From Acholeplasmataceae bacterium (GTDB lineage: Bacteria; Bacillota_I; Bacilli_A; ML615J-28; CAG-698): a DNA stretch of 64,000 nucleotides. Within the stretch, counting starts at the first letter, position 1; the number at the start of each line of letters is the position of its first letter. The position numbers and the translations under genes are program-made. Shown piece after piece: positions 1 to 64,000 of the stretch. The notes beneath the pieces are model-generated. The model saw only the letters and a list, made by a program, of their open reading frames with translations. It did not search any database and was not told the origin of the DNA. Location: contig DUTX01000037.1 in assembly GCA_012841865.1 (NCBI GenBank), positions 1 through 64,000 of the forward strand. The letters are read 5' to 3'.

Positions 1-51
1 CAAGCAAGCCTTAATTTTAAGTTCTTTACTAAATTTGCTTTTTCGTCCCAT
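1..51 (-). CDS. Partial CDS, transposase-like N-terminus (left edge)
   Basis: An ATG at 51 reading leftward opens a frame that continues past the window edge; 17 codons are visible, starting MGRKSKFSKELKIK. An AGGAG ribosome binding site sits about 9 bases upstream. The basic start followed by a K-F-S-K-E-L-K-I-K pattern resembles the first helix of helix-turn-helix OrfA proteins of IS3-family insertion sequences. This rests on 17 residues, so the assignment is tentative; any small basic DNA-binding protein could begin this way. Confidence 0.4.
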   Translation of the reverse strand, partial: MGRKSKFSKELKIKACL

Positions 52-172
52 ATTAAAAATACTCCTAAAATAGATAATGAATTACTTTATTTTAATTCAC
101 TGTCTACTTTAAGAGTATCATAACAAAATAAATCCCTGGCTTTTAGTATTATTATCACAGCTTAAGCTGAAT
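52..172. other. Intergenic strip between possible IS and the ornithine operon
   Basis: AT-rich stretch between the end of orr and the transposase-like start. It contains the perfect palindrome CAGCTTAAGCTG at 158-169, just beyond the orr stop codon. No uridine run follows the palindrome, so it is not a classical terminator. If the leftward gene is a transposase, one end of the insertion sequence should lie here, but no partner inverted repeat is visible in the window. Confidence 0.3.
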
Positions 173-1234
173 TTAACTTTTATTCCAATATTCCTTTTTT
201 ACATATTTCGAAGTCATCAGTCTCAAAAGCCCCGGATAATTGACTGCGAAGCGGAGTTTGTCTCCGGGCAAGAAATTGCCATTAAGTTGTACAAGCAAAT
301 GATCGCTCGATCCGCCCAGGATTTCCACGTTTTCATCAAGGGGCATAAGGTCCTCCAAAGCGACATCCTGCTTTCCGATTGCGAGGATGCCCCTTTTCAT
401 CAGCCCCCGATCCTCTATTTTCGGAACATTTCCGAAGGAATCCATGCCCATGATACCTAGCGGGTAACTTGGCTTGGTTTTTACTTCTATCAGTTCCGCC
501 ACCAACTCGAAACAATCCGGATGCATTCCGGGAAGGTTCTTTCCGTAAGCCGTCTCCCTCCCTAAGAAGAGTGCTTCACCGATTCGAAGATTATTGATGC
601 CGGGCGGGAGGTTTGGGAGAAGATGTAAAGAGGAAGAATTTCCACCGGAAATTAAGGAAAGTTCTATTTGAAACCTTGTTTCAATTTCTTTTTTTATTTT
701 AATCAGTTCGGAAAGATTTTCTTTAGTCGGAATGATCCCTCCGTAACAGGTTAGGTTAGTTCCGATTCCCGTTAAGCGGAGATTTGAGAGATTCAAGATT
801 TCCGCAACCGTCTTTAGATATTCATCCTGATAGAAGATGCCTTCGCGCAAATCTCCCAAATCAAACATTAAAATTATTTCATGAATTTTATTTTGTTTTT
901 TTGCTTCCGCATTTAAAAGCCGAATAACCTCGATTTCGGAGTTTAAAGATAGATTGGCATATTTAATGACAGCTTCAATTTCGCTTATCATCGGTAAGCG
1001 AAGCAATACCTTCGGTAAGTTTAAATCGGAATAGATTTTTAAGTTTTCGATTCTTGAATCCGCCAGATGTGTAAAACCAAGCCCTGCGATTTCGTTGATT
1101 ATTCTTTTGTCTCCAGCAAGGACCTTAGTAACCAGAAATACGGACTCAATTCCACTTTGTTGACATAAGTCTAGGATCCTTTTCGCATTCTCCTTGATTT
1201 TCTTTAAATTGATTTTGATTTGAGGAAAAATCAT
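173..1234 (-). CDS. orr: Ornithine racemase (PLP-dependent)
   Basis: 353 residues, alanine-racemase-like TIM-barrel fold of the YhfX/Orr group. It interconverts L- and D-ornithine, feeding the D-ornithine-specific aminomutase. The N-terminal block with FLVTKVLAGD (about residues 33-42) carries the expected PLP-binding lysine; GGNSSS (about 198-203) and RIGEALFLGRE (about 217-227) match the cofactor-phosphate and C-terminal parts of the family. The ATG at 1234 has a GGAGGG site 5 bases upstream and overlaps the stop of the preceding gene by 4 bases, so translation is probably coupled. It is the last gene of the ten-gene arginine/ornithine operon. Family assignment is firm; substrate is supported mainly by context. 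Confidence 0.9.
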   Translation of the reverse strand: MIFPQIKINLKKIKENAKRILDLCQQSGIESVFLVTKVLAGDKRIINEIAGLGFTHLADSRIENLKIYSDLNLPKVLLRLPMISEIEAVIKYANLSLNSEIEVIRLLNAEAKKQNKIHEIILMFDLGDLREGIFYQDEYLKTVAEILNLSNLRLTGIGTNLTCYGGIIPTKENLSELIKIKKEIETRFQIELSLISGGNSSSLHLLPNLPPGINNLRIGEALFLGRETAYGKNLPGMHPDCFELVAELIEVKTKPSYPLGIMGMDSFGNVPKIEDRGLMKRGILAIGKQDVALEDLMPLDENVEILGGSSDHLLVQLNGNFLPGDKLRFAVNYPGLLRLMTSKYVKKEYWNKS

Positions 1235-2589
1235 AATCCCTCCATACTTTTCAACAATAGTTTTAAAGCTGCTTCCGGATATTTAGTGCTTAATATACCG
1301 CTTGATGCCATGATATAATCATGATCGATGAGGATTTTAACTTCACCTTCTGGAAGCAAAAGCTTTGGATTTTTCTTCTGAAAATAAGTTTCGATTAAGG
1401 TTTTTCGGTTCGGAAGTCTTGTTAAACTGCCACCAGTTGCAATGACATATTTTATTCCGCTCAAGTCTTTTCCTTCTGCGGCCTGGATTTTTCCGGAACT
1501 ACCGTAAAGGGTTATTATTTTTCCAACATGCCTTTCTAAAGCTGTTTTTAAAGCTGTATAGGCAAGGAGTTCGGTTAAAGGAATTTGTTTAGCGTCTGGA
1601 ATTTTTTGATAATTTTCCAGGATTCTTTCGAGTTCCTCATTTGTTAGCTTAAGGTTTTTTTGAATTTCTGTTTTTCCGATTAATTCGACTAGATTATCCT
1701 TATTGACATAGACACCGAGATCGCCTTCGACTGTTCGTTTTGAAAAAGGCTCTGGAGCAAATAAAACTTTTCCGATTTTCTCTGTGTCTTCTGCAACCGA
1801 GAATACATCAGTAGTAGCCCCGCCGATATCGATGCAAAAGAGGTCGCCCAAAGCTTTTTGTAATAAAATTGCTGCTTTCATTACTGCACCCGGAGTGGGA
1901 ATAATTTGGCCGTTAATCAAATTACGAATCTTTTCCATGCCCGGGGCTTCGGTAATATGTTTTTCAAAGACAGTATGGATTATTTTTCGGGCCGGATTAA
2001 CATTGAGCGTATCGATTTTCGGATAAACATTCGGAGTTAAATATAGATAAGCTTCTTGGGTGAAATCTTTAAAAATTTCTTTGACTGCATCCTGGTTGAC
2101 GATATTTCCCGCATAGATTATAGGGATATTTAGTTTTAATGCTGCGATTGCTTGACTGTTAAAAAGCGCCGTCTCTGTTTCTCCGTAATCAACCCCGCCC
2201 GCAAGCAAAATTATATTGGGATTTAATTTTTGAATCCGTTTTAAATCAAAGGGCGATAGTTTTCCAGCAGTAATCAGTTTAAGATTGGCACCTGCTCCCA
2301 AAGCGGCTTCTTTGGCAGCTTTTACGGTCATATCATAAACCAAACCATGAACGCTCATTTTTAAGCCACCAGCTGCCGAAGAAGTGGCAAAGGTTTCTTT
2401 GGCTTCGACTTTAAACCCAAGTTTTGTTTCTAAATCTTTTCTCGCTTGCATTAAACCGCTTCCGACATCTTCCGCGGTGGTTTCACTCATACCTTGACCG
2501 AGGAAGACGGGATCTCGACTTAAATTATCAAAGGCATTAATAATCGTTGTGGTACTGCCGATTTCCGCAACCAATACATCGATTTTCAT
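1231..2589 (-). CDS. GlmL/MutL-family ATPase, probable aminomutase reactivation factor
   Basis: 452 residues of the MutL/GlmL family, actin/Hsp70-like ATPases found beside B12-dependent carbon-skeleton and amino mutases. Visible signs are the N-terminal phosphate loop VAEIGSTTT (residues 7-15), the LLAGGVDYGET block (about 128-138), DIGGATTDVFSV (about 253-264) and the late IATGGSLTRL motif. The likely role is to exchange damaged cobalamin on the neighbouring OraSE enzyme. It overlaps oraE by 4 bases and orr by 4 bases. In clostridial ornithine clusters the homologue is often labelled or-4 or MutL-like; it is unrelated to the DNA mismatch-repair MutL. Confidence 0.85.
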   Translation of the reverse strand: MKIDVLVAEIGSTTTIINAFDNLSRDPVFLGQGMSETTAEDVGSGLMQARKDLETKLGFKVEAKETFATSSAAGGLKMSVHGLVYDMTVKAAKEAALGAGANLKLITAGKLSPFDLKRIQKLNPNIILLAGGVDYGETETALFNSQAIAALKLNIPIIYAGNIVNQDAVKEIFKDFTQEAYLYLTPNVYPKIDTLNVNPARKIIHTVFEKHITEAPGMEKIRNLINGQIIPTPGAVMKAAILLQKALGDLFCIDIGGATTDVFSVAEDTEKIGKVLFAPEPFSKRTVEGDLGVYVNKDNLVELIGKTEIQKNLKLTNEELERILENYQKIPDAKQIPLTELLAYTALKTALERHVGKIITLYGSSGKIQAAEGKDLSGIKYVIATGGSLTRLPNRKTLIETYFQKKNPKLLLPEGEVKILIDHDYIMASSGILSTKYPEAALKLLLKSMEGL

Positions 2590-4781
2590 TTTATGAGTAA
2601 TGCTTTTTTCCTTTCTACGAGGAAAGAGGCGACTTGATTACCTTTGGTGCCACGACCGAAACCGGTATCGACTCCTGTTTGCACTGCAAGTTCCGGAATC
2701 ACCTGGGTGCCTCCGGCAATGATAATGATTTTGTCACGGATGCCTCTTTCAACAGCGTATTCATGGACTTTTTTCATATTTTTGTAATGAATTTCATCAT
2801 GAGAGATGATTGTGGAAATAAGAATTGCGTCAGCATCAATTTCGATTGCGGCATCGACAATTTTATTTACGGGAACAGATGTGCCTAAGTAATGGCATTC
2901 GATTCCGTATTTTTCGATGCCTCCGTGCTTGATATCGATTATTTCGCGGAGTCCAACCGAATGTTCGTCTTCGCCGATGGTTCCAGCCACAATTTTAAAT
3001 GGATTTTTCTTAACAAATTCTTTAATCTCTTCATCGCTCATAAGGAAAGGCTCCGGCGGAAGTTTGATTGTTTTTAAGTCGATTGTAAAATCGATTTTGC
3101 CTTTGATTTGGATCCGAGTTGCTTCCGCGGGATGTAAAACTTCGCGGTGAATGACTTCTGGATCGCTTAAGTTCATCTTTTCCGCAATTTGGACCGCCGC
3201 CGCTTCTGCTAAACGAATTGAAGTCGGTAAAGTTAAGTCAAGAACAACTACTCCGTCCGCAAGCCACTCGACTTCCGGTTTAATTATGGTAGAGTCCAAG
3301 AATTCTTGCTTTTCCTCAAGCCGTTTGTTGACATTGTCGGTTTCATCAAGTTCGTCAATATAGATAATTTTGTTTCTGTCTTCAAAAGTACAACCGCCGA
3401 TTAATTCCGCAGGTGAGTCAAGATATGCTTCGTATTGATTATTGTTATAACCGAAATGAGCGGTTACAGGTGCGAAATAATCATCTTCGCGCGGATAAAC
3501 GGTGCCGACACCGATACCGCCGTTAATTTTTCTTGCAATTCCGTCGCCGTTTCGTTCCGGATAAAATCCGGAATCAACAAAGAATCCTTGTTCGACGGCT
3601 TCAAAATAACCGCCGACGGCAAGCAGTTCTTCTAAGAAGAGCACGGCTCTTTCTTTTATTTCCCGGACCTTTTCACTCATATAGCCGTCTGTTCGGACCT
3701 CGACTAAATCTTTTAGGCCATCAAGGGCTGCATAGGTTTGTTTTGCGGTGTCGACGGCTTCGATATTATACATATGCCAGGGAACGTTCCGCCCTTCATC
3801 GGGCGTTATCGTCGACTGGATATCGGCACTTGTTAATTTTGAGATAAACATATTGATGACATGGGTTACGGTTGCTTCCCGGGTTGAGGATTCCATATAT
3901 TTGGTATTCATCTGTGCCCGCATTTTGTATTCGCTAAAAAAATCTCTTAAAGCAACCGCATAAGGCAGGTTGATTTTTAAATCAGGAGCCGGGGAAGCTA
4001 TCGGCGGAACGGTGGATAAAGCGATGTTTTCTTTCTTCATACCGGTTTTAACAGAGAATAAGGAGTTAATCGCATGTTGAACTAAGAGTTCCGGCATCAC
4101 TTTTTCCGCAACGACCGCGGTTGCATTCGCATTATGGGCACCGTCGATTTGTAACATCTCCGCCCAAGCCATGATTTTCTTTGATTCGGCAGCATCAACG
4201 AAGGATCTGACCATATTGATGTTCCGGTAAAGAACATTGTATTGTGGATCTTGATGGGCTCCGTTTACTCCCTCTTCCGCAAACATAACGGCAATATCTG
4301 GTCCCGCAACCCCAGAAACATAGGAATGATAGTTAATTGGGCGTCCGATTTCATCTTCAATGATGTCGAGAGCTTTTCTTTGAGCGCGGACTTGTTTTCT
4401 GGTAATCGGAACACCGCCGACACCTTGCGGGGTGCCTTCGATTAAACCGTCGAAATGGGATTGGCCTGCGGTTCTGATGACCATAATGTGGTCTGCTCCA
4501 TGCCAAGCCGCCATTCGCATTCTTCTGATATCGTCTTCGAATCTTCCCGAAGCAATTTCGGTTGTGATGACCGCATCCGGTTGCGGGTCGATATTTCCAA
4601 AGTATTTAGCTGCGGGAAGCGGTACGCTTTGTTTGAGCGGTTCTGAGCAGTCAGTATAGGTATAGTCTCCCATTTTTAAGTCTTTTACTTTTTTTCGCCA
4701 AGTCCAACCGCGCCGGCGAGGCGTATATTTATTGAGGTCTTTCAATAATTCTCTGATGTTAAGCTTCTCATTTGCTTTCAT
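2586..4781 (-). CDS. oraE: D-ornithine 4,5-aminomutase, large (E) subunit
   Basis: 731 residues from the ATG at 4781. This start is chosen over an upstream in-frame ATG at 4826 because GAGGTG lies just before it and the length matches the clostridial enzyme. It migrates the terminal amino group of D-ornithine to give 2,4-diaminopentanoate, using adenosylcobalamin and PLP. The C-terminal Rossmann domain has the cobalamin motif D-E-H-S-V-G with the cobalt-ligand histidine near residue 607. A lysine 11 residues later (about 618, in DIKHGG) has the same spacing as the His618/Lys629 pair of the Clostridium sticklandii enzyme. It overlaps oraS by 14 bases, which suggests coupled synthesis of the two subunits. 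Confidence 0.96.
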   Translation of the reverse strand: MKANEKLNIRELLKDLNKYTPRRRGWTWRKKVKDLKMGDYTYTDCSEPLKQSVPLPAAKYFGNIDPQPDAVITTEIASGRFEDDIRRMRMAAWHGADHIMVIRTAGQSHFDGLIEGTPQGVGGVPITRKQVRAQRKALDIIEDEIGRPINYHSYVSGVAGPDIAVMFAEEGVNGAHQDPQYNVLYRNINMVRSFVDAAESKKIMAWAEMLQIDGAHNANATAVVAEKVMPELLVQHAINSLFSVKTGMKKENIALSTVPPIASPAPDLKINLPYAVALRDFFSEYKMRAQMNTKYMESSTREATVTHVINMFISKLTSADIQSTITPDEGRNVPWHMYNIEAVDTAKQTYAALDGLKDLVEVRTDGYMSEKVREIKERAVLFLEELLAVGGYFEAVEQGFFVDSGFYPERNGDGIARKINGGIGVGTVYPREDDYFAPVTAHFGYNNNQYEAYLDSPAELIGGCTFEDRNKIIYIDELDETDNVNKRLEEKQEFLDSTIIKPEVEWLADGVVVLDLTLPTSIRLAEAAAVQIAEKMNLSDPEVIHREVLHPAEATRIQIKGKIDFTIDLKTIKLPPEPFLMSDEEIKEFVKKNPFKIVAGTIGEDEHSVGLREIIDIKHGGIEKYGIECHYLGTSVPVNKIVDAAIEIDADAILISTIISHDEIHYKNMKKVHEYAVERGIRDKIIIIAGGTQVIPELAVQTGVDTGFGRGTKGNQVASFLVERKKALLIK

Positions 4782-5151
4782 GCTGCACCTCAAAACTTTG
4801 TTTGACCTCATCCCAACCTTCATCATTTAAGAGCGCAAGGCCGGCTTCGCGGATTGATTTTCCCGTATGGCGGGAATATTTAAATACTACATGACCTGCG
4901 CCTTTGCTAATTAGGTTATTAGCAATGGCTTTTTCAACTATGCCTTTCGCTTCAAGACTGGAAAAACCCATTCTTAAAAGAACGGAACGCTCGATTGCCG
5001 GTGTGGTATGCGTTCGGGCAAGGTCGATTAAAGGTTCCACTACCTTTTCCGCAAGCTCCCAAAAATAAGCTTTAAGTTCCGCATCGTTATAATTTTTTAA
5101 ATGTTTTCGTCTCTTTTCAAAATCATCAGCTCTTTGGATTGGTTTAGGCAT
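4768..5151 (-). CDS. oraS: D-ornithine 4,5-aminomutase, small (S) subunit
   Basis: 127 residues from the ATG at 5151, which is preceded by GGGAGGAAG. An upstream in-frame ATG at 5181 would give 137 residues but lies inside ortB without a ribosome binding site. The sequence begins MPKPIQRADDFEKRR and carries LRMGFSSLEAKGIVEK and GAGHVVFKYSR, typical of OraS. This small helical subunit is required with OraE for activity. It stops with TGA and overlaps both ortB (8 bases) and oraE (14 bases). Confidence 0.93.
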   Translation of the reverse strand: MPKPIQRADDFEKRRKHLKNYNDAELKAYFWELAEKVVEPLIDLARTHTTPAIERSVLLRMGFSSLEAKGIVEKAIANNLISKGAGHVVFKYSRHTGKSIREAGLALLNDEGWDEVKQSFEVQHESK

Positions 5152-6568
5152 TTGCTTCCTCCCATCTTTTTTGAAGTTCACTTATTTTCGCTTTTACATA
5201 CTCCCGGTCGGAGTTTGTTTCAACAACCAAAAATTCCAGGTCGCTTGCGGTAATATAATCCCTATTCCTGGTTGCATTTCTGATTAAGGAAGCCCGAATC
5301 TGCTCGAGATTGAGATCTCGGGCTTTAATTTTCGCGACGGAATCGGGAAGAATGATCGACTTGCCGGGAATTTCTTCTTCCGGATTTCCGAAACGGATTT
5401 CGATTCCCATATTTCTTGCAAAGGAAAGTTGGGCTTGATGGTGTTTGCCGGCTCCCGTGTATTCTGTTTCCTGAACGACGATTATTTCAGATTCCGGTAA
5501 TTCCTGCGCTATGCTGATTGCTGCAGCAAGCGAAGTGTTTCCGGCAGGTCCTCTTTCGATACCTTCCAAAGCAACAAGCATTTCCGTGGTGAAGAAGACT
5601 TCCCCTTGGTTAACCGTTACATAACGGTCAGTGTAACGGAGGGGTCTTGCTGCGGAACGCGGGACATCGCTTCGGTCCGGATTGGTGATAAAAGGCATTC
5701 CAAAACCTGTATGTCCGGTTGTAAATGATTTTCTGTTAAAATCATTATCGCTTGCCATATGGAGACCTTTCAGATTAACCGAGGCAGCAATGATCTCAAC
5801 CTTTTTAGAAGTTGCTTGCTTTATTCCGCGGGCGGTACCGGTCAGATTTCCGCCGCCGGCGTTTGTAACGATGACTGCTTTCGGAAGTTTTCCCGTTAGT
5901 TTTAAAGCATCCTCGATTATTTCATAGCCGAGCGTTTCAACACCTTGAATCGCATAGGGAGTGTAAAGCGATGCATTGAAATAACCTGTTTCTTCGAGCA
6001 GTTTTAAGAAGGTATAGAAAAGCTCGGGTCCGACGGAAAGCTGAACGACTTCGGCGCCATAAGCTTCGCAAGCCCTTGCTTTTTCAATGATTTCCGGTTG
6101 TCCGATTCCTTTTGAATCATAGCATTCCTGAACGACAATGCATTTTAAACCAAATTTCGCTGCTTGACTCGCAACGGCCGCTCCGTAATTTCCGCTTGTT
6201 GCGGTGATGACACCTTCGTAACCTAACTTTTTCGCATGATAACAGGAAAGCGAAGCGCGTCTTGCTTTGAAACTGCCTGAATCATTTAAAGCCTCGTCTT
6301 TAATAAAGATGCGGGCACCGTAGCCGGGACGGCTAATTTTACGCACGAGCTTGTTAATATTCTTTAATTCTTTTAAAGGGGTGTTACCGACGCCGGATTC
6401 TGCTTGAATTTTTCTGATGAAATCCAAATCATAGCCGGTATCATTCATCATCCGTTCGTAATCAAAACTGATATTTCCGGTCTCATAGATACTATAGTCG
6501 ATCCCGACGGAAGCTTTCATTATTTCATTACGGCGAGCCATGACGTGAGCATAAGAATTATTCTTCAT
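5144..6568 (-). CDS. ortB: 2-amino-4-oxopentanoate thiolase, beta subunit
   Basis: 474 residues of the PLP fold-type II superfamily (threonine-synthase-like). With OrtA it cleaves 2-amino-4-oxopentanoate with CoA to acetyl-CoA and D-alanine, the last step of oxidative ornithine degradation. The PLP lysine lies in DSGSFKARRAS (about 116-126); TATSGNYGAAVA and the TNAGGGNLTGTARG loop bind cofactor phosphate. The ATG at 6568 has GGGGAGG 9-10 bases upstream; a TTG one codon earlier is less likely. It overlaps ortA by 11 bases. Confidence 0.95.
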   Translation of the reverse strand: MKNNSYAHVMARRNEIMKASVGIDYSIYETGNISFDYERMMNDTGYDLDFIRKIQAESGVGNTPLKELKNINKLVRKISRPGYGARIFIKDEALNDSGSFKARRASLSCYHAKKLGYEGVITATSGNYGAAVASQAAKFGLKCIVVQECYDSKGIGQPEIIEKARACEAYGAEVVQLSVGPELFYTFLKLLEETGYFNASLYTPYAIQGVETLGYEIIEDALKLTGKLPKAVIVTNAGGGNLTGTARGIKQATSKKVEIIAASVNLKGLHMASDNDFNRKSFTTGHTGFGMPFITNPDRSDVPRSAARPLRYTDRYVTVNQGEVFFTTEMLVALEGIERGPAGNTSLAAAISIAQELPESEIIVVQETEYTGAGKHHQAQLSFARNMGIEIRFGNPEEEIPGKSIILPDSVAKIKARDLNLEQIRASLIRNATRNRDYITASDLEFLVVETNSDREYVKAKISELQKRWEEANA

Positions 6569-6857
6569 CAATTTTCGCCTCCCCTTTTACAATCTCCCGG
6601 ATTTTTAATATTTCCATGACAAAACCACCGTAATCGTGCCGGAAGGTGGGGTTAGCTTCTGTTAAGATTCCTTCTTCAATACGGCCAACTACGGTTTTGA
6701 TTTTTACTGTATCTCCTATTTTTGCATCATCTAATAAATATCCTTTGGTCCACATCACAAGTGGAACCAATTTGGTATCTTCCGGAATGTTTTCCGCCCT
6801 TTCTTCGGGACGGAGAACGATTTTTTTGATTTGAACCCAAGCGCCTTGTTTAATCAT
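6558..6857 (-). CDS. ortA: 2-amino-4-oxopentanoate thiolase, alpha subunit
   Basis: 99 residues, the expected size of OrtA. The pattern WVQI-x-VLRPEERAENIPEDTK-PL followed by GYLLDDAKIGD and a conserved R-HDYGGFVMEI near the C-terminus is typical of this small subunit, which has no catalytic motif of its own. It overlaps ord by 4 bases upstream and ortB by 11 bases downstream, as expected for obligate partners. Confidence 0.93.
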   Translation of the reverse strand: MIKQGAWVQIKKIVLRPEERAENIPEDTKLVPLVMWTKGYLLDDAKIGDTVKIKTVVGRIEEGILTEANPTFRHDYGGFVMEILKIREIVKGEAKIDEE

Positions 6858-7912
6858 TTCTCCACCTCGATCATTGCGCGCACATCGCCGACGATGGCTC
6901 GGGGAACGGGCAGATCTATCATTGTTTTTAACCCCGGAGTGGCGTTAATAATATGCGGGATCATGTTTACGCAAATAGCGATTGTCCCGATACCGCCGTC
7001 AACTTCGGGCGTAATTTGCATCTTTACTTCCGGTTTTCCTTTTAAAGTGATATAGTCTCCGGTCTGAGTACCTTCAAGTTGTGGTTCGATTTGTTGCGGG
7101 TGTTTCATTGTAATGATTTTTTTATCCCCACGGTAAGCTTGAGCCTGCATATCGACTCCGGCAACATTTCCTTTCCCTGCAAAACCATATTTTGATTTCC
7201 GCTCAACGCTAGTTACAATCGGTAACATTTGTTGTTTAAAGCGGTCGATTCCAAGGCCCAAAGCTTTATCAATCATTGCAATTGATTCTTTAAAGCCAAT
7301 ATGGCCGGCAAGTTTGCCGGCTTGCATTTTTGCTTCAAATTCATCAACGCTTAAACCGACACCTTGTTCTTCCATTACGGTTTCTCCGAAAGGCGAAAGT
7401 GAATTTATTCTTGCTACTTCAATGCTTTCCACTTCCTCCATAATTCCGGAAAGACAAACAACAAGTAAGTCCATCATCATTCCCGGATTAACTCCGGTTC
7501 CGAGGACTGAGACGCCGTTTTCTTTCGAAATTCTGTCGAGCTCTTTCGCTAAATCTGCTTCGTTTGCTTTTGGATAAGCCATTTCTTCGGCTGTTGAGAT
7601 AACATTAATTTTATTTTCTAAAAGGAATTTAATCTTGGGATAAGATTTTTTTGTATAAGAGTCGGTAGCAAGGAGCACAACATCAGCGCATCTTTCTCTG
7701 ATTACTTCCCGAATATCGCTTTGAATAAGCAAATCCCCTGCAGCGGGAACTTCCAGGTTTAAAACCTGATAGATACTTTTACCTGCAAGATGGGGGTTGT
7801 TGTCACAAACGCCGACAATTTCAAAACCTTGTTTTTTTAAAATCATTCTGGCCATGCCTGAACCCATGGCCCCGAATCCCCAAATAACAACTTTAACTTT
7901 TTCTTTCCGCAT
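6854..7912 (-). CDS. ord: 2,4-diaminopentanoate dehydrogenase
   Basis: 352 residues. It oxidatively deaminates 2,4-diaminopentanoate to 2-amino-4-oxopentanoate with NAD(P)+, releasing ammonia; it is the redox step of the pathway. The N-terminal Rossmann motif is VVIWGFGAMGSGMAR (residues 8-22), followed by VGVCDNNPHLAGK. The central GVSVLGTGVNPGMMMDLL block resembles dihydrodipicolinate-reductase-like dehydrogenases. Two overlapping GAGGAG sites precede the ATG. Only 11 bases separate it from arcC, so it joins the arc and ort parts of the operon. Confidence 0.93.
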   Translation of the reverse strand: MRKEKVKVVIWGFGAMGSGMARMILKKQGFEIVGVCDNNPHLAGKSIYQVLNLEVPAAGDLLIQSDIREVIRERCADVVLLATDSYTKKSYPKIKFLLENKINVISTAEEMAYPKANEADLAKELDRISKENGVSVLGTGVNPGMMMDLLVVCLSGIMEEVESIEVARINSLSPFGETVMEEQGVGLSVDEFEAKMQAGKLAGHIGFKESIAMIDKALGLGIDRFKQQMLPIVTSVERKSKYGFAGKGNVAGVDMQAQAYRGDKKIITMKHPQQIEPQLEGTQTGDYITLKGKPEVKMQITPEVDGGIGTIAICVNMIPHIINATPGLKTMIDLPVPRAIVGDVRAMIEVEK

Positions 7913-7923
7913 TTACTCCTCTC

Positions 7924-8844
7924 CTAAATGATAATTTTGGTCCCGGTTTCTCCTTTTAAAGCCGCTTCCGCTTTTTCGAGGGCAGCAATTAAAGCAACTC
8001 CGTTCGGATTTCCTTTCAGAAAATTAATTGCTGCTTCGACTTTAGGAAGCATACTTCCTTTATGGAAATGTCCGGCCTTTAAATAAACTTCCGCTTCAGA
8101 TATCTTTAATAAATCGAGATCTTTTTGGTCTCGCTTTCCGTAGTTGAGCGCGACTTTATCGACGGCAGTCATAATGAAGAAGTAATCGACCTTTAAAAGT
8201 CGGGCAAGTAAACCTGATGCATAATCTTTATCGATTACGGCTGGAATTCCTTCATAACGGTCATTTTTCTTTATAACGGGAATTCCCCCTCCGCCCGCAG
8301 CAATTACGATTGATCCTGTTTCTACCAAAGAACGAATACTACTTATTTCTAAGATTCCAATTGGTTTCGGACTTGCGACAACACGCCTAAAACCGCGTCC
8401 TGCATCCTCTTTCATAAGATAACGATGGGTCTTTGTAATTTTCTTTGCTTCCGCTTCTGTATAAAAAGCACCGATTGGTTTAGTGGGATTTAGAAAGGCT
8501 TCATCGGCAGGGTCGACTAAGACGCGGGTGATGACGGTTAAAACCTCTTTATTTATTCCGGCTTTTTCGAGTTCGTTACTGAGTGCGTTTTGAAGATGGT
8601 AACCGATATAGCCTTCGCTCATAGCATTACATTCCGGAAAAGGAAGATTCGGCAGGTTGGAAGCGTTTTCAAAGGCGAGGTTGATCATCCCAACTTGCGG
8701 TCCATTACCATGGGTGATGATGAGTTGGTTGCCTTCGCTAATTAAAGGAAGCAATGCTTTGGCAGTTTTCTCGGTGAGTTTGATTTGTTCTTCGAAAGAA
8801 TTACCCAAAGCATTGCCTCCGAGGGCAACTAAGATTCTTTTCAT
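7924..8844 (-). CDS. arcC: Carbamate kinase
   Basis: 306 residues of the amino-acid kinase fold. It transfers phosphate from carbamoyl phosphate to ADP, giving ATP, ammonia and CO2, the energy-yielding step of arginine deiminase fermentation. Motifs: ALGGNALG at residues 7-14, THGNGPQVG (about 44-52), AAGGGGIPV (about 183-191) and [10 protein letters not shown] (about 206-215). It overlaps arcB by 4 bases. Length and motifs are normal for ArcC. Confidence 0.97.
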
Positions 8845-9839
8845 AAAGATCCGCCTAGTGTTGCATAAATCACCGCTTTGATTGTGTGGAGGCGATTTTC
8901 TGCTTCATCAAAAACCTTTGCTTGTTCGGATTCAAAAACATCATCCGTCACTTCCAAGGCTTCGAGGTTAAATTTCTCACAAATTTCCTTTCCGATTGTG
9001 GTCTCTAGATTATGAAAAGCAGGAAGACAATGCAAGAAGATGGCATTGGGTGCTGCTTTATCCATAACTTTTTTGTTGACTTGATAGGGAAGAAGAAGAT
9101 CGATTCTTTCTTTCCAGGCTGCTTCGCTTTCTCCCATCGAAACCCAAACATCCGTATAGATGACATCGGCATCGCGAGCTCCTTCAGATATGTTTTCGGT
9201 CAGGGTGATTTTTGCTCCGGTTTCCTTTGCTATTTTTTTGCACTTCTTTACAAGTTCTTCATTTTGCCAGAGCGTTTTTGGAGCAACCGAACGAAAGTCA
9301 AGCCCCATTTTTGCGGAGCCGATCATTAAGGAATTGGCCATATTGTTTCTTGCATCGCCTAAATAAGCAAATTTAATTCCTTTGAGTCTCCCAAAATGTT
9401 CTTGAATGGTAAGAAAATCGGCTAAGATTTGGGTCGGATGATATTCATCGGTTAAACCGTTCCAAACCGGGACGCCCGAATATTCGGTAAGAATTTCCAC
9501 TGTTTCTTGCGAGAACCCACGGTATTCGATGCCGTCATACATTCTTCCTAAAACTCGGGCAGTATCTTTGATGCTTTCTTTTTTTCCAATTTGAGAGCCG
9601 GAAGGACCTAAATAAGTAACGCCCATACTCAAGTCCAAAGCCGCAACTTCGAAAGCACAGCGGGTTCTGGTCGAATCTTTTTCAAAAATTAGAACAATGT
9701 TTTTACCCGAAAGTTTTGGGTGTTCGGTATTGTTTCTTTTGATTTGTTTTAACTTTTTAGAAAGGTCTAAAAGATAGGCAATTTCTTCAGGTTTGTAGTC
9801 AAGTAAGGTTAAAAAACTTCTCCCTTTTAATGTATTCAT
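8841..9839 (-). CDS. arcB: Ornithine carbamoyltransferase, catabolic
   Basis: 332 residues. It phosphorolyses citrulline to ornithine and carbamoyl phosphate. Motifs are the carbamoyl-phosphate loop STRTRCAFE (about 57-65), the YRGFSQ and H-PTQ-LADF region (HPTQILADF, about 134-142), [10 protein letters not shown], and HCLPAFHN (about 271-278) with the catalytic cysteine. Position between arcA and arcC, 12 bases after arcA, argues for the catabolic role over the biosynthetic ArgF. Confidence 0.96.
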
Positions 9840-9851
9840 AACTCCTCCAAT

Positions 9852-11081
9852 TTATATATCTTCGCGGTAAAAAGGCATTGTCATACAGCGCGGTCCGCCT
9901 CTGCCCCGAGAGAGTTCGCTTGAGGGAATCGTATGGATTTTAATTCCGTTTTTCACAAGCAACTCATTTGTAATATGGTTTCTTTGATAGACAATGACTT
10001 CCCCCGGTGCGATTGCAAGCGTATTGGCGCCGTCGCTCCATTGTTCGCGGCTTCCGGAAATGACATCGCCACCGCCGCAGGGGATGAGTTCGATTTCTCT
10101 TTCTAAATAAAATTCTAAAATATCTTTTAATGGTTTCTGGATCAGATTAATTAGGAGCTTACCTGGGATTTCAGGGTTGCGGGAAAGTTCGAAGACCCGC
10201 ATTGTTTCCTGCAATTCCGAATGAGTGGTAAATTTATTGTAATCGACCTGTGTAAAGACAGTATCGAGATGCATAAAGGCGCGAATTTTCGGAATGTCGA
10301 CCGCTAAAACTTTTTCAAAACTTGTTTCGTATTTATAAAAGAGATTCTTTGCTAATCTTTCGATTGCCTGCGGATGTGTGCGTTCGCTGACCCCGACAGC
10401 AATAACCTTTTCGCTTAAGACGATAACATCCCCGCCTTCGATTGTAGAAGGGAGATCACGGAAATAATAAATGCCCGGAGGATTTCCGTAAACGGGGTGG
10501 TATTTAAAGATATATTCGCCGTAGATTGTTTCCCGCATCCTTGTTAAGGTATACATCTTATTTAACATGACGCCGCTACCGACGACGCAAAAGGGATCAC
10601 GAGTAAAATATAAGTTTGGCATTGGGTCGGTAACAAAGGGGTAATCTCTGATATAATCCGAAAGCGTCCTTTTGACGAAGTTGGGAAGTTCCGACTTCCT
10701 GATTCCGGCCATGGTTTTTTCAACCATCTCTTTTGTAGAGGCAAAGGAATTCAGATAGTCTGTGATGATGCTTGTTAGGGTTTCGCTATGAACATTAGCT
10801 TCAAATAGAAATTGTTTAATGAATTGTTGTTTTACTTTCGAGTTGCTATCTAATGCTTCCGCAACCATATTTGCTAAGTAAAGGACTTCAACACCACGAC
10901 TTTTAAAAAGATTGGCAAGATAATCATGTTCTTGAACGGCTAAATCGAGCCAAGGAATATCATCGAACAGCAGTTTCTCCAACATTTTCGGAGTTAAGTT
11001 TTCGAGTTCAATTCCCGGTCGGTGCAATAAAACAGTCTTCAATTTTCCGATTTCCGATTTTACACAAAATAAATTCTTCAA
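9852..11081 (-). CDS. arcA: Arginine deiminase
   Basis: 409 residues. It hydrolyses arginine to citrulline and ammonia and opens the operon. Guanidino-modifying-enzyme motifs are present: FTRDPF (about 160), EGGDVI (about 215), the catalytic HLDTVFT (His near 272), GGGD, and the catalytic cysteine in GGPRCMTMP close to the end (Cys399). Translation appears to start at a TTG (11081), since AGGAG lies 9 bases upstream and no ATG in frame gives a full N-terminus beginning KNLFCVKSEIGKL. A TTG start may limit expression of the first gene. Confidence 0.96.
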   Translation of the reverse strand: MKNLFCVKSEIGKLKTVLLHRPGIELENLTPKMLEKLLFDDIPWLDLAVQEHDYLANLFKSRGVEVLYLANMVAEALDSNSKVKQQFIKQFLFEANVHSETLTSIITDYLNSFASTKEMVEKTMAGIRKSELPNFVKRTLSDYIRDYPFVTDPMPNLYFTRDPFCVVGSGVMLNKMYTLTRMRETIYGEYIFKYHPVYGNPPGIYYFRDLPSTIEGGDVIVLSEKVIAVGVSERTHPQAIERLAKNLFYKYETSFEKVLAVDIPKIRAFMHLDTVFTQVDYNKFTTHSELQETMRVFELSRNPEIPGKLLINLIQKPLKDILEFYLEREIELIPCGGGDVISGSREQWSDGANTLAIAPGEVIVYQRNHITNELLVKNGIKIHTIPSSELSRGRGGPRCMTMPFYREDI

Positions 11082-11106
11082 GGCCTAATCTCCTTTATCT
11101 ATTTTC

Positions 11107-11121
11107 AAATAAATTATACCA
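11107..11121 (-). promoter_or_regulatory. Promoter of the arginine/ornithine operon (extended -10)
   Basis: On the minus strand TGGTATAAT (plus-strand 11113-11121) is an extended -10 element, about 30 bases before the arcA start. No good -35 box lies 17 bases upstream, which fits an extended -10 promoter and possible activator dependence. It is the only good promoter seen ahead of the ten genes, and no clear ArgR palindrome was recognised. Confidence 0.5.
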
Positions 11122-11182
11122 TATTAAGACAACTAAATAAAAGCCATATTTTAAAAGACAGTTTTATTATTCCCCAATCTAG

Positions 11183-11214
11183 AAAAAAAAAAATATTCGG
11201 AAAATCCGAATATT
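11183..11214 (-). terminator. Intrinsic terminator after the cyclase gene
   Basis: Reading leftward, the perfect 9-10 bp stem AATATTCGG/CCGAATATT (192-214) is followed by nine uridines. The stop codon of the cyclase gene lies within the stem. It separates the zwf unit from the arginine/ornithine operon. Confidence 0.85.
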
Positions 11215-11833
11215 AAAAATCATCTAACAAAACCGCTCTAACGGGAGCTGCTTCCACATTCGCTATTTTTAAAGGAAGGGCAATTAAAAGGTAGTTTCCT
11301 TCTAAAACCTCATTTAAGTTTAAACCTTCAAGAATAATTATTCCCTCCCCGAGTAGTGTTTTATGGGTGCCGTGATTAGCTTGGTCTCTTTCGATTCCAA
11401 GGGCATCAATTCCGACGCCGCTAATCTTTTTTTCTTTCAAATAAAAAGCGCCACTTTCGGTAAGATAAGTAAATTCGAAATCAAATTCCTCCTTGAAAGA
11501 GTTGTCGGTTTTAAAGAGAATAAAATCATTTTCCTTAATCTCTTTAGTTTTTAATTCCTCATCTGAGATTTTTTTAAAGCCTCTAAAATCAAATACTTTA
11601 CAAGGAGTGATTAGTCTTTCTAAGGCGTAGCTTGCAATCGTCTCACCGTTTTCTAACATATGCAGGGGTGCATCGATATGACTTCCGGTATGAAGATTAA
11701 ATTCTAATCGCGATTCATAGGTAGAGCCGCTTTTAAAATCCCTTTCTACAATAATCCTTGGCCGCTTTTCTTCGCGGTTTTTATAAACCTGCATCCCTTC
11801 TTCAATCGTCATCGAAATATCATAGATTTTCAT
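11213..11833 (-). CDS. Cyclase / kynurenine-formamidase-like metal hydrolase
   Basis: 206 residues of the cyclase family (PF04199), which includes bacterial N-formylkynurenine formamidase KynB. The metal-binding motif HTGSHIDAP (about 47-55) and a late H-G-T-H (about 153-156) are visible. These enzymes hydrolyse amides or cyclic compounds in the cytosol; without other tryptophan-degradation genes nearby the true substrate is unknown. It overlaps zwf by 14 bases and the two probably share a transcript. Confidence 0.8.
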   Translation of the reverse strand: MKIYDISMTIEEGMQVYKNREEKRPRIIVERDFKSGSTYESRLEFNLHTGSHIDAPLHMLENGETIASYALERLITPCKVFDFRGFKKISDEELKTKEIKENDFILFKTDNSFKEEFDFEFTYLTESGAFYLKEKKISGVGIDALGIERDQANHGTHKTLLGEGIIILEGLNLNEVLEGNYLLIALPLKIANVEAAPVRAVLLDDF

Positions 11834-13262
11834 ATTTTTCCTCCAATGTTAACCAAACTTTATTATCCCTTTCAATCATTGTTTTTGCTGCTTCGGGTCC
11901 CCAACTAAAGGGAAGATAATTCGGAAAATCTTTAACTTTCCTTCTTGTAGAAATAATACTTTCAACAAAGCGCCAAGAGTGTTCGACTTCATCCCATCTG
12001 GTAAATAAAGTCGCATCGCCCTTGATAACATCTAAAAGCAATCTTTCATAAGCCTCCGGAGAATTAATGCCGACCTCACAGTTTTGACAAAAATCCATTT
12101 TCACGGGAACGATTTCTTCCATTGTTCCCGGCTTTTTCGCATTAAATTCAAGATAAACTCCTTCCTCGGGTTGGATTTTAAATACCAGCTGATTGTTTTT
12201 CAAATCTTCAGAATTATAAGGTGAAGGAAGTTTTTTAAATTGAATGATGATTTCGGTCTTTTTAACCGGGAGCCGCTTTCCGGTCATGATATAAAATGGC
12301 ACACCCTGCCAACGCTTGGAATTAAGCAGGAGCCTTAAAGCAATGAAGGTTTCCGTATTGGAATCAGGACTCACATTCTTTTCTTCGCGGTATGCAGGAA
12401 TCTCACCTACCCGATCGTATTGGCCGAAGACTAAATAGTCTTTTTGTTCTGTTAAGGTAAGCGGAATGAGTTCGGAAAGCACTTTTACCTTTTCATCGCG
12501 AATTGTTTCGGTCTTTAAATCCTGGGGTCGGTCCATCGCAATTAAACTGACAAGTTGTAAGAGATGGCTTTGTAACATATCGCGAATGGCACCGGAGCGT
12601 TCATAATAATTTCCGCGGGTTTCAATTCCAATCGTCTCTGATGAAATGATTTGGATCTGTTCGATATAATCGCGGTTCCAAATCGGTTCAAAAATGGTGT
12701 TACCGAACCGGATAAACATAATATTTTGTAACATTTCTTTACCGAGATAATGATCGATCCTGTAGATGTTTTTTTCTCCGAAAGTCTTAACCAAGAGAGT
12801 ATTTAAAATTATCGCGGAGTTTAAATCATAACCAAAAGGTTTTTCAATAACGACCCGAGGCGGCAGAGGAAAGTTCTTTAAGAATGGTTTTAAATTTAAA
12901 GTGATAGTTTCAAAGAATTCCGGGGCGACCGCTAAATAAAAGATGACTTGTTTTGTATCGGCGTGAAGTGTGCTAAGTTTTTGATATTCAGCATCTTTGG
13001 TAAAGTCCATTTTTAAATATTCTATTTTCTCGAGGAGTTTATTTATTATAGTAAAATCAGGTTTGTTACGAGAAAAACTTTTAATCGCTTCCAATGCTTG
13101 TTCTTTATAGATATCGGAAATGATTTCTCTTCTTCCGACAGCAATTACTTTTATATCTTCCGGAAGTAAGTTTTCTGCTTCTAAATTATATAGTGCAGGA
13201 AGCAATTTTCTTTTTGTAAGATCGCCTGTCGCACCAAAGATTACTAATTTTGTTTTCTTCAA
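11820..13262 (-). CDS. zwf: Glucose-6-phosphate 1-dehydrogenase
   Basis: 480 residues. It oxidises glucose-6-phosphate to 6-phosphogluconolactone with NADP+, entering the oxidative pentose phosphate pathway. The N-terminal FGATGDLTKRKLLPALYNL region binds coenzyme and RIDHYLGKEML (about 169-179) is the active-site signature. KPFGYD and WEGVPF-like (WQGVPFYIMTGKRLP) segments are also present. Neither gnd nor a family-typical pgl lies next to it. A TATAAT on the minus strand at 13294-13299 could be its -10 box. Confidence 0.96.
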   Translation of the reverse strand: MKKTKLVIFGATGDLTKRKLLPALYNLEAENLLPEDIKVIAVGRREIISDIYKEQALEAIKSFSRNKPDFTIINKLLEKIEYLKMDFTKDAEYQKLSTLHADTKQVIFYLAVAPEFFETITLNLKPFLKNFPLPPRVVIEKPFGYDLNSAIILNTLLVKTFGEKNIYRIDHYLGKEMLQNIMFIRFGNTIFEPIWNRDYIEQIQIISSETIGIETRGNYYERSGAIRDMLQSHLLQLVSLIAMDRPQDLKTETIRDEKVKVLSELIPLTLTEQKDYLVFGQYDRVGEIPAYREEKNVSPDSNTETFIALRLLLNSKRWQGVPFYIMTGKRLPVKKTEIIIQFKKLPSPYNSEDLKNNQLVFKIQPEEGVYLEFNAKKPGTMEEIVPVKMDFCQNCEVGINSPEAYERLLLDVIKGDATLFTRWDEVEHSWRFVESIISTRRKVKDFPNYLPFSWGPEAAKTMIERDNKVWLTLEEKYENL

Positions 13263-13479
13263 GTCTATTTCTCCTTTAAGTTCTTTACTATTTATTATAC
13301 TATCTTATTTATTATTCTATTTCAAGAAAATTGCTTATTGTTAAACCGGTTTTGAAACAAGATAATATCATGAAAAAAGAAACATTCTGTTTTTTAAGGA
13401 TAAAAATAAAGAATAGGTTCATAATATTATCACCATTCATAAATTTTAGCGAATTTTGTATGTAAACATTTTCATTATA
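13263..13479. other. Intergenic region with the zwf promoter
   Basis: AT-rich spacer between divergent zwf and the purine permease. A minus-strand TATAAT at 13294-13299 lies about 32 bases before zwf without a convincing -35 box. The short minus-strand reading frame across 13312-13545 has no recognisable protein features and overlaps the riboswitch promoter, so it is not called. Confidence 0.5.
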
Positions 13480-13508
13480 TTGTCTTGGGTGTTTTCTTAT
13501 GGTACAAT
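13480..13508 (+). promoter_or_regulatory. Promoter of the guanine-riboswitch transcript
   Basis: TTGTCT (13480-13485), a 17-base spacer and TACAAT (13503-13508) preceded by TG. Transcription should begin near 13515, about 30 bases before the aptamer. Confidence 0.75.
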
Positions 13509-13547
13509 TGAAACATAGTTTTGTAACTGTAAATTTAAATAGCATCG

Positions 13548-13698
13548 CCAGTATAATTCGGATAATTTGGTTCCGGAGTCTCTACCAAGCGACCTAATCG
13601 CTTGACTATTGGTTTAATAACACAGCCGGCACGCTGTCTTTTAAGCAGGCCTGTTGGTAGATATTGGCGAGTACAATCTTTTTAGTACTTGCTTTTTT
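13548..13698 (+). promoter_or_regulatory. Guanine-type purine riboswitch with terminator
   Basis: The aptamer spans 13548-13612: P1 CCAGUA/UAUUGG, the L2 loop around UAAUUUGG, junction GUCUCUACC, and P3 CAAGCG/CGCUUG with loop ACCUAAU. The J3/1 segment reads GACUAU, with C at the position that selects guanine/hypoxanthine over adenine. An intrinsic terminator GCGAGUAC/GUACUUGC plus six U follows at 13667-13698. Two alternative pairings are visible: 13580-13587 (UCUACCAA) with 13653-13660, and 13545-13554 with 13661-13670. Both take strands from the aptamer, and the second invades the terminator. Guanine should therefore switch the permease off. Confidence 0.95.
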
Positions 13699-13739
13699 AT
13701 TTACTAGACAAAACTAAATATTAACGAAAGGGTAATGGT

Positions 13740-15203
13740 ATGAACGACTTTTTCAAACTCAAAGAAAATCGTACAACCGTAACTAAGGAATTGGTTGCCG
13801 GCGCAACTACTTTCTTTGCAATGGTTTACATCATTTTCGTTAATCCTATCATCTTGGTCCAAGCGGGAACAGAAGCAAATCCGATGCCCTATGGCGGTAT
13901 CTTCTTAGCGACGATTATCGCAGCTGTTATCGGCACTTTGGTAATGGGTTTGTTTGCGAATGTACCTTATGCGCAAGCCCCAGGGATGGGACTGAATGCT
14001 TTCTTTACTTACACGATTTGTGGAATTATGGGTTTTTCCTGGCAGGAAGCATTGGGAATGGTGTTTATCTGTGGTCTTATCAATGTTATTATTACAGTTA
14101 CTAAAATTAGAAAGATGATTGTGAAGGCGATACCGGAAAGTCTCCAACACGCAATCGGAGGCGGGATTGGTCTTTTTATCGCTTACATTGGACTTAAAAA
14201 TGCGGGAATGTTGAATTTTACCGCTGATCCGGGAAATTGGTCCTTGCTTGATCCAACTGTACCGATGGAACAAAGCGGAATTTTTGTTAATTCTACAATC
14301 GTTCCTGCGATAACTGATTTTAGTTCCGTTGTCCCCGTTTTAGCAATCATCGGTTTGGTAATCACCATTGTTTTACTCCTTTTAAAAGTTAGAGGAGCAA
14401 TCTTAATTGGTATTATTCTTACTACAGTTATCGGTATTCCTCTTGGAGTTACTGATTTAGCACCGCTAAAATCTGTTTTTACCGGCATCGGCGAACCGTT
14501 TAAAGAGTTAGGTACAACCTTCGGTGCAGCCTTTAAAGGTATCGGAACCGTCTTCAATGACGCATCAAGAATTCCGATGGTTTTATTAGCAATCTTTGCT
14601 TTAAGTTTAACAGATACATTTGATACAATCGGAACCTTCATTGGTACCGGCAGAAGAAGCGGAATCTTTACCGATGAAGATATCGCTGCTATTGAAGACA
14701 GCAAAGGCTTTAAAACAAAAATGGAAAAAGCTTTGTTTGCTGATTCAATCGCAACATCGGTGGGAGCCATTTTCGGAACTTCGAATACAACAACCTATGT
14801 GGAATCGACAGCCGGAATCGAAGCCGGAGGTCGGACGGGTCTTACTTCCGTTTTCACCGCAATTCTTTTCCTCCTTTGTGTATTTTTAGCTCCGATAGCA
14901 AAAATAGTACCTGCAGCCGCAACTGCGCCAGCATTAATCGTTGTCGGTGTGTTGATGGCGGGAAGCTTCAAAGATATCAACTGGAATGAATTCTCCGAAG
15001 CTGTACCGGCATTCTTCACAGCACTTTTGATGACACTTGCGTATAATATCTCAATCGGTATTGCTTTTGGTTTCATTTTCTATGTAATTGTTAAGCTTTG
15101 CCAGAAAAAGGTACGTGAGATTCATCCGGTACTATGGGGTAGCACAGGCTTGTTCTTGGTTTACTTTATTTTAATGGCACTAAACGGTGCGGGAATAATT
15201 TAG
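13740..15203 (+). CDS. pbuG: Guanine/hypoxanthine permease (NCS2, AzgA/PbuG type)
   Basis: 487 residues, about 12 to 14 hydrophobic segments, inner membrane. It is a proton symporter for purine bases. The family start MNDFFKLKENRTTVTKELVAG-TTF and motifs MGLNAFFTY (about 82-90), AIGGGIGLFIAYIGLKNAG (about 136-154), DTFDTIGTFIG (about 290-300) and TTTYVESTAGIEAGGRTGLT (about 349-368) match the AzgA branch. The guanine riboswitch directly upstream fits the substrate. The ATG at 13740 is preceded by AAAGGGTAATGGT. Confidence 0.95.
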   Translation: MNDFFKLKENRTTVTKELVAGATTFFAMVYIIFVNPIILVQAGTEANPMPYGGIFLATIIAAVIGTLVMGLFANVPYAQAPGMGLNAFFTYTICGIMGFSWQEALGMVFICGLINVIITVTKIRKMIVKAIPESLQHAIGGGIGLFIAYIGLKNAGMLNFTADPGNWSLLDPTVPMEQSGIFVNSTIVPAITDFSSVVPVLAIIGLVITIVLLLLKVRGAILIGIILTTVIGIPLGVTDLAPLKSVFTGIGEPFKELGTTFGAAFKGIGTVFNDASRIPMVLLAIFALSLTDTFDTIGTFIGTGRRSGIFTDEDIAAIEDSKGFKTKMEKALFADSIATSVGAIFGTSNTTTYVESTAGIEAGGRTGLTSVFTAILFLLCVFLAPIAKIVPAAATAPALIVVGVLMAGSFKDINWNEFSEAVPAFFTALLMTLAYNISIGIAFGFIFYVIVKLCQKKVREIHPVLWGSTGLFLVYFILMALNGAGII

Positions 15204-15210
15204 AAATGTA

Positions 15211-15250
15211 ATGACGAATTATTGATAACTTCATAATTCGTCATTTTTTT
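15211..15250 (+). terminator. Intrinsic terminator after the purine permease
   Basis: Perfect 12-bp stem ATGACGAATTAT/ATAATTCGTCAT with a 10-base loop, followed by a run of T. Read-through may still reach the uracil permease, which starts 26 bases downstream without a visible promoter of its own. Confidence 0.93.
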
Positions 15251-15275
15251 GGGAAAAAAGAAAAGGAGAATGATT

Positions 15276-16658
15276 ATGATTGACACTAAAAAAGTTATGG
15301 GCTATTTGCCTGATGAAAATCCTTCGTATGGTAAACTAATACTTTTTGCCTTGCAGCAAATTGTCGTTATGTTCCCTGCTACCGTTTTGGTGGCGCTCTT
15401 AACCGGTTTTCATGTTTCAACAACCATTTTTGCTAGCGGACTAGCTACCCTCTGCTTTATTCTTATCACCAAGAAAAAAATACCTTTATATTATGGTTCG
15501 AGTTTTGCTTATATTACAGCAATTGTTTCTATCACTCAAGCTGAATACGGTATTCCGGCTCCGGATCACCTGATTTCCGCCGCTCAATTTGGAATCATCC
15601 TTTCCGGTCTGATTTCTATTGCTGTCGGTCTTCTGGTCAGAACTTTCAGCATGGAACAAATCGAGAAAGTACTGCCGGCGACTGTCACCGGATCAGTTGC
15701 TTTAGTAATCGGGCTCTCACTTGCCGGTAGCGCGCTTGGAAATATTATTGATGTGGGACAGTCTGTCGGTGCCACTGAAGAAAATTTTCAAGTTGCTCAA
15801 AACCTAAGTTGGATAATTGCGCTTGTGACCTTAATTGCAACGGTTTTATTTTCCGTTTATCTTAAAAAAGGAACTTGGAGTCAGATTCCGATTCTCTTAG
15901 GTTTATTGCTCGGTTATGCAGTTGCTTTATATACAGATTTTGTTTCCGGTATTAATTTTGTTAACATTGCTTATAACATTAAAGATCCTTTATTTATCGT
16001 TCCTCACTTTACTCTCCCGAGACCTTCGTGGGAAGCGACTCTCGCCATTATGCCGATTGCGATTGCGACAATTCCGGAGTCAACCGCTCACCTTTACCAA
16101 CTTGATTTATATGTGAATAAACTTGCGGAAGAAAAAGGATCAAAGAAGAAATATAAGATTGCTAATCGCTTAGGGCAGAATTTAATTGGCGATGGTTTAG
16201 GCGATATCATCAGCGGCGCAATCGGCGGACCGGCTGGAACAAACTATGGTGAGAATATCAGTACAATGGCAATTACCAAGAATTATTCGATTCGGGTTTT
16301 GCTTGCGGCTGCGATTATTACCATGGGCTTAGCTTTTGTAAATCCGCTTTCTGCTTTGGTTTACTCAATTCCTCCTGCTGTTATCGGTGGGCTTTCGATT
16401 TACCTATTCGGAGTAATCGGTGCTCAGGGTATTACGATTATGGTTGATAAGAAAGTTAACTTGTTTGATGCGAAAAATCTATCTATTATTGCTATAATCT
16501 TAATTGTCGGCCTCGGTGGCGCCTTTTACGGAGGCATCCCGTTCTTCGGAATATATTTACCGAATATCGCCACAGCCGCAATTTTAGGTATTCTCTTAAA
16601 TTTACTCTATCTTATTGTAGATTTAATTAAAAGGAAACCATCTAAGAAAACGGAGTAA
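15276..16658 (+). CDS. uraA: Uracil/xanthine permease (NCS2 family)
   Basis: 460 residues with about 14 membrane segments. A proton-coupled nucleobase importer of the UraA/PyrP branch. Motifs: the QQIVVMFPATVLVALLTGF start (about 25-43), FGIILSG, PIAIATIPESTAHLYQLD (about 260-277, with the substrate-contacting glutamate), and GGPAGTNYGENISTMAIT (about 315-332). The ATG at 15276 is chosen because AGGAG lies 7 bases before it; an in-frame TTG at 15249 falls inside the preceding terminator. Uracil is favoured by family; xanthine cannot be excluded. Confidence 0.92.
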   Translation: MIDTKKVMGYLPDENPSYGKLILFALQQIVVMFPATVLVALLTGFHVSTTIFASGLATLCFILITKKKIPLYYGSSFAYITAIVSITQAEYGIPAPDHLISAAQFGIILSGLISIAVGLLVRTFSMEQIEKVLPATVTGSVALVIGLSLAGSALGNIIDVGQSVGATEENFQVAQNLSWIIALVTLIATVLFSVYLKKGTWSQIPILLGLLLGYAVALYTDFVSGINFVNIAYNIKDPLFIVPHFTLPRPSWEATLAIMPIAIATIPESTAHLYQLDLYVNKLAEEKGSKKKYKIANRLGQNLIGDGLGDIISGAIGGPAGTNYGENISTMAITKNYSIRVLLAAAIITMGLAFVNPLSALVYSIPPAVIGGLSIYLFGVIGAQGITIMVDKKVNLFDAKNLSIIAIILIVGLGGAFYGGIPFFGIYLPNIATAAILGILLNLLYLIVDLIKRKPSKKTE

Positions 16659-16665
16659 GAAATTT

Positions 16666-16702
16666 GCCTCTTAAAAAGCTCTTTAAGAGGCTTTTCTCTT
16701 TT
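16666..16702 (+). terminator. Intrinsic terminator after uraA
   Basis: Stem GCCTCTTAAA/TTTAAGAGGC with a 6-base loop and a long T-rich tail. Confidence 0.92.
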
Positions 16703-16713
16703 TTTATTTTCTT

Positions 16714-16742
16714 TTTAAAAAATGGAAGATTTAAGGTATAAT
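16714..16742 (+). promoter_or_regulatory. Promoter of the EIIC-like gene
   Basis: TTTAAA (16714-16719), 17 bases, TATAAT (16737-16742). Because the -10 box lies inside a longer possible reading frame beginning at 16722, the protein must start further downstream. Confidence 0.6.
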
Positions 16743-16778
16743 ATTATCGAAAGGTTTGAAGAAAATAGAAGGTATAAT

Positions 16779-17780
16779 ATGAAAGAAAAAAGCATCAAGA
16801 GAATTTTAAAAGACTTTTTAGATTACTTAATCAAAACTTTTAACGGGATGGCTTTCGGTCTCTTCTCGACATTAATTGTTGGAACGATTATCAATACTTT
16901 AGGAGAGCTTTTGAATTTTGCTTTCTTTCAGGAGTTAGCAACATTGCTTAAAAACTTAACCGGCGTCGGAATTGGAATTGGAATCGCCTGGAGCTTAAAA
17001 TTAGACGGCCTTCGTTTGATTGCTGCAGGAATTGCGGGCGGAATTGCCTCCAATTTAAAAATCGGCGACCCGATGGTTGAATTTCTTACGGTAATAATAG
17101 CGATTGAATTACTTAATTTGATTTTTAGAAGAAAGACCTTTCTTGATATCATCCTTATTCCCCTAACCTCTTCAATCATTGCTTATGGCTGTTTTCTTCT
17201 CTTAAATAAACCCGTTTCGGAAATGATGCGGGCGATCGGTGAGTTTATCAAATGGGCGACTACGGCTCAACCTTTCTTTATGGGAATCATTATTGCAGTT
17301 CTGATGGGTATGCTTTTAACGGCACCGATTTCATCAGCAGCAATTGCAATTGCGATTGGCCTTGATGGCCTTGCTGGGGGGGCAGCCGTTGTTGGTTGTT
17401 CAGTCCAGATGTTGGGTTTTGCGGTGATGTCGAGAAAAGACAATAAATTCGGAACCGTAATTTCCGTTGCTTTCGGAACTTCAATGCTGCAGTTTAAGAA
17501 TATCTTAAAAAAGCCTTTGATTTGGCTTCCGACGATTATTGTAAGTGCAATTCTTGGCCCGCTTGCGACCCTTGTCTTTAATACCACTTGTACAAAAGAA
17601 GGAAGCGGTATGGGTACTTCCGGTCTTGTCGGTCAAATCGGAACTTTTTATTCCATGGGTAAAGATGCTTGGTTAAGTATCTTAATTCTTCAAATCATCT
17701 TCCCTATTCTTCTCGTTTGGATATTAGATGCACTTTTCCGAAAAAAAGGTTGGATTAAAACCGGAGATTTAAAAATCTGA
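16779..17780 (+). CDS. PTS EIIC-like membrane protein
   Basis: 333 residues, multi-spanning, resembling the PTS_EIIC_2 family (PF13303), membrane components without attached EIIA or EIIB domains. Typical features are FNGMAFGLFSTLIVGTI (about 20-36), repeated glycine-rich helices (GVGIGIGIAWSLK, AAGIAGGIAS), and GMLLTAPISSAAIAIAIGLDGLAGGAAVVGC in pieces around 190-222. The ATG at 16779 follows AGAAGG and is downstream of the promoter. No EIIA, EIIB or sugar enzyme lies next to it, so the substrate and even a transport role are unknown. Confidence 0.75.
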   Translation: MKEKSIKRILKDFLDYLIKTFNGMAFGLFSTLIVGTIINTLGELLNFAFFQELATLLKNLTGVGIGIGIAWSLKLDGLRLIAAGIAGGIASNLKIGDPMVEFLTVIIAIELLNLIFRRKTFLDIILIPLTSSIIAYGCFLLLNKPVSEMMRAIGEFIKWATTAQPFFMGIIIAVLMGMLLTAPISSAAIAIAIGLDGLAGGAAVVGCSVQMLGFAVMSRKDNKFGTVISVAFGTSMLQFKNILKKPLIWLPTIIVSAILGPLATLVFNTTCTKEGSGMGTSGLVGQIGTFYSMGKDAWLSILILQIIFPILLVWILDALFRKKGWIKTGDLKI

Positions 17781-17841
17781 TTATAATTTAATCTTTATTT
17801 AAGGAAAGAGGTTATAATAATAGTAAAGAGGACTATCTGAC

Positions 17842-17870
17842 TTGAAAAGGTTATTAAATCATGTTAAAAT
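17842..17870 (+). promoter_or_regulatory. Promoter of the TetR-family gene, flanked by an inverted repeat
   Basis: TTGAAA (17842-17847), 17 bases, TAAAAT (17865-17870) preceded by TG. The hexamers GACTAT (17831-17836) and ATAGTC (17869-17874) form an inverted repeat bracketing the promoter. They could be half-sites for the regulator itself, although 32 bases of spacing is wide for a TetR dimer. Confidence 0.7.
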
Positions 17871-17893
17871 AGTCATAAGTATGGAGGTGTTTT

Positions 17894-18490
17894 ATGCCAA
17901 CCAGAACTTTTTTGAATTTACCGAAAGAAAAAAGGATCAGAATACTCAGGGCTGCTAAAAAAGAATTTTCGCGTGTGCCTTTAGAAAAAGCGGTGATTGC
18001 TAACATCGTTAAGGAAGCAAAGATTCCACGGGGCAGTTTCTATCAGTATTTTGAAAATGTCGATGATTTATTCATTTATCTGGTTCATTATATGTATGGT
18101 ATCGATAAGAAGAAATTTGAAAGATATCTGAAAGAAACCGACAATGATGTTTACGAAGCATTAAAACTGAGATTTTCAAATACGATTGACAAACTGGCGA
18201 TTGAAGAAAACAGACAATTTCGACTTAATATTATCTCTACAATCTTTAATGACAAAGCTCGCTCTGATGAATTACTTCAAAAGCTTATCCAACCGGATGT
18301 GGAAATCGATCTGACATATTTCCCTAAGGAAATAAGGAAATCAAAACATTCCCAGAATTTCATCAGTTTGATTAAAATGATCGGTAAAACCTGTTTGGAA
18401 AAATTCTTAACCAAAACAGCACCCGCTTCGGAAGTAAAGAAGTACTACAATAACTATATTGATTTTCTGAAAGTTGGATTTAATTTGTAA
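17894..18490 (+). CDS. TetR/AcrR-family transcriptional regulator
   Basis: 198 residues. The N-terminal helix-turn-helix is clear: KEKRIRILRAAKKEFS (about 11-26), then IANIVKEAKIPRGSFYQYFENVDDLF in pieces (about 37-62) with the classic GSFYQYF recognition helix. The C-terminal ligand domain is not assignable to a subgroup. GGAGGTG precedes the ATG. Neighbours are the EIIC-like gene upstream and, after a terminator, lipid-synthesis genes; its targets are unknown but may include its own promoter. Confidence 0.88.
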   Translation: MPTRTFLNLPKEKRIRILRAAKKEFSRVPLEKAVIANIVKEAKIPRGSFYQYFENVDDLFIYLVHYMYGIDKKKFERYLKETDNDVYEALKLRFSNTIDKLAIEENRQFRLNIISTIFNDKARSDELLQKLIQPDVEIDLTYFPKEIRKSKHSQNFISLIKMIGKTCLEKFLTKTAPASEVKKYYNNYIDFLKVGFNL

Positions 18491-18512
18491 AGGCGTTAAA
18501 GCGCCTTTTTTG
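18490..18512 (+). terminator. Intrinsic terminator after the TetR gene
   Basis: AAGGCG/CGCCTT stem with loop TTAAAG, followed by T6. Confidence 0.9.
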
Positions 18513-18561
18513 TATTTTAAGGGAATTCTACTTATCGTAGACTAATTCTACTTTTCATTCA

Positions 18562-18590
18562 TTTTCATTTTTAAAGGCCTGTTTTATAAT
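18562..18590 (+). promoter_or_regulatory. Promoter of the glycosyltransferase/acyltransferase pair
   Basis: TTTTCA (18562-18567), 17 bases, perfect TATAAT (18585-18590), 25 bases before the start codon. Confidence 0.6.
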
Positions 18591-18614
18591 TTTAAGTGTA
18601 AAGCAGGTGAAAAT

Positions 18615-19748
18615 ATGACTATCACAGTAGTATGCGATGTCCTCGGTGAAGAAAACAACGGAACTACCATCGCAGCAATGAATTTAATCAGAAGTCTGAA
18701 AGCAAAAGGGCATGAGGTTCGGGTTATTTGTCCCGATGAAGAAAAACGCGGCCTTCCGGGCTATTATGTTGTCAGAAAAATAAATCTTGGACCGCTTAAT
18801 AATTATGTTAAGAAAAACGGAGTTGCGCTCGCAAAAGCAGATAAAAAAGTAATCTATGCTGCCATCCATGATGCCGACATCGTTCATTTGTTGGTGCCTT
18901 TTTCCTTAAGCAAAGCCACCGCAAAACTAGCGAAACGCTTAAACAAACCTTTAACCGCCGGTTTTCATTGTCAAGCCGAGAACTTTACAAACCACATCTT
19001 TCTCATGAACAACCGCTTTGTAAACCGCTTAACTTATAAGTATTTTTATCGTAAAGTCTATCGGTATGTTGACTGTATTCATTATCCGACTGAGTTTATC
19101 AGAGATGCTTTTGAAGAAATCGTTGGTAAAACCAAGGGTTGCGTTATTTCCAATGGTGTTAGTAATGAATTTCAAAAAAGAGAAGTCAAACGGCCACAAG
19201 AATTTAAGGATAAATTTGTTATCTTGTCAATCGGTCGCTTAAGTAAAGAAAAATCCCAACAGGTTTTAATTAAAGCCGTTGATAAATCAAAATATCGCGA
19301 GCAAATTCAATTGATTTTTGCGGGGGCGGGTCCCCTGTATGAAAAACTTGTAAAGTTGGGTTCAATTCTTCCGATTAAACCTATTTTTAAATTTTTCAAA
19401 CGCCAAGAGTTGATTAAACTAATTAACTATGCCGATCTTTATGTCCATCCTGCGGAAATTGAAATTGAAGCTATTGCCTGCTTGGAAGCGCTCAGTTGCG
19501 GACTGGTTCCCGTGATAGCGAATTCTCCTCGCAGCGCAACCCGCTATTTTGCTTTAACGGAAAAGAATCTTTTTGCTTGCAACGATGCAAAAGATTTGGC
19601 TAGAAGAATAGATTATTGGATTGAGCATCCGGAAGAAAAGAAGAGTCTCAGCCAAGCCTATTTGAGCTATAAAAATAAATTTGACCATGATAGATGCATG
19701 GACGAAATGGAAAAAATGCTTAGAAGAACGGCAGGAGCAGAACGATGA
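18615..19748 (+). CDS. GT4-family glycosyltransferase, probable glycolipid synthase
   Basis: 377 residues with GT-B fold. The N-terminal acceptor domain begins TITVVCDVLGEENNGTT and has the GFHCQAENFTNHIF segment (about 116-129). The C-terminal donor domain has SIGRLSKEKSQQVLIKA (about 210-226) and the retaining-GT4 motif E-x7-E (EIEAIACLE, about 290-298). It resembles diacylglycerol glycosyltransferases of low-GC Gram-positives, although sugar and acceptor are not readable from sequence. AGCAGGTGA precedes the ATG. It overlaps the acyltransferase by 4 bases, pointing to a shared role in membrane lipid synthesis. Confidence 0.85.
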   Translation: MTITVVCDVLGEENNGTTIAAMNLIRSLKAKGHEVRVICPDEEKRGLPGYYVVRKINLGPLNNYVKKNGVALAKADKKVIYAAIHDADIVHLLVPFSLSKATAKLAKRLNKPLTAGFHCQAENFTNHIFLMNNRFVNRLTYKYFYRKVYRYVDCIHYPTEFIRDAFEEIVGKTKGCVISNGVSNEFQKREVKRPQEFKDKFVILSIGRLSKEKSQQVLIKAVDKSKYREQIQLIFAGAGPLYEKLVKLGSILPIKPIFKFFKRQELIKLINYADLYVHPAEIEIEAIACLEALSCGLVPVIANSPRSATRYFALTEKNLFACNDAKDLARRIDYWIEHPEEKKSLSQAYLSYKNKFDHDRCMDEMEKMLRRTAGAER

Positions 19749-20527
19749 AAAAAAGGATTATTTATTATTCGGATCTGCTTCATGATGATTTTGCCGGAAC
19801 CAATATAAATACAATCGAAATCGGTTCCGATTTTACCTACATTAACAAAAATCCCTTTTGGCGGCTCCTAAGCTTTATTCTATATTACTTTATTGCATTT
19901 CCTTTGATTTCTTTGTTCTGTCTAATATATTTACATTTACGCGTAAATAATCGAAAGGTAGTAAGAAAACTTCGGAAAACGGGTTATTTTATCTATGCCA
20001 ATCATACCGGCTTTTATGATGCCTTTACCCATTCAATCATCAATTTTCCCAAGAAATCCTATGTTATTGCTAATCGGGATGCGGTTTCACTTCGCGGTTT
20101 GAAACAGATTGTGATGATGCTCGGAGCATTACCGATTCCGACCAGCATCAAAGCAATGAAGAAGTTTGCTGAGGCGGTGGAAGTTCGGTGGCGAGAGAAA
20201 AAATCGATTTGTATTTATCCCGAGGCTCATATTTGGCCCTATTATAATAAAATCAGACCATTCCCCGCTAATTCTTTCCGCTATCCGGTAAAATTTAATT
20301 CTCCGGTTATCTGTATGGTAACTACTTACAGAAAGAGAAAGATCTTTAAAAGCAGAAGGCCTTATCCCACCATCCATTTAAGCGAACCAATTTATCCTAA
20401 TCCCAACCTTCCTTTAAAGGAAGCAATGCAGGATTTAAGAGACCAGGTTTATAACTGGATGGAAAATTGCCTTGAGGTAAACGGAAGTTATGAGTATATT
20501 CGCTATGTTTACCAACCAAAAACATAA
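19745..20527 (+). CDS. PlsC-like lysophospholipid acyltransferase
   Basis: 260 residues, membrane-associated. The acyltransferase H-x4-D motif is NHTGFYDAF (about 89-97), and the second block IYPEAHIWPYYNKIRPF (about 157-173) corresponds to the glycerophosphate-binding PEG motif with A in place of G. A hydrophobic N-terminal region (about 36-65) should anchor it. It probably acylates a lysolipid such as 1-acylglycerol-3-phosphate. The ATGA overlap with the glycosyltransferase suggests coupled expression. Confidence 0.85.
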   Translation: MKKRIIYYSDLLHDDFAGTNINTIEIGSDFTYINKNPFWRLLSFILYYFIAFPLISLFCLIYLHLRVNNRKVVRKLRKTGYFIYANHTGFYDAFTHSIINFPKKSYVIANRDAVSLRGLKQIVMMLGALPIPTSIKAMKKFAEAVEVRWREKKSICIYPEAHIWPYYNKIRPFPANSFRYPVKFNSPVICMVTTYRKRKIFKSRRPYPTIHLSEPIYPNPNLPLKEAMQDLRDQVYNWMENCLEVNGSYEYIRYVYQPKT

Positions 20528-20549
20528 AAACCCCGTTTGTCGGGGTTTT
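20527..20549. terminator. Bidirectional terminator between converging genes
   Basis: AAAACCCCG/CGGGGTTTT stem with a 5-base loop. A-run and T-run on opposite sides let it serve both the acyltransferase gene and the converging XRE gene, whose stop codon it touches. Confidence 0.9.
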
Positions 20550-21141
20550 ACTTTTTAAAATAGATTCTTAAAACAAACCAGGAAAGTAGAATTAACTGTA
20601 AGGGGATACAGACAATATAAATCATCCAAATATTATCTACCCTTGGGTGTAAAGTCAAATGGGTTGAAAGTGCAAGGGTCCAGATGGATAGCGTTGCGAT
20701 GATGAAATTATAGAGCCTGCTTTTCCATTTTTTTCGAAAGAAAAGTAAAACAAAACAGGATATCGGTAAGGCATAGATAAAAACAAGCCAAGGTCTGGCA
20801 ACTTCGTATTTGCTGATAATCAAATAAACAAAAATAATTGTCGCAACCGTATAAATCACTACCGATGAAAGTAAGGACATTATTTTTTCCGCTTGGTAGA
20901 TTTTTTTATTCTCACCTAAGTTTTGATCACTGATAAGGTCGGTAACGGTAATGTTATAGAAATCGGCGATTAACGAAAGCACATAAATATCCGGCAAACT
21001 TTCTCCCCTTTCCCATTTGGATATTGCCTTATCGGAATAATTGAGTTCGACCGCCAATTCCAGTTGCGTGAGATTATTCATTTTTCTGTATTTGATTAAA
21101 TTTTTGGAAATTGTCTTTTTTAATTTTTCCTCAGTAACCAT
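20548..21141 (-). CDS. XRE-family regulator with C-terminal membrane segments
   Basis: 197 residues. Residues about 10-66 form a Cro/CI helix-turn-helix (MNNLTQLELAVELNYSDKAISKWERGES in pieces, about 21-48). Residues about 90-195 contain four hydrophobic segments, so the protein probably sits in the membrane with the DNA-binding domain inside the cell. Such XRE-TM proteins are common in Bacilli, mostly uncharacterised. No ribosome binding site precedes the ATG, and the promoter places the transcript start almost on the start codon. It is divergent from the cobalamin-riboswitch operon. Confidence 0.87.
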   Translation of the reverse strand: MVTEEKLKKTISKNLIKYRKMNNLTQLELAVELNYSDKAISKWERGESLPDIYVLSLIADFYNITVTDLISDQNLGENKKIYQAEKIMSLLSSVVIYTVATIIFVYLIISKYEVARPWLVFIYALPISCFVLLFFRKKWKSRLYNFIIATLSIWTLALSTHLTLHPRVDNIWMIYIVCIPLQLILLSWFVLRIYFKK

Positions 21142-21147
21142 ATCTAG

Positions 21148-21176
21148 ATTTTACATTATCTTCCTTAAAAATGCAA
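21148..21176 (-). promoter_or_regulatory. Promoter of the XRE gene, predicting a leaderless mRNA
   Basis: On the minus strand TTGCAT (plus 21171-21176), 17 bases, TAAAAT (plus 21148-21153). The -10 box ends only 7 bases before the ATG at 21141, so transcription should begin at or next to the A of the start codon. Confidence 0.65.
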
Positions 21177-21203
21177 GTTTCTAAAATTGAAGAAACTAAT
21201 TGA

Positions 21204-21232
21204 TTGTAATTCTCAAACCACTATGATATAAT
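21204..21232 (+). promoter_or_regulatory. Promoter of the cobalamin-riboswitch ECF operon
   Basis: TTGTAA (21204-21209), 17 bases, perfect TATAAT (21227-21232). Transcript start is expected near 21239, about 14 bases before the first riboswitch helix. Confidence 0.75.
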
Positions 21233-21252
21233 TGTTTTGAAATCAGATTACT

Positions 21253-21493
21253 GATTATGGTTGCTTAACCAAGCATTAATAGGGAACACGGTGAAAATCC
21301 GTGACAGCCCCCGCTACTGTAAGAGATTAATGGCTTTTTTATAACCACTGGGAGACCGGGAAGGTAAGAAGCCGTGTTTGAAGTCTCGAAGTCAGGAGAC
21401 CTGCCATAATCAAAGCAAACCATTTCGGCGGGAAGTGGAAATTGCGAGTTTTACATTCTCGTTATCAGTTGCCGCCGTTTGCGGCATTTTTTT
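21253..21493 (+). promoter_or_regulatory. Cobalamin riboswitch with downstream terminator
   Basis: P1 is GATTATGG (21253-21260) with CCATAATC (21403-21410). Between them are the conserved blocks GGGAACACGGTGAAAATCC, GACAGCCCCCGCTACTGTAA and CCACTGGGAG, then the B12 box GAAGTCAGGAGACCTGCC ending near 21405. A terminator TGCCGC/GCGGCA plus T7 lies at 21470-21493. The GGCGGG segment near 21427 can pair with its 5' arm (GCCGCC), giving a possible antiterminator. Cobalamin binding should switch off the ECF transporter. Confidence 0.97.
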
Positions 21494-21505
21494 ATAGGAG
21501 CTAAT

Positions 21506-22324
21506 ATGAGTTTACGAAGATCACACCCGGCCCCGGTCTTTTTTTATCTTTCTTTAATTATAATTTATACGATGCTTTCAAAAAGCACGTTAATTCTCTT
21601 AATGTCTTTACTGGCCGGATTTATTACCCAAATCATTTTTAATCATAAAATAATAACAATCAAATCTTTGTTGTGGAATCTTTTCTTCTTTTGTTTGCTG
21701 GTAATGATCAATCCCCTTTTCAACCAAAACGGAGAAGAAGTGCTCTTTTATCTTAATAAACTTAAAGTTACTAAAGAAGCCCTTTGGGCGGGAGTCGATA
21801 TCGCATTAATGATTCTTTCCGTAATCTTTTGGTTTAATCTTTTTAACCAAATTATTACAACTGACAAATTTCTTTATCTTTTCGGCCGCATTATTCCCAA
21901 TACTGCCTTATTGCTTTCAATGGGCTTAAGATATTTTCCGCTTTTTGTAAAACAAAGCGAAAGAATCAACCAAGCTCAAAAAGCATTAGGAATCTATGAA
22001 GAAGGATTCTTTAAAAGAACCAAGAATTATTTAAAAACCTATACCGCGCTCGTTTCTTGGTCTTTGGAAAATGCGCTTGATACCGCAATCTCCATGAAAG
22101 CAAGAGGCTATGGAGTCGCTAAACGTTCTAGCTATAGCCTTTATCGGTTTCGAAAGTCTGATTTTCTTTTTTTCTTGCTTTTGGTTCTTGCTCTTATAAC
22201 CTTAATTTTATGTGCAGATAAAACTTATTTTATTCTAGCTTTTGGAAGCTTCCTATTTTTTGGAGGAGCGTTGCTGGAAGTAAAGGAGAATTGGAAATGG
22301 CATTACTTGAAATCAAAAATTTAA
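21506..22324 (+). CDS. ecfT: ECF transporter transmembrane T component
   Basis: 272 residues, several membrane segments, EcfT/CbiQ family. It couples the ATPase pair to the substrate-binding S component. The cytoplasmic coupling helix with the A-R-G signature is SMKARGYGVAKRSSY (about 204-218); SMGLRYFPLFVKQSERINQAQKA in pieces lies around 140-162. The ATG at 21506 is preceded by TAGGAG; an upstream in-frame TTG at 21479 lies within the riboswitch terminator and is rejected. Confidence 0.92.
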   Translation: MSLRRSHPAPVFFYLSLIIIYTMLSKSTLILLMSLLAGFITQIIFNHKIITIKSLLWNLFFFCLLVMINPLFNQNGEEVLFYLNKLKVTKEALWAGVDIALMILSVIFWFNLFNQIITTDKFLYLFGRIIPNTALLLSMGLRYFPLFVKQSERINQAQKALGIYEEGFFKRTKNYLKTYTALVSWSLENALDTAISMKARGYGVAKRSSYSLYRFRKSDFLFFLLLVLALITLILCADKTYFILAFGSFLFFGGALLEVKENWKWHYLKSKI

Positions 22325-23907
22325 GTTTTTATTTTGAGAATAACAAAGCTGTCTTAAAAGATATCAACCTTTCTTTAGAAGCAGGAGAATTTGCTGTTAT
22401 AACCGGACCGACTGGAAGTGGCAAATCAACTTTGCTCAGTTTGGTAAAAAAAGAACCGGCACCGAAAGGAAAACTAACTGGTGAGATTATTTTTTCTGGA
22501 AAGGCGCGGGCTGATCTGTCTCTTTTTTTTGCAGCTAGTGAAATCGGCTTTGTCATGCAGAAACCGGAAAATCAAATCGTCACCGATAAGGTTTACCATG
22601 AACTTGCTTTCGGACTGGAAAATTTGGGTTTAAAACGGGAAGAAATTGAACGACGCATCGGTGAAACGGTTTCCTTTTTTGGAATCGATTCTTGGTTTCG
22701 AAAAGATACTTTCACGCTTTCCGGTGGCGAAAAACAAATCTTAGCCCTTGCTTCAATAATGGCGATGCGGCCGCGGCTGTTATTGTTAGATGAGCCGACT
22801 TCGGAGCTTGATCCGATTGCTGCGGAACAGTTTCTAAGCATCTTAGAAAAAATCAATAAGGAACTTGGGGTTACGGTTTTGATTGTAGAACATCGCCTCG
22901 ATTATGTGCTTTCGCTTGCGGATAAATTAGTTGTACTGGATAAAGGGAAGATTATTGCGTCGGGAGCTCCCCGTGATGTTGTGCTGGCTTTAGAAAATTT
23001 TGAAGATTTTGCCTTACCGAGCGCAACAAAAATCTTTCGGGGTCTTAAGGGGGCCGGTGCTTGTCCTTTAACGGTTAAAGAGGGGGCGCTCTTTTTATCC
23101 CAATACAAGCAGCAAATAGATCCACCGCTAAGAAAAGAAGATAAAAACGGTAAAAAAATCATTCAAATTCGTGATCTTTGGTTTGCTTACCAAAAAACTG
23201 AAGAGGTCTTTAGAGGCTTGGATTTGGATGTTTATGAGGGAGAGATTTTAGCTTTGGTCGGGGGCAACGGCAGCGGTAAATCGACGCTCTTAAAACTGCT
23301 TGCCGGTTTTTATAAACCTTTGTTGGGAAAGATTCTTCTTTGGGGACGCAATCTAAAATCTTATCGCCAGGAATTATATGAAGAAATTCTTGCTTATCTT
23401 CCCCAAAATCCCCAGGATCTTTTTTTAGAAACAACTGTAGCTTTCGAAATTATTCAAACTAAAAAACTGAAGGATTTATTTGCTTTAGAGGAATTATTGG
23501 CTCTTCATCCCTATGATTTAAGCGGAGGTGAGCAACAGCGTCTTGCGCTCAGCAAGGTCCTTTTTAAAGAAGCGGAGGTTTTCTTATTGGATGAACCGAC
23601 CAAGGGTTTGGATCCAAAATGGAAAAGAAAACTGAGAGGAATCTTACATGAACTAAAAAGCGAAGGAAAAACGATTATCATGGTGACGCATGATTTGGAT
23701 TTTGCGGCGAAAGTTTCCGACCGAGCAGGATTGATTTTTGACGGCAGGCTCGTATCGCTATCCACAGCTATTGCTTTCTTTTCCGGAAACACCTTCTATA
23801 CAACCCCCGCCAACAGGATTGCTCGAAATCTATATCCGGAAGCATTAACCGCAGAAGAGGTGATTGCGCTTGCAGAGAAACACGGTAAAATTATACAAAA
23901 TTCTTAA
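22297..23907 (+). CDS. ecfA: ECF transporter fused double ATPase
   Basis: 536 residues with two complete ABC ATPase domains in one chain (EcfA plus EcfA'). The first has Walker A GPTGSGKST (about 33-41), Q-loop VMQKPENQI, signature LSGGEKQ and Walker B LLLLDEPTSELD. The second has GGNGSGKST (about 320-328), LPQNPQD, LSGGEQQRLALSK and FLLDEPTKGLD. It powers vitamin uptake. The ATG at 22297 has AAAGGAGA 8 bases upstream; it overlaps ecfT by 28 bases. Confidence 0.95.
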   Translation: MALLEIKNLSFYFENNKAVLKDINLSLEAGEFAVITGPTGSGKSTLLSLVKKEPAPKGKLTGEIIFSGKARADLSLFFAASEIGFVMQKPENQIVTDKVYHELAFGLENLGLKREEIERRIGETVSFFGIDSWFRKDTFTLSGGEKQILALASIMAMRPRLLLLDEPTSELDPIAAEQFLSILEKINKELGVTVLIVEHRLDYVLSLADKLVVLDKGKIIASGAPRDVVLALENFEDFALPSATKIFRGLKGAGACPLTVKEGALFLSQYKQQIDPPLRKEDKNGKKIIQIRDLWFAYQKTEEVFRGLDLDVYEGEILALVGGNGSGKSTLLKLLAGFYKPLLGKILLWGRNLKSYRQELYEEILAYLPQNPQDLFLETTVAFEIIQTKKLKDLFALEELLALHPYDLSGGEQQRLALSKVLFKEAEVFLLDEPTKGLDPKWKRKLRGILHELKSEGKTIIMVTHDLDFAAKVSDRAGLIFDGRLVSLSTAIAFFSGNTFYTTPANRIARNLYPEALTAEEVIALAEKHGKIIQNS

Positions 23908-24571
23908 TTATTTGATTTGGTTTTTATTTATCCCGGGCTTATTGCTTCTTGCTTTTTTAACCGGAGAATTTCGGATTATTTCTGCGTTAGTCATAGTGCT
24001 TGCTTTAATTCCTTTCTTTTTAAAATTTGAAAGCAGACTCCCGGAAGCAAAAGAAGTAGTTTTGCTAGCGGTTTTGACGGCCTTGACGGTTGTGATGCGG
24101 ATTGTTTTTTCGCCACTTCCTTTTTTTAAACCGGTTACAGCATTAATAATCCTTGCCGGTCTTGCTTTCGGAAGCGAAGCGGGTTTCTTGATTGGCGCTC
24201 TTTCGGCTTTGCTTTCTAATTTCTATTACAGTCAAGGAATCTGGACCCCTTATCAAATGTTTGCTTGGGGTTTGATTGGTTCGGTTTCGGGATTAATGAA
24301 AGGAATTTTAAAATTAAAAAAAGCCTGGTCATATTTCTTTTTGCTTTTGCTCGGAGTTTTTTCTGCTTTTGTTTTTGCGATTATTATGGATATTCAAACT
24401 GTACTTTTTATCGATAATTATTTTAATCTAAAAAGATTTATTTTAGCAACAGGCTCTTCTTTTCCTTATACAATGATTCATGTTCTTTCAAATGTTTTTT
24501 TCCTTTTCGCTTTTGGAGAAATAATGCTTAGAGTCTTTGTAAGAATTAAAACAAAATATTTTAATCATTAA
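23870..24571 (+). CDS. ECF transporter substrate-binding S component, probably for cobalamin
   Basis: About 233 residues, six or more hydrophobic segments. The segment FFKPVTALIILAGLAFGSEAG followed by LLSNFYYSQGIWTPYQMFAWG (in pieces, about 84-132) is characteristic of S components in B12-regulated ECF operons. The riboswitch and linkage to ecfT-ecfA make cobalamin or a corrinoid precursor the likely substrate. The start is a TTG: 23870 is preferred (AGAGGTG 8 bases upstream), 23864 is possible. It overlaps ecfA by 38 bases. Confidence 0.82.
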   Translation: MQRNTVKLYKILNYLIWFLFIPGLLLLAFLTGEFRIISALVIVLALIPFFLKFESRLPEAKEVVLLAVLTALTVVMRIVFSPLPFFKPVTALIILAGLAFGSEAGFLIGALSALLSNFYYSQGIWTPYQMFAWGLIGSVSGLMKGILKLKKAWSYFFLLLLGVFSAFVFAIIMDIQTVLFIDNYFNLKRFILATGSSFPYTMIHVLSNVFFLFAFGEIMLRVFVRIKTKYFNH

Positions 24572-24593
24572 AATATTTAAATAGTTTAGTTTG

Positions 24594-24602
24594 TGTTATA
24601 AT
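24594..24602 (+). promoter_or_regulatory. Extended -10 promoter of queT
   Basis: TGTTATAAT at 24594-24602 is an extended -10 box without a clear -35 partner. It would start the transcript near 24609, about 20 bases before the preQ1 aptamer. Confidence 0.55.
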
Positions 24603-24630
24603 ACATATTATCTTTACCATACAAAATATA

Positions 24631-24671
24631 AAAGATGTTCCTTGCTTAACCATCTTTTAAAAAACAAGGAG
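24631..24671 (+). promoter_or_regulatory. PreQ1-I riboswitch, translational
   Basis: P1 is AAAGATG (24631-24637) with CATCTTT (24651-24657), enclosing the loop TTCCTTGCTTAAC. The A-rich tail TAAAAAACAAGGAG follows. CCTTG in the loop (24640-24644) can pair with CAAGG (24665-24669), giving the H-type pseudoknot of preQ1-I aptamers. That pairing covers the AAGGAG ribosome binding site, so preQ1 should block queT translation. Confidence 0.92.
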
Positions 24672-24676
24672 TTTTT

Positions 24677-25165
24677 ATGACCTCTGATGTAAGATATATA
24701 ATCCGACAGGCAGTGATTGCTGCTTTGTATGTTGTTTTAACATTCATTGTGAGTCCGGTCGCTTATGGTCCGATCCAGTTTCGAATTTCTGAAATTCTCG
24801 TGTTGCTTAGCTTTTACCGGCGCGATTATATTCTCGGATTGGTGCTTGGCTGTTTAATCGTAAATTTTTTTAGTCCGATGTTTCTGGCTGATGTAATTTT
24901 TGGAACACTTGCGACTGCGCTTTCTGTCTTTTTGATTTCCAGAAGCAAGAATCTCTTCTTAGCTTCGCTTTATCCCGTAATCATCAACGGAGTAATAATT
25001 GGCGCCGAACTATATTTTGTGTTGAAAGAACCGCTCCTTTTATCAATGTCTTATGTTGCCTTGGGTGAGTTTTTAGCAGTCAGCGTCTTAGGTGTCCTTA
25101 CTTTTAGGATTCTTTCCAAAAGCAAAGCTTTTCTTGAATTAATCGAAGCAAATCAGAATGTCTAA
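24677..25165 (+). CDS. queT: QueT-family queuosine-precursor transporter (ECF S component)
   Basis: 162 residues, five to six membrane segments, QueT family (PF06177). It imports queuosine precursors such as preQ1 or preQ0 together with a shared ECF module, possibly the one encoded just upstream. The family start R-x-A-V-I-A-A-L-Y-V-V-L-T and GPIQFRISEILVLLSFY (about 33-49) are present, as is GCLIVNFFSP. The preQ1 riboswitch directly ahead agrees with the assignment. Confidence 0.95.
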   Translation: MTSDVRYIIRQAVIAALYVVLTFIVSPVAYGPIQFRISEILVLLSFYRRDYILGLVLGCLIVNFFSPMFLADVIFGTLATALSVFLISRSKNLFLASLYPVIINGVIIGAELYFVLKEPLLLSMSYVALGEFLAVSVLGVLTFRILSKSKAFLELIEANQNV

Positions 25166-25227
25166 CACTTTCAATTAGAATAAGTAATCTTTCTAGAACA
25201 TAAGTTGAAGAGAAAGCGGGGCTTAAT

Positions 25228-25938
25228 ATGCTTGAAATAATTTTTTATAGCTCTCTCGGCATTATCGGGACTGCCATCGGTGCCGTTTTTGGCATCTTTT
25301 TCGGAACTAAAAAAATCGGCAAAACCTTAGCTTTAACGGCTGGGATTATGCTTGGGGTTGTGGTCTTTGAAATTCTGCCGCTTTCTTACCAGCTTTCTGA
25401 TTTTTTCACCGCTTTGGTTGCTTGTGCTATCGGAGTCCTCGGAATTACGTTAATCAGTGCGGTAATCGGAAAGGCAAATCCTTTTAAGCAAGATAATCGG
25501 ATGCTTAATATGGGACTCGTTATCCTCGTATCGATGGCTTTGCATAACTTTCCGGAAGGAATGGCAATCGGAGCGGGAGGTGCGGAAAGTTCGCGCACGG
25601 GCTTGCTTGTGGGTTTAACGATTGCTTTTCATGATTTGCCTGAAGGAATTGCGGTTGCGATACCTTTTGTCGGGGGAAAATTAGCGAAGCGAAGAGTGTT
25701 TTTTTTAACGCTTCTTTCCGCTTTTTCAACGGTCTTAGGAGCTTTGGTCGGATATCTTTTAGGTAGCATTTCTGATTATATGAATGCCGTTTCGCTAGGT
25801 GTTGCCGGAGGCGCCATGCTCTTTGTTGTTTTCCGCGAACTATTACCCGCCTCTTTAAAAGATATTAAAGTTTCGGAAACTATTCTTTATTTGCTTACCG
25901 GCATCTTAATTAGTATCATTTTAATTTCGGTAATTTAA
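25228..25938 (+). CDS. ZIP-family divalent metal transporter
   Basis: 236 residues with about eight membrane segments. The metal-binding helix motifs HNFPEGMAIG (about 107-116) and HDLPEGIAVA (about 136-145) are the signature of ZIP transporters (ZupT/GufA-like). These import zinc, iron or manganese; the exact metal is not readable. It stands alone between queT and a surface-protein gene and ends at an intrinsic terminator. Confidence 0.93.
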   Translation: MLEIIFYSSLGIIGTAIGAVFGIFFGTKKIGKTLALTAGIMLGVVVFEILPLSYQLSDFFTALVACAIGVLGITLISAVIGKANPFKQDNRMLNMGLVILVSMALHNFPEGMAIGAGGAESSRTGLLVGLTIAFHDLPEGIAVAIPFVGGKLAKRRVFFLTLLSAFSTVLGALVGYLLGSISDYMNAVSLGVAGGAMLFVVFRELLPASLKDIKVSETILYLLTGILISIILISVI

Positions 25939-25958
25939 ACCCGTTAGGGTTTTTTTTT
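25937..25958 (+). terminator. Intrinsic terminator after the ZIP gene
   Basis: AAACCC/GGGTTT stem with loop GTTA and a T-run. Confidence 0.85.
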
Positions 25959-26027
25959 ATTTAAAACGAAACTTCTGTTGCTTCATTCTATTATTCTTTT
26001 GAACCGATTAATAGAAAGGAGACCTCT

Positions 26028-27587
26028 ATGAAAAAGAAAATACTTGTTTTTATTTTATTGTTTATGAATTTCGCGATGCTTAAAGTCGGAGCAAATAATT
26101 GGGACTATCTTCCGAAAACCAACAATTATTTCGACCCGGATAATTTTTTTTTGGAAGGAGAATTATATACTTGGAGTTTTAATTGTTTACATCCCTTTCG
26201 GATCAAAGAAAATACCGTTTATTCGTTGGTTTCAAAGAGCGAATCGGATCACTTTTTTAATGGCGTTAACCTCATCTTCTACAATCGCAATCTTGAGGAA
26301 ATTGAGCGCAACCCCCAAATTAGAGCAAGAAAATACCGTGGTTACGGGGTGATGGAAATCAGTTTTACTGCTCCTGTAGGTGCTTATTATTTAAGCCTTG
26401 ATTTCAATTTTGAAATTATGAGCCAACCGCCCAATAACCCTAATGATTTATATGATAATTTTGTCATTTATGAAGGAGCCAACGACTCTTATTTTGATAA
26501 CTACCAAGGAGCGGACTATTTAAATATAGTAATTTCGGAAAATATTTATGGTTTTTATCGAACCAATATCAATAATCCGCTTACGGTAGGAGAGCTAAAA
26601 AATGCTCTTAAGGCAGTCGATTATATTGACGGTGATTTGACAGCAGAGATTGAGGTTATCGAAGATACCTATAGTCTTAATTGCGATAAAATCGGAACTT
26701 ATTATCTCACTTTTGAGGTGATCGATAAAGCTGGAAACAGGTCGGAATTTCAAATTTATCTTGAAATTTTTGATGACACACCGCCTGAAGTCTCCGGAAA
26801 TAATTATTTGGTTACCTCTCCTAATGACCTTCTTAGTTTAGAGGAAATTAAAGGTTTTTTACAGGTGAGCGACAATTATGATTTTGAAATTGAACTCTCA
26901 GTTCTTGAAGATGAATATACGTCTAATTATAGTAAAATCGGAAATTATAAAATTATCTTCTTAGCAACTGACAGTTCCGGAAATGAAACTACTTTTCCTT
27001 TAACTGTCGAAGTGCGGGATTTAGTTGCTCCGGTTATCACGGGACCTGCAAAAATCAGGAAATCCTATCAAGAAACTTTACTTGTTGAAGAAATCTTAAA
27101 ACTTTACAGCGGATTTGATGATCAGGACGGAGAAGTTGCAGTCAGTGTGATGACGGATGATTATAGTGAAAATATGTATGAACTCGGCACTTGGAACATT
27201 AAACTAAAAGCAAGCGATGCCGGGGGAAACGTGAGCACTTATGAAGTAAAAGTTGAGGTTTATGATGGCAGAGGCCCGGTTTTTATTATTTCTAAAAACA
27301 AAATTGAAATCGAATTTTTAGAAGCTGGACCGGATTTGACTTTGCTTTTATATCAATTACAGCAAGAAGAAAACCTTCCTTCCGATCATGTTTTAAAAAT
27401 CATAAAAGACGAATACAGCGAAAATAAAAAAAATCCCGGCACTTACCAGGTAGTTTTAGCGGGAGATAATGAAGTCTATGAACTAAAATTGGAAGTGAAA
27501 CCGGAAGTTTCCTTGGAAACTAGTTTAAATTTCATTGAAAAAGTCTGGAAAAAAATAACCGGTTTCTTTCAAAAGGTTTTCAATTAG
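26028..27587 (+). CDS. Secreted protein with Ig-like (DUF5011-type) repeats
   Basis: 519 residues. Residues 1-23 form a signal peptide (KKK, hydrophobic core, cut near VGA-NN). Residues about 25-160 are a beta-rich N-terminal domain of unknown type. Three to four repeats follow (about 180-255, 256-335, 336-410, 411-485). Each has a D-D or D-G-D acidic turn, Y-S/T-x-N or Y-S-x-N, and a closing G-T/N-Y/W-x-(I/V)-x-L/F strand, resembling DUF5011 cell-surface modules. The last 20 residues are amphipathic ([12 protein letters not shown]). No LPXTG or membrane anchor is seen. Function is unknown; adhesion or carbohydrate contact is a guess. Confidence 0.8.
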
Positions 27588-27828
27588 GGTAATCATTTTC
27601 AAAAAGTTTTTCAATCCAATTTTTCGGAACGGGCTCGTAACCTCCTTTAAAAAGAGGATTGCAACGTAAGATTCTTCCTGCAGTTAAGAAAAATGCTTTA
27701 AAAAAACCGAATTTTTGAAAGCATTCCAAGCCGTAATTAGAACAACTTGGGTGATAACGACAGCGTTTTTGTTTATCTTTGGTCAGTTGTTGATATTTTA
27801 AAATCATTTTTTCCACAATTTTATTCAT
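27580..27828 (-). CDS. yidD: Membrane protein insertion efficiency factor YidD
   Basis: 82 residues. The conserved block [26 protein letters not shown] (in pieces, residues about 12-37) with its cysteines, then [21 protein letters not shown] (about 48-68), defines the family. YidD assists YidC-dependent membrane protein insertion. It usually neighbours rnpA-yidC, but here stands alone, converging on and overlapping the surface-protein gene by 8 bases. Confidence 0.95.
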
Positions 27829-27921
27829 AAATTTATTATATAATAATCAGTCTTTTTCCGCAATTCTTAAAGACTGATTTTTTCTAAGTATTAAATGTAG
27901 AAAGATGTAAAAAATAGAGAT

Positions 27922-28488
27922 ATGATATATGTCTTGATTTTGCTAATCATAATTTTGATCACGCCGATTCAGGTTGTGATTACCAAAGACGAAACCAGGA
28001 GCGATATTGACTTTTACTTTACAAGAATCTTCAATCTCCGTTTAGATTTTGATGAGTTTATCAAAGCGCTTTTTACCGAAGCTGATACCCCGGAAAAATT
28101 ATCGGTTTCGAAGGTGGTGCGAACTTTTCAAAGTTATCGTCGCTTCAGTCCTTTTATTAGGACAGCGACGCGGATTGTGCCTTTAGAAAAACTGACTTTA
28201 ATAATCAAAACTAAAGGGCAGAGTTTGGAAAGACAAACTTGGAATTTTGTTGTCAGTTGGATTTTGATTGCCTATTTACAGAACCTTGTCCATAGCTATT
28301 TTAAAAGTGTCAAGGATGAGTATTATAATCAAGTTCCGGCAGAAAAATCGGCTCTTTATTTTGAGTTCAGATTTAATTTTCGCTTGGTTTATCTCTTGTT
28401 TTCGTTAATCAAAAATATCAAAAGACTGCCTAAACTAATTAACCCGAAGAAAGGAAGAAAAAAATATGGAACAACACCCGATAGCTGA
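27922..28488 (+). CDS. DUF2953-like membrane protein (YtfI-like)
   Basis: 188 residues: an N-terminal membrane segment (1-18), a basic middle part with a second hydrophobic stretch (NFVVSWILIAYLQNLV, about 111-126), then a charged tail. The sequence itself is weakly diagnostic. The call rests on its position directly before a GerW/YtfJ homologue, the ytfI-ytfJ order known in Bacillus. The ribosome binding site is poor. Confidence 0.55.
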   Translation: MIYVLILLIIILITPIQVVITKDETRSDIDFYFTRIFNLRLDFDEFIKALFTEADTPEKLSVSKVVRTFQSYRRFSPFIRTATRIVPLEKLTLIIKTKGQSLERQTWNFVVSWILIAYLQNLVHSYFKSVKDEYYNQVPAEKSALYFEFRFNFRLVYLLFSLIKNIKRLPKLINPKKGRKKYGTTPDS

Positions 28489-28879
28489 TTTGTTTAAGAT
28501 TTCGCTGGATTGCATTAAAGAAATGATTGATGTCAATACGATTTGCGGGGACGCAATTGTTATCAATGAAGATGTTTCGGTCATTCCGATTTCAAAAGTC
28601 AATTGCGTGTTTGCGACAGGGGGATGCGAACAGAACAATGTAAAAGGAGAAGAAAAACGTTACCCCTTTGGTGGGGCGACCGGAGGAACCCTGACTTTAA
28701 ATCCGATTGCCTTTTTGGTTTGTTCAAAGAATGAGGTGAAAATTCTCCATCTGAATGAACAGGTTCATCTCTATGAGAAAATTATTGACCAAATACCTGC
28801 GACTATTCAAGATATCAAAGCGATCTTTTCCAAATCTCCTCAAGTTTCCAATCTTGAGGTAATCGAAAGAAAAGAATAA
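28466..28879 (+). CDS. GerW/YtfJ-family protein
   Basis: 137 residues. Family hallmarks are IGDAIVINEDVSVIPISKV (here CGDAIVINEDVSVIPISKV, about 31-49), a glycine-rich turn (GGATGGTLTLNPIAFLV, about 70-86) and a terminal helical segment. In Bacillus the homologue helps spore germination by promoting SleB deployment, but related proteins occur in non-spore-formers with unknown roles. AGGAAG precedes the ATG, and the gene overlaps its predecessor by 23 bases. Confidence 0.85.
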   Translation: MEQHPIADLFKISLDCIKEMIDVNTICGDAIVINEDVSVIPISKVNCVFATGGCEQNNVKGEEKRYPFGGATGGTLTLNPIAFLVCSKNEVKILHLNEQVHLYEKIIDQIPATIQDIKAIFSKSPQVSNLEVIERKE

Positions 28880-28882
28880 AAC

Positions 28883-28904
28883 GCCCGCCTCGGGCATTTT
28901 TTTT
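28883..28904 (+). terminator. Intrinsic terminator after the GerW-like gene
   Basis: GCCCG/CGGGC stem with a 3-base loop and an eight-T run. Confidence 0.9.
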
Positions 28905-28923
28905 GGAAATACATCTTGCTCTC

Positions 28924-28952
28924 TTGAATTGTAAGACAATTTGTGGTAAGAT
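28924..28952 (+). promoter_or_regulatory. Promoter of the phosphodiesterase-ytxK-ackA unit
   Basis: TTGAAT (28924-28929), 17 bases, TAAGAT (28947-28952) preceded by TG, 27 bases before the start codon. Confidence 0.65.
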
Positions 28953-28978
28953 ATATTTTAGTTTTATGCAGGTGATTT

Positions 28979-29431
28979 ATGTTTATTGTAGTTACATCGG
29001 ACAGTCACGGCCGAGTTGAAATTTTAAAAAGAATTGCTGCCAGAGAAAAAGGCGCTTATTTATATTTGGATGCGGGAGACAGTGAAAGGGAAGAAAGAGA
29101 ATTGCTTCCTTTTCTTTCGGTAAAGGGGAATCGCGATCATTTAATTCGGAATCGTTATCGGATTGTAAAAGCTGGGGATGTTCGAATTTTTATCTTCCAC
29201 GGTAATGGCAGTCCTTTAAATAAAGAGCATTTAGCTAGTCTTGCCCAGAACAATGACTGTAAGATAATTATTCATGGTCATACCCATGTTCCTTATCATC
29301 TGGAATATGAAGGTATCCATCTACTCTGTCCGGGCTCGGTGGCTTATCCGCGCTCATTAAAAGGCACCACCTATGCGGTTATCAAACTTGGTTCTAAAAT
29401 TGAAGTAGAGTTAAAGAAGGTCAAGTCATGA
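28979..29431 (+). CDS. YfcE/MJ0936-type metallophosphoesterase
   Basis: 150 residues of the calcineurin-like phosphoesterase fold. Metal ligands appear in order: TSDSHG (6-11), DAGD (31-34), GNRD (50-53), FHGNG (73-77) and HGHTHVP (about 100-106). Enzymes of this type hydrolyse phosphodiesters in vitro; the physiological substrate is unknown. It overlaps the next gene by 4 bases. Confidence 0.9.
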   Translation: MFIVVTSDSHGRVEILKRIAAREKGAYLYLDAGDSEREERELLPFLSVKGNRDHLIRNRYRIVKAGDVRIFIFHGNGSPLNKEHLASLAQNNDCKIIIHGHTHVPYHLEYEGIHLLCPGSVAYPRSLKGTTYAVIKLGSKIEVELKKVKS

Positions 29432-30393
29432 ACGAAAAAGTTGAGCTCTTTTTTGATCTTTTTGACGAAGCCGCCCTGCTTCATTATAAGCATTTAGGTT
29501 TAAGGTATTTAGATGCATTATTTAAGGTTGGAGAAGGGGTTTTAACCGGTAATATTGATTCGCGTTTACCCGATGAAGCTGTAGAAAAGTTGGAGACAAT
29601 CTATGGGGATTTTGAAGGGTCCGTTTTCTATAATGAAGAAGTCAGGCTGGCTTTGGAATTGTTGATTGTAAAGGCGTTTAAGGATCAAAATCTTCCCTTA
29701 GATTTGATGACTCCCGATACCATAAATTACTTGTTTTCGAAAATCATCACCACTCTTTTTCCTACAAGAGCAATCAGTATTCTCGATACGGCTCTTGGAA
29801 CCGGAAACATGCTTACTACAATTCACAACAACTTTTTGAATCACTCAACTTTAATTGGAATCGAAAAGGACGAAACTTTAGTTAGGCTTGCACAAATGGG
29901 CGCAAGTTTGCAAGCTAGCGAACTATTGATTTACTGCCAAGATGCTTTACAAACTCTTTACGAAGAGGTAGATATCATCATCGGTGATCTTGATGCTTAT
30001 TATCTCAAAGAAGGTCTCGACTTGGAGGAGCCTTACCTTGAGGGCGTGCGCTATTTTCCTTATCTGGTGATTTTAAAAAGAATTGCTAATCTGAAAGCAG
30101 GCGGTTATTTTATTTATCTGGTGAATAATGATTTTTTCTCACAACCGAAAAGCGAGATTTTCAAAGCCTATCTTGAAAAAGAAGCGATGCTATCGGGATT
30201 GATTGTGCTTCCGAAAACCATTTTTCAGGAAGGTCATCCCGGAAGAAGCATTATCATCGGTAAAAAAACAAGGGGAGTTGTACGGGATATTTCGATATTA
30301 GAAATTCCGAGTTTTGAAAAGGAAAGTCTGAAAAGAAGTTTTGAAAAATTGGAAATAATGATTGAAAATATAGCGGAGGAAAAGAAATGTTAA
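29428..30393 (+). CDS. YtxK-like N6-adenine-type methyltransferase homologue
   Basis: 321 residues. The SAM-binding motif is LDTALGTGNML (about 118-128), as in type I restriction methylases, and IIIGKKTRG near the end fits the fold. The catalytic NPPY-type motif is replaced by GDLDAYY (about 187-193), so DNA methylation activity is doubtful. In Bacillus the homologue ytxK also directly precedes ackA. It overlaps ackA by 7 bases. Confidence 0.8.
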   Translation: MNEKVELFFDLFDEAALLHYKHLGLRYLDALFKVGEGVLTGNIDSRLPDEAVEKLETIYGDFEGSVFYNEEVRLALELLIVKAFKDQNLPLDLMTPDTINYLFSKIITTLFPTRAISILDTALGTGNMLTTIHNNFLNHSTLIGIEKDETLVRLAQMGASLQASELLIYCQDALQTLYEEVDIIIGDLDAYYLKEGLDLEEPYLEGVRYFPYLVILKRIANLKAGGYFIYLVNNDFFSQPKSEIFKAYLEKEAMLSGLIVLPKTIFQEGHPGRSIIIGKKTRGVVRDISILEIPSFEKESLKRSFEKLEIMIENIAEEKKC

Positions 30394-31586
30394 AAATTAT
30401 GGCTGTAAATGCCGGCAGTTCATCACTGAAATTTAAGTTGTTTATGATGCCGGGTGAAGAAGTAATTACGGAAGGAATTGTAGAAAGAATCGGATGGGAT
30501 GATGCTTATTATACGATTGTTGTAAACGGCGATAAGATTAAAGAAGTTTTACCGATAAAAAATCATAGCGTTGCGGTCAGGAGACTGCTTGATGATTTGA
30601 TCTCAAGAGGGATTTTAAGCGATCTTTCCGAAATCAACGGTGTCGGCCACAGAATCGTTCAAGGCGGAAGTTATTTTCCTGATTCTGTTTTAATTGATGA
30701 AGATGTCGTTCAGAAAATTGATGAGCTGGCTGAACTTGCTCCTCTGCACAACCCTGCGCATCTGACGGGCATTAAGGCTTTTCTGGAAGCATTGCCGGAT
30801 GTACCGAATGTTGCTGTCTTTGATACTTCATTTCATCAGACCATGGATGAAGAAACCTACATGTATGCTCTTCCTTACGAATGGTTTACAAAATATAAGA
30901 TTAGAAAATACGGTGCTCACGGTACCAGCCATAAATATGTCGCCATGAAGGCGGCACAAATTGTTGGTCGTCCGCTTGAGGAGCTAAAAATTGTAACTTG
31001 TCATCTTGGCAACGGTGCCTCGATTGCTGCCGTTAAAGGCGGAAAATGCATCGATACTTCAATGGGACTGACGCCGCTTGAAGGTATTCCGATGGGAACA
31101 AGAAGCGGCAATATTGACCCTGCCGTTGTCGGTGTCATCAGTGAAGCGGAAAACTTAACAGCTGCTGAAGTTGTTGATATCTTAAATAAAAAATCAGGCT
31201 ATCTCGGCGTTTCCGGAGTTTCCAATGACTCGCGTGATTTGGAAGCAGGCATGGCCAAAGGAAACAGACGCTGCAAACTTGCGCTTGATATTCAGTCGAA
31301 AAGAATCGCTGATTATATCGGCAGTTATTTTATCCAGCTTGAAGGTATCGACATCATTGTTTTTACCGCAGGAATCGGGGAAAACAGCAGCCGCTGCCGG
31401 CGCGATGTTTTAAATAGATTGAAAGTTTTAGGTGTAGAAGTCGACGAAGAGGCTAATAATAAGCAAAGACAGATTGTCGAGATTACAACTAAAAATTCAA
31501 AAGTGAGAGCTTTCGTAATTCCAACAAACGAGGAATTGATGATTGCTCGCGATACAGTCCGAATTGCTAGGTTATGCGAAAAGTAA
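30387..31586 (+). CDS. ackA: Acetate kinase
   Basis: 399 residues. It interconverts acetyl phosphate plus ADP and acetate plus ATP. Motifs: VNAGSSSLKFKLF (6-18), HNPAHLTGI (about 120-128), VFDTSFHQTM (about 145-154), HGTSHKYV (about 177-184), HLGNGASI (about 206-213) and FTAGIGENS (about 323-331). It could harvest ATP from acetyl-CoA made by OrtAB, given a phosphotransacetylase elsewhere; no pta is in this window. Confidence 0.98.
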   Translation: MLKIMAVNAGSSSLKFKLFMMPGEEVITEGIVERIGWDDAYYTIVVNGDKIKEVLPIKNHSVAVRRLLDDLISRGILSDLSEINGVGHRIVQGGSYFPDSVLIDEDVVQKIDELAELAPLHNPAHLTGIKAFLEALPDVPNVAVFDTSFHQTMDEETYMYALPYEWFTKYKIRKYGAHGTSHKYVAMKAAQIVGRPLEELKIVTCHLGNGASIAAVKGGKCIDTSMGLTPLEGIPMGTRSGNIDPAVVGVISEAENLTAAEVVDILNKKSGYLGVSGVSNDSRDLEAGMAKGNRRCKLALDIQSKRIADYIGSYFIQLEGIDIIVFTAGIGENSSRCRRDVLNRLKVLGVEVDEEANNKQRQIVEITTKNSKVRAFVIPTNEELMIARDTVRIARLCEK

Positions 31587-33385
31587 AAATATATGTAATT
31601 GTTTTAATTTTAAGCTTAATATTTGTAATTAGTGGTTGTTCCAGGAAGGATAGAGGTAGATTCGATGCCTTCATGGAACAACTTTTTCTTGATTTGGTCT
31701 CCTCGCCTTTAGATGCTAATTTTTTGGTAAAGGACGGGGAAGTTTATGGTTTTGAAAATTTGACGGTCGAACCGCTTACTTTTTCTAAAGAAGCCGAGGC
31801 AGAGTATTATCAGAAATTAAGAAGCATCAAAGAAGAACTCGAAAACTTTAACTATCAAAAACTAGATCCCGCTCGAAAGCTTACTTACCGTGTTGTTTTG
31901 GATTATTTGGAACTATCCTTAAGTTTCGAAGATTACTATTATTACAATAAACCGCTTGGAAGTTATCTTGGCTATCAAGCGCAACTGCCGCTTGTCCTTT
32001 CCGAATATCATTTTTATACCAAAAGGGACCTTGAAAATTATTTTGATTACCTGAAGACTACCCAAACTACCTTTGAAAACATTATTGCATACGAAAAAGA
32101 AAAAGCAGCGAATGGTTTTGGAATGAACGACCGCGAAATCGACGGCATCATTAAACAATGCGAAGATTTCCTCGCCGCCGAAGAAAATTATTTAATTACG
32201 ATTTTCAATAAGAAGATTGAAGATTTACCTTTTCTTTCAATTGATGAAAAGAATCTCTATCGGAAAGAAAATCAAAATTTAGTTATGAACAAGTTTCTTC
32301 CTGCTTATTCCTATCTTACGAAGGAACTAAAAAAATTAAAAGGTAAAGCAGTAAATAAACAAGGCCTTGCTCATTTTGAAAAAGGAAAAGATTATTATCA
32401 AATTCTTTTCCGCGATGCAACGGGCTCGAAGATGAAGGTTTCGGAAGCTTATGAGTATTTGGATAATAAATTTAAAGCAGGTTTTAAGAGTTTGCTTGAG
32501 TTATTAAGGAAGGAACCGGATATTTATGACCGCGTTGAAACCTTGGAAGTGTTTTTGAATAAGAGCTATCAGGAGACTTTTAATTTTTATCTAGAAAATT
32601 ACGCAGATGATTTTCCGAAAATCGGGAATGTCCAGGTCCGAATTGAAAACATTCATGCTTCGCTTGAAGAAAACTCTGCGCCTGCGATGTACTTCTTATC
32701 GCCGATTGATGCGGAAGTGACGGAAGTCATCTATGTAAATAAAAACCTTTTTCGAGAACGCCCGACCTATGCGTTTTTCACCTTGGCTCATGAAGGGATT
32801 CCCGGACATTTATTGCAACACAGTATTTTAAAGAATAGTTCGCTTCCGAAAATCAGGAAGTTGATTGGTTATTCCGCCTATTCCGAAGGCTGGGCGACCT
32901 ATGTTGAAACTTATGTCGGAAAATATACCGAAGTTGAGAGCAATTTACTGTTGGCTTATCATCTTAATGATGAGTTATCATATACTTATCTTTGCTTAGC
33001 CGATATTGGAATCAATTATTATGGTTGGTCTTTTCCAAAGTTTAAAGAATTTATCAATCAGCTTTACAATTTTAGCGATAAAGAAGCGGAAGATATTTAT
33101 TATCAGTTAATTGAAGTTGCAACAAATTACTTAGAGTATTATTTTGGCTATTACAAACTTTTAGATTTAAAAGCTAAATTTATGGAAGCTTCTAAAAACT
33201 TGAATTTAAAAAATTCCGATTATGAGTTTCATAAATTTTATTTAGAAACCGGTCCCGCTCCTTTTTATATCTTAGAAGAGGAGCTGGAAATCTATCTGAA
33301 TCAATTCAAACCGAACCGCAAGGTTCGGTTTTTTAACGAAAACTGCCCCCATTCTCCTAATATATCTACGGAGGTAGTATTATGA
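31574..33385 (+). CDS. DUF885-family lipoprotein, putative metallopeptidase
   Basis: 603 residues. An N-terminal lipoprotein signal ends ISGCS, with Cys22 as the lipidation site. The long helical body carries AHEGIPGHLLQH (about 412-423), the HExxxGH-type zinc motif of the DUF885 family, followed by YSEGWATYVE (about 439-448), which supplies the downstream glutamate. It is probably an extracytoplasmic zinc peptidase of unknown substrate. It overlaps ackA by 13 bases. Its last 25 codons cross an intrinsic terminator, so the true C-terminus may be shorter in relatives. Confidence 0.85.
   Translation: MRKVKIYVIVLILSLIFVISGCSRKDRGRFDAFMEQLFLDLVSSPLDANFLVKDGEVYGFENLTVEPLTFSKEAEAEYYQKLRSIKEELENFNYQKLDPARKLTYRVVLDYLELSLSFEDYYYYNKPLGSYLGYQAQLPLVLSEYHFYTKRDLENYFDYLKTTQTTFENIIAYEKEKAANGFGMNDREIDGIIKQCEDFLAAEENYLITIFNKKIEDLPFLSIDEKNLYRKENQNLVMNKFLPAYSYLTKELKKLKGKAVNKQGLAHFEKGKDYYQILFRDATGSKMKVSEAYEYLDNKFKAGFKSLLELLRKEPDIYDRVETLEVFLNKSYQETFNFYLENYADDFPKIGNVQVRIENIHASLEENSAPAMYFLSPIDAEVTEVIYVNKNLFRERPTYAFFTLAHEGIPGHLLQHSILKNSSLPKIRKLIGYSAYSEGWATYVETYVGKYTEVESNLLLAYHLNDELSYTYLCLADIGINYYGWSFPKFKEFINQLYNFSDKEAEDIYYQLIEVATNYLEYYFGYYKLLDLKAKFMEASKNLNLKNSDYEFHKFYLETGPAPFYILEEELEIYLNQFKPNRKVRFFNENCPHSPNISTEVVL
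33309..33334 (+). terminator. Terminator inside the 3' end of the DUF885 gene
   Basis: A 9-bp stem AACCGAACC/GGTTCGGTT closed by a GCAA tetraloop and followed by T4 plus two T in the stem edge. It lies about 50 bases before the stop codon, so it is translated as coding sequence. Confidence 0.8.
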
Positions 33386-35283
33386 AAAGATTTTTATTGT
33401 TTATAATTTTATTTACTTTTCCCGTAGCAGTCTCGGGAAAAATTATCACCACAGAAAATTTGCTTGATGATTCGATTTTGCAGGATGAAGAGTTAATATT
33501 TACCGAAAGCGATGTTTGTTGGGAAGAAGCAGGCGATTATTATGTCGATTATTTTGATCCGAAAATTAAAACTGAAATCCGGAAGGATATTTTTATCAGA
33601 AACACAGAGGATTTAAAAGCAGGGCTCACATTTATAAGACCTACAGCCAATCTAGAAATTCCCGGCTTAAAGGCAAAAGGTTATCTTCCCTATGGTGAAA
33701 AGGGCTTTTTTATCTACGGAGCTATCTATACTGGTTATCTTCCTTACCAAACTTTGGATAGTTATCTATTTTGTTATCTAGCTTATTTTGAAAACGGAGT
33801 TATGCTTTGGGAAGAAATTTTTCATCCGGAACGTTACGGAACTTTCAGCAACGCCTGTTTAACAGAAAACGGAATTGCATTAATCGGTACATATGATAGT
33901 TTGCAACAAGGGAAGAACATTATCGTTTATGAAGTTACTTCCGAAAAACAAATAACTTTTCAAAAAGAAATTCAAGGCGGCAATGATGATTTCGGACTCA
34001 AAATCTTCTACAACCGCAATAACTTCTACCTTGTCGGGCTGACGATGTCCGATGATATTGATTTTAGGTTCTCGGAAGGCCGAGATATTTTTGTTGGTAA
34101 ATTAACGAAAGAAAAAAGTCTTTCTATTTACCCGCTTTTAAGAGAGGGAAGAGACGAACTTCATGACGCTTATTATCAAGACGGAAGATTTTATTTAGTT
34201 TCAGAAAACAATCAAAATGATAAAAAGACTCTGGAATTAATCGTTTTAAATGAAAATAAAGAATTCGTAAACTTTGATTTGACTTATTTTGGAAGCAACA
34301 ACCAATACCTTATAAGTCCTCTTCAAGATAAAATTTTAATTACTTTTTTAAAAAACGCTTGGGAACTGAAGGCCATGGTTTTAGATCAGGACTTAAAGCT
34401 AAAACAGGAACTAAAAATCGATTTTGAAAAACCGCTAACGGACTATTTTCTTTTCCCAGGTTTGGAAACATATCTTGTTTTTGTAAGCGGAAACCAAAGT
34501 AAAACTTTAATGTTTGCTAGATTTAACCCAAACAAAAATTTGGAAGTATTCTTTGAAAAGGAAATGAACCCTTTAGATAAAGTTGTTGGGATAGCTTATA
34601 ATCAGACGAGTGATCTATTCTTATGTTTGGAAGTTGATTCCGGAAAGTTTACAATCTCTGATTTTAAGTATTTTCGGCTTGAAGAAAGCGTGAACGAAAC
34701 TCAAAATTGTACGTTAAAAGCGAGAAATATATACTATAACGGCAAAAGCTTGGATAAAGAATATCTTTCCGATAATATTCCTGAAAACCCCTATGGTAAA
34801 TTTCAAACACTTTATCGCTTTAGCCAAGGAGATTATTGTTTTTATTTAGCAGATGAACATTATTTTTCAGCAAACACCAATATCAGAAGTGGCGAAGTTT
34901 ATGACCTTGGAACCTGCGTCTATTTTAACGGACGCGGATATCTGAATGGAAAAGAGGTCACTTCTGGAATAAAAATTTTAGAAGCGGGACATTATTTATT
35001 AGAAATTAAGGCGGAAGGAGAAGAAAACCAAGCTTATGTTTTTGAAGTTGCCGAGTTAAGCGAAGTGGAAGAAAACCCGGTTAAAAAAGCAAAGCCTGTA
35101 GTAGGGGATTTTTCCGTAAAGATGGTTCCAAAAAGAGATTTGCCTTATGCGGAAGTGAATTTAAAAGAAAATCCGGTTGCTTCCGATTTTTTCTTCCCTT
35201 CACTTTTAATCGGAATATCAATCGGTACATTATCTGGATTTTTGTTTCCGAAATTAAAATTTAGGAGGAAAGAAAATGTTTAA
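33382..35283 (+). CDS. Large surface protein, signal peptide plus C-terminal membrane anchor
   Basis: 633 residues, not assigned to a named family. Residues 1-19 are a signal peptide. Residues about 85-430 show repeating blades of the form G-GNDDFG...FYLVGLTMSDDIDF...RDIFVGKL, resembling beta-propeller or SBBP-type repeats. Residues about 597-621 form a membrane segment followed by a basic tail (KLKFRRKENV), giving an outside-facing protein. GGAGG precedes the ATG. It overlaps the next, similar protein by 8 bases. Confidence 0.7.
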   Translation: MKRFLLFIILFTFPVAVSGKIITTENLLDDSILQDEELIFTESDVCWEEAGDYYVDYFDPKIKTEIRKDIFIRNTEDLKAGLTFIRPTANLEIPGLKAKGYLPYGEKGFFIYGAIYTGYLPYQTLDSYLFCYLAYFENGVMLWEEIFHPERYGTFSNACLTENGIALIGTYDSLQQGKNIIVYEVTSEKQITFQKEIQGGNDDFGLKIFYNRNNFYLVGLTMSDDIDFRFSEGRDIFVGKLTKEKSLSIYPLLREGRDELHDAYYQDGRFYLVSENNQNDKKTLELIVLNENKEFVNFDLTYFGSNNQYLISPLQDKILITFLKNAWELKAMVLDQDLKLKQELKIDFEKPLTDYFLFPGLETYLVFVSGNQSKTLMFARFNPNKNLEVFFEKEMNPLDKVVGIAYNQTSDLFLCLEVDSGKFTISDFKYFRLEESVNETQNCTLKARNIYYNGKSLDKEYLSDNIPENPYGKFQTLYRFSQGDYCFYLADEHYFSANTNIRSGEVYDLGTCVYFNGRGYLNGKEVTSGIKILEAGHYLLEIKAEGEENQAYVFEVAELSEVEENPVKKAKPVVGDFSVKMVPKRDLPYAEVNLKENPVASDFFFPSLLIGISIGTLSGFLFPKLKFRRKENV

Positions 35284-37459
35284 ATTCTTAGTTATTGTCT
35301 TTAATTTTGTCTTAAGCCTCTTTCCACAATTTCAGGAGGTTGTAAAAGGGAGTTCTGAAAAAGTTATTGATGAGAGGGGTGGATATGTTCTTTATCAAGA
35401 AGAGAAGGTAGTTTATCTTCGTCATAAAGCCGGAACTTGGAGCGTAGAAATCCCAAAAGCAGATAGCTATCATACAACTCTTAAAAATGGAAATTACCTT
35501 TATCTATTTAATCTTGATGGGATTTGGGTGTTAAGAGAATATGATTCTTCCGGAAAATTAGTCACAGCAAAAACCCTTTGTCTCAATCCCTTAGCTGTAG
35601 AAGAGGTTGTTTATGCTGAGGGACTTTATCTTTTCGGAAGTATTAGCAATTATTCGGAAGAATTGTTTCAAGAAAAAAGGGGAAAGCGCTCCGGCGAAGA
35701 TGCGATTGTGCTCGCCTTTAATGAAAATTATGAACTTAAGGATTTTCAAGTTTTCGGCGGTAGTTTGAACGAAAGTTTTTTAAAAGCGGAAGCAACAGAC
35801 GAATACTTTTATGTAGTCGGAAGAAAGGATCCGGAAGGAGGCGGTGATTTTGGAAATGGCGGCACAGTTCAAGATTCAATCTTTGTTGCGAAATTAGATC
35901 GAAAGCTTAAGTTGGTAGATTATTATATTCTAGCCAGTAATTCTGAAATTTTGGATTTTACTTTTCATAAAGACTATTTTTATCTTGCCTTGAAATCTAG
36001 TTTATACAAATTCGGAGGTGATTTAAAAGTTTACGGAAAGGTAAATTTTGAAAATAACTATTTTGCTGCGAAAATGGCTGCTTATAATAAATATCTCGTT
36101 TTTGGAAACGGAAAAATCAAAATTATCGATATTCTTGACTTAACAACAAGAGTTCTTGATTCAGAATACATTACCTCTGATACAAAAGTAAAAATCTTTC
36201 CGGAAACAATTCTTTTAGAAAGGCCCGAGGAAAATCTAAAATATGATTTTGTGAGCTTGGAAAACTTCATTGTGTTAGCTGAGTATAATCCCCAAATTGA
36301 GACACCGAAAACCGTATTCTCAATTTTTGGAAAGGCGAAATTTATCTCTGAGGAATCCGAACCTTTTTTTGATCCCCAAATTCACGGTGTTTATGAAAAA
36401 ACTTTTAATTTTAAAATTCAATCCGATTTAAATTTTACCGTAAAAAGAAAAGTAGAGGTCCCTTTTCGGGCCAATGTCAGCAATAACGGAATTTATCCGA
36501 GCGGTTATCGTTTACAGTTTACGGGATATGCGAAACTTGACGGTCAAAACATTTTAAACAATCAAATTGTCACTAAGGAAGGACTACATCAATTGGTTTT
36601 GTTTGATCTTTCCGGAAAGAAAACGGAAATAAATTTTTATATTTCTAAAAAACAAATAGCTTTTACAGAAAATTCAATTTTTGAATGGGATTTTAAAGCG
36701 ACCATCAAGGAACCGATATTTTTAGAGTTGAAACTTTCTGGATTTGAGGAAAGGGAAATTCAAGGGATTGTTATTGATGGCGATACCAAACGGAATTTGC
36801 TTTATAACCCGGCTACCGGCATCCTTTCGATTCCGCTTGATCCTGTAGCTGATGTTGGAATCAAACAATATTATTTGGAAAAGTTATTATATTTAGAAAA
36901 CGGCAAATTACTAAGTCTTCCTCTTAATAAAGTCTTAACAGCAAACATTATTGGTTTAAGCCCAAACTTTTCCCTTAAACAAATCTCCGCTTCCGAATAT
37001 GAAATTTCTCTTGAAGATGCTAACCAAGTCCTTAGATATCTGGAAGTAATCGCAACAAGCGCCAAGGAAGAGCACCGGGAGATTTACCCACTTGGGACCG
37101 GTAATATAAACCTTTCTGGTTTAAGTTCTGAAGATTACCGCCTTGAGGTTAATTTGCTTTATGATACCGGAACCAAGGAGAAAGAAAAATTAACACTTTT
37201 CACCGGAAAATTAAAAGGGGGAAACGAAAAAATCTGCGAGCTAAATATATTAGATAAGGGCCAAAGTTTGGAGAAGTTTAAGCTTTCCTTTTCAAATCAA
37301 GTTTTAAAGTTAACTTCCCAAGATAAACCCCTTTACGAAAAGAATAACTCAAAAATTTATAAATACCTTATTTTCGGAATTTTGGGAGGAGGGGTAAGTT
37401 TTTCTTTAGTAACCTGCTTCCAAAAGTTTAGAAGAAGAAGGAAAAAACGAAGTGCCTAA
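35276..37459 (+). CDS. Large surface protein, paralogue of its upstream neighbour
   Basis: 727 residues with the same plan as the preceding protein: signal peptide (1-18), a propeller-like region (about 40-280, for example GGSLNESFLKAEATDEYFYVVG and DSIFVAKLD), then beta-rich modules (about 330-690), a membrane segment (about 697-715) and a strongly basic tail (KFRRRRKKRS). No catalytic motif or known domain was recognised. Tandem arrangement and overlap suggest the two act together at the cell surface. Confidence 0.7.
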   Translation: MFKFLVIVFNFVLSLFPQFQEVVKGSSEKVIDERGGYVLYQEEKVVYLRHKAGTWSVEIPKADSYHTTLKNGNYLYLFNLDGIWVLREYDSSGKLVTAKTLCLNPLAVEEVVYAEGLYLFGSISNYSEELFQEKRGKRSGEDAIVLAFNENYELKDFQVFGGSLNESFLKAEATDEYFYVVGRKDPEGGGDFGNGGTVQDSIFVAKLDRKLKLVDYYILASNSEILDFTFHKDYFYLALKSSLYKFGGDLKVYGKVNFENNYFAAKMAAYNKYLVFGNGKIKIIDILDLTTRVLDSEYITSDTKVKIFPETILLERPEENLKYDFVSLENFIVLAEYNPQIETPKTVFSIFGKAKFISEESEPFFDPQIHGVYEKTFNFKIQSDLNFTVKRKVEVPFRANVSNNGIYPSGYRLQFTGYAKLDGQNILNNQIVTKEGLHQLVLFDLSGKKTEINFYISKKQIAFTENSIFEWDFKATIKEPIFLELKLSGFEEREIQGIVIDGDTKRNLLYNPATGILSIPLDPVADVGIKQYYLEKLLYLENGKLLSLPLNKVLTANIIGLSPNFSLKQISASEYEISLEDANQVLRYLEVIATSAKEEHREIYPLGTGNINLSGLSSEDYRLEVNLLYDTGTKEKEKLTLFTGKLKGGNEKICELNILDKGQSLEKFKLSFSNQVLKLTSQDKPLYEKNNSKIYKYLIFGILGGGVSFSLVTCFQKFRRRRKKRSA

Positions 37460-37473
37460 GCGCACTTTTTTCT
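37450..37473 (+). terminator. Intrinsic terminator after the surface-protein pair
   Basis: AAGTGC/GCACTT stem overlapping the stop codon, followed by a T-rich run. Confidence 0.75.
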
Positions 37474-37535
37474 TTATCTTACAGTGGTAAAATCAATGGG
37501 AATGTGCTATACTATATATAAAAATGGTGAAAAGT

Positions 37536-40500
37536 ATGAATTTTGTAAATTTATACATCGAAACTGAATATACCATGCTCACAAGCCCGATTAGGCTTCA
37601 GGAATTGGTTCGGCTTGCGAAAGAATATCAGTATGAAGCTCTTGCGATCACCGATTTAAATAATATGCACGGTGTTTTGAAATTCTATGAGCTTTGTCTG
37701 GTTACGGGAATTAAACCGATTATCGGTCTTGCTATTATGATGGATTCTGCCGATAATTTTTATAATTCCTTGTTGCTTTATGCCAAGGGGGATGAAGGCT
37801 ATCGTAATCTCTTGAAAATTTCGAGCATCGCCAAACTTAATGACAAGGTGAAAATGCAAGACCTTAGAGGAAGTTCTTCGGATTTAATCGCCGTCCTCCC
37901 AAGCGATGAGAGCGAAATTGTGAAGTTGGTTCAAGAAGACAATCCTAATGAAGCGCTGAAATTGCTTTTTGAATATCGCGCACTTTTTAATGATCTTTAT
38001 TTGGGGCTTGATCTGCAAACCGAAACGAATCGGCAAAACCTTGAAAAGCTTCTTGGTTTTGGAAAAAAGGCAGGGCTAAAAACAGTTGCGCTTCATAAAA
38101 CCTTATATTTGCATAAGGAAGATCTTGATGCCTATCAGGTCCTCCGTTGCCTTGATCAGGGCACGAATCAGTATTTACCGAATGAAAAAGAATTAAATGC
38201 AGGTTTTATCAGTAAGGAAGAAGGAAGCAAGCTTTTTCAAGATTATCCCGAACTCCTTTCTACAACAGTTGAAATCAGCAATAAATGTCAGTTGGAGTTG
38301 AAATTCGATCGTTATAAATTTCCGGTTTTTCCGGATGCTTTGGGTAAGAGTTTTATTTTTCTTTCCGATTTATGTAAACTTGGTTTAAACAAGCGCTTAA
38401 AAGGGCGTAAAGTAAATATCGATAAATATAAAGAAAGACTCTTATATGAACTCGAAGTAATCAATCAGATGGGGTTTTGCGATTATTTTCTGATTGTTTA
38501 TGATTTTATAAAGTATGCCAAGAAAAACGGTATTCTTGTCGGTCCTGGCCGAGGTTCAGGACCCGGTTCTTTGGTAAGTTACGTGCTTGGGATTACCGAT
38601 ATTGATCCCCTTGAACATAATTTGCTATTTGAAAGATTTTTGAATCCGGAACGGACTTCAATGCCCGATATCGATACCGATTTTCCCGACAATAGGCGCG
38701 ATGAGGTAATAGCCTATGTCGCCAATAAATATGGAAAAGCACGCGTTGCGCATATTTCCGCTTTCGGAACCTTCGGCGTTAGGCTTGCTCTTAGAGATGT
38801 TGCTCGGGTTTTGAAAGTGACCGATGTTGTTTTGAATGAGGTTTTGAAATTTGTTCCGGAATTTGGTGGTACTTTAACAGGAATCATCAACCAAAGCGAG
38901 ATGTTTCGGGAGTTGATTCAAGAAAATGAGGTAGTTCAGGAATTGGTGCGAATCGCACGCAAACTAGAAGGCTTGCCTCGTCATATCACCACGCATGCGG
39001 CGGGAATTATTATTGCTGATCAGGAGCTTGTTAATTATACCCCGATACAAAAAGGAATCAATAATCTATATCAAACCCAGTTTGAAGCCGTTGATTTGGA
39101 ACGAATCGGTTTGGTGAAGATGGATTTTCTTGGAATTAGAAACTTGACGATTATCAGTGAGGTTGTTAAGTTAATTAAAGAAAAAAATCCTGAGTTTAAC
39201 CTCAATGAGATTCCCTTAGATGATAAAACTACTTACCGAATGATTTCGGAAGGGGATACGGACGGGATTTTTCAGTTGGAATCTTCAGGAATGCGGAATG
39301 TTTTGCGCGGACTGAAGACCAGTGAATTTAACGATATCGTCAATGCGAATGCTCTTTATCGACCCGGTCCTCGGGAAATGATTCCTAGTTTTATCAAAAG
39401 GAAATTCAAACAAGAACCGATTGAGTATCTGCATCCTGATCTAAAAGAAATTCTCGAACCAACTTACGGCATTATTGTTTTTCAGGAACAGATTATGTTG
39501 ATTGCTCAAAAATTTGCCGGTTATACACTCGGGATGGCGGATATTTTAAGGCGAGCAATCTCGAAAAAAGTTGAAGCTGTTTTGATTGCTGAACGGGAAC
39601 GTTTTGTAAAAGGGGCAGTCCGTAATGGCTATGATCAGGATACAAGCAATAAGATTTATGATTATATTGTGAAGTTTGCCTCTTACGGTTTCAATAAAAG
39701 TCACTCGGTCGCTTATTCGTTTATAGCATACCAAATGGCTTATTTGAAAAGCCGCTATTATATATATTTTATGTCGGTCTTAATGACCAACAGCATCGGC
39801 AGTATCGGTTTAATCAGAAATTATATTGCCGATTGTCGTAAAAAAAATATTAAAGTCTATCTTCCTTCAATCAACCAAAGTGAAGACAGATTTGTTGTAA
39901 AAGATGGGGGTATCTACTATTCCTTGCTCGGAATTCAAAATCTGGGCGCCGTGACCGTAAAAGCTTTTCTTGAGGAAAGAAAGAAAAGCGGTCCTTATAA
40001 AACTTATGATGAGTTTATAGCCCGTACTAAAGATGTTTTTAATCGGAGATTGATTGAAAATTTGATTTGGGCAGGTGCTTTAGATGAATTTAAACTTCCC
40101 CGAAAACAAATGGTTGTTGAATATGAAAATAGTTTGAACTTGGCTAATTTCGCAACCCTGCTCGGAGATAATTTACTGGAAAGGAATTTCTCCGCCGAGG
40201 AATACAGTTTCGAAGAACTTTCTGGGTATGAACGGGAATCTTTGGGTTTTAACTTTAAATATAGTCTTCTTTCCCGTTATCAAGATTACGCTAAGAAAAT
40301 CGGAGCTGTGGAACTTCGGAAGTTAAAAATCGGCAGAAATGTTCGTGTGATTTTTACTTTAAGAAAAATTAAGAGAATTACCACGAAAACAAATCAGGAA
40401 ATGGCATTTCTTTCGCTTACCGATGATACGGAGGAAATTGATGCAGTCTTGTTTCCTAATGTTTACTCGCAGTATAAATATCATTTGGAAACCAACGGAA

Positions 40501-40580
40501 TTTATCTCGGTGAGGGGAATGTGGAGGAAAGAAACGGAAAATTACAATTTATTGTCAGAAAATTAAAATCAATGAAGTAA
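37536..40580 (+). CDS. dnaE: DNA polymerase III alpha subunit, DnaE type
   Basis: 1014 residues. N-terminal PHP domain, then the C-family polymerase core with the catalytic PDIDTDFPD (about 383-391), GPGRGSGPGSLVSY (about 339-352), FQLESSGM and YRPGPREMIPSF, and a C-terminal OB-fold (about 920-1010). There is no proofreading exonuclease insertion, so it is DnaE rather than PolC. The PHP metal-binding histidines are degenerate (IETEYTML and ITDLNN). The ATG at 37536 follows GGTGAAAAGT; an ATG at 37524 lacks a ribosome binding site. It is followed closely by pfkA. Confidence 0.96.
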   Translation: MNFVNLYIETEYTMLTSPIRLQELVRLAKEYQYEALAITDLNNMHGVLKFYELCLVTGIKPIIGLAIMMDSADNFYNSLLLYAKGDEGYRNLLKISSIAKLNDKVKMQDLRGSSSDLIAVLPSDESEIVKLVQEDNPNEALKLLFEYRALFNDLYLGLDLQTETNRQNLEKLLGFGKKAGLKTVALHKTLYLHKEDLDAYQVLRCLDQGTNQYLPNEKELNAGFISKEEGSKLFQDYPELLSTTVEISNKCQLELKFDRYKFPVFPDALGKSFIFLSDLCKLGLNKRLKGRKVNIDKYKERLLYELEVINQMGFCDYFLIVYDFIKYAKKNGILVGPGRGSGPGSLVSYVLGITDIDPLEHNLLFERFLNPERTSMPDIDTDFPDNRRDEVIAYVANKYGKARVAHISAFGTFGVRLALRDVARVLKVTDVVLNEVLKFVPEFGGTLTGIINQSEMFRELIQENEVVQELVRIARKLEGLPRHITTHAAGIIIADQELVNYTPIQKGINNLYQTQFEAVDLERIGLVKMDFLGIRNLTIISEVVKLIKEKNPEFNLNEIPLDDKTTYRMISEGDTDGIFQLESSGMRNVLRGLKTSEFNDIVNANALYRPGPREMIPSFIKRKFKQEPIEYLHPDLKEILEPTYGIIVFQEQIMLIAQKFAGYTLGMADILRRAISKKVEAVLIAERERFVKGAVRNGYDQDTSNKIYDYIVKFASYGFNKSHSVAYSFIAYQMAYLKSRYYIYFMSVLMTNSIGSIGLIRNYIADCRKKNIKVYLPSINQSEDRFVVKDGGIYYSLLGIQNLGAVTVKAFLEERKKSGPYKTYDEFIARTKDVFNRRLIENLIWAGALDEFKLPRKQMVVEYENSLNLANFATLLGDNLLERNFSAEEYSFEELSGYERESLGFNFKYSLLSRYQDYAKKIGAVELRKLKIGRNVRVIFTLRKIKRITTKTNQEMAFLSLTDDTEEIDAVLFPNVYSQYKYHLETNGIYLGEGNVEERNGKLQFIVRKLKSMK

Positions 40581-40593
40581 AGAGGGTATAAAT

Positions 40594-41553
40594 ATGATTA
40601 GAACAATTGCAGTATTAACGTCCGGTGGTGATGCTCCGGGCATGAATGCGGCTATTCGTGCGGTTGTGCGAACGGCTTTGCATAAAGGACTAAAAGTCTA
40701 TGGTGTCCATGACGGTTATTTGGGACTTTTCAAGGGCCAAATCGAAGAATTGAAGCGTGGCTCTGTCTCCGAAAAACTCGGTCAGGGCGGAACTTATCTC
40801 GGAACGGCAAGATTAGAGGAATTTGTTGATGTTGAAATTCAAAAAGTTGCCTTAAGAAATCTTCATATTTACGGAATCGACGCTCTGGTTGCTATCGGTG
40901 GTGATGGAACCTATCGGGGTGCCTTAGCTTTAAGCAAACTCGGCTTACCGGTGATTACGATTCCATGTACGATTGATAATGATATCGGCGGAACGGAATT
41001 TACGATCGGTTTCGATACGGCTTTAAACACGATTGTAGAAGCAGCGGACAAGCTTCGGGACACATCCAATAGTCATCGTCGTTGCAGTCTTATCGAAGTC
41101 ATGGGAAGAAATTGCGGCGATATTGCTGTCTGGACTTCGATAGCCTGCGGAGCTGAAGTATGTATTACCAAGGAAACTGGTTTTAACTTAGATGAAGTGC
41201 TCACGAACATTCGGGAAGCAGCCAAACATAAGCGACATGCGATTATCATAGTTGCGGAAAACATTGTCGATATTGAGGAACTCGCTCAGACAATTACTAA
41301 GAAAACGCCTTTTGAAGCCCGGGCTACAGTTTTGGGTCATGTGCAAAGAGGTGGGAAACCGACTGTCCGCGACCGCGTGCTTGCATCGGAAATGGGCGTG
41401 AAAGCTGTTGAAGCTTTGCTTGCAGGTGATGACCAGCACTGTGTCGCTTCCATCGGCAATAAAATTGTGACAATTCCGCTTGAAGAAGCACTTGCCTCAA
41501 GTGATTCCGCGGATACTTTGAAAAAATATGAACTCTTTAAAGTTTTATGGTAA
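40594..41553 (+). CDS. pfkA: ATP-dependent 6-phosphofructokinase
   Basis: 319 residues. It phosphorylates fructose-6-phosphate in glycolysis. Motifs: TSGGDAPGMNAAIRA (9-23), GGDGTYRGA (about 103-111), PCTIDNDIGGTEFTIGFDTA (in pieces, about 125-144, with the catalytic aspartate) and VMGRNCGD (about 169-176). The gene lies 13 bases after dnaE. Confidence 0.98.
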   Translation: MIRTIAVLTSGGDAPGMNAAIRAVVRTALHKGLKVYGVHDGYLGLFKGQIEELKRGSVSEKLGQGGTYLGTARLEEFVDVEIQKVALRNLHIYGIDALVAIGGDGTYRGALALSKLGLPVITIPCTIDNDIGGTEFTIGFDTALNTIVEAADKLRDTSNSHRRCSLIEVMGRNCGDIAVWTSIACGAEVCITKETGFNLDEVLTNIREAAKHKRHAIIIVAENIVDIEELAQTITKKTPFEARATVLGHVQRGGKPTVRDRVLASEMGVKAVEALLAGDDQHCVASIGNKIVTIPLEEALASSDSADTLKKYELFKVLW

Positions 41554-41587
41554 ATAATAAATAAGATACCGGAAATGAGGAAAACTT

Positions 41588-43504
41588 ATGAGTAAGAAAA
41601 AAACTTGTTATGTTACAACACCGATATATTATGCGAGCGGTAATGTTCATATCGGTAATTCCTATACAACTCTCGCCTGTGATGCCTTCGTAAGGTTTAA
41701 TCGCCTGCGGGGGCGTGATACTTTTTATCTAACAGGTATGGATGAGCATGGCCAGAAAATTGAAAACGCGGCCAAAAGTTTAGGGCGTGCTCCCCAAGAA
41801 CATGTGAATATTATTGCGGAAGAAACAAAGGCCTTATGGAAGGAATTAAACATTGATTTTGACGATTTTATTCAAACTTCTGAAGAACGGCATGTTCTGG
41901 TTGTCCAAAAGATTTTTGAAAAGCTTTTAAAAAGCGGCGATATTTATTTAGGTAAATACGAGGGCGATTATTGTGTTTATGATGAAGCCTTCTTTACGAA
42001 GACGCAATTAAATTCTGACGGCACTTGTCCGGATTGTGGAAGGCCAACGACTAAGGTTCAGGAAGAATGTTATTTTTTAAATTTAAAGAAATATCAGCAA
42101 AAACTACTGGATTATATTCGGGAAAACCCTGATTTCATTCAACCGGAAACAAGAAAAAATGAAGTTGTGAGCTTTGTTGAGCGCGGTTTGGAAGACCTTG
42201 CAATCTCAAGAACTACCTTCAAATGGGGCGTTCCCGTCTTAAGTAATCCCAGACATGTCGTTTATGTTTGGATTGATGCCTTAAGCAATTATATTTCCGC
42301 CCTTGGGTATTTAGCAGAAGATGATTCTAAGTTTAAGAAATATTGGCTTGAAGGCGATGAGGTTGTCCATGTCATCGGCAAAGATATCTTAAGATTCCAC
42401 GCCGTTTATTGGCCGATTATGTTGCTCGCTTTGGGGGTCCCGATTAGGTTCAAACTCTATGTTCACGGTTGGGTCTTAATGAAAGAAGGAAAGATGTCGA
42501 AGTCGAAAGGAAATGTTATTTATCCTCGCGATGTCATCAATCGTTACGGCCTTGATTCCCTCCGTTATTATTTGTTAAGAGAAATGCCGCTCGGCAATGA
42601 CTGCATCTTTTCTTATGATAAATTTATTGAAAAATACAATGTCGATCTTGCGAATGATTTAGGAAATCTCGTCAGCCGCACAATCTCGATGATTAATAAA
42701 TATTTTAAAGGCGTCGTTATTCGTCCTAAAAAAACTTATTTTTCGGAAGATGAGGATTTAAGAAAGGTTGCTGAAGCAAGCATTGCCGCTTACCTTGAAG
42801 CTTTTGAAAACTTCCGCCTCCAAAACGGAATCATTGCTGTTTGGAATTTGGTTAACCGTTCTAATAAATATATTGATGAAACCACTCCCTGGTTGCTTTT
42901 TAAAGACGAAACTAAGCGTGAAGCCTTAAATTCCGTCATGTATCATCTTTTTGAAAGCATCAGATTGATTGCTTTGATGATTGCTCCGGTGATACCGGAT
43001 AGTGCGGAAATTATCTTTAAGGAATTAGGACTTGATAGAGAAGATTTTTCGGCTTTGAAATTTGGAATTACTGCAGAAAGTAAGGTTGCGGAAAAGGTCA
43101 AACCGCTTTTCCAAAGACTGGATTTGGAGGCAGAAATGAAATATCACGAAGCAAAAAACGAAGAAGAATTACAAACAAAACCGGAAATAACGATTGAAGA
43201 TTTTAATAAGCTGGACCTTAGAATCGGAGAGATACTTGCTGCCGAAAAGGTAAAAGCTGCGACTAAACTCTTGCTTTTGAAAGTCAAAATTGACGAAGAG
43301 ATTCGTACTATAGTATCCGGCATCGCTGAGTACTATCGTCCGGAAGAATTGGTCGGAAAAAAGGTCGCCTTGATTGCGAACTTAAAACCGGTTAAAATAA
43401 AAGGGCATCTGTCTCAGGGAATGTTGCTTTGTGCAGAAGGCGAAGGCAAACCGCTCGAGATTTTGGAAGTATTTAAAAACGATTCGAAATCAAGGATTCT
43501 CTAA
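41588..43504 (+). CDS. metG: Methionyl-tRNA synthetase
   Basis: 638 residues. HIGNSYTT (about 21-28) is the HIGH signature and KMSKSKG (about 302-308) the KMSKS loop. A cysteine knuckle with CPDCGRP is near 146-152. Residues about 530-638 form the C-terminal tRNA-binding OB domain (DFNKLDLRIGEI). No T-box leader fits in the 34-base gap from pfkA. It probably belongs to the dnaE-pfkA transcript. Confidence 0.98.
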   Translation: MSKKKTCYVTTPIYYASGNVHIGNSYTTLACDAFVRFNRLRGRDTFYLTGMDEHGQKIENAAKSLGRAPQEHVNIIAEETKALWKELNIDFDDFIQTSEERHVLVVQKIFEKLLKSGDIYLGKYEGDYCVYDEAFFTKTQLNSDGTCPDCGRPTTKVQEECYFLNLKKYQQKLLDYIRENPDFIQPETRKNEVVSFVERGLEDLAISRTTFKWGVPVLSNPRHVVYVWIDALSNYISALGYLAEDDSKFKKYWLEGDEVVHVIGKDILRFHAVYWPIMLLALGVPIRFKLYVHGWVLMKEGKMSKSKGNVIYPRDVINRYGLDSLRYYLLREMPLGNDCIFSYDKFIEKYNVDLANDLGNLVSRTISMINKYFKGVVIRPKKTYFSEDEDLRKVAEASIAAYLEAFENFRLQNGIIAVWNLVNRSNKYIDETTPWLLFKDETKREALNSVMYHLFESIRLIALMIAPVIPDSAEIIFKELGLDREDFSALKFGITAESKVAEKVKPLFQRLDLEAEMKYHEAKNEEELQTKPEITIEDFNKLDLRIGEILAAEKVKAATKLLLLKVKIDEEIRTIVSGIAEYYRPEELVGKKVALIANLKPVKIKGHLSQGMLLCAEGEGKPLEILEVFKNDSKSRIL

Positions 43505-43506
43505 TT

Positions 43507-44784
43507 ATGCTGCCTGAATATACCGGATTTTTCATTCCGATTATTATCCTCTTGGGAATTGCTTCCTTAACCAGTATTTTGATTTCTGTTTTTAAATTAA
43601 GATTTCTGCCTGTGTTTGCAGTGGAAATTATTGTCGGCATCGCTATTGCTTCCTGGTTTAACAACTATATGGCAAAACTGGAAATGACTGCGGTTGTTGA
43701 AGGAATTTATGTTTTAGGTTTATCGATGTTGATGTTTTTTAGTGGTTACGAGGTTGATTTCGATGCTTTCAAAGATTTCGATTTAAACCAAGACAATGAT
43801 TGTAAAACCTGTAAAAATCGCCGTTGTCGCCACTGCAAGCATATTAATACAACTAAAACCGTGCTCACCATTACGGTTTTAACCTATTTAGCTTCATTTA
43901 TAATGGGGTTTGCGCTCAGTCCTTTTATGGAAAAAAATAAATTTGTCGGAATTATACTATTAACCCTATTGTTTGCTTCTACATTTGCTGGTTTTGTTGT
44001 TCCGATTCTTGTAAATGAGAATTTGCATGGAACTGTAATCGGAAAAATCCTTTCCGCAATCGCTGATTTATCTGAAGCTTTATCGATTTTGTTTTTGTCG
44101 ATTTTGATGATCGCAAAAAATATCGAACCGAAATATTGGTTGATTATACTTACGATTTTTATCATCCTGGTAATTTTCAGAGCATTTAAGAAATTGAAAA
44201 TCGGCAAAGTTTTCGGGAAGATTACCGCAGGAATCGACCATCTGGCGACACGGGTAATTATTGTTATGATTTTATTGTTGGTGCTCTTAAGCGACCTTTC
44301 GGGTGGCGAATATATTTTCGGAGCTTTTCTTGCCGGAATTATTGTCCGCCAAGCCCAGTTTTCCGAAAAAATTATTCACGGACTCACCCAAATCATCTAC
44401 GGTGTTTTTACCCCGATGTTTTATATCATTGTCGGAACCCACATCAATATTGTCGAGCTTTTTTCTGATTCCTCTTCGATTTTACTAGTGTTATTAATCT
44501 TAGTCGGCTTGTTGGCGGCAGAAATTCCGATGTTTATTTTGTTGAAGTGGTTTAAGTTAAATACCATTTTGCCGTCGATTGTTTTAATGGCCTGCACAGT
44601 CGTCGTTCCGATTGCCGTCACGCATATCGGTGGCCCGCAGGGGCTTGGTGTTTTTTCAGCACAATTTTCCGATTGCTTACTCTTGGCATCGCTCTTAGTC
44701 TGCATTGTCGGCTCAATTATCTTCAGCATAAATTTTCCTTTCGGAAATTATCGAAATAAAATGAAAGAGGTGTCTACCGAATAA
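43507..44784 (+). CDS. CPA2-family cation:proton antiporter with a cytoplasmic Cys cluster
   Basis: 425 residues, about 12 membrane segments, Kef/Nap-type monovalent cation:proton antiporter. Family-like segments include GLSMLMFFSGYEVDF (about 71-85), FAGFVVPILVNE (about 160) and SGGEYIFGAFLAGIIVRQ (about 262-279). Between helices, residues 99-110 contain C-x2-C-x4-C-x2-C among basic residues, not usual for this family and suggestive of metal or redox sensing. No KTN/TrkA domain follows. It starts 2 bases after metG. Confidence 0.85.
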   Translation: MLPEYTGFFIPIIILLGIASLTSILISVFKLRFLPVFAVEIIVGIAIASWFNNYMAKLEMTAVVEGIYVLGLSMLMFFSGYEVDFDAFKDFDLNQDNDCKTCKNRRCRHCKHINTTKTVLTITVLTYLASFIMGFALSPFMEKNKFVGIILLTLLFASTFAGFVVPILVNENLHGTVIGKILSAIADLSEALSILFLSILMIAKNIEPKYWLIILTIFIILVIFRAFKKLKIGKVFGKITAGIDHLATRVIIVMILLLVLLSDLSGGEYIFGAFLAGIIVRQAQFSEKIIHGLTQIIYGVFTPMFYIIVGTHINIVELFSDSSSILLVLLILVGLLAAEIPMFILLKWFKLNTILPSIVLMACTVVVPIAVTHIGGPQGLGVFSAQFSDCLLLASLLVCIVGSIIFSINFPFGNYRNKMKEVSTE

Positions 44785-44785
44785 T

Positions 44786-45703
44786 ATGCCCATCCTCACA
44801 AATAAGCGGAAAAGAAATATTCGAGTTATTACCGGAATGATTACCGGCTCGATTATCTATTGTATCGGTGTTGTTTGGTTTTTAGATCTTGGAAGATTTT
44901 ATGCCGGCGGCGTAACCGGTATTTCCCAGTTGTTTTCCAATTTTTTAGCGCTTTTTGATATTCATATCAGCAAATCGATTTTTATCGCCCTTTTAAATAT
45001 CCCTTTATTAATCATCGGTTGGAAGGGAGTCAGCAAAAGGTTTGCGATTATGAGTGTGGCTTCTGTTGTTTTACAGGTTTTAGTTATTGCTTTTTTGGAA
45101 ATGTTGGTAGCTCGTGGCTTTAACCCTTTTGAAAAGGCATTGCTTGTTGACGGGGAAATCACGCATGGAACTTTTCTGACTTTAGCGGTGTTGGGCGGGC
45201 TTGTGACCGGTATCGGTTCCGGTATCAGTTTGCGCAGTGGCGCTTCGACCGGGGGTATGGATATTATCAGCCAATACTTTTCTTTTAAGAAAAGCATCCC
45301 CTTTACAACCTTCTCACTTTTTGTAGACGGAACAATCATCTTCCTTTCTGCTTTTGTAGGAAACCTCAGTACCGCAATCTTTACAATCATTCGTTTAATC
45401 ATCACGATGCTTGTTCTTGATAAAATTCATACAATTTATAAATATATGCGCGTGCAAATCATTACGACCGAAAAGGAAAAAATGCGAATCGCTTTGATAC
45501 AGAATTTTAATCACGGCATTACGATTTACCAAGCAATCGGTGGTTACAGCGGTCAAGAAAGATGGGTTTTAGAATCGGTCGTTTCCAGTTATGAAGCGGA
45601 GGAATATAAAAACCTTGCTTTAAGAATCGACAAAAATGCCTTTATTACCTTTACTTCAATAAAACAAATTTATGGACTCTTTCATCGAAATGCGATCACA
45701 TAG
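44786..45703 (+). CDS. YitT-family membrane protein
   Basis: 305 residues. Five to six membrane segments (about 14-195) contain the YitT features FYAGGVTGISQL (about 34-45), GIGSGISLRSGASTGGMDIISQY (in pieces, about 142-164), and a soluble C-terminal DUF2179 domain (about 220-305, with YKYMRVQIITTEKEKMR and GYSGQERWVLE). The role of the family is unknown. It begins directly after the antiporter stop. Confidence 0.92.
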   Translation: MPILTNKRKRNIRVITGMITGSIIYCIGVVWFLDLGRFYAGGVTGISQLFSNFLALFDIHISKSIFIALLNIPLLIIGWKGVSKRFAIMSVASVVLQVLVIAFLEMLVARGFNPFEKALLVDGEITHGTFLTLAVLGGLVTGIGSGISLRSGASTGGMDIISQYFSFKKSIPFTTFSLFVDGTIIFLSAFVGNLSTAIFTIIRLIITMLVLDKIHTIYKYMRVQIITTEKEKMRIALIQNFNHGITIYQAIGGYSGQERWVLESVVSSYEAEEYKNLALRIDKNAFITFTSIKQIYGLFHRNAIT

Positions 45704-45735
45704 AGTAAAAATCAGATCTAAATGAGGATATTTAT

Positions 45736-46056
45736 ATGAATCAGAAAATATTAAACAAAATCAGAGAATTTACCAAGGCAAGAAATTGGGAACAATTCCA
45801 TACCGGTGAAAATCTTGCAAAATCACTCATCATTGAAGCTGCTGAACTCTTGGAACTCTACCAATGGGATAACAAGACGGATAAGCTTCAGGAAATGAAA
45901 GAGGAACTTGCGGATGTGATGATTTATGCGATTATGCTTGCTGATAAATATGGTTTTGATATTGAAGAAATAATTCTCGCGAAAATAAAAAAGAACGAAG
46001 AGAAATACCCGGTTTCGAAAGCCTACGGGAAAAGCAATAAATACAATGAACTCTAG
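45736..46056 (+). CDS. MazG-like nucleotide pyrophosphohydrolase
   Basis: 106 residues, all-alpha NTP pyrophosphatase fold. The metal-binding E-x2-E pattern appears as EAAELLE (about 34-40) and EELADVMIY (about 56-64), with a conserved lysine tail KIKKNEEKYPVSKAYG. Such enzymes hydrolyse noncanonical or surplus dNTPs. The partner gene overlapping by 11 bases is a DNA glycosylase, which fits nucleotide-pool and DNA hygiene. Confidence 0.9.
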   Translation: MNQKILNKIREFTKARNWEQFHTGENLAKSLIIEAAELLELYQWDNKTDKLQEMKEELADVMIYAIMLADKYGFDIEEIILAKIKKNEEKYPVSKAYGKSNKYNEL

Positions 46057-46606
46057 GCTGGGAAGGGAATTCTTTCTTCGAAGCGCAACAACAGTGGCGC
46101 CGGATTTGCTTGGGAAAGTTTTAGTAAAGCAAACGGCCTTCGGATTTTTGAAGTGGCGGATTGTAGAAACGGAAGCTTACTGCGGGATTAAAGACAAAGC
46201 CGCTCACTCCTATGGAGGCAGAAGAACTCCGAGAACAGAAATCATGTATCATCAAGGCGGGCATCTTTATATCTATTTTATTTACGGCATGTATTATATG
46301 CTTAATATTGTTGCTAATATTGAAGGTGTTCCGGAAGCTATTTTGATCCGAGCTTTACAACCTTTAAGTAAAGATGCCGCAGTCAATACTTCAGGCCCCG
46401 GTAAGCTTTGTCGCGCACTTGGAATTGATAAATCTCTTTATGGTCTCGATTTATGCACAAGCAAAGAACTCTTTTTGCTGGATGACGGTTACCGACCTGA
46501 GAAAATTGTTGCAACCAAACGCGTGAATATCGATTATGCGGAAGAGTATAAAGAAAAACCATGGCGTTTTTATATTTTCGAAAACCCTTATGTTTCTCGA
46601 AAATAA
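46046..46606 (+). CDS. 3-methyladenine DNA glycosylase (AAG/MPG family)
   Basis: 186 residues. It removes alkylated and deaminated purines from DNA. Family blocks are APDLLGKVLV (about 18-27), IVETEAY (about 38-44, with the catalytic glutamate), RTPRTEIMY (about 59-67), YIYFIYGMYYMLNIV (about 74-88) and GPGKLCRALGID (about 115-126). Last gene of the probable dnaE-to-AAG run. Confidence 0.93.
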   Translation: MNSRLGREFFLRSATTVAPDLLGKVLVKQTAFGFLKWRIVETEAYCGIKDKAAHSYGGRRTPRTEIMYHQGGHLYIYFIYGMYYMLNIVANIEGVPEAILIRALQPLSKDAAVNTSGPGKLCRALGIDKSLYGLDLCTSKELFLLDDGYRPEKIVATKRVNIDYAEEYKEKPWRFYIFENPYVSRK

Positions 46607-46626
46607 TTTTTATCGGTTGATTTTTC

Positions 46627-46655
46627 TTGACTTTTATAAATAAATATTGTAATAT
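46627..46655 (+). promoter_or_regulatory. Promoter of the rplM-rpsI operon
   Basis: TTGACT (46627-46632), 17 bases, TAATAT (46650-46655). Transcript start is expected near 46662. Confidence 0.75.
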
Positions 46656-46661
46656 ATTAAG

Positions 46662-46727
46662 GTGAAAATTTATCCCCACAATAAGCCCTGTTATCAAGAC
46701 CCACGCTTGATATAATTCATCAGGAGG
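46662..46727 (+). promoter_or_regulatory. Candidate L13 ribosomal-protein leader
   Basis: A perfect hairpin TATCAAG/CTTGATA (46692-46712) is enclosed by CCTG (46687-46690) pairing with CAGG (46721-46724), the start of the CAGGAGG ribosome binding site. The position matches the L13 leader family of Firmicutes, in which the L13 protein is thought to repress its own operon. Structure read by eye only. Confidence 0.6.
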
Positions 46728-46735
46728 AAAAGAAA

Positions 46736-47182
46736 ATGAGTAAAACATTTATGGCCAACGCCCAAAACGTTGAAAGAAAATGGTATCTCGTCGATGCGAC
46801 AGATTTGGTTTTAGGTCGTTTGTCGACCGAAGTTGCTGCCATTCTGCGTGGCAAACATAAACCCACATTTACTCCCCATGTTGATTGCGGAGATTATGTG
46901 ATTATCGTAAATGCGGAAAAGATCGCATTGACCGGAAATAAACTTCAAGATAAAATGTATTATCGCCATTCGGGTTATCCGGGCGGATTAAAGCAAAGAA
47001 ACGCGAAAACATTATTGGATAATCAACCTGAAAAGATCTTAGAAAAAGCTATTCGGGGTATGCTTCCGAAAAACAAACTCGGAGCCGCTATGTATCGTAA
47101 GCTTTTTGTCTATGCCGGACCTGAGCATCCGCATCAGGCTCAAAAACCAGAAGTATTAAATATTAAAGGCAGGGAGGAATAA
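46736..47182 (+). CDS. rplM: Large-subunit ribosomal protein L13
   Basis: 148 residues. Typical features are [18 protein letters not shown] (in pieces, about 14-31), [18 protein letters not shown] (about 38-55), [11 protein letters not shown] and GMLPKN-LG. It is followed by rpsI after 3 bases, the usual L13-S9 pairing. Confidence 0.99.
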
Positions 47183-47185
47183 AAA

Positions 47186-47578
47186 ATGTCAAAAGTTCAA
47201 TATTACGGAACCGGAAGACGGAAAAGCTCTGTCGCTAGAGTTCGTCTTGTACCGGGTACCGGTAAAATCACCATCAATAAACGCGATTTTGTCGACTATA
47301 TTCCTTCTCCGGCAACACGCTTGGATGTACTTCAACCCTTAAATCTTACGAATACAGCAAGCAGTTATGATGTTTTAGTAAACGTCGACGGCGGCGGCAT
47401 TTCGGGTCAAGCCGGGGCGATTCGCCACGGAATCACCAGAGCGCTTTTACAAGTTAATCCCGATTATCGTCCGGTCTTGAAAAAAGCCGGTTTGATTACA
47501 CGCGATCCGCGGGCTAAGGAACGTAAGAAATACGGATTGAAGAAAGCCCGTCGCTCACCGCAATTCTCGAAACGTTAA
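47186..47578 (+). CDS. rpsI: Small-subunit ribosomal protein S9
   Basis: 130 residues. [19 protein letters not shown] (about 6-24) and the basic C-terminal tail RSPQFSKR, which reaches the ribosomal P site, identify S9. Confidence 0.99.
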
Positions 47579-47583
47579 GAAAC

Positions 47584-47615
47584 AAGCAAGCCTCTGGCTT
47601 GCTTTATTTATTTTT
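47584..47615 (+). terminator. Intrinsic terminator after rpsI
   Basis: AAGCAAGCC/GGCTTGCTT stem with a 3-base loop and a T-rich tail. Confidence 0.92.
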
Positions 47616-47665
47616 AAGAAATATCTAAGATTTTTGTGTATAATAATCTTAATTGAGGTGAGATT

Positions 47666-48340
47666 ATGAAAATATTGGTTGTTGAAGACGATAAGAATTT
47701 AAATTCAAGCCTTTGTGAAACGCTCTCGGTTCTGGCCGATGTCGACGGGGTTTATGATGGCGAAGAAGCATTGTTTCTTTGTGAACAGGATATCTATGAT
47801 TTAATAATTCTTGATGTAATGCTTCCCGGCATCGACGGTTTTTCAATCCTTGAAAACTTAAGAAAGGTGAGTAACTGTCCGGTGCTGATGTTAACAGCAA
47901 AAGACACCCTCACCGATAAGGTGAGAGGTTTAAAACTTGGTGCCGATGATTATATGACGAAACCTTTTTACCGGGATGAACTTCTGGCTAGGTGCGAAGC
48001 ATTGCTTAGGCGCTATAACAATAATTTTCAAGCCTTAAATCTAACTTTTAAAGATTTGAAGTTTGATTTGGCTCATAAAATTGTTTCCATCAACGGCGAA
48101 AAACTAGATATTATCGGTAAAACTTATGATATCCTTGAATACTTGGTCAGAAATAAAGAGATTATTATTCCCAAAGAACAGCTTTTTAACCGCATTTGGG
48201 GCTTTGATTCTGATACGATTTGGAGTGTTGTGGAGGTTTATGTGAGTAATTTGCGGAAAGTGTTGAAGCAATACGATTATCATAAATATTTAAAAACATT
48301 AAGAAACGTCGGTTATATGTGGACCGAAACGGTAGACTGA
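47666..48340 (+). CDS. OmpR/PhoB-type response regulator
   Basis: 224 residues. Receiver domain 1-115 with acidic pair ED (8-9), phosphorylation aspartate in ILDVMLPG (Asp about 51) and lysine in MTKPF (about 101). A winged-helix DNA-binding domain spans about 125-222 (IWGFDSDTIWSVVEVYVSNLRKVL in pieces). It stops 1 base before the histidine kinase, its evident partner. Target genes are unknown. Confidence 0.95.
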   Translation: MKILVVEDDKNLNSSLCETLSVLADVDGVYDGEEALFLCEQDIYDLIILDVMLPGIDGFSILENLRKVSNCPVLMLTAKDTLTDKVRGLKLGADDYMTKPFYRDELLARCEALLRRYNNNFQALNLTFKDLKFDLAHKIVSINGEKLDIIGKTYDILEYLVRNKEIIIPKEQLFNRIWGFDSDTIWSVVEVYVSNLRKVLKQYDYHKYLKTLRNVGYMWTETVD

Positions 48341-48341
48341 G

Positions 48342-49700
48342 ATGAATATGAAAAACGATAAAAAGAAAGTTCGTCATCAACAAAACCGGATTATCCTAAT
48401 CCATTTTCTTAGTTTTGTTTTATTCTTTATCATTTTAGGATTCTTTATTTTCGGCCTAGTTCATATTTTCTTTTTTAAAGAAGTAAATAAAGAACTTTTT
48501 GAATTTAAAGACACTTTAGAAGAAAATATCGTCGAGTATGAAAGCGAAGGAAAACGTTATGTTTCGATTAACCCTCGTCTTAATGCCCGAATTTTTGTAA
48601 TCCTTTACCAAGAAGACGGAACTGTTTTCGCTTTTGACCGCAATCTTTTAAACTTTCTCGGTAAACATCTCGAAGGCTTTCATAATAATCCCGAGATTAA
48701 AGACGAAGATATTTCCGAAAATTTAAAGCATGATATCTTTCAATATAATCCGGGGATGATTTTTAATTTAGAAAAGGTTTCTGACAAAGAGGTTTATCAC
48801 TTCCAAACTTTTTCTTTTGCTTTGGATAGAGAAGCCGCCCCAAGCGTTAAGGCCTGTAAGCTTTTAATTATGGTTAACGGGGAGCTTGAATCCCGTAACT
48901 TAGTTATTCGTGTTTATTTTTTGGCTTCCTTTTTGATGTTCATCTTCGCCTTTGTTGCAAGTCTTTTACTAAGTAAAATGTCGATAAAACCTATAAAGGC
49001 GGCCTTAGATAAACAACTGGTCTTTGTAAGCGACGCTTCCCATGAACTCAGAACGCCGCTTGCGATTGTGAGGAACCGGCTGGAAAATATCTTGACCAAA
49101 TCAAACAAAACGGTTTATGAGGTTTCTGATGATATTGCCGTATCCTTAAAGGAAATTACTAGGCTTTCAAAATTAACAAGCGATCTTTTGACGCTTGCCC
49201 ACAGCGATAATGAAAGATTACAGCTTAAGATGGATGAATTTGATTTGTTGGAACTAATCAAGGATGTTGCAGTTCCTTTTTCGGAAATGGCGGAAATCCA
49301 AAACAAGAATTTTTTGGTTGCTGGCGAGAAATGTGTAATTATTGCGGATAAGGAAAAAATCTCCCAACTCTTAATCATCCTCTTCGATAATGCTCTAAAA
49401 TATACCGCCGAAAAGGAAGATATTGAAATTTCTCTCACCCAAAACGGAAACGAAGTTCATTTGGATATAGCAGATACCGGCGTCGGCATTGCTGATGAGG
49501 TAAAACCTTTTGTGTTTGAAAGATTCTTCCGGGCCGATAAAGCCCGCAGTCGCGAAACCGGAGGTAATGGCTTAGGGCTTTCGATTGCCAAAACGATAGT
49601 CCAATTGCATCGAGGCAATATTTTTCTTGCTGACAATAGTCCTAGTGGTACAAAGTTTACCGTGATTCTTCCCAAGAATCGGAAACTTGAAAAAAAATAA
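48342..49700 (+). CDS. Two-component sensor histidine kinase
   Basis: 452 residues. Two membrane segments (about 18-42 and 188-212) enclose an extracytoplasmic sensor of about 145 residues without a known fold. The H-box is FVSDASHELRTPLAIVRN (His about 236). N-box LLIILFDNALKYTAE and G-boxes DTGVGIADE and GGNGLGLSIA follow. There is no obvious HAMP domain of standard length. It pairs with the preceding regulator; the stimulus is unknown. Confidence 0.95.
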   Translation: MNMKNDKKKVRHQQNRIILIHFLSFVLFFIILGFFIFGLVHIFFFKEVNKELFEFKDTLEENIVEYESEGKRYVSINPRLNARIFVILYQEDGTVFAFDRNLLNFLGKHLEGFHNNPEIKDEDISENLKHDIFQYNPGMIFNLEKVSDKEVYHFQTFSFALDREAAPSVKACKLLIMVNGELESRNLVIRVYFLASFLMFIFAFVASLLLSKMSIKPIKAALDKQLVFVSDASHELRTPLAIVRNRLENILTKSNKTVYEVSDDIAVSLKEITRLSKLTSDLLTLAHSDNERLQLKMDEFDLLELIKDVAVPFSEMAEIQNKNFLVAGEKCVIIADKEKISQLLIILFDNALKYTAEKEDIEISLTQNGNEVHLDIADTGVGIADEVKPFVFERFFRADKARSRETGGNGLGLSIAKTIVQLHRGNIFLADNSPSGTKFTVILPKNRKLEKK

Positions 49701-49706
49701 TTATCC

Positions 49707-49735
49707 TTTACACTGCCAAACATCCTGGATATAAT
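49707..49735 (+). promoter_or_regulatory. Promoter of the cysS operon
   Basis: TTTACA (49707-49712), 17 bases, TATAAT (49730-49735). The start near 49742 leaves a leader of about 24 bases, too short for a T-box. Confidence 0.75.
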
Positions 49736-49765
49736 ATAAACAGATGAACAAGAAGGAAAGATAAT

Positions 49766-51109
49766 ATGGTTAGAATTTATAATTCGCTTACAAAACAATT
49801 AGAAGAGTTTAAACCGCTAAGGGAAAATGAAGTATCGATGTATGTTTGCGGGCCGACCGTTTATGATTCTATGCATATTGGCAATTCCCGTCCGGTTGTC
49901 TTTTTTGATACCGTGGTCCGGTTTTTTAAATACTTGGGTTATAAGGTTACCTATGTTTCTAATTTTACCGATATTGATGACAAAATCATTGCTCGTGCTC
50001 AAGAAACCGGCTTAAAGGAAGAAGAAGTCAGTGAACGTTATATCAAAGAGATAAATGAAACATACAAGCGACTTAATTGCCTTCCCCATGATTATAATCC
50101 GAAGGTTACAGAGTCGATTCCGGAAATCATTGCCTTTATTTCCCTTTTGCTTGAAAAAGGATATGCTTATGAGGTTGAGGGCGATGTATATTTTGATGTT
50201 TTGAAAATCAGAGATTACGGAATTATCAGTTCGCAGACAGTTGAGAACTTAATCAGTGGCGCTCGCATTGAAGAAAACGAAAGAAAGCGCAATCCTGTCG
50301 ATTTTACGCTCTGGAAGAAAACAGAAACGGGCTTAAATTGGCCTTCGCCTTGGGGACGGGGGCGTCCCGGTTGGCATACTGAATGCGTGGTTATGGTTGA
50401 TTCCTTATTTAAAGGGAAAATCGATATCCATGGCGGTGGTACCGATCTTAAGTTTCCTCATCATGATAATGAGATAGCGCAAGCCATTGCCGCTTATGAT
50501 CATATGATTGCTAATTTTTGGATTCATAATGGCCGCATTGATTTAAGCGGAGAGAAGATGAGTAAATCCTTAGGCAATGTAATTTGGGCTGATGAATTGT
50601 TGGATCAAGTTTCGCACCAGGTTTATCGCTTGATGATGCTCAATGTTCCCTATCGCCAACCTTTAAATTATAAAGACGAGCTGCTTAACCAAGCCGAAAA
50701 CGATTATGAAAAAATCAAGAGAGCTTATAACGGGCTTTTCCGAAAACTTGAAGAAGCAGGAGAAGTCGAAGCAGAAACTAATGCTGAAATTGAAGCGATT
50801 CGTGAAAAATTTGTCACGGCGATGGCTGATGATTTCAACACCGCCAATGCGATTACGGCAATATTTAAGGCCGTGAAACTTGCGAATGTTTATACAAGGG
50901 AAAAAAATCCTCCCTACGGAAAAATGAAGAGTTTGTTACAGAATTTCCAAGATTTTCTTTGGATCTTAGGGATCGAAACCGGCATTAAACCCCTAACCGA
51001 AGCGGAAAAGGATTTAATCAAACGTTATCGCGAGGCCCGTAAGGAAAAGAATTATCAGCTCTCTGATGCTCTCCGGGAAGAGATAATCAGCCGCGGATTG
51101 GAATTATGA
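49766..51109 (+). CDS. cysS: Cysteinyl-tRNA synthetase
   Basis: 447 residues. CGPTVYDSMHIGNSRP (about 28-43) contains the zinc cysteine and HIGN signature; GWHTECVVM (about 206-214), HGGGTDLKFPHHDNE (about 230-244) and GEKMSKSLGN (about 264-273) complete the family pattern. The normal neighbour mrnC overlaps by 4 bases. Confidence 0.98.
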   Translation: MVRIYNSLTKQLEEFKPLRENEVSMYVCGPTVYDSMHIGNSRPVVFFDTVVRFFKYLGYKVTYVSNFTDIDDKIIARAQETGLKEEEVSERYIKEINETYKRLNCLPHDYNPKVTESIPEIIAFISLLLEKGYAYEVEGDVYFDVLKIRDYGIISSQTVENLISGARIEENERKRNPVDFTLWKKTETGLNWPSPWGRGRPGWHTECVVMVDSLFKGKIDIHGGGTDLKFPHHDNEIAQAIAAYDHMIANFWIHNGRIDLSGEKMSKSLGNVIWADELLDQVSHQVYRLMMLNVPYRQPLNYKDELLNQAENDYEKIKRAYNGLFRKLEEAGEVEAETNAEIEAIREKFVTAMADDFNTANAITAIFKAVKLANVYTREKNPPYGKMKSLLQNFQDFLWILGIETGIKPLTEAEKDLIKRYREARKEKNYQLSDALREEIISRGLEL

Positions 51110-51498
51110 AAGTAGAACAATTAAACGGCGCAAATCTTGCTTTTATCGGTGATGCTTATTATGAGCTGTTTATTCGGCGTCATCTATTGGAAAAAAAGAT
51201 TACCAATCAAAAAGAATTACAGAAACTCTCAGTTACTTATGTCAGTGCGAAAGCTCATCATCAAATTATTTCAAAATTGAGTTCGATGTTGACTGCTGAA
51301 GAAGAAGCTATCTTTAAAAGAGGCCGTAATCATAAATTTCATGGTTTTCGGAAAAACTTAAAAAAAGAGGAATATTTAAGCAGTTCCGGGTTTGAAGCGG
51401 TCATCGGCTATCTGTATCTGAAAGGTAATTTTGAAAGGTTGAATGAACTTTTAGAAAGGTCAATCGAAATTATAGAAACAGGAAACAGCAATGAGTGA
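51106..51498 (+). CDS. mrnC: Mini-ribonuclease 3
   Basis: 130 residues, an RNase III catalytic domain without the double-stranded RNA-binding domain. LAFIGDAYYELFIRRHLL (about 10-27), SAKAHHQII, and EAVIGYLYLKGN (about 103-114) are diagnostic. It matures 23S rRNA ends in Bacillus. Confidence 0.95.
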   Translation: MKVEQLNGANLAFIGDAYYELFIRRHLLEKKITNQKELQKLSVTYVSAKAHHQIISKLSSMLTAEEEAIFKRGRNHKFHGFRKNLKKEEYLSSSGFEAVIGYLYLKGNFERLNELLERSIEIIETGNSNE

Positions 51499-52183
51499 AA
51501 TTATTTACGGAACCAATTTAGTCGCTTCCGCAATCCTTAATAAAATCAAAATTTATAATTTGAAAATCAGCGGGAATAATACCGTCAGAGAGTTGGCGGA
51601 GAAAAGGAAAATCCCTTATACGATTGTTTTGAAAAATGAATTAAATCGTATTACTAGCAATCATCAAGGTGCGGTTGCGGAAGTTGAGAGTTTTCCGACT
51701 TATTCATTGGAAGCTATTATTTCTACCGAAAAGAATTTGATTGTGGCGTTGGACGGTATCGAAGATCCCCATAATTTGGGTGCGATTTTAAGAACTGCCG
51801 ATGCTGCGGGAGTTTCGGGGATAATTTTACCGAAAAATCGAAGTGTCCGCTTAAACGGCACCGTGGCACGAGTTTCAACCGGCGCAATATTCAGCGTCAA
51901 ATGTGTTTTGGTTCCCAATCTTGTTTCTACATTAAAAAAACTTAAAGATTATGGTTATTGGATTTACGGGGCGGAAGCAACAAAGGAGAGCCTATGCTAC
52001 AGTGAAGCAAAATATGATCCGAAAACCGTCCTTGTGCTTGGAAGCGAAGGCAAAGGACTTTCGCGCTTAACAAAGGAAACTTGCGATTTCCTTGTGGAAA
52101 TTCCGATGTCTGGAAGCGTCAACTCCCTCAATGTCTCCGTATCTGCCGGCATTTTAATTTATCAGATTATTAATCAGCAATGA
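51491..52183 (+). CDS. rlmB: 23S rRNA 2'-O-ribose methyltransferase (TrmH/SpoU family)
   Basis: 230 residues. N-terminal substrate-binding domain (1-70) and a SPOUT domain with LDGIEDPHNLGAILRTADAAG (in pieces, about 87-107), LVLGSEGKGLSRLT (about 178-191) and SGSVNSLNVSVSAGIL (about 203-218), forming the trefoil knot that binds SAM. Overlaps mrnC by 8 bases. Confidence 0.93.
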   Translation: MSEIIYGTNLVASAILNKIKIYNLKISGNNTVRELAEKRKIPYTIVLKNELNRITSNHQGAVAEVESFPTYSLEAIISTEKNLIVALDGIEDPHNLGAILRTADAAGVSGIILPKNRSVRLNGTVARVSTGAIFSVKCVLVPNLVSTLKKLKDYGYWIYGAEATKESLCYSEAKYDPKTVLVLGSEGKGLSRLTKETCDFLVEIPMSGSVNSLNVSVSAGILIYQIINQQ

Positions 52184-52192
52184 GGGGTGAAT

Positions 52193-52738
52193 ATGTATCA
52201 ATATAACGATTATGAATTGTTGTATTTGATTTCAGAACATGATGAAAACGCATTGGATATTATGTATCATAAATATATGCCCCTGATTAAAGCTCGGATT
52301 GCTGCTTTTCGAATCAAAAGATATAATCAAGAAGATTTTTTCCAAGAAGGTCTTTTTATGCTCTTTCGGGCGATTCAAACTTATCGGCCTGATTCTCGGA
52401 AAACCTTTAATAAATATTTTGATTTGATTTTGCAGAGACATTTTATTCAGTTGTTGAAAAAGGAAAGCAAACATTTCTATAATGTTCAGCTGGTGGAAAA
52501 CATTGATTACTTGAAAGAAGAAAAGCACGAAGAGGAGAATTTTGAACTAGATCATCTGCTTTCTTTATGTAAATTCAGTTCTTTTGAAAAGAAAGTATTG
52601 AATTTAAGACGCGAAAATTATTCAATTAAAGAGATTTCGGAAAAACTAAATTGCACTGTTAAACAGGTTTATGATGCGAATGACCGCATAAAAAGGAAAA
52701 TGAAAGGAGCTAAAAATTCACTTGACAACAACTGGTAA
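52193..52738 (+). CDS. Sigma-70 family factor, SigH-like position
   Basis: 181 residues. Region 2 (about 20-80) includes YNQEDFFQEGLFMLFRAIQTYRPD in pieces, the -10-contacting segment; region 4 (about 120-175) has a helix-turn-helix (YSIKEISEKLNCTVKQVYDANDRIKRK in pieces). Its place between rlmB and rpmG equals sigH in Bacillus, but yacP is missing. The sequence is divergent, so specificity may differ. The ATG at 52193 is preferred over a GTG at 52187 that overlaps the ribosome binding site. Confidence 0.88.
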   Translation: MYQYNDYELLYLISEHDENALDIMYHKYMPLIKARIAAFRIKRYNQEDFFQEGLFMLFRAIQTYRPDSRKTFNKYFDLILQRHFIQLLKKESKHFYNVQLVENIDYLKEEKHEEENFELDHLLSLCKFSSFEKKVLNLRRENYSIKEISEKLNCTVKQVYDANDRIKRKMKGAKNSLDNNW

Positions 52739-52775
52739 GTTTGATAAAATAGATTAGTGAATTTAAGCGATAATT

Positions 52776-52925
52776 ATGAGAGAAAAAGTAATTTTAATTT
52801 GTGAGAATTGCCTTTCACGCAACTATACTTATGACCGCGATAAAATAGCCAACCCGAAAAGGATGGTACTTAGGAAGTATTGTAAAGTTTGCAACAAACA
52901 TACTGTTCATAAAGAGACAAAATAG
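52776..52925 (+). CDS. rpmG: Large-subunit ribosomal protein L33
   Basis: 49 residues. It begins MREKVILICENC and ends HKETK. Two cysteine pairs (C-E-N-C and C-K-V-C) form the zinc ribbon, so this is the zinc-binding (C+) form. Location directly before secE is the standard Firmicutes order. The ribosome binding site is weak (AAGCGA), unlike neighbouring genes. Confidence 0.95.
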   Translation: MREKVILICENCLSRNYTYDRDKIANPKRMVLRKYCKVCNKHTVHKETK

Positions 52926-52937
52926 GAGGATTTTATT

Positions 52938-53384
52938 ATGGCAGCTAAGGACAATAAGAAAACAACTGGTGCTCTTGCCATTTTTACAAAAGAATATAAA
53001 TATGAAGGTTTGATTTTATTATTGCTCTCGATTGTTGCGATTGTTTTAGGAGCAATGGTATTAATCGGTGAATCTACTTCCGGTTCAAGCGGACTGACAA
53101 TCAATAAAAACGTCTTTTTAATCGGAGATTACCCGAAAGCTTTTGCTTGGATTTTAGTTATTCTCGGTGTAATGTCTTTAATCTTAGCGATTTGGCCTTT
53201 TTATAAACCTTCGATATCCGAATTGAAGCGCGTAAGTTGGGCTTCAAGAGGCACATTGATTCAAAACACGGCCACCGTATTTGCTTTTGTATTGATTATT
53301 GCACTTTTCTTTCTTCTGTCCGATTTTCTTCTCGGCTATGTATTAGATTTCTTTGATTGGCTTGCAGGGAAGATGCCCCTCTGA
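52938..53384 (+). CDS. secE: Preprotein translocase subunit SecE, N-terminally extended
   Basis: 148 residues, over twice the roughly 60 of Bacillus SecE. The C-terminal part (about 85-148) is the SecE domain: amphipathic SISELKRVSWASRGTLIQNT in pieces, then the essential membrane helix. The N-terminal 80 residues add two further hydrophobic helices (about 24-45 and 68-88), as in some proteobacterial SecE proteins. AGGAGG precedes the ATG. The TGA stop overlaps the nusG start. Confidence 0.92.
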   Translation: MAAKDNKKTTGALAIFTKEYKYEGLILLLLSIVAIVLGAMVLIGESTSGSSGLTINKNVFLIGDYPKAFAWILVILGVMSLILAIWPFYKPSISELKRVSWASRGTLIQNTATVFAFVLIIALFFLLSDFLLGYVLDFFDWLAGKMPL

Positions 53385-53926
53385 TGCCTATGAACGAAAG
53401 AGCTTGGTATGTAGTTCAGACATATTCCGGTTGCGAGAACGCGGCTAAGAAGAATATCGAACGGCGTATCGAATCGATGGATATGTCGGATTTAATCTTT
53501 AGAGTTTTAGTGCCGGAGATTGTCCAGACGGAAAGAAAAAAGAATGGTGAATTAAAAGAGGTGCTTGTAAAACCGTATCCAGGTTATGTTTTTATTGATA
53601 TGATCGTAACCGATGAATCATGGTTTATGGTTCGAAATACACCGATGGTAACAGGTTTCTTAGGTTCATCCGGAGGCGGAGCAAAACCCGTTCCCTTGAG
53701 TGAAGAAGAAATTACACCGATCTTGAAAATGTGTGGAATCTCCACGGGAAAAGAGTTTGCCGGAAATGTCGGCGATCGGGTCCGAATTGTTACTGGTGCT
53801 TTTGCCCACCAGGAAGGAATCATCGACTTCATCGACAATCAAAAAGGAACTGTTCGTGTTTTGATTTATGCTTTTGGCAGGGCAACTCCCGCGGAGCTGA
53901 GTTTTAACGAAATAACATTGCTATAA
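53384..53926 (+). CDS. nusG: Transcription antitermination factor NusG
   Basis: 180 residues. N-terminal NGN domain starting RAWYVVQTYSGCENAAKKNIERR (in pieces), PGYVFIDMIVTDESWFMVRNTP (about 62-83), VTGFLG, and a C-terminal KOW domain with GDRVRIVTGAFAHQEGII (about 127-144). The ATG at 53384 overlaps the secE stop (TGATG), implying coupled translation; 53390 is an alternative start. Confidence 0.97.
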   Translation: MPMNERAWYVVQTYSGCENAAKKNIERRIESMDMSDLIFRVLVPEIVQTERKKNGELKEVLVKPYPGYVFIDMIVTDESWFMVRNTPMVTGFLGSSGGGAKPVPLSEEEITPILKMCGISTGKEFAGNVGDRVRIVTGAFAHQEGIIDFIDNQKGTVRVLIYAFGRATPAELSFNEITLL

Positions 53927-53927
53927 G

Positions 53928-53952
53928 AACTTCCTTGTGGGGAAGTTTTTTT
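53928..53952 (+). terminator. Intrinsic terminator after nusG
   Basis: AACTTCC/GGAAGTT stem with a 6-base loop and T-run. Confidence 0.9.
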
Positions 53953-54035
53953 AGTAATACATTTTGGTTCATACAATCTTTAAAAAAGAGCGTTTTTTCT
54001 CAGCAAAATTAATTTTTAAAAATATATGAAATTGA

Positions 54036-54064
54036 TTGACTTTTTTTAGTATCTATAGTAAAAT
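54036..54064 (+). promoter_or_regulatory. Promoter of the rplK-rplA operon
   Basis: TTGACT (54036-54041), 17 bases, TAAAAT (54059-54064); the transcript should begin near 54071. Confidence 0.8.
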
Positions 54065-54098
54065 ATACAAGCGTGCAAATTTGCATTACTATTTTATT

Positions 54099-54129
54099 TG
54101 TGGGAGAATTTATTTTCTTTAAGACCACA
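54099..54129 (+). promoter_or_regulatory. Candidate L1-binding leader before rplK
   Basis: TGTGG (54099-54103) followed by GAG, and CCACA (54125-54129), resembling the L1 target on 23S rRNA and L1-type mRNA leaders. It lies 27 bases before the rplK start. The upper part of the stem is less conserved than in the copy before rplA. Confidence 0.5.
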
Positions 54130-54155
54130 TCACGGACAAAAAGGAGGTGTGTCAC

Positions 54156-54584
54156 GTGGCTGCGAAAAAAGTATCGAAAGTCGTCAAACTGCAATTACAA
54201 GCTGGTAAGGCAACCCCTGCTCCTCCGGTAGGTCCCAGTCTTGGACAGACGGGAATTAATATCCAACAGTTCTGCATGCAATTTAATGATAGAACCAAGG
54301 ATATGATCGGTAATGTTATTCCGGCAGTCATTACAGTATACGAAGATCGTTCTTTTACATTTATTACAAAAACTCCACCGGCATCGGATTTATTAAAGAA
54401 AGCTGCCGGAATTCAAAGCGGTTCTTCAACTCCGAATAAAATTAAGGTAGCAACCGTTTCAAAGGATAAGATTCGGGAAATTGCTGAACTTAAACTACCC
54501 GACCTCAATGCTTATGATGTTGAAGCAGGCATGAAGATTATTGAGGGTACCGCGAGAAATATGGGAATTGTTGTTGAAGATTAA
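54156..54584 (+). CDS. rplK: Large-subunit ribosomal protein L11
   Basis: 142 residues from a GTG start at 54156 with AGGAGG 8 bases upstream; an in-frame GTG at 54147 is too close to that site. [20 protein letters not shown] (in pieces) and [19 protein letters not shown] identify L11. Confidence 0.98.
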
Positions 54585-54634
54585 TTATACCAAAGAATTT
54601 TCACTGACATAAAGTTGTTATAAACAACTTAAAC

Positions 54635-54661
54635 TGTGGGAGGAAATTCCGTTAAACCACA
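54635..54661 (+). promoter_or_regulatory. L1 ribosomal-protein leader before rplA
   Basis: TGTGG (54635-54639), GAGG, then CCGTTAAACCACA ending at 54661. The TGTGGGAGG...CCGTTAA-CCACA pattern matches L1-binding leaders. An AT-rich hairpin AAGTTGTT/AACAACTT lies just upstream at about 54612-54630. Confidence 0.7.
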
Positions 54662-54678
54662 TTTAAGGAGGAAATCAC

Positions 54679-55371
54679 ATGGCAAAAAGAAGTCGAAAAT
54701 ATCTTGATGCAGCAAAGTTGATTGACCGTACAAAACGCTATCCGCTTATGGAAGCCGTAGAACTTGCGAAAGAGACAAGCATTACTAAATTTGACGCTAC
54801 CGTCGAAGTAGTATTCCGTTTGAATCTTGATCCTCGGAAAGCAGAACAAAACTTGAGAGGAGCGATCGTGCTTCCTTACGGAACGGGAAAAGTCCGTCGG
54901 GTTTTGGTTTTAACGAAAGGATCGAAGCAAAAAGAAGCGGAAGAAGCCGGCGCCGATTATGTCGGTGATACCGAATACTTGGAAAAAATCAAACAAGGCT
55001 GGTTTGACTTTGACGTAATTGTTGCGACCCCGGATATGATGCCGGAACTCGGTAAACTCGGAAGAATCCTTGGACCAAAAGGATTGATGCCGAATGCGAA
55101 AACCGGTACCGTAACGATGGACCTCGCAAAAGCTGTCGAAGAAATTAAAGCCGGTAAAGTTGAATACCGTGTTGATAAGACCGGAAACGTTCCGGCAATC
55201 GTCGGTAAAGCAAGTTTCGATTCGGAAAAAATTGCGGAAAACATTAAAACAGTATATCAAACATTGATTCGTTTAAAACCATCAACTGTAAAAGGCGTTT
55301 ACGTCAAGAACATTGCCGTATCTACAACCATGGGTCCCGGAATCAAAATTGCTCCGGAATCAATTGTTTAA
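54679..55371 (+). CDS. rplA: Large-subunit ribosomal protein L1
   Basis: 230 residues. [26 protein letters not shown] (in pieces, about 48-75), [18 protein letters not shown] (about 127-144) and [10 protein letters not shown] (about 160) are diagnostic. Binds the L1 stalk of 23S rRNA and probably its own mRNA. Confidence 0.99.
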
Positions 55372-55391
55372 CTAATAACCATTACAATAAA

Positions 55392-55498
55392 ATAGTTTGC
55401 TAATTGCCGTAGACAGTAGGTGCTTAAAAGCTTAATTTCCTACCGAGGTTTATAAGAAATTTGTACCTCTTTTCGTCGCGGAAAGGGGTTTTATTTTT
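55392..55498 (+). promoter_or_regulatory. L10 ribosomal-protein leader with attenuator
   Basis: The L10 signature CCGTAGACAGTAGGTGC (55407-55423) and TTTCCTACCGAGGT (55436-55449) form a GTAGG/CCTAC stem. Downstream CCTCTTTTC/GGAAAGGGG (55466-55488) plus TTTTATTTTT is a terminator. GAGGT (55445-55449) can instead pair with ACCTC (55465-55469) and open the terminator. Bound L10 should favour termination and reduce rplJ-rplL expression. Confidence 0.9.
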
Positions 55499-55514
55499 AA
55501 CTGGAGGTGAAAAT

Positions 55515-56003
55515 GTGAAAGAAGCGACAATCCAATTAAAAGCAAAACAGGTCGCTGATCTGGCTCAAAAGTTTCAGGAGGCAGAATCTTTGGTTTTTGT
55601 TGACCATTTGGGTTTAACCGTTGCCGAGATTACTGAACTTAGAAACAAGTTATACGAGAAGGATTGTGAATTGCATGTTATTAAAAATAACATCTTACGC
55701 AGAGCCAGCAAAGAAGTCGGATATACCGGTTTAGATGAAACTTTTGTCGGCCCGAGCGCTGTCGCTTTCTCAAAAGATGCGACTTCCGCATCTAAGATTA
55801 TTTATGACTTTCTGAAAACTAACAAGAAACTGGAAGTTAAAGCCGGTGTTGTTGAAGGAAAAGTCGTAGATAAAGACGAACTGAAAGTCCTTGCTTCATT
55901 ACCGGATAAGAACGGTATGATTGCTATGTTGTTGAGTGTATTGCAAGCCCCGATTCGCAATTTAGCTTGTGCGATTAAGGCTGTTTCAGAAAAAGAAGCT
56001 TAA
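55515..56003 (+). CDS. rplJ: Large-subunit ribosomal protein L10
   Basis: 162 residues from a GTG at 55515 with GGAGGTG 5 bases upstream. An earlier in-frame TTG at 55461 lies within the leader terminator and is rejected. FVDHLGLTVAEITELRNKLYE (in pieces), VIKNNILRRA and PDKNGMIAMLLSVLQAPIRN identify L10. Confidence 0.98.
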   Translation: MKEATIQLKAKQVADLAQKFQEAESLVFVDHLGLTVAEITELRNKLYEKDCELHVIKNNILRRASKEVGYTGLDETFVGPSAVAFSKDATSASKIIYDFLKTNKKLEVKAGVVEGKVVDKDELKVLASLPDKNGMIAMLLSVLQAPIRNLACAIKAVSEKEA

Positions 56004-56021
56004 AATCAGGAGGAAAAAATT

Positions 56022-56396
56022 ATGGAAAAATTTAACGTACAGGAATTTTTAGAAGCATTAAAACAGATGACCGTTTTAGAACTCAATGAGCTCGTTAAGG
56101 CCATCGAAGAAGAATTTGGAGTAACAGCTGCTGCAGTCGTTGCATCCGCAGGTGCTGCTCAAGAAGCCGCAGCAGATGAAGGACCGTCAACATTTGACGT
56201 TATTCTTGCTTCCTTCGGCGCTAACAAGATCGCTGTTATTAAAGTTGTTCGTGAACTTACTGGTCTTCCGCTTAAAGAAGCGAAAGAATTGGTTGATGGC
56301 GCTCCCAAACCGATTAAAGAAGGCGTTTCTCAAGATGAAGCTAATTCTATTAAAGCTAAACTTGAAGAAGCTGGAGCAACTGTTGAACTGAAATAA
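56022..56396 (+). CDS. rplL: Large-subunit ribosomal protein L7/L12
   Basis: 124 residues: N-terminal dimerisation helices, an alanine-rich hinge (about 38-52) and the conserved C-terminal domain with [27 protein letters not shown] in pieces (about 69-95). Confidence 0.99.
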
Positions 56397-56406
56397 TTAA
56401 AAAATA

Positions 56407-56436
56407 AAATGACCACTTCAAAAAGTGGTCATTTTT
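56407..56436. terminator. Terminator between rplL and the chromate transporter genes
   Basis: Perfect 12-bp stem AAATGACCACTT/AAGTGGTCATTT with a 4-base loop. T-rich tracts on both strands let it work in both directions. Confidence 0.93.
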
Positions 56437-56477
56437 ATTATCAAATTTATTATTATTATTAAAATTATGTGGTAAAC

Positions 56478-57032
56478 TTATATTAGATAAAGAATCATAC
56501 CAAGAACTCCAGCACCAAGCATTACAAAAATCGGGCTGGGTTTAAACTTTCTTAAGATGAGTAAGGCTGCTATTGTGATTCCCACAGCGATAAGGTTTGT
56601 ATCTTGGAGATTTATTTTTCCTTCGCCCCAGAAGGCAAGAATCAAAATCGAAAGTCCTGCTGAAGCGATTAAAGCAACGACTGCGGGTCTTAAGCCGCTT
56701 AAGATGCCTTGGATTTGTTTTAGGTTTTGAAACCTATAATATAAGTATGAGAGCGTAAATATTATTATCAAAGAAGGAAGAACAACACCGATTGTTGAAG
56801 CTATGGCACCCAAGACGCCGGCGATTCTGGTACCGACAAAGGTTGCCGAGTTAATTGCAATCGGTCCCGGTGTCATTTCCGCAATCGTAATCAAATCCAT
56901 AAATTCGGTTGCGGAAAGCCAACCATGAGTATCGACTATTTGTTCTTGTATTAGCGGTAAGGCCGCATAGCCACCGCCGATACTAAATAAGCCGATTTGG
57001 AAGAAACTCCAAAATAGTTTTAAGTAGGTCAT
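56478..57032 (-). CDS. Chromate-transporter-family protein, second half-size subunit
   Basis: 184 residues with about six membrane segments. CHR family motifs FSIGGGYAALPLIQEQIV (about 16-33), TIAEMTPGPIAINSATFVG (about 49-67) and GALASTIGVVLPS-like text are clear. It corresponds to one half of long ChrA and overlaps its partner by 4 bases; two half-size proteins are thought to act as a heterodimer. Whether chromate or another oxyanion is moved is unknown. Confidence 0.88.
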   Translation of the reverse strand: MTYLKLFWSFFQIGLFSIGGGYAALPLIQEQIVDTHGWLSATEFMDLITIAEMTPGPIAINSATFVGTRIAGVLGAIASTIGVVLPSLIIIFTLSYLYYRFQNLKQIQGILSGLRPAVVALIASAGLSILILAFWGEGKINLQDTNLIAVGITIAALLILRKFKPSPIFVMLGAGVLGMILYLI

Positions 57033-57607
57033 ATTTCGTCACCGTCTTTATTGTGTTTGTTACGATAATACGCAGCACTTAAACCGATTAAGGCCGCAGC
57101 TAAGATTACGATAATAATATTCACTTCTAAGAAGAAGGTTGCGACAAACGCACCAATCATTATTATCAGCGAAGAAATTCTTCTTTCCTTTACAATTCCC
57201 ATCCCTAAATTGATTACTACATCTGCGATTACGGCGACGACTCCTGCCTGCATACCTTTCAGTAAAGCGTTAATAATGGCATTATCACGAAATTCCGCAT
57301 AGAAAAAAGAAATTACCGAGAGAATAATAAAGGGAGGTAAGATTGTGCCGAGTGTTGAAATTAAAGCTCCGCCGATGCCTCCGATTCTGTAACCGATGAT
57401 AATTGCGGCATTCACCGCAATCGCTCCCGGAGATGATTGTGCGATTGCTGTAAGATCTAACATCTCTTTTTCTTCAATCCAGCCGAGTTCCTCGACAAAT
57501 TTCTTTCTCATTAAGGGTATAATCACAAAACCTCCACCGAAAGTAAAAGCGCTGAGGTAGAAGGTTGATTTGAAAAGTGTCCAGTAAATCTTCAAGTTCT
57601 TTTTCAT
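57029..57607 (-). CDS. Chromate-transporter-family protein, first half-size subunit
   Basis: 192 residues with about six membrane segments. FTFGGGFVIIPLMRKKFVEELGWI (in pieces, about 22-45), AIAQSSPGAIAVNAAIIIGYRIGG (in pieces, about 54-77) and LGTILPPFIIL mark the CHR domain. Transcribed divergently from a LysR gene, a common arrangement for CHR pairs. AAGGAG lies 12 bases before the ATG, rather far. Confidence 0.88.
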   Translation of the reverse strand: MKKNLKIYWTLFKSTFYLSAFTFGGGFVIIPLMRKKFVEELGWIEEKEMLDLTAIAQSSPGAIAVNAAIIIGYRIGGIGGALISTLGTILPPFIILSVISFFYAEFRDNAIINALLKGMQAGVVAVIADVVINLGMGIVKERRISSLIIMIGAFVATFFLEVNIIIVILAAALIGLSAAYYRNKHNKDGDEI

Positions 57608-57644
57608 TAACGCTCTTCGCTCCTTTTTATTGAACCCCTAATAT

Positions 57645-57674
57645 ATTATCACCTTTGTTTTTGCGCTTATCCAA
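57645..57674 (-). promoter_or_regulatory. Promoter of the chromate transporter pair
   Basis: Minus strand TTGGAT (plus 57669-57674), 18 bases, GATAAT (plus 57645-57650). Confidence 0.5.
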
Positions 57675-57699
57675 AAAATCCCTATCTTTAGTATATAAC

Positions 57700-57728
57700 T
57701 TGATTTAACATAAGTAAAATAGTATAAT
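57700..57728 (+). promoter_or_regulatory. Promoter of the LysR gene
   Basis: TTGATT (57700-57705), 17 bases, TATAAT (57723-57728). The two divergent promoters are 25 bases apart, so one bound regulator could control both. Confidence 0.75.
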
Positions 57729-57771
57729 CTTATATATTTTATAATAAATTTTTAATGGAGGATTGTTGACT

Positions 57772-58671
57772 ATGACAATCAGACATTTACGCATCTTTGT
57801 TGCAGTTTGTGAACAGGGAAGTGTAACTAAAGCTGCCAATAAACTCTATCTTGCTCAACCATCGGTGAGTCTTGCCATCTCCGAACTTGAGAAATTTTAT
57901 GGTGTAAAATTGTTTGACCGAATTTCTCGTAGACTTTATTTAACTGATGTGGGCTCGCAATTTTTAAATTATGCGAAACATATCATCCATCTTTTCGATG
58001 AGCTTGAAAGCGGGATGCAAAACTGGGGCTCCTCCGGTGTCTTAAAAATTGGTTCCAGCATCACCATCGGCAATTACTTCCTTCCCCAATTTGTGACGAA
58101 ATTCAAGGAAATACACCCACAAATTAAAATCTATGTCACGATTGAAAACTCCCAAATAATTGAAGACCATGTTATTGCTAACAATGTCGATTTTGCTTTT
58201 ACCGAGGGAATTATTGATAACCCGAAATTGGTCGTGACGAATTTTTGCGAGGACGATTTGATTTTGATTTGCGGTCCCGATCATGAGCTTGCGGAAGCTG
58301 GGGAAGTTGATTTGGAAACCCTTAGCCGTCAAGACTTTATTTTAAGAGAAAGAGGTAGTGGCGGCAGGAATATTTTTGACGGGGCAATGCTTGCTCACGA
58401 TATTAAAATCACGCCGATTTGGGAAAGCGTCAGCACCCAAGCAATTGTCCGCGCAGTTGGAAAAGGTTTAGGAATTTCGATTTTACCGCATCTACTAGTT
58501 AAGGATGCACTTGCGGAAGGAGTCGTCAAACAAATTAATGTTCCTGAACTTAAGTTAAAAAGACAATTAAAGATTATTTATCATAAAAATAAATACCTTA
58601 CTCCTGCAATCAAAGATTTTTTAGCTCTCTGTATTGACGATAAAAATATTATAAATTTTAAAAATTCATAA
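57772..58671 (+). CDS. LysR-family transcriptional regulator
   Basis: 299 residues from the ATG at 57772 (GGAGG 10 bases upstream; a TTG at 57763 is too close). N-terminal winged helix with GSVTKAANKLYLAQPSVSLAISELEK in pieces (about 18-43), then a periplasmic-binding-like effector domain (about 88-295). Its divergence from the chromate-transporter genes suggests it regulates them, although it also lies upstream of the LarA-like cluster and could act there. Confidence 0.93.
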   Translation: MTIRHLRIFVAVCEQGSVTKAANKLYLAQPSVSLAISELEKFYGVKLFDRISRRLYLTDVGSQFLNYAKHIIHLFDELESGMQNWGSSGVLKIGSSITIGNYFLPQFVTKFKEIHPQIKIYVTIENSQIIEDHVIANNVDFAFTEGIIDNPKLVVTNFCEDDLILICGPDHELAEAGEVDLETLSRQDFILRERGSGGRNIFDGAMLAHDIKITPIWESVSTQAIVRAVGKGLGISILPHLLVKDALAEGVVKQINVPELKLKRQLKIIYHKNKYLTPAIKDFLALCIDDKNIINFKNS

Positions 58672-58725
58672 CATTTTAATTATATAAGTTATAAAAAACC
58701 AATATCTTCAAATAGCCAAGAACGA

Positions 58726-58754
58726 TTGAATTTGAGTAACTTTAAATGTATAAT
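58726..58754 (+). promoter_or_regulatory. Promoter of the TIM-like/LarA-like cluster
   Basis: TTGAAT (58726-58731), 17 bases, perfect TATAAT (58749-58754). Transcript start near 58761 gives a leader of about 210 bases. Confidence 0.75.
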
Positions 58755-58803
58755 GAAAACAGTTGTATTTAATTAAATTTATACAAAGAGTTGGGTAATT
58801 GGG

Positions 58804-58862
58804 GTGTGTATGTAGGGATGTCTTTGCTTTATGCAAGTCATCTTTGCTACACATCTTTTTTA
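58804..58862 (+). terminator. Structured terminator/attenuator in the cluster leader
   Basis: An imperfect long hairpin: outer helix TGTAG (58811-58815) with CTACA (58847-58851), inner helix GATG-CTT-GC (58817-58827) with GCAAG-CATC (58833-58842), then TCTTTTTT. It lies between promoter and first gene, where it can act as an attenuator, or it could end LysR read-through. The upstream TTGTAT/ATACAA hairpin (about 58765-58790) may be part of a sensing structure. No known RNA family was recognised. Confidence 0.6.
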
Positions 58863-58873
58863 TTGCTTAAAAA

Positions 58874-58887
58874 TAAAAGCGTTTACT
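58874..58887 (+). promoter_or_regulatory. Candidate CcpA (cre) site
   Basis: TAAAAGCGTTTACT matches 12 of 14 positions of the cre consensus TGWAANCGNTNWCA. Its place in the leader, after the terminator, would suit roadblock repression when preferred sugars are present. A single site read by eye. Confidence 0.4.
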
Positions 58888-58969
58888 TTTCTCTCTGTAA
58901 CTTTACTAAATAGAATTCATTTTTTTTACCATAATAATAAATAGTAGAAACAACCAAAAGGAGAACCGA

Positions 58970-59782
58970 ATGAAAAAGATTTATCTGAATCTAAAAAGAT
59001 TCGATATTCCTAAGGAACTTGGTGGCATTAACAACTTAAATAAAGGTTGCGCTTGGGCTAAATCAATCACCTCTACAATCAATAAACTTTCCGGTTTAGA
59101 TTATACAATCTTTTTCCCGGAAGCTTATGTTTTACCCGCAGTTGAAACTGCAGAGAATGTAAAAATCGGTTGCCAAGGCGTACATTTTGAAGATGTGGAA
59201 GTGGGTGGAAACTTCGGTGCTTTTACAAGTTTTCGGACCGCAAAATCAATGCAAGCCTTAGGAGTAAAAGCGACCATGATTGGGCATTGCGAGGAAAGAC
59301 GCGGAAAACAAATTTTGCTTGATCTGGGTGGCGGGAAGGGCGATCTCAATGAAATTTTGAATCGTGAAATTATTCATGCAACAAAGGCCGGACTTGATGT
59401 CCTTTATTGCATCGGTGAAAAAAGCGATGAACAAGAAAATCGTTTTGAAGTTTTAAGAAGACAATTAGAAATCGGCCTCAAAGATGTCGATTTAAGTAAA
59501 ATCACTATTGCTTATGAACCTGTTTGGGCAATCGGAGTTGGAAAAACTCCGCCCGGACGGGAATATATTCAAGAAATTGCTCAGTTTATCAAATCTGTAT
59601 TTCCTCTTTCCGTGGTTTATGGCGGCGGGCTCAAAGAGGAAAATGCGAAAATGATTGGAAGTATTCCCGAAGTGGACGGAGGTTTAATTGCCCTCACCAG
59701 ATTTGGAGAAGATTTCGGTTTTTATCTCGATGATTTTAAAAAGATTGTTGAAAAATATAAGGAGGCATTCGATGAAAGTTAA
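58970..59782 (+). CDS. Triosephosphate-isomerase-like protein, atypical
   Basis: 270 residues of the TIM family, slightly longer than the usual 250. Catalytic residues are kept: Asn7 and Lys9 (LNLKRF), His106 (MIGHCEERR, normally IGHSERR) and Glu183 (AYEPVWAIGVGKTP). The phosphate-binding loops differ: loop 7 reads YGGGLK (217-222) instead of YGGSVK, and loop 8 reads DGGLIALTR (236-244), lacking the G-G pair of DGFLVGGAS. It is probably an aldose-ketose isomerase for a substrate other than triose phosphate. Paralogues acting on tetrulose phosphates are known. AAAAGGAG precedes the ATG; overlaps the next gene by 11 bases. Confidence 0.85.
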   Translation: MKKIYLNLKRFDIPKELGGINNLNKGCAWAKSITSTINKLSGLDYTIFFPEAYVLPAVETAENVKIGCQGVHFEDVEVGGNFGAFTSFRTAKSMQALGVKATMIGHCEERRGKQILLDLGGGKGDLNEILNREIIHATKAGLDVLYCIGEKSDEQENRFEVLRRQLEIGLKDVDLSKITIAYEPVWAIGVGKTPPGREYIQEIAQFIKSVFPLSVVYGGGLKEENAKMIGSIPEVDGGLIALTRFGEDFGFYLDDFKKIVEKYKEAFDES

Positions 59783-61208
59783 ACTTGAATACGGCAAAGG
59801 TTTTATGGAAGTAAACCTTCCTGATGAGAATACAGATGTCTTTATTGCCGGCGAAACAGTTCTTGATCCCCCGGTTTTAGAAAATATATACGAAGAAACT
59901 AAAAAATCAATTTTGAACCCGATTGGCTTGAAGCCGATTGCTGACCAAGTCGGACCGGGAAGCAAAGTTGCTATTGTTTTTCCCGACCGTGTAAAAGGCG
60001 GATTTCAAAAAGATTCGCACCGGAAAGTCAGTATTCCGATTATTATAGAAGAATGCCTGAAAGCCGGGGTTGATAAAAAAGATATCAAACTTATCTGTTC
60101 AAACGGACTGCATCGCAAGAATAAACCCGATGAAATAAAATCTTTACTTGGCGAAAAGCTTTTTAACGAGTATTATCCGACCGGACAAATCGTCAATCAT
60201 GACAGCGAAGATAGGAACAACTTAGTTGATTTGGGTTTTGAAGAAGAATTTAATTCGCGTGTCGTCATGAATAAGGATGTTTTTGAAGCTGATTTGGCAG
60301 TCACGATCGGCCATACGCTAGGAAATCCCTACGGCGGTTATAGCGGCGGTTATAAGCATGTGGCGACAGGGATTACAAATTGGGAAAGCATTTCCGCTCA
60401 CCATACTCCGGCGGTAATGCATAGACCGGACTTCACACCTGTTTCTTCGCATTCCTTGATGCGGAAGAAATTTGATGCCATCGGAAAACACATGGAAAAG
60501 TGCATGGGTAGGAAGTTCTTTACTGTCGATGCGGTTTTGGATTCTTATCAAAGACAAATAGCGGTATTTACCGGTGATTCGGAAATGATTCAGCCCTTGT
60601 CTTGGGAAGTCGCGGATAAGCGCACTTATGTAAAATGGGCGGAGAAGAAATATGATGTCATCGTCTTTGGAATGCCGGTTCAGTTCCACTATGGATATGG
60701 AATGGGCACGAATCCGATTTTGATTAAACAAGCGATTGCAGCAAATATCATCAGACATAAACGGGTTTTAAGAGATTATCCGGTAGTTATTTGCGCTTCT
60801 GTTTGTGACGGATTCTTTAATGATATTGAGTTTCCATCTTACCGAGAAATTTATAATCTCTTCCAAACGGAAAGAAATTATACCTTACCCGATGTTGAAA
60901 AATATGCGGAAAAGCTGGCGACAGATTCCGAATACATCTATAAATACCAACATGAACATGGCTATCATCCTTATCATGGCTTTTCGATGATCAGTTGCGG
61001 CCATATTGCGGAAATGAATTCCGCAGCCGTTTATATCGTTGGCGCAAGAGAGCCCGGTTATGCTAAGGGTATGGGGATGAAAGTTCGGGCTACTGTCGAA
61101 GATGCGCTGAAGGATGCGGAGAAATTTGTCGGCAAAAATCCCAATATTCTCGTCCTCCCGAAGACATATACGACCGCATCCGTTCATCTTTGCCTGAAGG
61201 ATGAGTAA
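59772..61208 (+). CDS. LarA-family (nickel-pincer-cofactor) racemase/epimerase homologue
   Basis: 478 residues from the ATG at 59772 (AAGGAGG upstream). Members of the LarA/DUF2088 family racemise or epimerise 2-hydroxy acids with a nickel pincer nucleotide made by LarBCE. His104 (SNGLHRKNK) and Lys185 in GGYSGGYK, the cofactor-tethering position, are present, as are His200-His201. At the place of canonical LarA His174, ten residues before the lysine, this protein has Asn175 within GHTLGNPYGGYSGG. It is therefore a distinct subgroup and probably not lactate racemase. No larB, larC or larE is in the window. Confidence 0.85.
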   Translation: MKVKLEYGKGFMEVNLPDENTDVFIAGETVLDPPVLENIYEETKKSILNPIGLKPIADQVGPGSKVAIVFPDRVKGGFQKDSHRKVSIPIIIEECLKAGVDKKDIKLICSNGLHRKNKPDEIKSLLGEKLFNEYYPTGQIVNHDSEDRNNLVDLGFEEEFNSRVVMNKDVFEADLAVTIGHTLGNPYGGYSGGYKHVATGITNWESISAHHTPAVMHRPDFTPVSSHSLMRKKFDAIGKHMEKCMGRKFFTVDAVLDSYQRQIAVFTGDSEMIQPLSWEVADKRTYVKWAEKKYDVIVFGMPVQFHYGYGMGTNPILIKQAIAANIIRHKRVLRDYPVVICASVCDGFFNDIEFPSYREIYNLFQTERNYTLPDVEKYAEKLATDSEYIYKYQHEHGYHPYHGFSMISCGHIAEMNSAAVYIVGAREPGYAKGMGMKVRATVEDALKDAEKFVGKNPNILVLPKTYTTASVHLCLKDE

Positions 61209-61210
61209 AT

Positions 61211-62353
61211 ATGCCTTATGTTCCAATGAAACCGCTCTCGGCTGTCGCCCAGAAATTAGGGGTTGCCCATGGTGCCTTTAATATCAATTTGTTGCAGCAA
61301 GTAGATGCGGTGATAAAGATTCATGAAAAACTTCGCAGCGCTGCAATCATTCAGGTTGCGGAACCTGCAACCGCATTTTTAGGTGGCAATCCCGATTTCT
61401 TAAACGGCAGTTTATCCGAAAAAGCTCTCGGTATGAAACGGATTGCGGAAAGGGTAAAAAAACTTTCAAAAGCAAGCAGAATCCCCGTTGTCCTTCACTT
61501 GGATCACGGCCGCAGTTTTGAAAGCGTTAAGCTGGCAATAGATGCCGGTTTCTCGTCGGTGATGATTGACGGCTCCTCTCTTCCCTATGAAGAAAATGTC
61601 GCTTTGACTAAGAAAGTCGTGGATTATGCTCATGAGCGCGGGGTATCCGTCGAAGGTGAACTCGGTATCTTAGCCGGGACCGAAGATGATGTGTTTGCGG
61701 AAGAAAGCTCTTATACAAATCCGCTTCTGGTTGTTGATTTCTTCAAAAAAACGGAATGTGATTCGCTTGCGATATCTTACGGAACAAAACACGGTGCGGC
61801 TAAGGGTGCGAATGTTAAGCTCCGCAAAGAAATTGTGATAGCTTCCCTAGAAAATCTTCGGCATGAAAAGATTCAGGGAACTCTTGTTTCTCATGGTTCC
61901 AGTTTGGTACCCGAATATATTATCAGCGAAATCAATTCCTTAGGCGGGGCGGTCTCTGGACATGGAATTCCCCTTGAACAGTTGCGTGAAGTTATTCCGC
62001 TTGGAATTTCTAAAATAAATATTGATACCGATATCCGCTTAGCAACCACAAGAAATATCTTAGAACTATATAAATTGAACCCTGATTATACAACAAACTC
62101 TCAAGTCTATGACTTATTGAAAGCAAACCCTAAAGTTTTTGATTATCGAAACTATCTTGTTCCTTATCTTGAAGATTTGTTAGCTGAAGAAATAACAAAT
62201 CCTGAATTGGAAAAAATCGTCAAAGCTTTAGAAAATGCTATTTATGAGATTTGTGCTACAGCAATCATCAACTTCGGCAGCGTCGGCACAGCTTTCAAAG
62301 TCGAAGCGCTGAGTCTGGAGGAAATGGCTGAAATTTATCGAGGTGAAAAATGA
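61211..62353 (+). CDS. Class II aldolase, fructose-bisphosphate-aldolase family
   Basis: 380 residues, longer than the 285-310 of most FbaA/GatY/IolJ proteins. Zinc ligands and catalytic residues are visible: HLDHG (96-100, catalytic Asp98 and zinc His99), Glu150 (VEGELG), His194 (YGTKHG), His228 (VSHGSS) and NIDTD (270-274) for DHAP phosphate. The usual LHGGSG loop is changed to VSHGSS. It splits or joins a ketose with a dihydroxyacetone-phosphate-like half; the aldehyde partner is unknown. It starts 2 bases after the LarA-like gene and overlaps the NagB-like gene by 4 bases. Confidence 0.88.
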   Translation: MPYVPMKPLSAVAQKLGVAHGAFNINLLQQVDAVIKIHEKLRSAAIIQVAEPATAFLGGNPDFLNGSLSEKALGMKRIAERVKKLSKASRIPVVLHLDHGRSFESVKLAIDAGFSSVMIDGSSLPYEENVALTKKVVDYAHERGVSVEGELGILAGTEDDVFAEESSYTNPLLVVDFFKKTECDSLAISYGTKHGAAKGANVKLRKEIVIASLENLRHEKIQGTLVSHGSSLVPEYIISEINSLGGAVSGHGIPLEQLREVIPLGISKINIDTDIRLATTRNILELYKLNPDYTTNSQVYDLLKANPKVFDYRNYLVPYLEDLLAEEITNPELEKIVKALENAIYEICATAIINFGSVGTAFKVEALSLEEMAEIYRGEK

Positions 62354-63162
62354 ATTATTTAAACTATCATGGCGAAATGCTTTTTGAAGGCAAAATACCA
62401 TTATTGGTCTTTGAAAATTCGGAAGCGGCTTTTAAAGATATGGCGGACCGGATGGTCGATGCGATCATCGAAAATAATCAAGCCGGTAAGAAAACGCTCT
62501 TTATCGTCCCGGTCGGTCCTGTTGGCCAATACAAGTATTTTGTTGAAAGGGTAAATGCGGAAAGGATTAGCCTTAAGGATGTAACTTTTATCAGCATGGA
62601 TGAATATTTAGATGCCGATCAGAATTTAATTCCCGAAAGCCATCCTTTGAGTTTTCGCAGAATCATGAAAGAAAAATGTTACAATCTGCTTTCCGAAGAC
62701 TTGATTATGCCCGAAACGCAACGCCTTCATCCTACTCCCGATAACGGCAAGTATCTTGAAGAAGTGATTCGAGAGCACGGCGGCGTTGATGTTTGTTTCG
62801 GTGGGATTGGCATTAACGGTCATATTGCTTTTAATGAACCCCTTGAAGCTCGGGAAAAGCTGACAGAAGAAGAGTTTACTCAACTTTCTTTCCGGATTCA
62901 AAAGATTTCGCGCGAAACCAAAGTAATAAATGCTTTAAATGAATTTGATGGTGCTTATTATCTGATGCCCGATTATTGTGTCACAATCGGAATCAAACAA
63001 ATTCTTGAAAGCAAAAAAGTTTTTCTTTATTGCTTTAGACCTTGGCATCGTTCGGTTGTCAGAAGAGCAATCTTTGGAGAAGTAACCAGTGCTTTTCCGG
63101 TAACTTTTTTACAAAAGCATCCGGATGCGAAAATTGCAATCACAAAAGATATACAGAAATAA
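62350..63162 (+). CDS. NagB-like (glucosamine-6-phosphate isomerase family) protein
   Basis: 270 residues. MDEY (83-86) and GIGINGHIAFNEP (152-164) match the catalytic blocks of GlcN6P deaminases. The usual phosphate-binding loop ATGSTP near the N-terminus is replaced by VPVGPVGQY (53-61), and a C-terminal R-PWHRSVVRRAIFG motif (about 230-243) differs from NagB. It is probably an isomerase or deaminase of a related sugar rather than GlcN6P deaminase itself. No N-acetylglucosamine genes are nearby. Confidence 0.8.
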   Translation: MNYLNYHGEMLFEGKIPLLVFENSEAAFKDMADRMVDAIIENNQAGKKTLFIVPVGPVGQYKYFVERVNAERISLKDVTFISMDEYLDADQNLIPESHPLSFRRIMKEKCYNLLSEDLIMPETQRLHPTPDNGKYLEEVIREHGGVDVCFGGIGINGHIAFNEPLEAREKLTEEEFTQLSFRIQKISRETKVINALNEFDGAYYLMPDYCVTIGIKQILESKKVFLYCFRPWHRSVVRRAIFGEVTSAFPVTFLQKHPDAKIAITKDIQK

Positions 63163-63172
63163 AGGTGGATTT

Positions 63173-64000
63173 ATGAATACAGATAATACAGATCTTAAAG
63201 AAATGAATGAAAATGAACCGATTAAGATGCGTAAACTGAAGGACTTCAGCGATGGCAGCAAACGCGAAAAAGCAGTTCTTTCTGCGGTCTCGATTGCGCT
63301 TGGTATTGTTATCTGGTATTTGATAACTTTGGTACCGACAATCAATACCTTCCTTGCTAGTCCGAAACAGGTAATTAATGAACTCATAACGCAAGTTAAC
63401 GCCAATGGTCGCTATTTTAAAGATATTTGGGCTTCTTTACAAAGAGTATTGGTCGGATTTTCGGTGGCTTTTGTAGCTGCGATTCCGGTGGCGTTTTTGA
63501 TGGGATGGTATCCGAAATTCAGAGCTTTGGTTGAACCTTGGATTCAGTTCTTTAGAACGATTCCGCCGATTGCTTTGATTCCGCTTGTCATCCTGGCTAT
63601 GGGTCTTACAGAAACAGAAAAATATACGATTATTTTTATCGCCGCTTTCCTGGTTATGGTTGTCACGATCTATCAGGGAATAAAAGAAGTTGATAAAACA
63701 TTGGTTAAAGCGGCCTATACTTTCGGAGCAACCGATAAAGACCTCTTTATTCATATTATGATTCCTTCAGCTTTCCCTTACATTTTGGTCGGAGCAAGAC
63801 TTGGAATTGCTGCGAGCCTAACCACTTTGATCGCGGCAGAACTTACCGGAACCATTTTTGGTTTAGGTGCAAGAATCATGCTCGCCCAAAAATACATGCA
63901 AGTTTCTCTCGTGTTACTGGGTATTATTACTATCGGAATCATTGGATTTATCTTTGACCGAATCTTACTCTTTGCTGAGAAGAAACTCACGAAGTGGAAA
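63173..64000 (+). CDS. ABC transporter permease, NitT/TauT/SsuC type (partial, right edge)
   Basis: 276 codons are visible with no stop before the window ends. A cytoplasmic N-terminus of about 34 residues (beginning MNTDNTDLKEMNENEP) precedes about six membrane segments. The EAA-type loop that meets the ATPase is VKAAYTFGATDKDLFIHIMIPSAFPYILVGARLG in pieces (about 182-215), matching permeases for nitrate, taurine, alkanesulfonates and thiamine precursors. AAAGGTGG precedes the ATG and only 10 bases separate it from the NagB-like gene, so it belongs to the same operon. Binding protein and ATPase are expected beyond the edge. Confidence 0.9.
   Translation, partial: MNTDNTDLKEMNENEPIKMRKLKDFSDGSKREKAVLSAVSIALGIVIWYLITLVPTINTFLASPKQVINELITQVNANGRYFKDIWASLQRVLVGFSVAFVAAIPVAFLMGWYPKFRALVEPWIQFFRTIPPIALIPLVILAMGLTETEKYTIIFIAAFLVMVVTIYQGIKEVDKTLVKAAYTFGATDKDLFIHIMIPSAFPYILVGARLGIAASLTTLIAAELTGTIFGLGARIMLAQKYMQVSLVLLGIITIGIIGFIFDRILLFAEKKLTKWK

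Follow-up and report, generated by a model that had tools for sequence, protein, structure and literature searches.

Two overlapping genes on the + strand of an uncultured Acholeplasmatales-like bacterium, A and B, are paralogues that look old, and in the two families sampled no genome with the locus assembled lacks the pair, whether or not it has cell-wall genes. Each protein is predicted to carry a beta-propeller on an Ig-like stalk. Our preferred reading, put forward tentatively, is that A and B may form an obligate two-subunit surface complex for binding or adhesion, constitutive and non-enzymatic. The pair lies in the window, the whole stretch of 64,000 nucleotides that was analysed, and its tandem arrangement with an 8-base overlap, as described in the original prediction, was borne out by the coordinates. 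The genes and their parts are as follows.

33382..35283, + strand: gene A, 633 aa, with a signal-like segment, an N-terminal Ig-like domain, a propeller, an Ig-like stalk, a TM helix and a basic tail
33382..33438, + strand: signal-peptide-like segment of A (aa 1-19), a hydrophobic stretch by hydropathy
33439..33624, + strand: N-terminal Ig-like domain of A (aa 20-81), our reading of the AF2 model
33625..34698, + strand: beta-propeller of A (aa 82-439), AF2 model, 28 strands, probably seven blades
34699..35061, + strand: Ig-like stalk module of A (aa 440-560), AF2 model, best conserved part of A
35191..35259, + strand: C-terminal membrane helix of A (aa 604-626), hydropathy and AF2 model
35260..35280, + strand: last part of A's short basic tail (aa 627-633)
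35276..37459, + strand: gene B, 727 aa, paralogue of A, overlapping A
35276..35326, + strand: N-terminal hydrophobic (signal-like) segment of B (aa 1-17), hydropathy
35327..36265, + strand: beta-propeller of B (aa 18-330), AF2 model, 28 strands, probably seven blades
35825..35863, + strand: conserved propeller loop K184-G196 of B, containing GGDFGNGG in the window protein
36332..36655, + strand: Ig-like stalk module of B (aa 353-460), AF2 model, best conserved part of B
36683..37261, + strand: two further beta-domains of B (aa 470-560 and 563-662), AF2 secondary structure
37352..37423, + strand: C-terminal membrane helix of B (aa 693-716), hydropathy and AF2 model
37424..37456, + strand: basic tail of B (aa 717-727)

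Single-sequence searches with A and with B each found matches in 34 of 60 genomes, and the B profile did so in 45 of 60 (own genome counted throughout, as were weak partial matches for the profile), which rules out chance open reading frames. Profile searches against Pfam and NCBIfam matched no family for window A or window B, in agreement with the earlier view that the pair belongs to no named family. Scattered single-member Pfam matches among the relatives were taken as noise, and the weak phmmer hits of B, to a chorismate synthase at E 0.41 and a fusion glycoprotein at E 1.1, were at chance level. Within its own genome the A profile gave three matches inside A and B and one on C53; the latter was rejected as a further copy, its sequence (L141) reading as a HAD-type phosphatase. 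The parts we saw of the literature on propeller, Ig-like and surface proteins of Acholeplasmatales and Tenericutes, in which subscription papers were few, contained no account of the pair.

The topology rests on Kyte-Doolittle hydropathy, which recovered in both proteins the N-terminal hydrophobic segment, single C-terminal helix and basic tail that had been described; the N-terminal segment of B is weaker in a few members. Net tail charge reaches +2 or more in 32 of the 34 A rows, the exceptions being one row truncated at a contig end and one with a net charge of 0, and +3 or more in all 33 B rows. With the hydropathy of nearly all members fitting, A and B look like type I membrane proteins, and the predicted, probable site of both is the outside of the cell membrane. 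The N-terminal lipobox pattern was found in none of 65 A and B rows, and a string resembling LPxTG turned up in two of the 33 A rows and one of the 32 B rows, none of them a window protein.

The AlphaFold models (pLDDT 86.7 for A and 89.9 for B) agreed with the propeller-like fold that had been proposed. We counted 28 strands in each propeller (aa 82-439 in A, aa 19-327 in B), so that each probably comprises seven four-stranded blades; the blade number stays a prediction, because one of B's Foldseek rows (rank 9) is an eight-bladed design. The claim of D-x-F-V-x-K-L as a repeated blade signature did not hold up: the strict form occurs once in A (DIFVGKL, 235-241), and B has only the one-residue-longer variant DSIFVAKL. 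We take the blade wording to resemble the SBBP-type propeller repeat (PF06739); a search of their own genome with this family at E <= 10 gave nothing in A or B, and it is absent from the Pfam listings of the window proteins and of the A and B members. The Ig-like stalk of both proteins, the N-terminal Ig-like domain of A and the two further beta-domains of B were not part of the earlier description. We read the second of these beta-domains (aa 563-662) as possibly FN3-like from its model. The fold-match lists are mostly driven by the propellers and barely cover the stalk and the further domains of B. PF16403 (Bact_surface_Ig-like) weakly matches five of the 33 A members (E <= 0.1, the lowest value being 1.9e-4), window A not among them, and is absent from the 10 families listed for B.

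BLASTP between A and B (E 0.19) does not by itself make paralogy visible. Comparing the profile of the A family with that of the B family gives 99.7% probability (E 2.5e-27), which shows A and B to be paralogues, in line with the duplication that had been suggested. In the tree, one branch (95/93) parts all 35 A rows from all 35 B rows, and each group covers both families (f1 and f2), so that a recent local duplication is not supported. This tree comprises 99 columns only, with 39 of 84 inner forks and the root unsettled and the bootstrap not fully settled. Single-gene rows from other families fall on both sides, three of those from f22 lying with B, and long branches come together, as L072_A does with L137_X. 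Given the few columns, the open forks, the single-gene rows and the meeting long branches, neither A nor B is cleanly one clade distinct from the single-gene rows.

For the pair we sampled 43 genomes from two families of one order, the window's own and one other (f1 and f2), and 37 of them have it. A contig end adjoins the one gene seen in G009, G021 and G025, and the slot is absent from the assembly in G017, G020 and G027. A candidate B start lies at most 11 nt from the A stop in all 34 unfused pairs, judged by position rather than from mapped starts. Two genera have an A-B fusion: in G012 both lie in one frame of 1364 aa, and in G016 the single frame spans two contigs whose ends are identical over 127 bases. 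Both fusions are linked by a helix, a basic stretch and a second helix, an arrangement in which both heads would stay outside. The kept proximity and the fused genes argue, indirectly, for the joint function originally predicted. A dependence of the pair on the wall was rejected: it is present in 15 of the 19 genomes without PF00905 and PF01098 (PBP, FtsW/RodA), the other four being cut or unassembled, and in 21 of the 22 with both.

Two further features flank the pair.

31574..33385, + strand: DUF885 lipoprotein-like gene, immediately upstream of A, with which it shares 4 bases
37449..37468, + strand: terminator-like hairpin with a T run where B ends, ahead of dnaE, a pattern match only

Only in G000, G001, G003 and G004 does the DUF885 gene stand between ackA and A (the G002 contig starts in A); since it was seen there in only four genomes, we regard it as a neighbour and not as part of the system. 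Terminator-like patterns number 18 in the region, where 10.6 would be expected.

Other families of the class have one, usually shorter, gene (410-553 aa) in the ackA-dnaE slot. Like A and B, it has a membrane-protein layout, Ig-like repeats and the same neighbours, and its last Ig-like repeat is the most similar to their stalk. By our reading, a propeller-like head is evident only in two f4 members (L099 and L135), and L099, unlike A and B, lacks a hydrophobic helix at the C-terminus. L143 reads as Ig-like repeats plus a deacetylase-like domain. L142 and L144 lie outside the slot and were set aside.

In the two-subunit reading, which falls somewhat short of an even chance, A and B would be exported and each anchored by a single C-terminal helix that ends in a short basic tail in the cytoplasm, so placing a seven-bladed propeller head, borne by an Ig-like stalk, at the outer face of the cytoplasmic membrane. 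Translational coupling may yield similar amounts of both. In both proteins mean conservation peaks in the stalk (1.71 bits versus 1.22 for the propeller in A; 1.93 versus 1.38 in B); the conserved stalks could join A to B or serve to dock a constant membrane partner, and the heads, which change fast, would bind an extracellular polymer or surface, with a role in adhesion or the envelope. A and B distances also correlate beyond dnaE (partial r 0.28, with 0 of 2000 permutations as high; 26 genomes), in favour of this reading. Three points run counter to this. A housekeeping role in the envelope would fit the fixed place in small genomes as well as adhesion does. The head of B has a loop with strongly conserved K184, F192, N194 and G195 (12 of the 32 B rows have it as GGDFGNGG), which would not be expected of heads that only vary. 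Finally, the A-B correlation of distances is modest, and the distances are saturated.

We considered the possibility that the propellers are exoplasmic scaffolds of an envelope biogenesis or export-assembly factor, helping to fold or place membrane or secreted proteins. The fixed place of the pair in small genomes with and without wall genes and the single related gene in the same slot of other families would fit, as would a BAM-complex chain (rank 12), which we take to be BamB, and an EMC chain (rank 45) among A's Foldseek matches, a list mostly of generic propellers. Yet sequences that change this fast (median pairwise identity of 17.8% in A and 19.8% in B, versus 44.3% for dnaE) would be unusual for such a factor, and the neighbours that were identified include no export gene; we consider this role unlikely, though the most serious of the rivals. 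A surface enzyme (a propeller lyase, a hydrolase or an alkylating enzyme of the CylK type) is much less probable still. CylK is the best profile and fold match of A's head (hmmsearch E 5.6e-6; Z 28.2) and is also related to B (E 8.2e-5; Z 18.9, tied with many propellers), and the conserved loop of B would fit. However, the models show nothing sizeable before B's propeller and only about 60 residues before A's, and A's head has no invariant or nearly invariant column and is less conserved than its stalk. Just as doubtful is a sensor whose ligand-binding head signals inward through the tail or a partner: the extracellular sensor propellers BT4663 and BT4673 are among the Foldseek matches, but the cytoplasmic tails are very short and mostly basic, and the neighbours that were identified include no kinase or regulator.

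This unnamed pair is a candidate core envelope part of bacteria moving toward wall-less life, and a concrete target for asking what near-wall-less cells keep on their surface.

The original prediction recognised no characterised relative. A clear match to an enzyme family was found for the propeller, which is related by profile and fold to that of the alkylating enzymes CylK and BrtB; the match covers this part of A and B only. CylK fuses an N-terminal Ca2+-binding domain to its propeller, and its active site lies between the two, the former supplying Arg105, according to the portion of the source seen (PMC8916777). The aligned ranges fall within the propeller, and no N-terminal Ca2+-binding domain is evident in the A and B models.

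A aa 82-495 also aligns with integrin alphaM (Z 23.6, rmsd 6.0, 376 residues). Integrin alpha combines a seven-bladed propeller, an Ig-like leg, one TM helix and a short tail, and acts in a heterodimer. By their models and hydropathy A and B share this propeller, leg, helix and tail, a likeness of layout only. The pair might be a convergent integrin-like adhesion receptor, obligately two-chain, in the core envelope of an order within which the peptidoglycan wall has been lost, perhaps repeatedly, and may carry part of the wall's surface role; we hold this to be improbable. A and B also bear on whether two-chain propeller receptors arose independently in bacteria. DxDxDG-like Ca2+-binding loops in several blades mark the integrin alpha/FG-GAP propeller, in the part of the source consulted (PMC3192720). 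Unlike integrin alpha, A and B have such loops in 0 of 33 and 0 of 32 rows, respectively. For the FG-GAP/Cage motif, a mark of all seven blades in such propellers, a loose FG-x-G string was counted: it occurs in 8 of the 33 A rows and 15 of the 32 B rows, with few exceptions a single time per protein, and FG-GAP had no match among the Pfam results for the window proteins or the A and B members.

A Mollicute protein with a propeller and Ig-like folds, likened to A and B by description alone, is HCTKY_2170 (BDV02923.1) of the Hepatoplasmataceae. It has 991 aa, with a predicted N-terminal seven-bladed propeller and four Ig-like folds, is one of the seven to ten RCC1-like proteins in each Hepatoplasmataceae genome, and is discussed among possible host-interaction proteins; the sections of that paper available to us describe no tandem pair (PMC10928387). 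By this analogy, the propeller-plus-Ig kind of protein is already known from Hepatoplasmataceae, and the tandem A/B pair would be a variant of it.

Genes A and B lie among closely packed genes that run from position 28979 through the end of B, in the following order (ackA, dnaE and pfkA are what we take these genes to be from reading their sequences, without a family search).

From 28979: metallophosphoesterase gene, the first in this order
From 29428: YtxK-like methyltransferase gene
From 30387: ackA
31574-33385: DUF885 lipoprotein-like gene, between ackA and A and overlapping both
33382-35283, + strand: A, open frame, 633 aa
35276-37459, + strand: B, open frame, 727 aa
37449-37468: terminator-like hairpin at the end of B (a pattern match; 18 such sites were found against 10.6 expected)
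From 37524: dnaE, directly after B
From 40594: pfkA, after dnaE

The two open frames overlap by 8 bases, as in the original prediction. The DUF885 gene contains an HEGIPGH stretch and was observed between ackA and A only in the window's own genome (G000) and in G001, G003 and G004; it is perhaps a secreted, metallopeptidase-like protein that arrived recently in the operon.

A and B are a fixed and closely coupled pair. They were adjacent or fused in 37 of the 43 genomes sampled from the window's family (f1) and a second family of the order (f2), a count that includes genomes with one gene cut by a contig end, such as G042, in which only the end of A remains. A contig end adjoins the sole gene seen in G009, G021 and G025, dnaE was likewise not found in G020 and G027, which gave only weak partial matches, and the contig of G017 stops within about 370 bases of dnaE. 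None of the 43 genomes was seen with the slot between ackA and dnaE assembled and just one of the two genes in it. A candidate start codon for B was present at most 11 nt from the stop of A, on either side, in all 34 unfused pairs.

The pair is also fused twice. In G012, A and B form a single 1364-aa frame (L073 7258-11352, - strand), and in G016 the B frame starts inside the A stalk, the Ig-like module that follows the propeller; its contig has an exact 127-base end in common with the contig carrying the rest of A (L077, L044). In both fusions the halves are joined by two helices with a basic stretch between them, a link that would hold both heads outside. The two genera fall apart in the stalk tree, which is weakly resolved. 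In G039 (L096) an in-frame TGA interrupts B, which is intact in G031 of the same genus; this may be an assembly error or recent decay.

The proposed origin of the pair by duplication was borne out by family profiles, which align A with B over 400 columns (99.7% probability, E 2.5e-27), though BLASTP of A against B gave no match (E 0.19). In a tree of the stalks (87 rows, 99 columns), a branch with support 95/93 separated all 35 B rows and three single-gene rows, i.e. one-gene relatives from other families, from all 35 A rows and 14 single-gene rows. Each group covers both f1 and f2, which implies, as far as this tree goes, that the duplication predates the split of these families. The remainder of the tree is weak (39 of 84 inner forks open, bootstrap unsettled). 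For the 26 genomes in which both genes were aligned and the dnaE frame exceeds 800 aa, median pairwise identity was 17.8% in A and 19.8% in B, compared with 44.3% in dnaE. With dnaE taken into account, the distances of A and B still correlated (partial r 0.28; none of 2000 permutations reached this value); as the distances are saturated, the support from this correlation is weak.

Across the class, counting f1 and f2, the A profile matched in 63 of 198 genomes; many of these matches are limited to an Ig or blade stretch. Twenty loci from these genomes were fetched: 15 contained a single related gene, G032 had the pair and the other four contained something else. Adding L099 and L100 gave 17 single-gene loci, encoding proteins of 410-553 aa. 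The gene lies between ackA and dnaE in 15 of the 17; L134 borders only ackA, and L135 only dnaE. In 15 of the 17 proteins there are two to four Ig-like repeats, the last scoring best, and 14 have a C-terminal 19-residue hydropathy of at least 1.6; by our own reading, L135 and L099, from another family of the class (f4), have a propeller-like head and one Ig module. The most economical interpretation makes a single slot gene ancestral, with a doubling en route to f1 and f2. Several other families carry an unnamed Ig-repeat membrane protein gene in a conserved ackA-dnaE slot (L125-L133, L136-L139, L099, L100). In G000 itself, the A profile revealed no relative beyond A and B; its one other match, on contig C53, reads as a phosphatase and was rejected.

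AlphaFold2 models built from family alignments (33 rows for A, 32 for B; pLDDT 86.7 and 89.9) agreed with the propeller-like character foreseen for both proteins. By our count each contains 28 strands (aa 82-439 in A, aa 19-327 in B), so that each head is predicted to be seven four-stranded blades; the blade number is only a prediction because an eight-bladed design ranks ninth among the Foldseek matches of B. A has a small Ig-like domain ahead of the propeller and its stalk behind (aa 440-560), while in B the stalk (aa 353-460) is followed by two more beta-domains (aa 470-560 and 563-662). Both end in a helix (aa 604-626 in A, from aa 693 in B) and a basic tail. The same picture emerges from hydropathy across the family: the tail has a net charge of at least +2 in 32/34 A rows, and in 33/33 B rows it reaches +3 or more. 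The original prediction of a C-terminal membrane helix with a basic tail stands.

These exported-looking, membrane-anchored paralogues combine constant stalks with variable heads. Mean conservation was highest in the stalk, at 1.71 bits per site in A (versus 1.22 in the propeller) and 1.93 in B (versus 1.38); the B head has a conserved loop at aa 184-195. We infer, as the likeliest of the readings considered, that A and B may form a 1:1 complex at the cell surface, which would bind a polymer or surface outside the cell. That the pair acts instead as an envelope assembly factor comes second and is less likely.

The wall-gene markers PF00905 (PBP transpeptidase) and PF01098 (FtsW/RodA) are both missing in 19 of the 43 genomes, and the pair is present in 15 of these, the remaining G017, G020, G021 and G027 being cut or unassembled. 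It is present in 21 of the 22 genomes with both markers, the exception being G025, which is cut; G009 and G040 carry PF00905 alone. The pair thus neither depends on nor signals a wall. Several of the 19 are MAGs of limited completeness (as low as 61%), yet the two markers concur and some of these genomes are 97-98% complete. Both markers occur in G000 (1.95 Mb, 189 contigs, 98.1% complete, 5.58% contaminated) and also in G001 and G002 of the same genus, making contamination an unlikely source. Since close relatives of the marker-less genomes retain both genes, the wall may have disappeared on more than one occasion in this one order, which is a useful clade for the study of wall loss. One Acholeplasmatales bacterium genome, DTU067, is described in the available text of PMC4736482 as binned from biogas reactors.

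Searches of Pfam and NCBIfam assigned A and B to no family, B giving only two sub-threshold Pfam rows, in line with the view that the pair belongs to no known family. The propeller does have a match: CylK was the top solved structure for A (Z 28.2, rmsd 3.6, 338 residues) and was also found from sequence by the family profiles (E 5.6e-6 with the A profile, 8.2e-5 with that of B). For B, many propellers tied near Z 19, DDB1 being first (19.8) and CylK scoring 18.9. The active site of CylK, according to the text available in PMC8916777, requires a residue from its N-terminal Ca2+-binding domain, whereas the matches with A and B are confined to the propeller; that the pair is an enzyme is improbable, and we give a sensor equally little credence.

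The next solved match of A was integrin alphaM (Z 23.6, rmsd 6.0, 376 residues, model aa 82-495). This likeness is one of layout only, because DxDxDG-like loops, as defined in the available part of PMC3192720, were found in 0/33 A rows and 0/32 B rows; a loose FG-x-G string occurred in 8/33 and 15/32, almost always once per protein. Our literature searches found no report of the tandem A-B pair. The layout itself is already known, the precedent being a Hepatoplasmataceae protein with a predicted seven-bladed propeller and four Ig-like folds, as described in the accessible text of PMC10928387.
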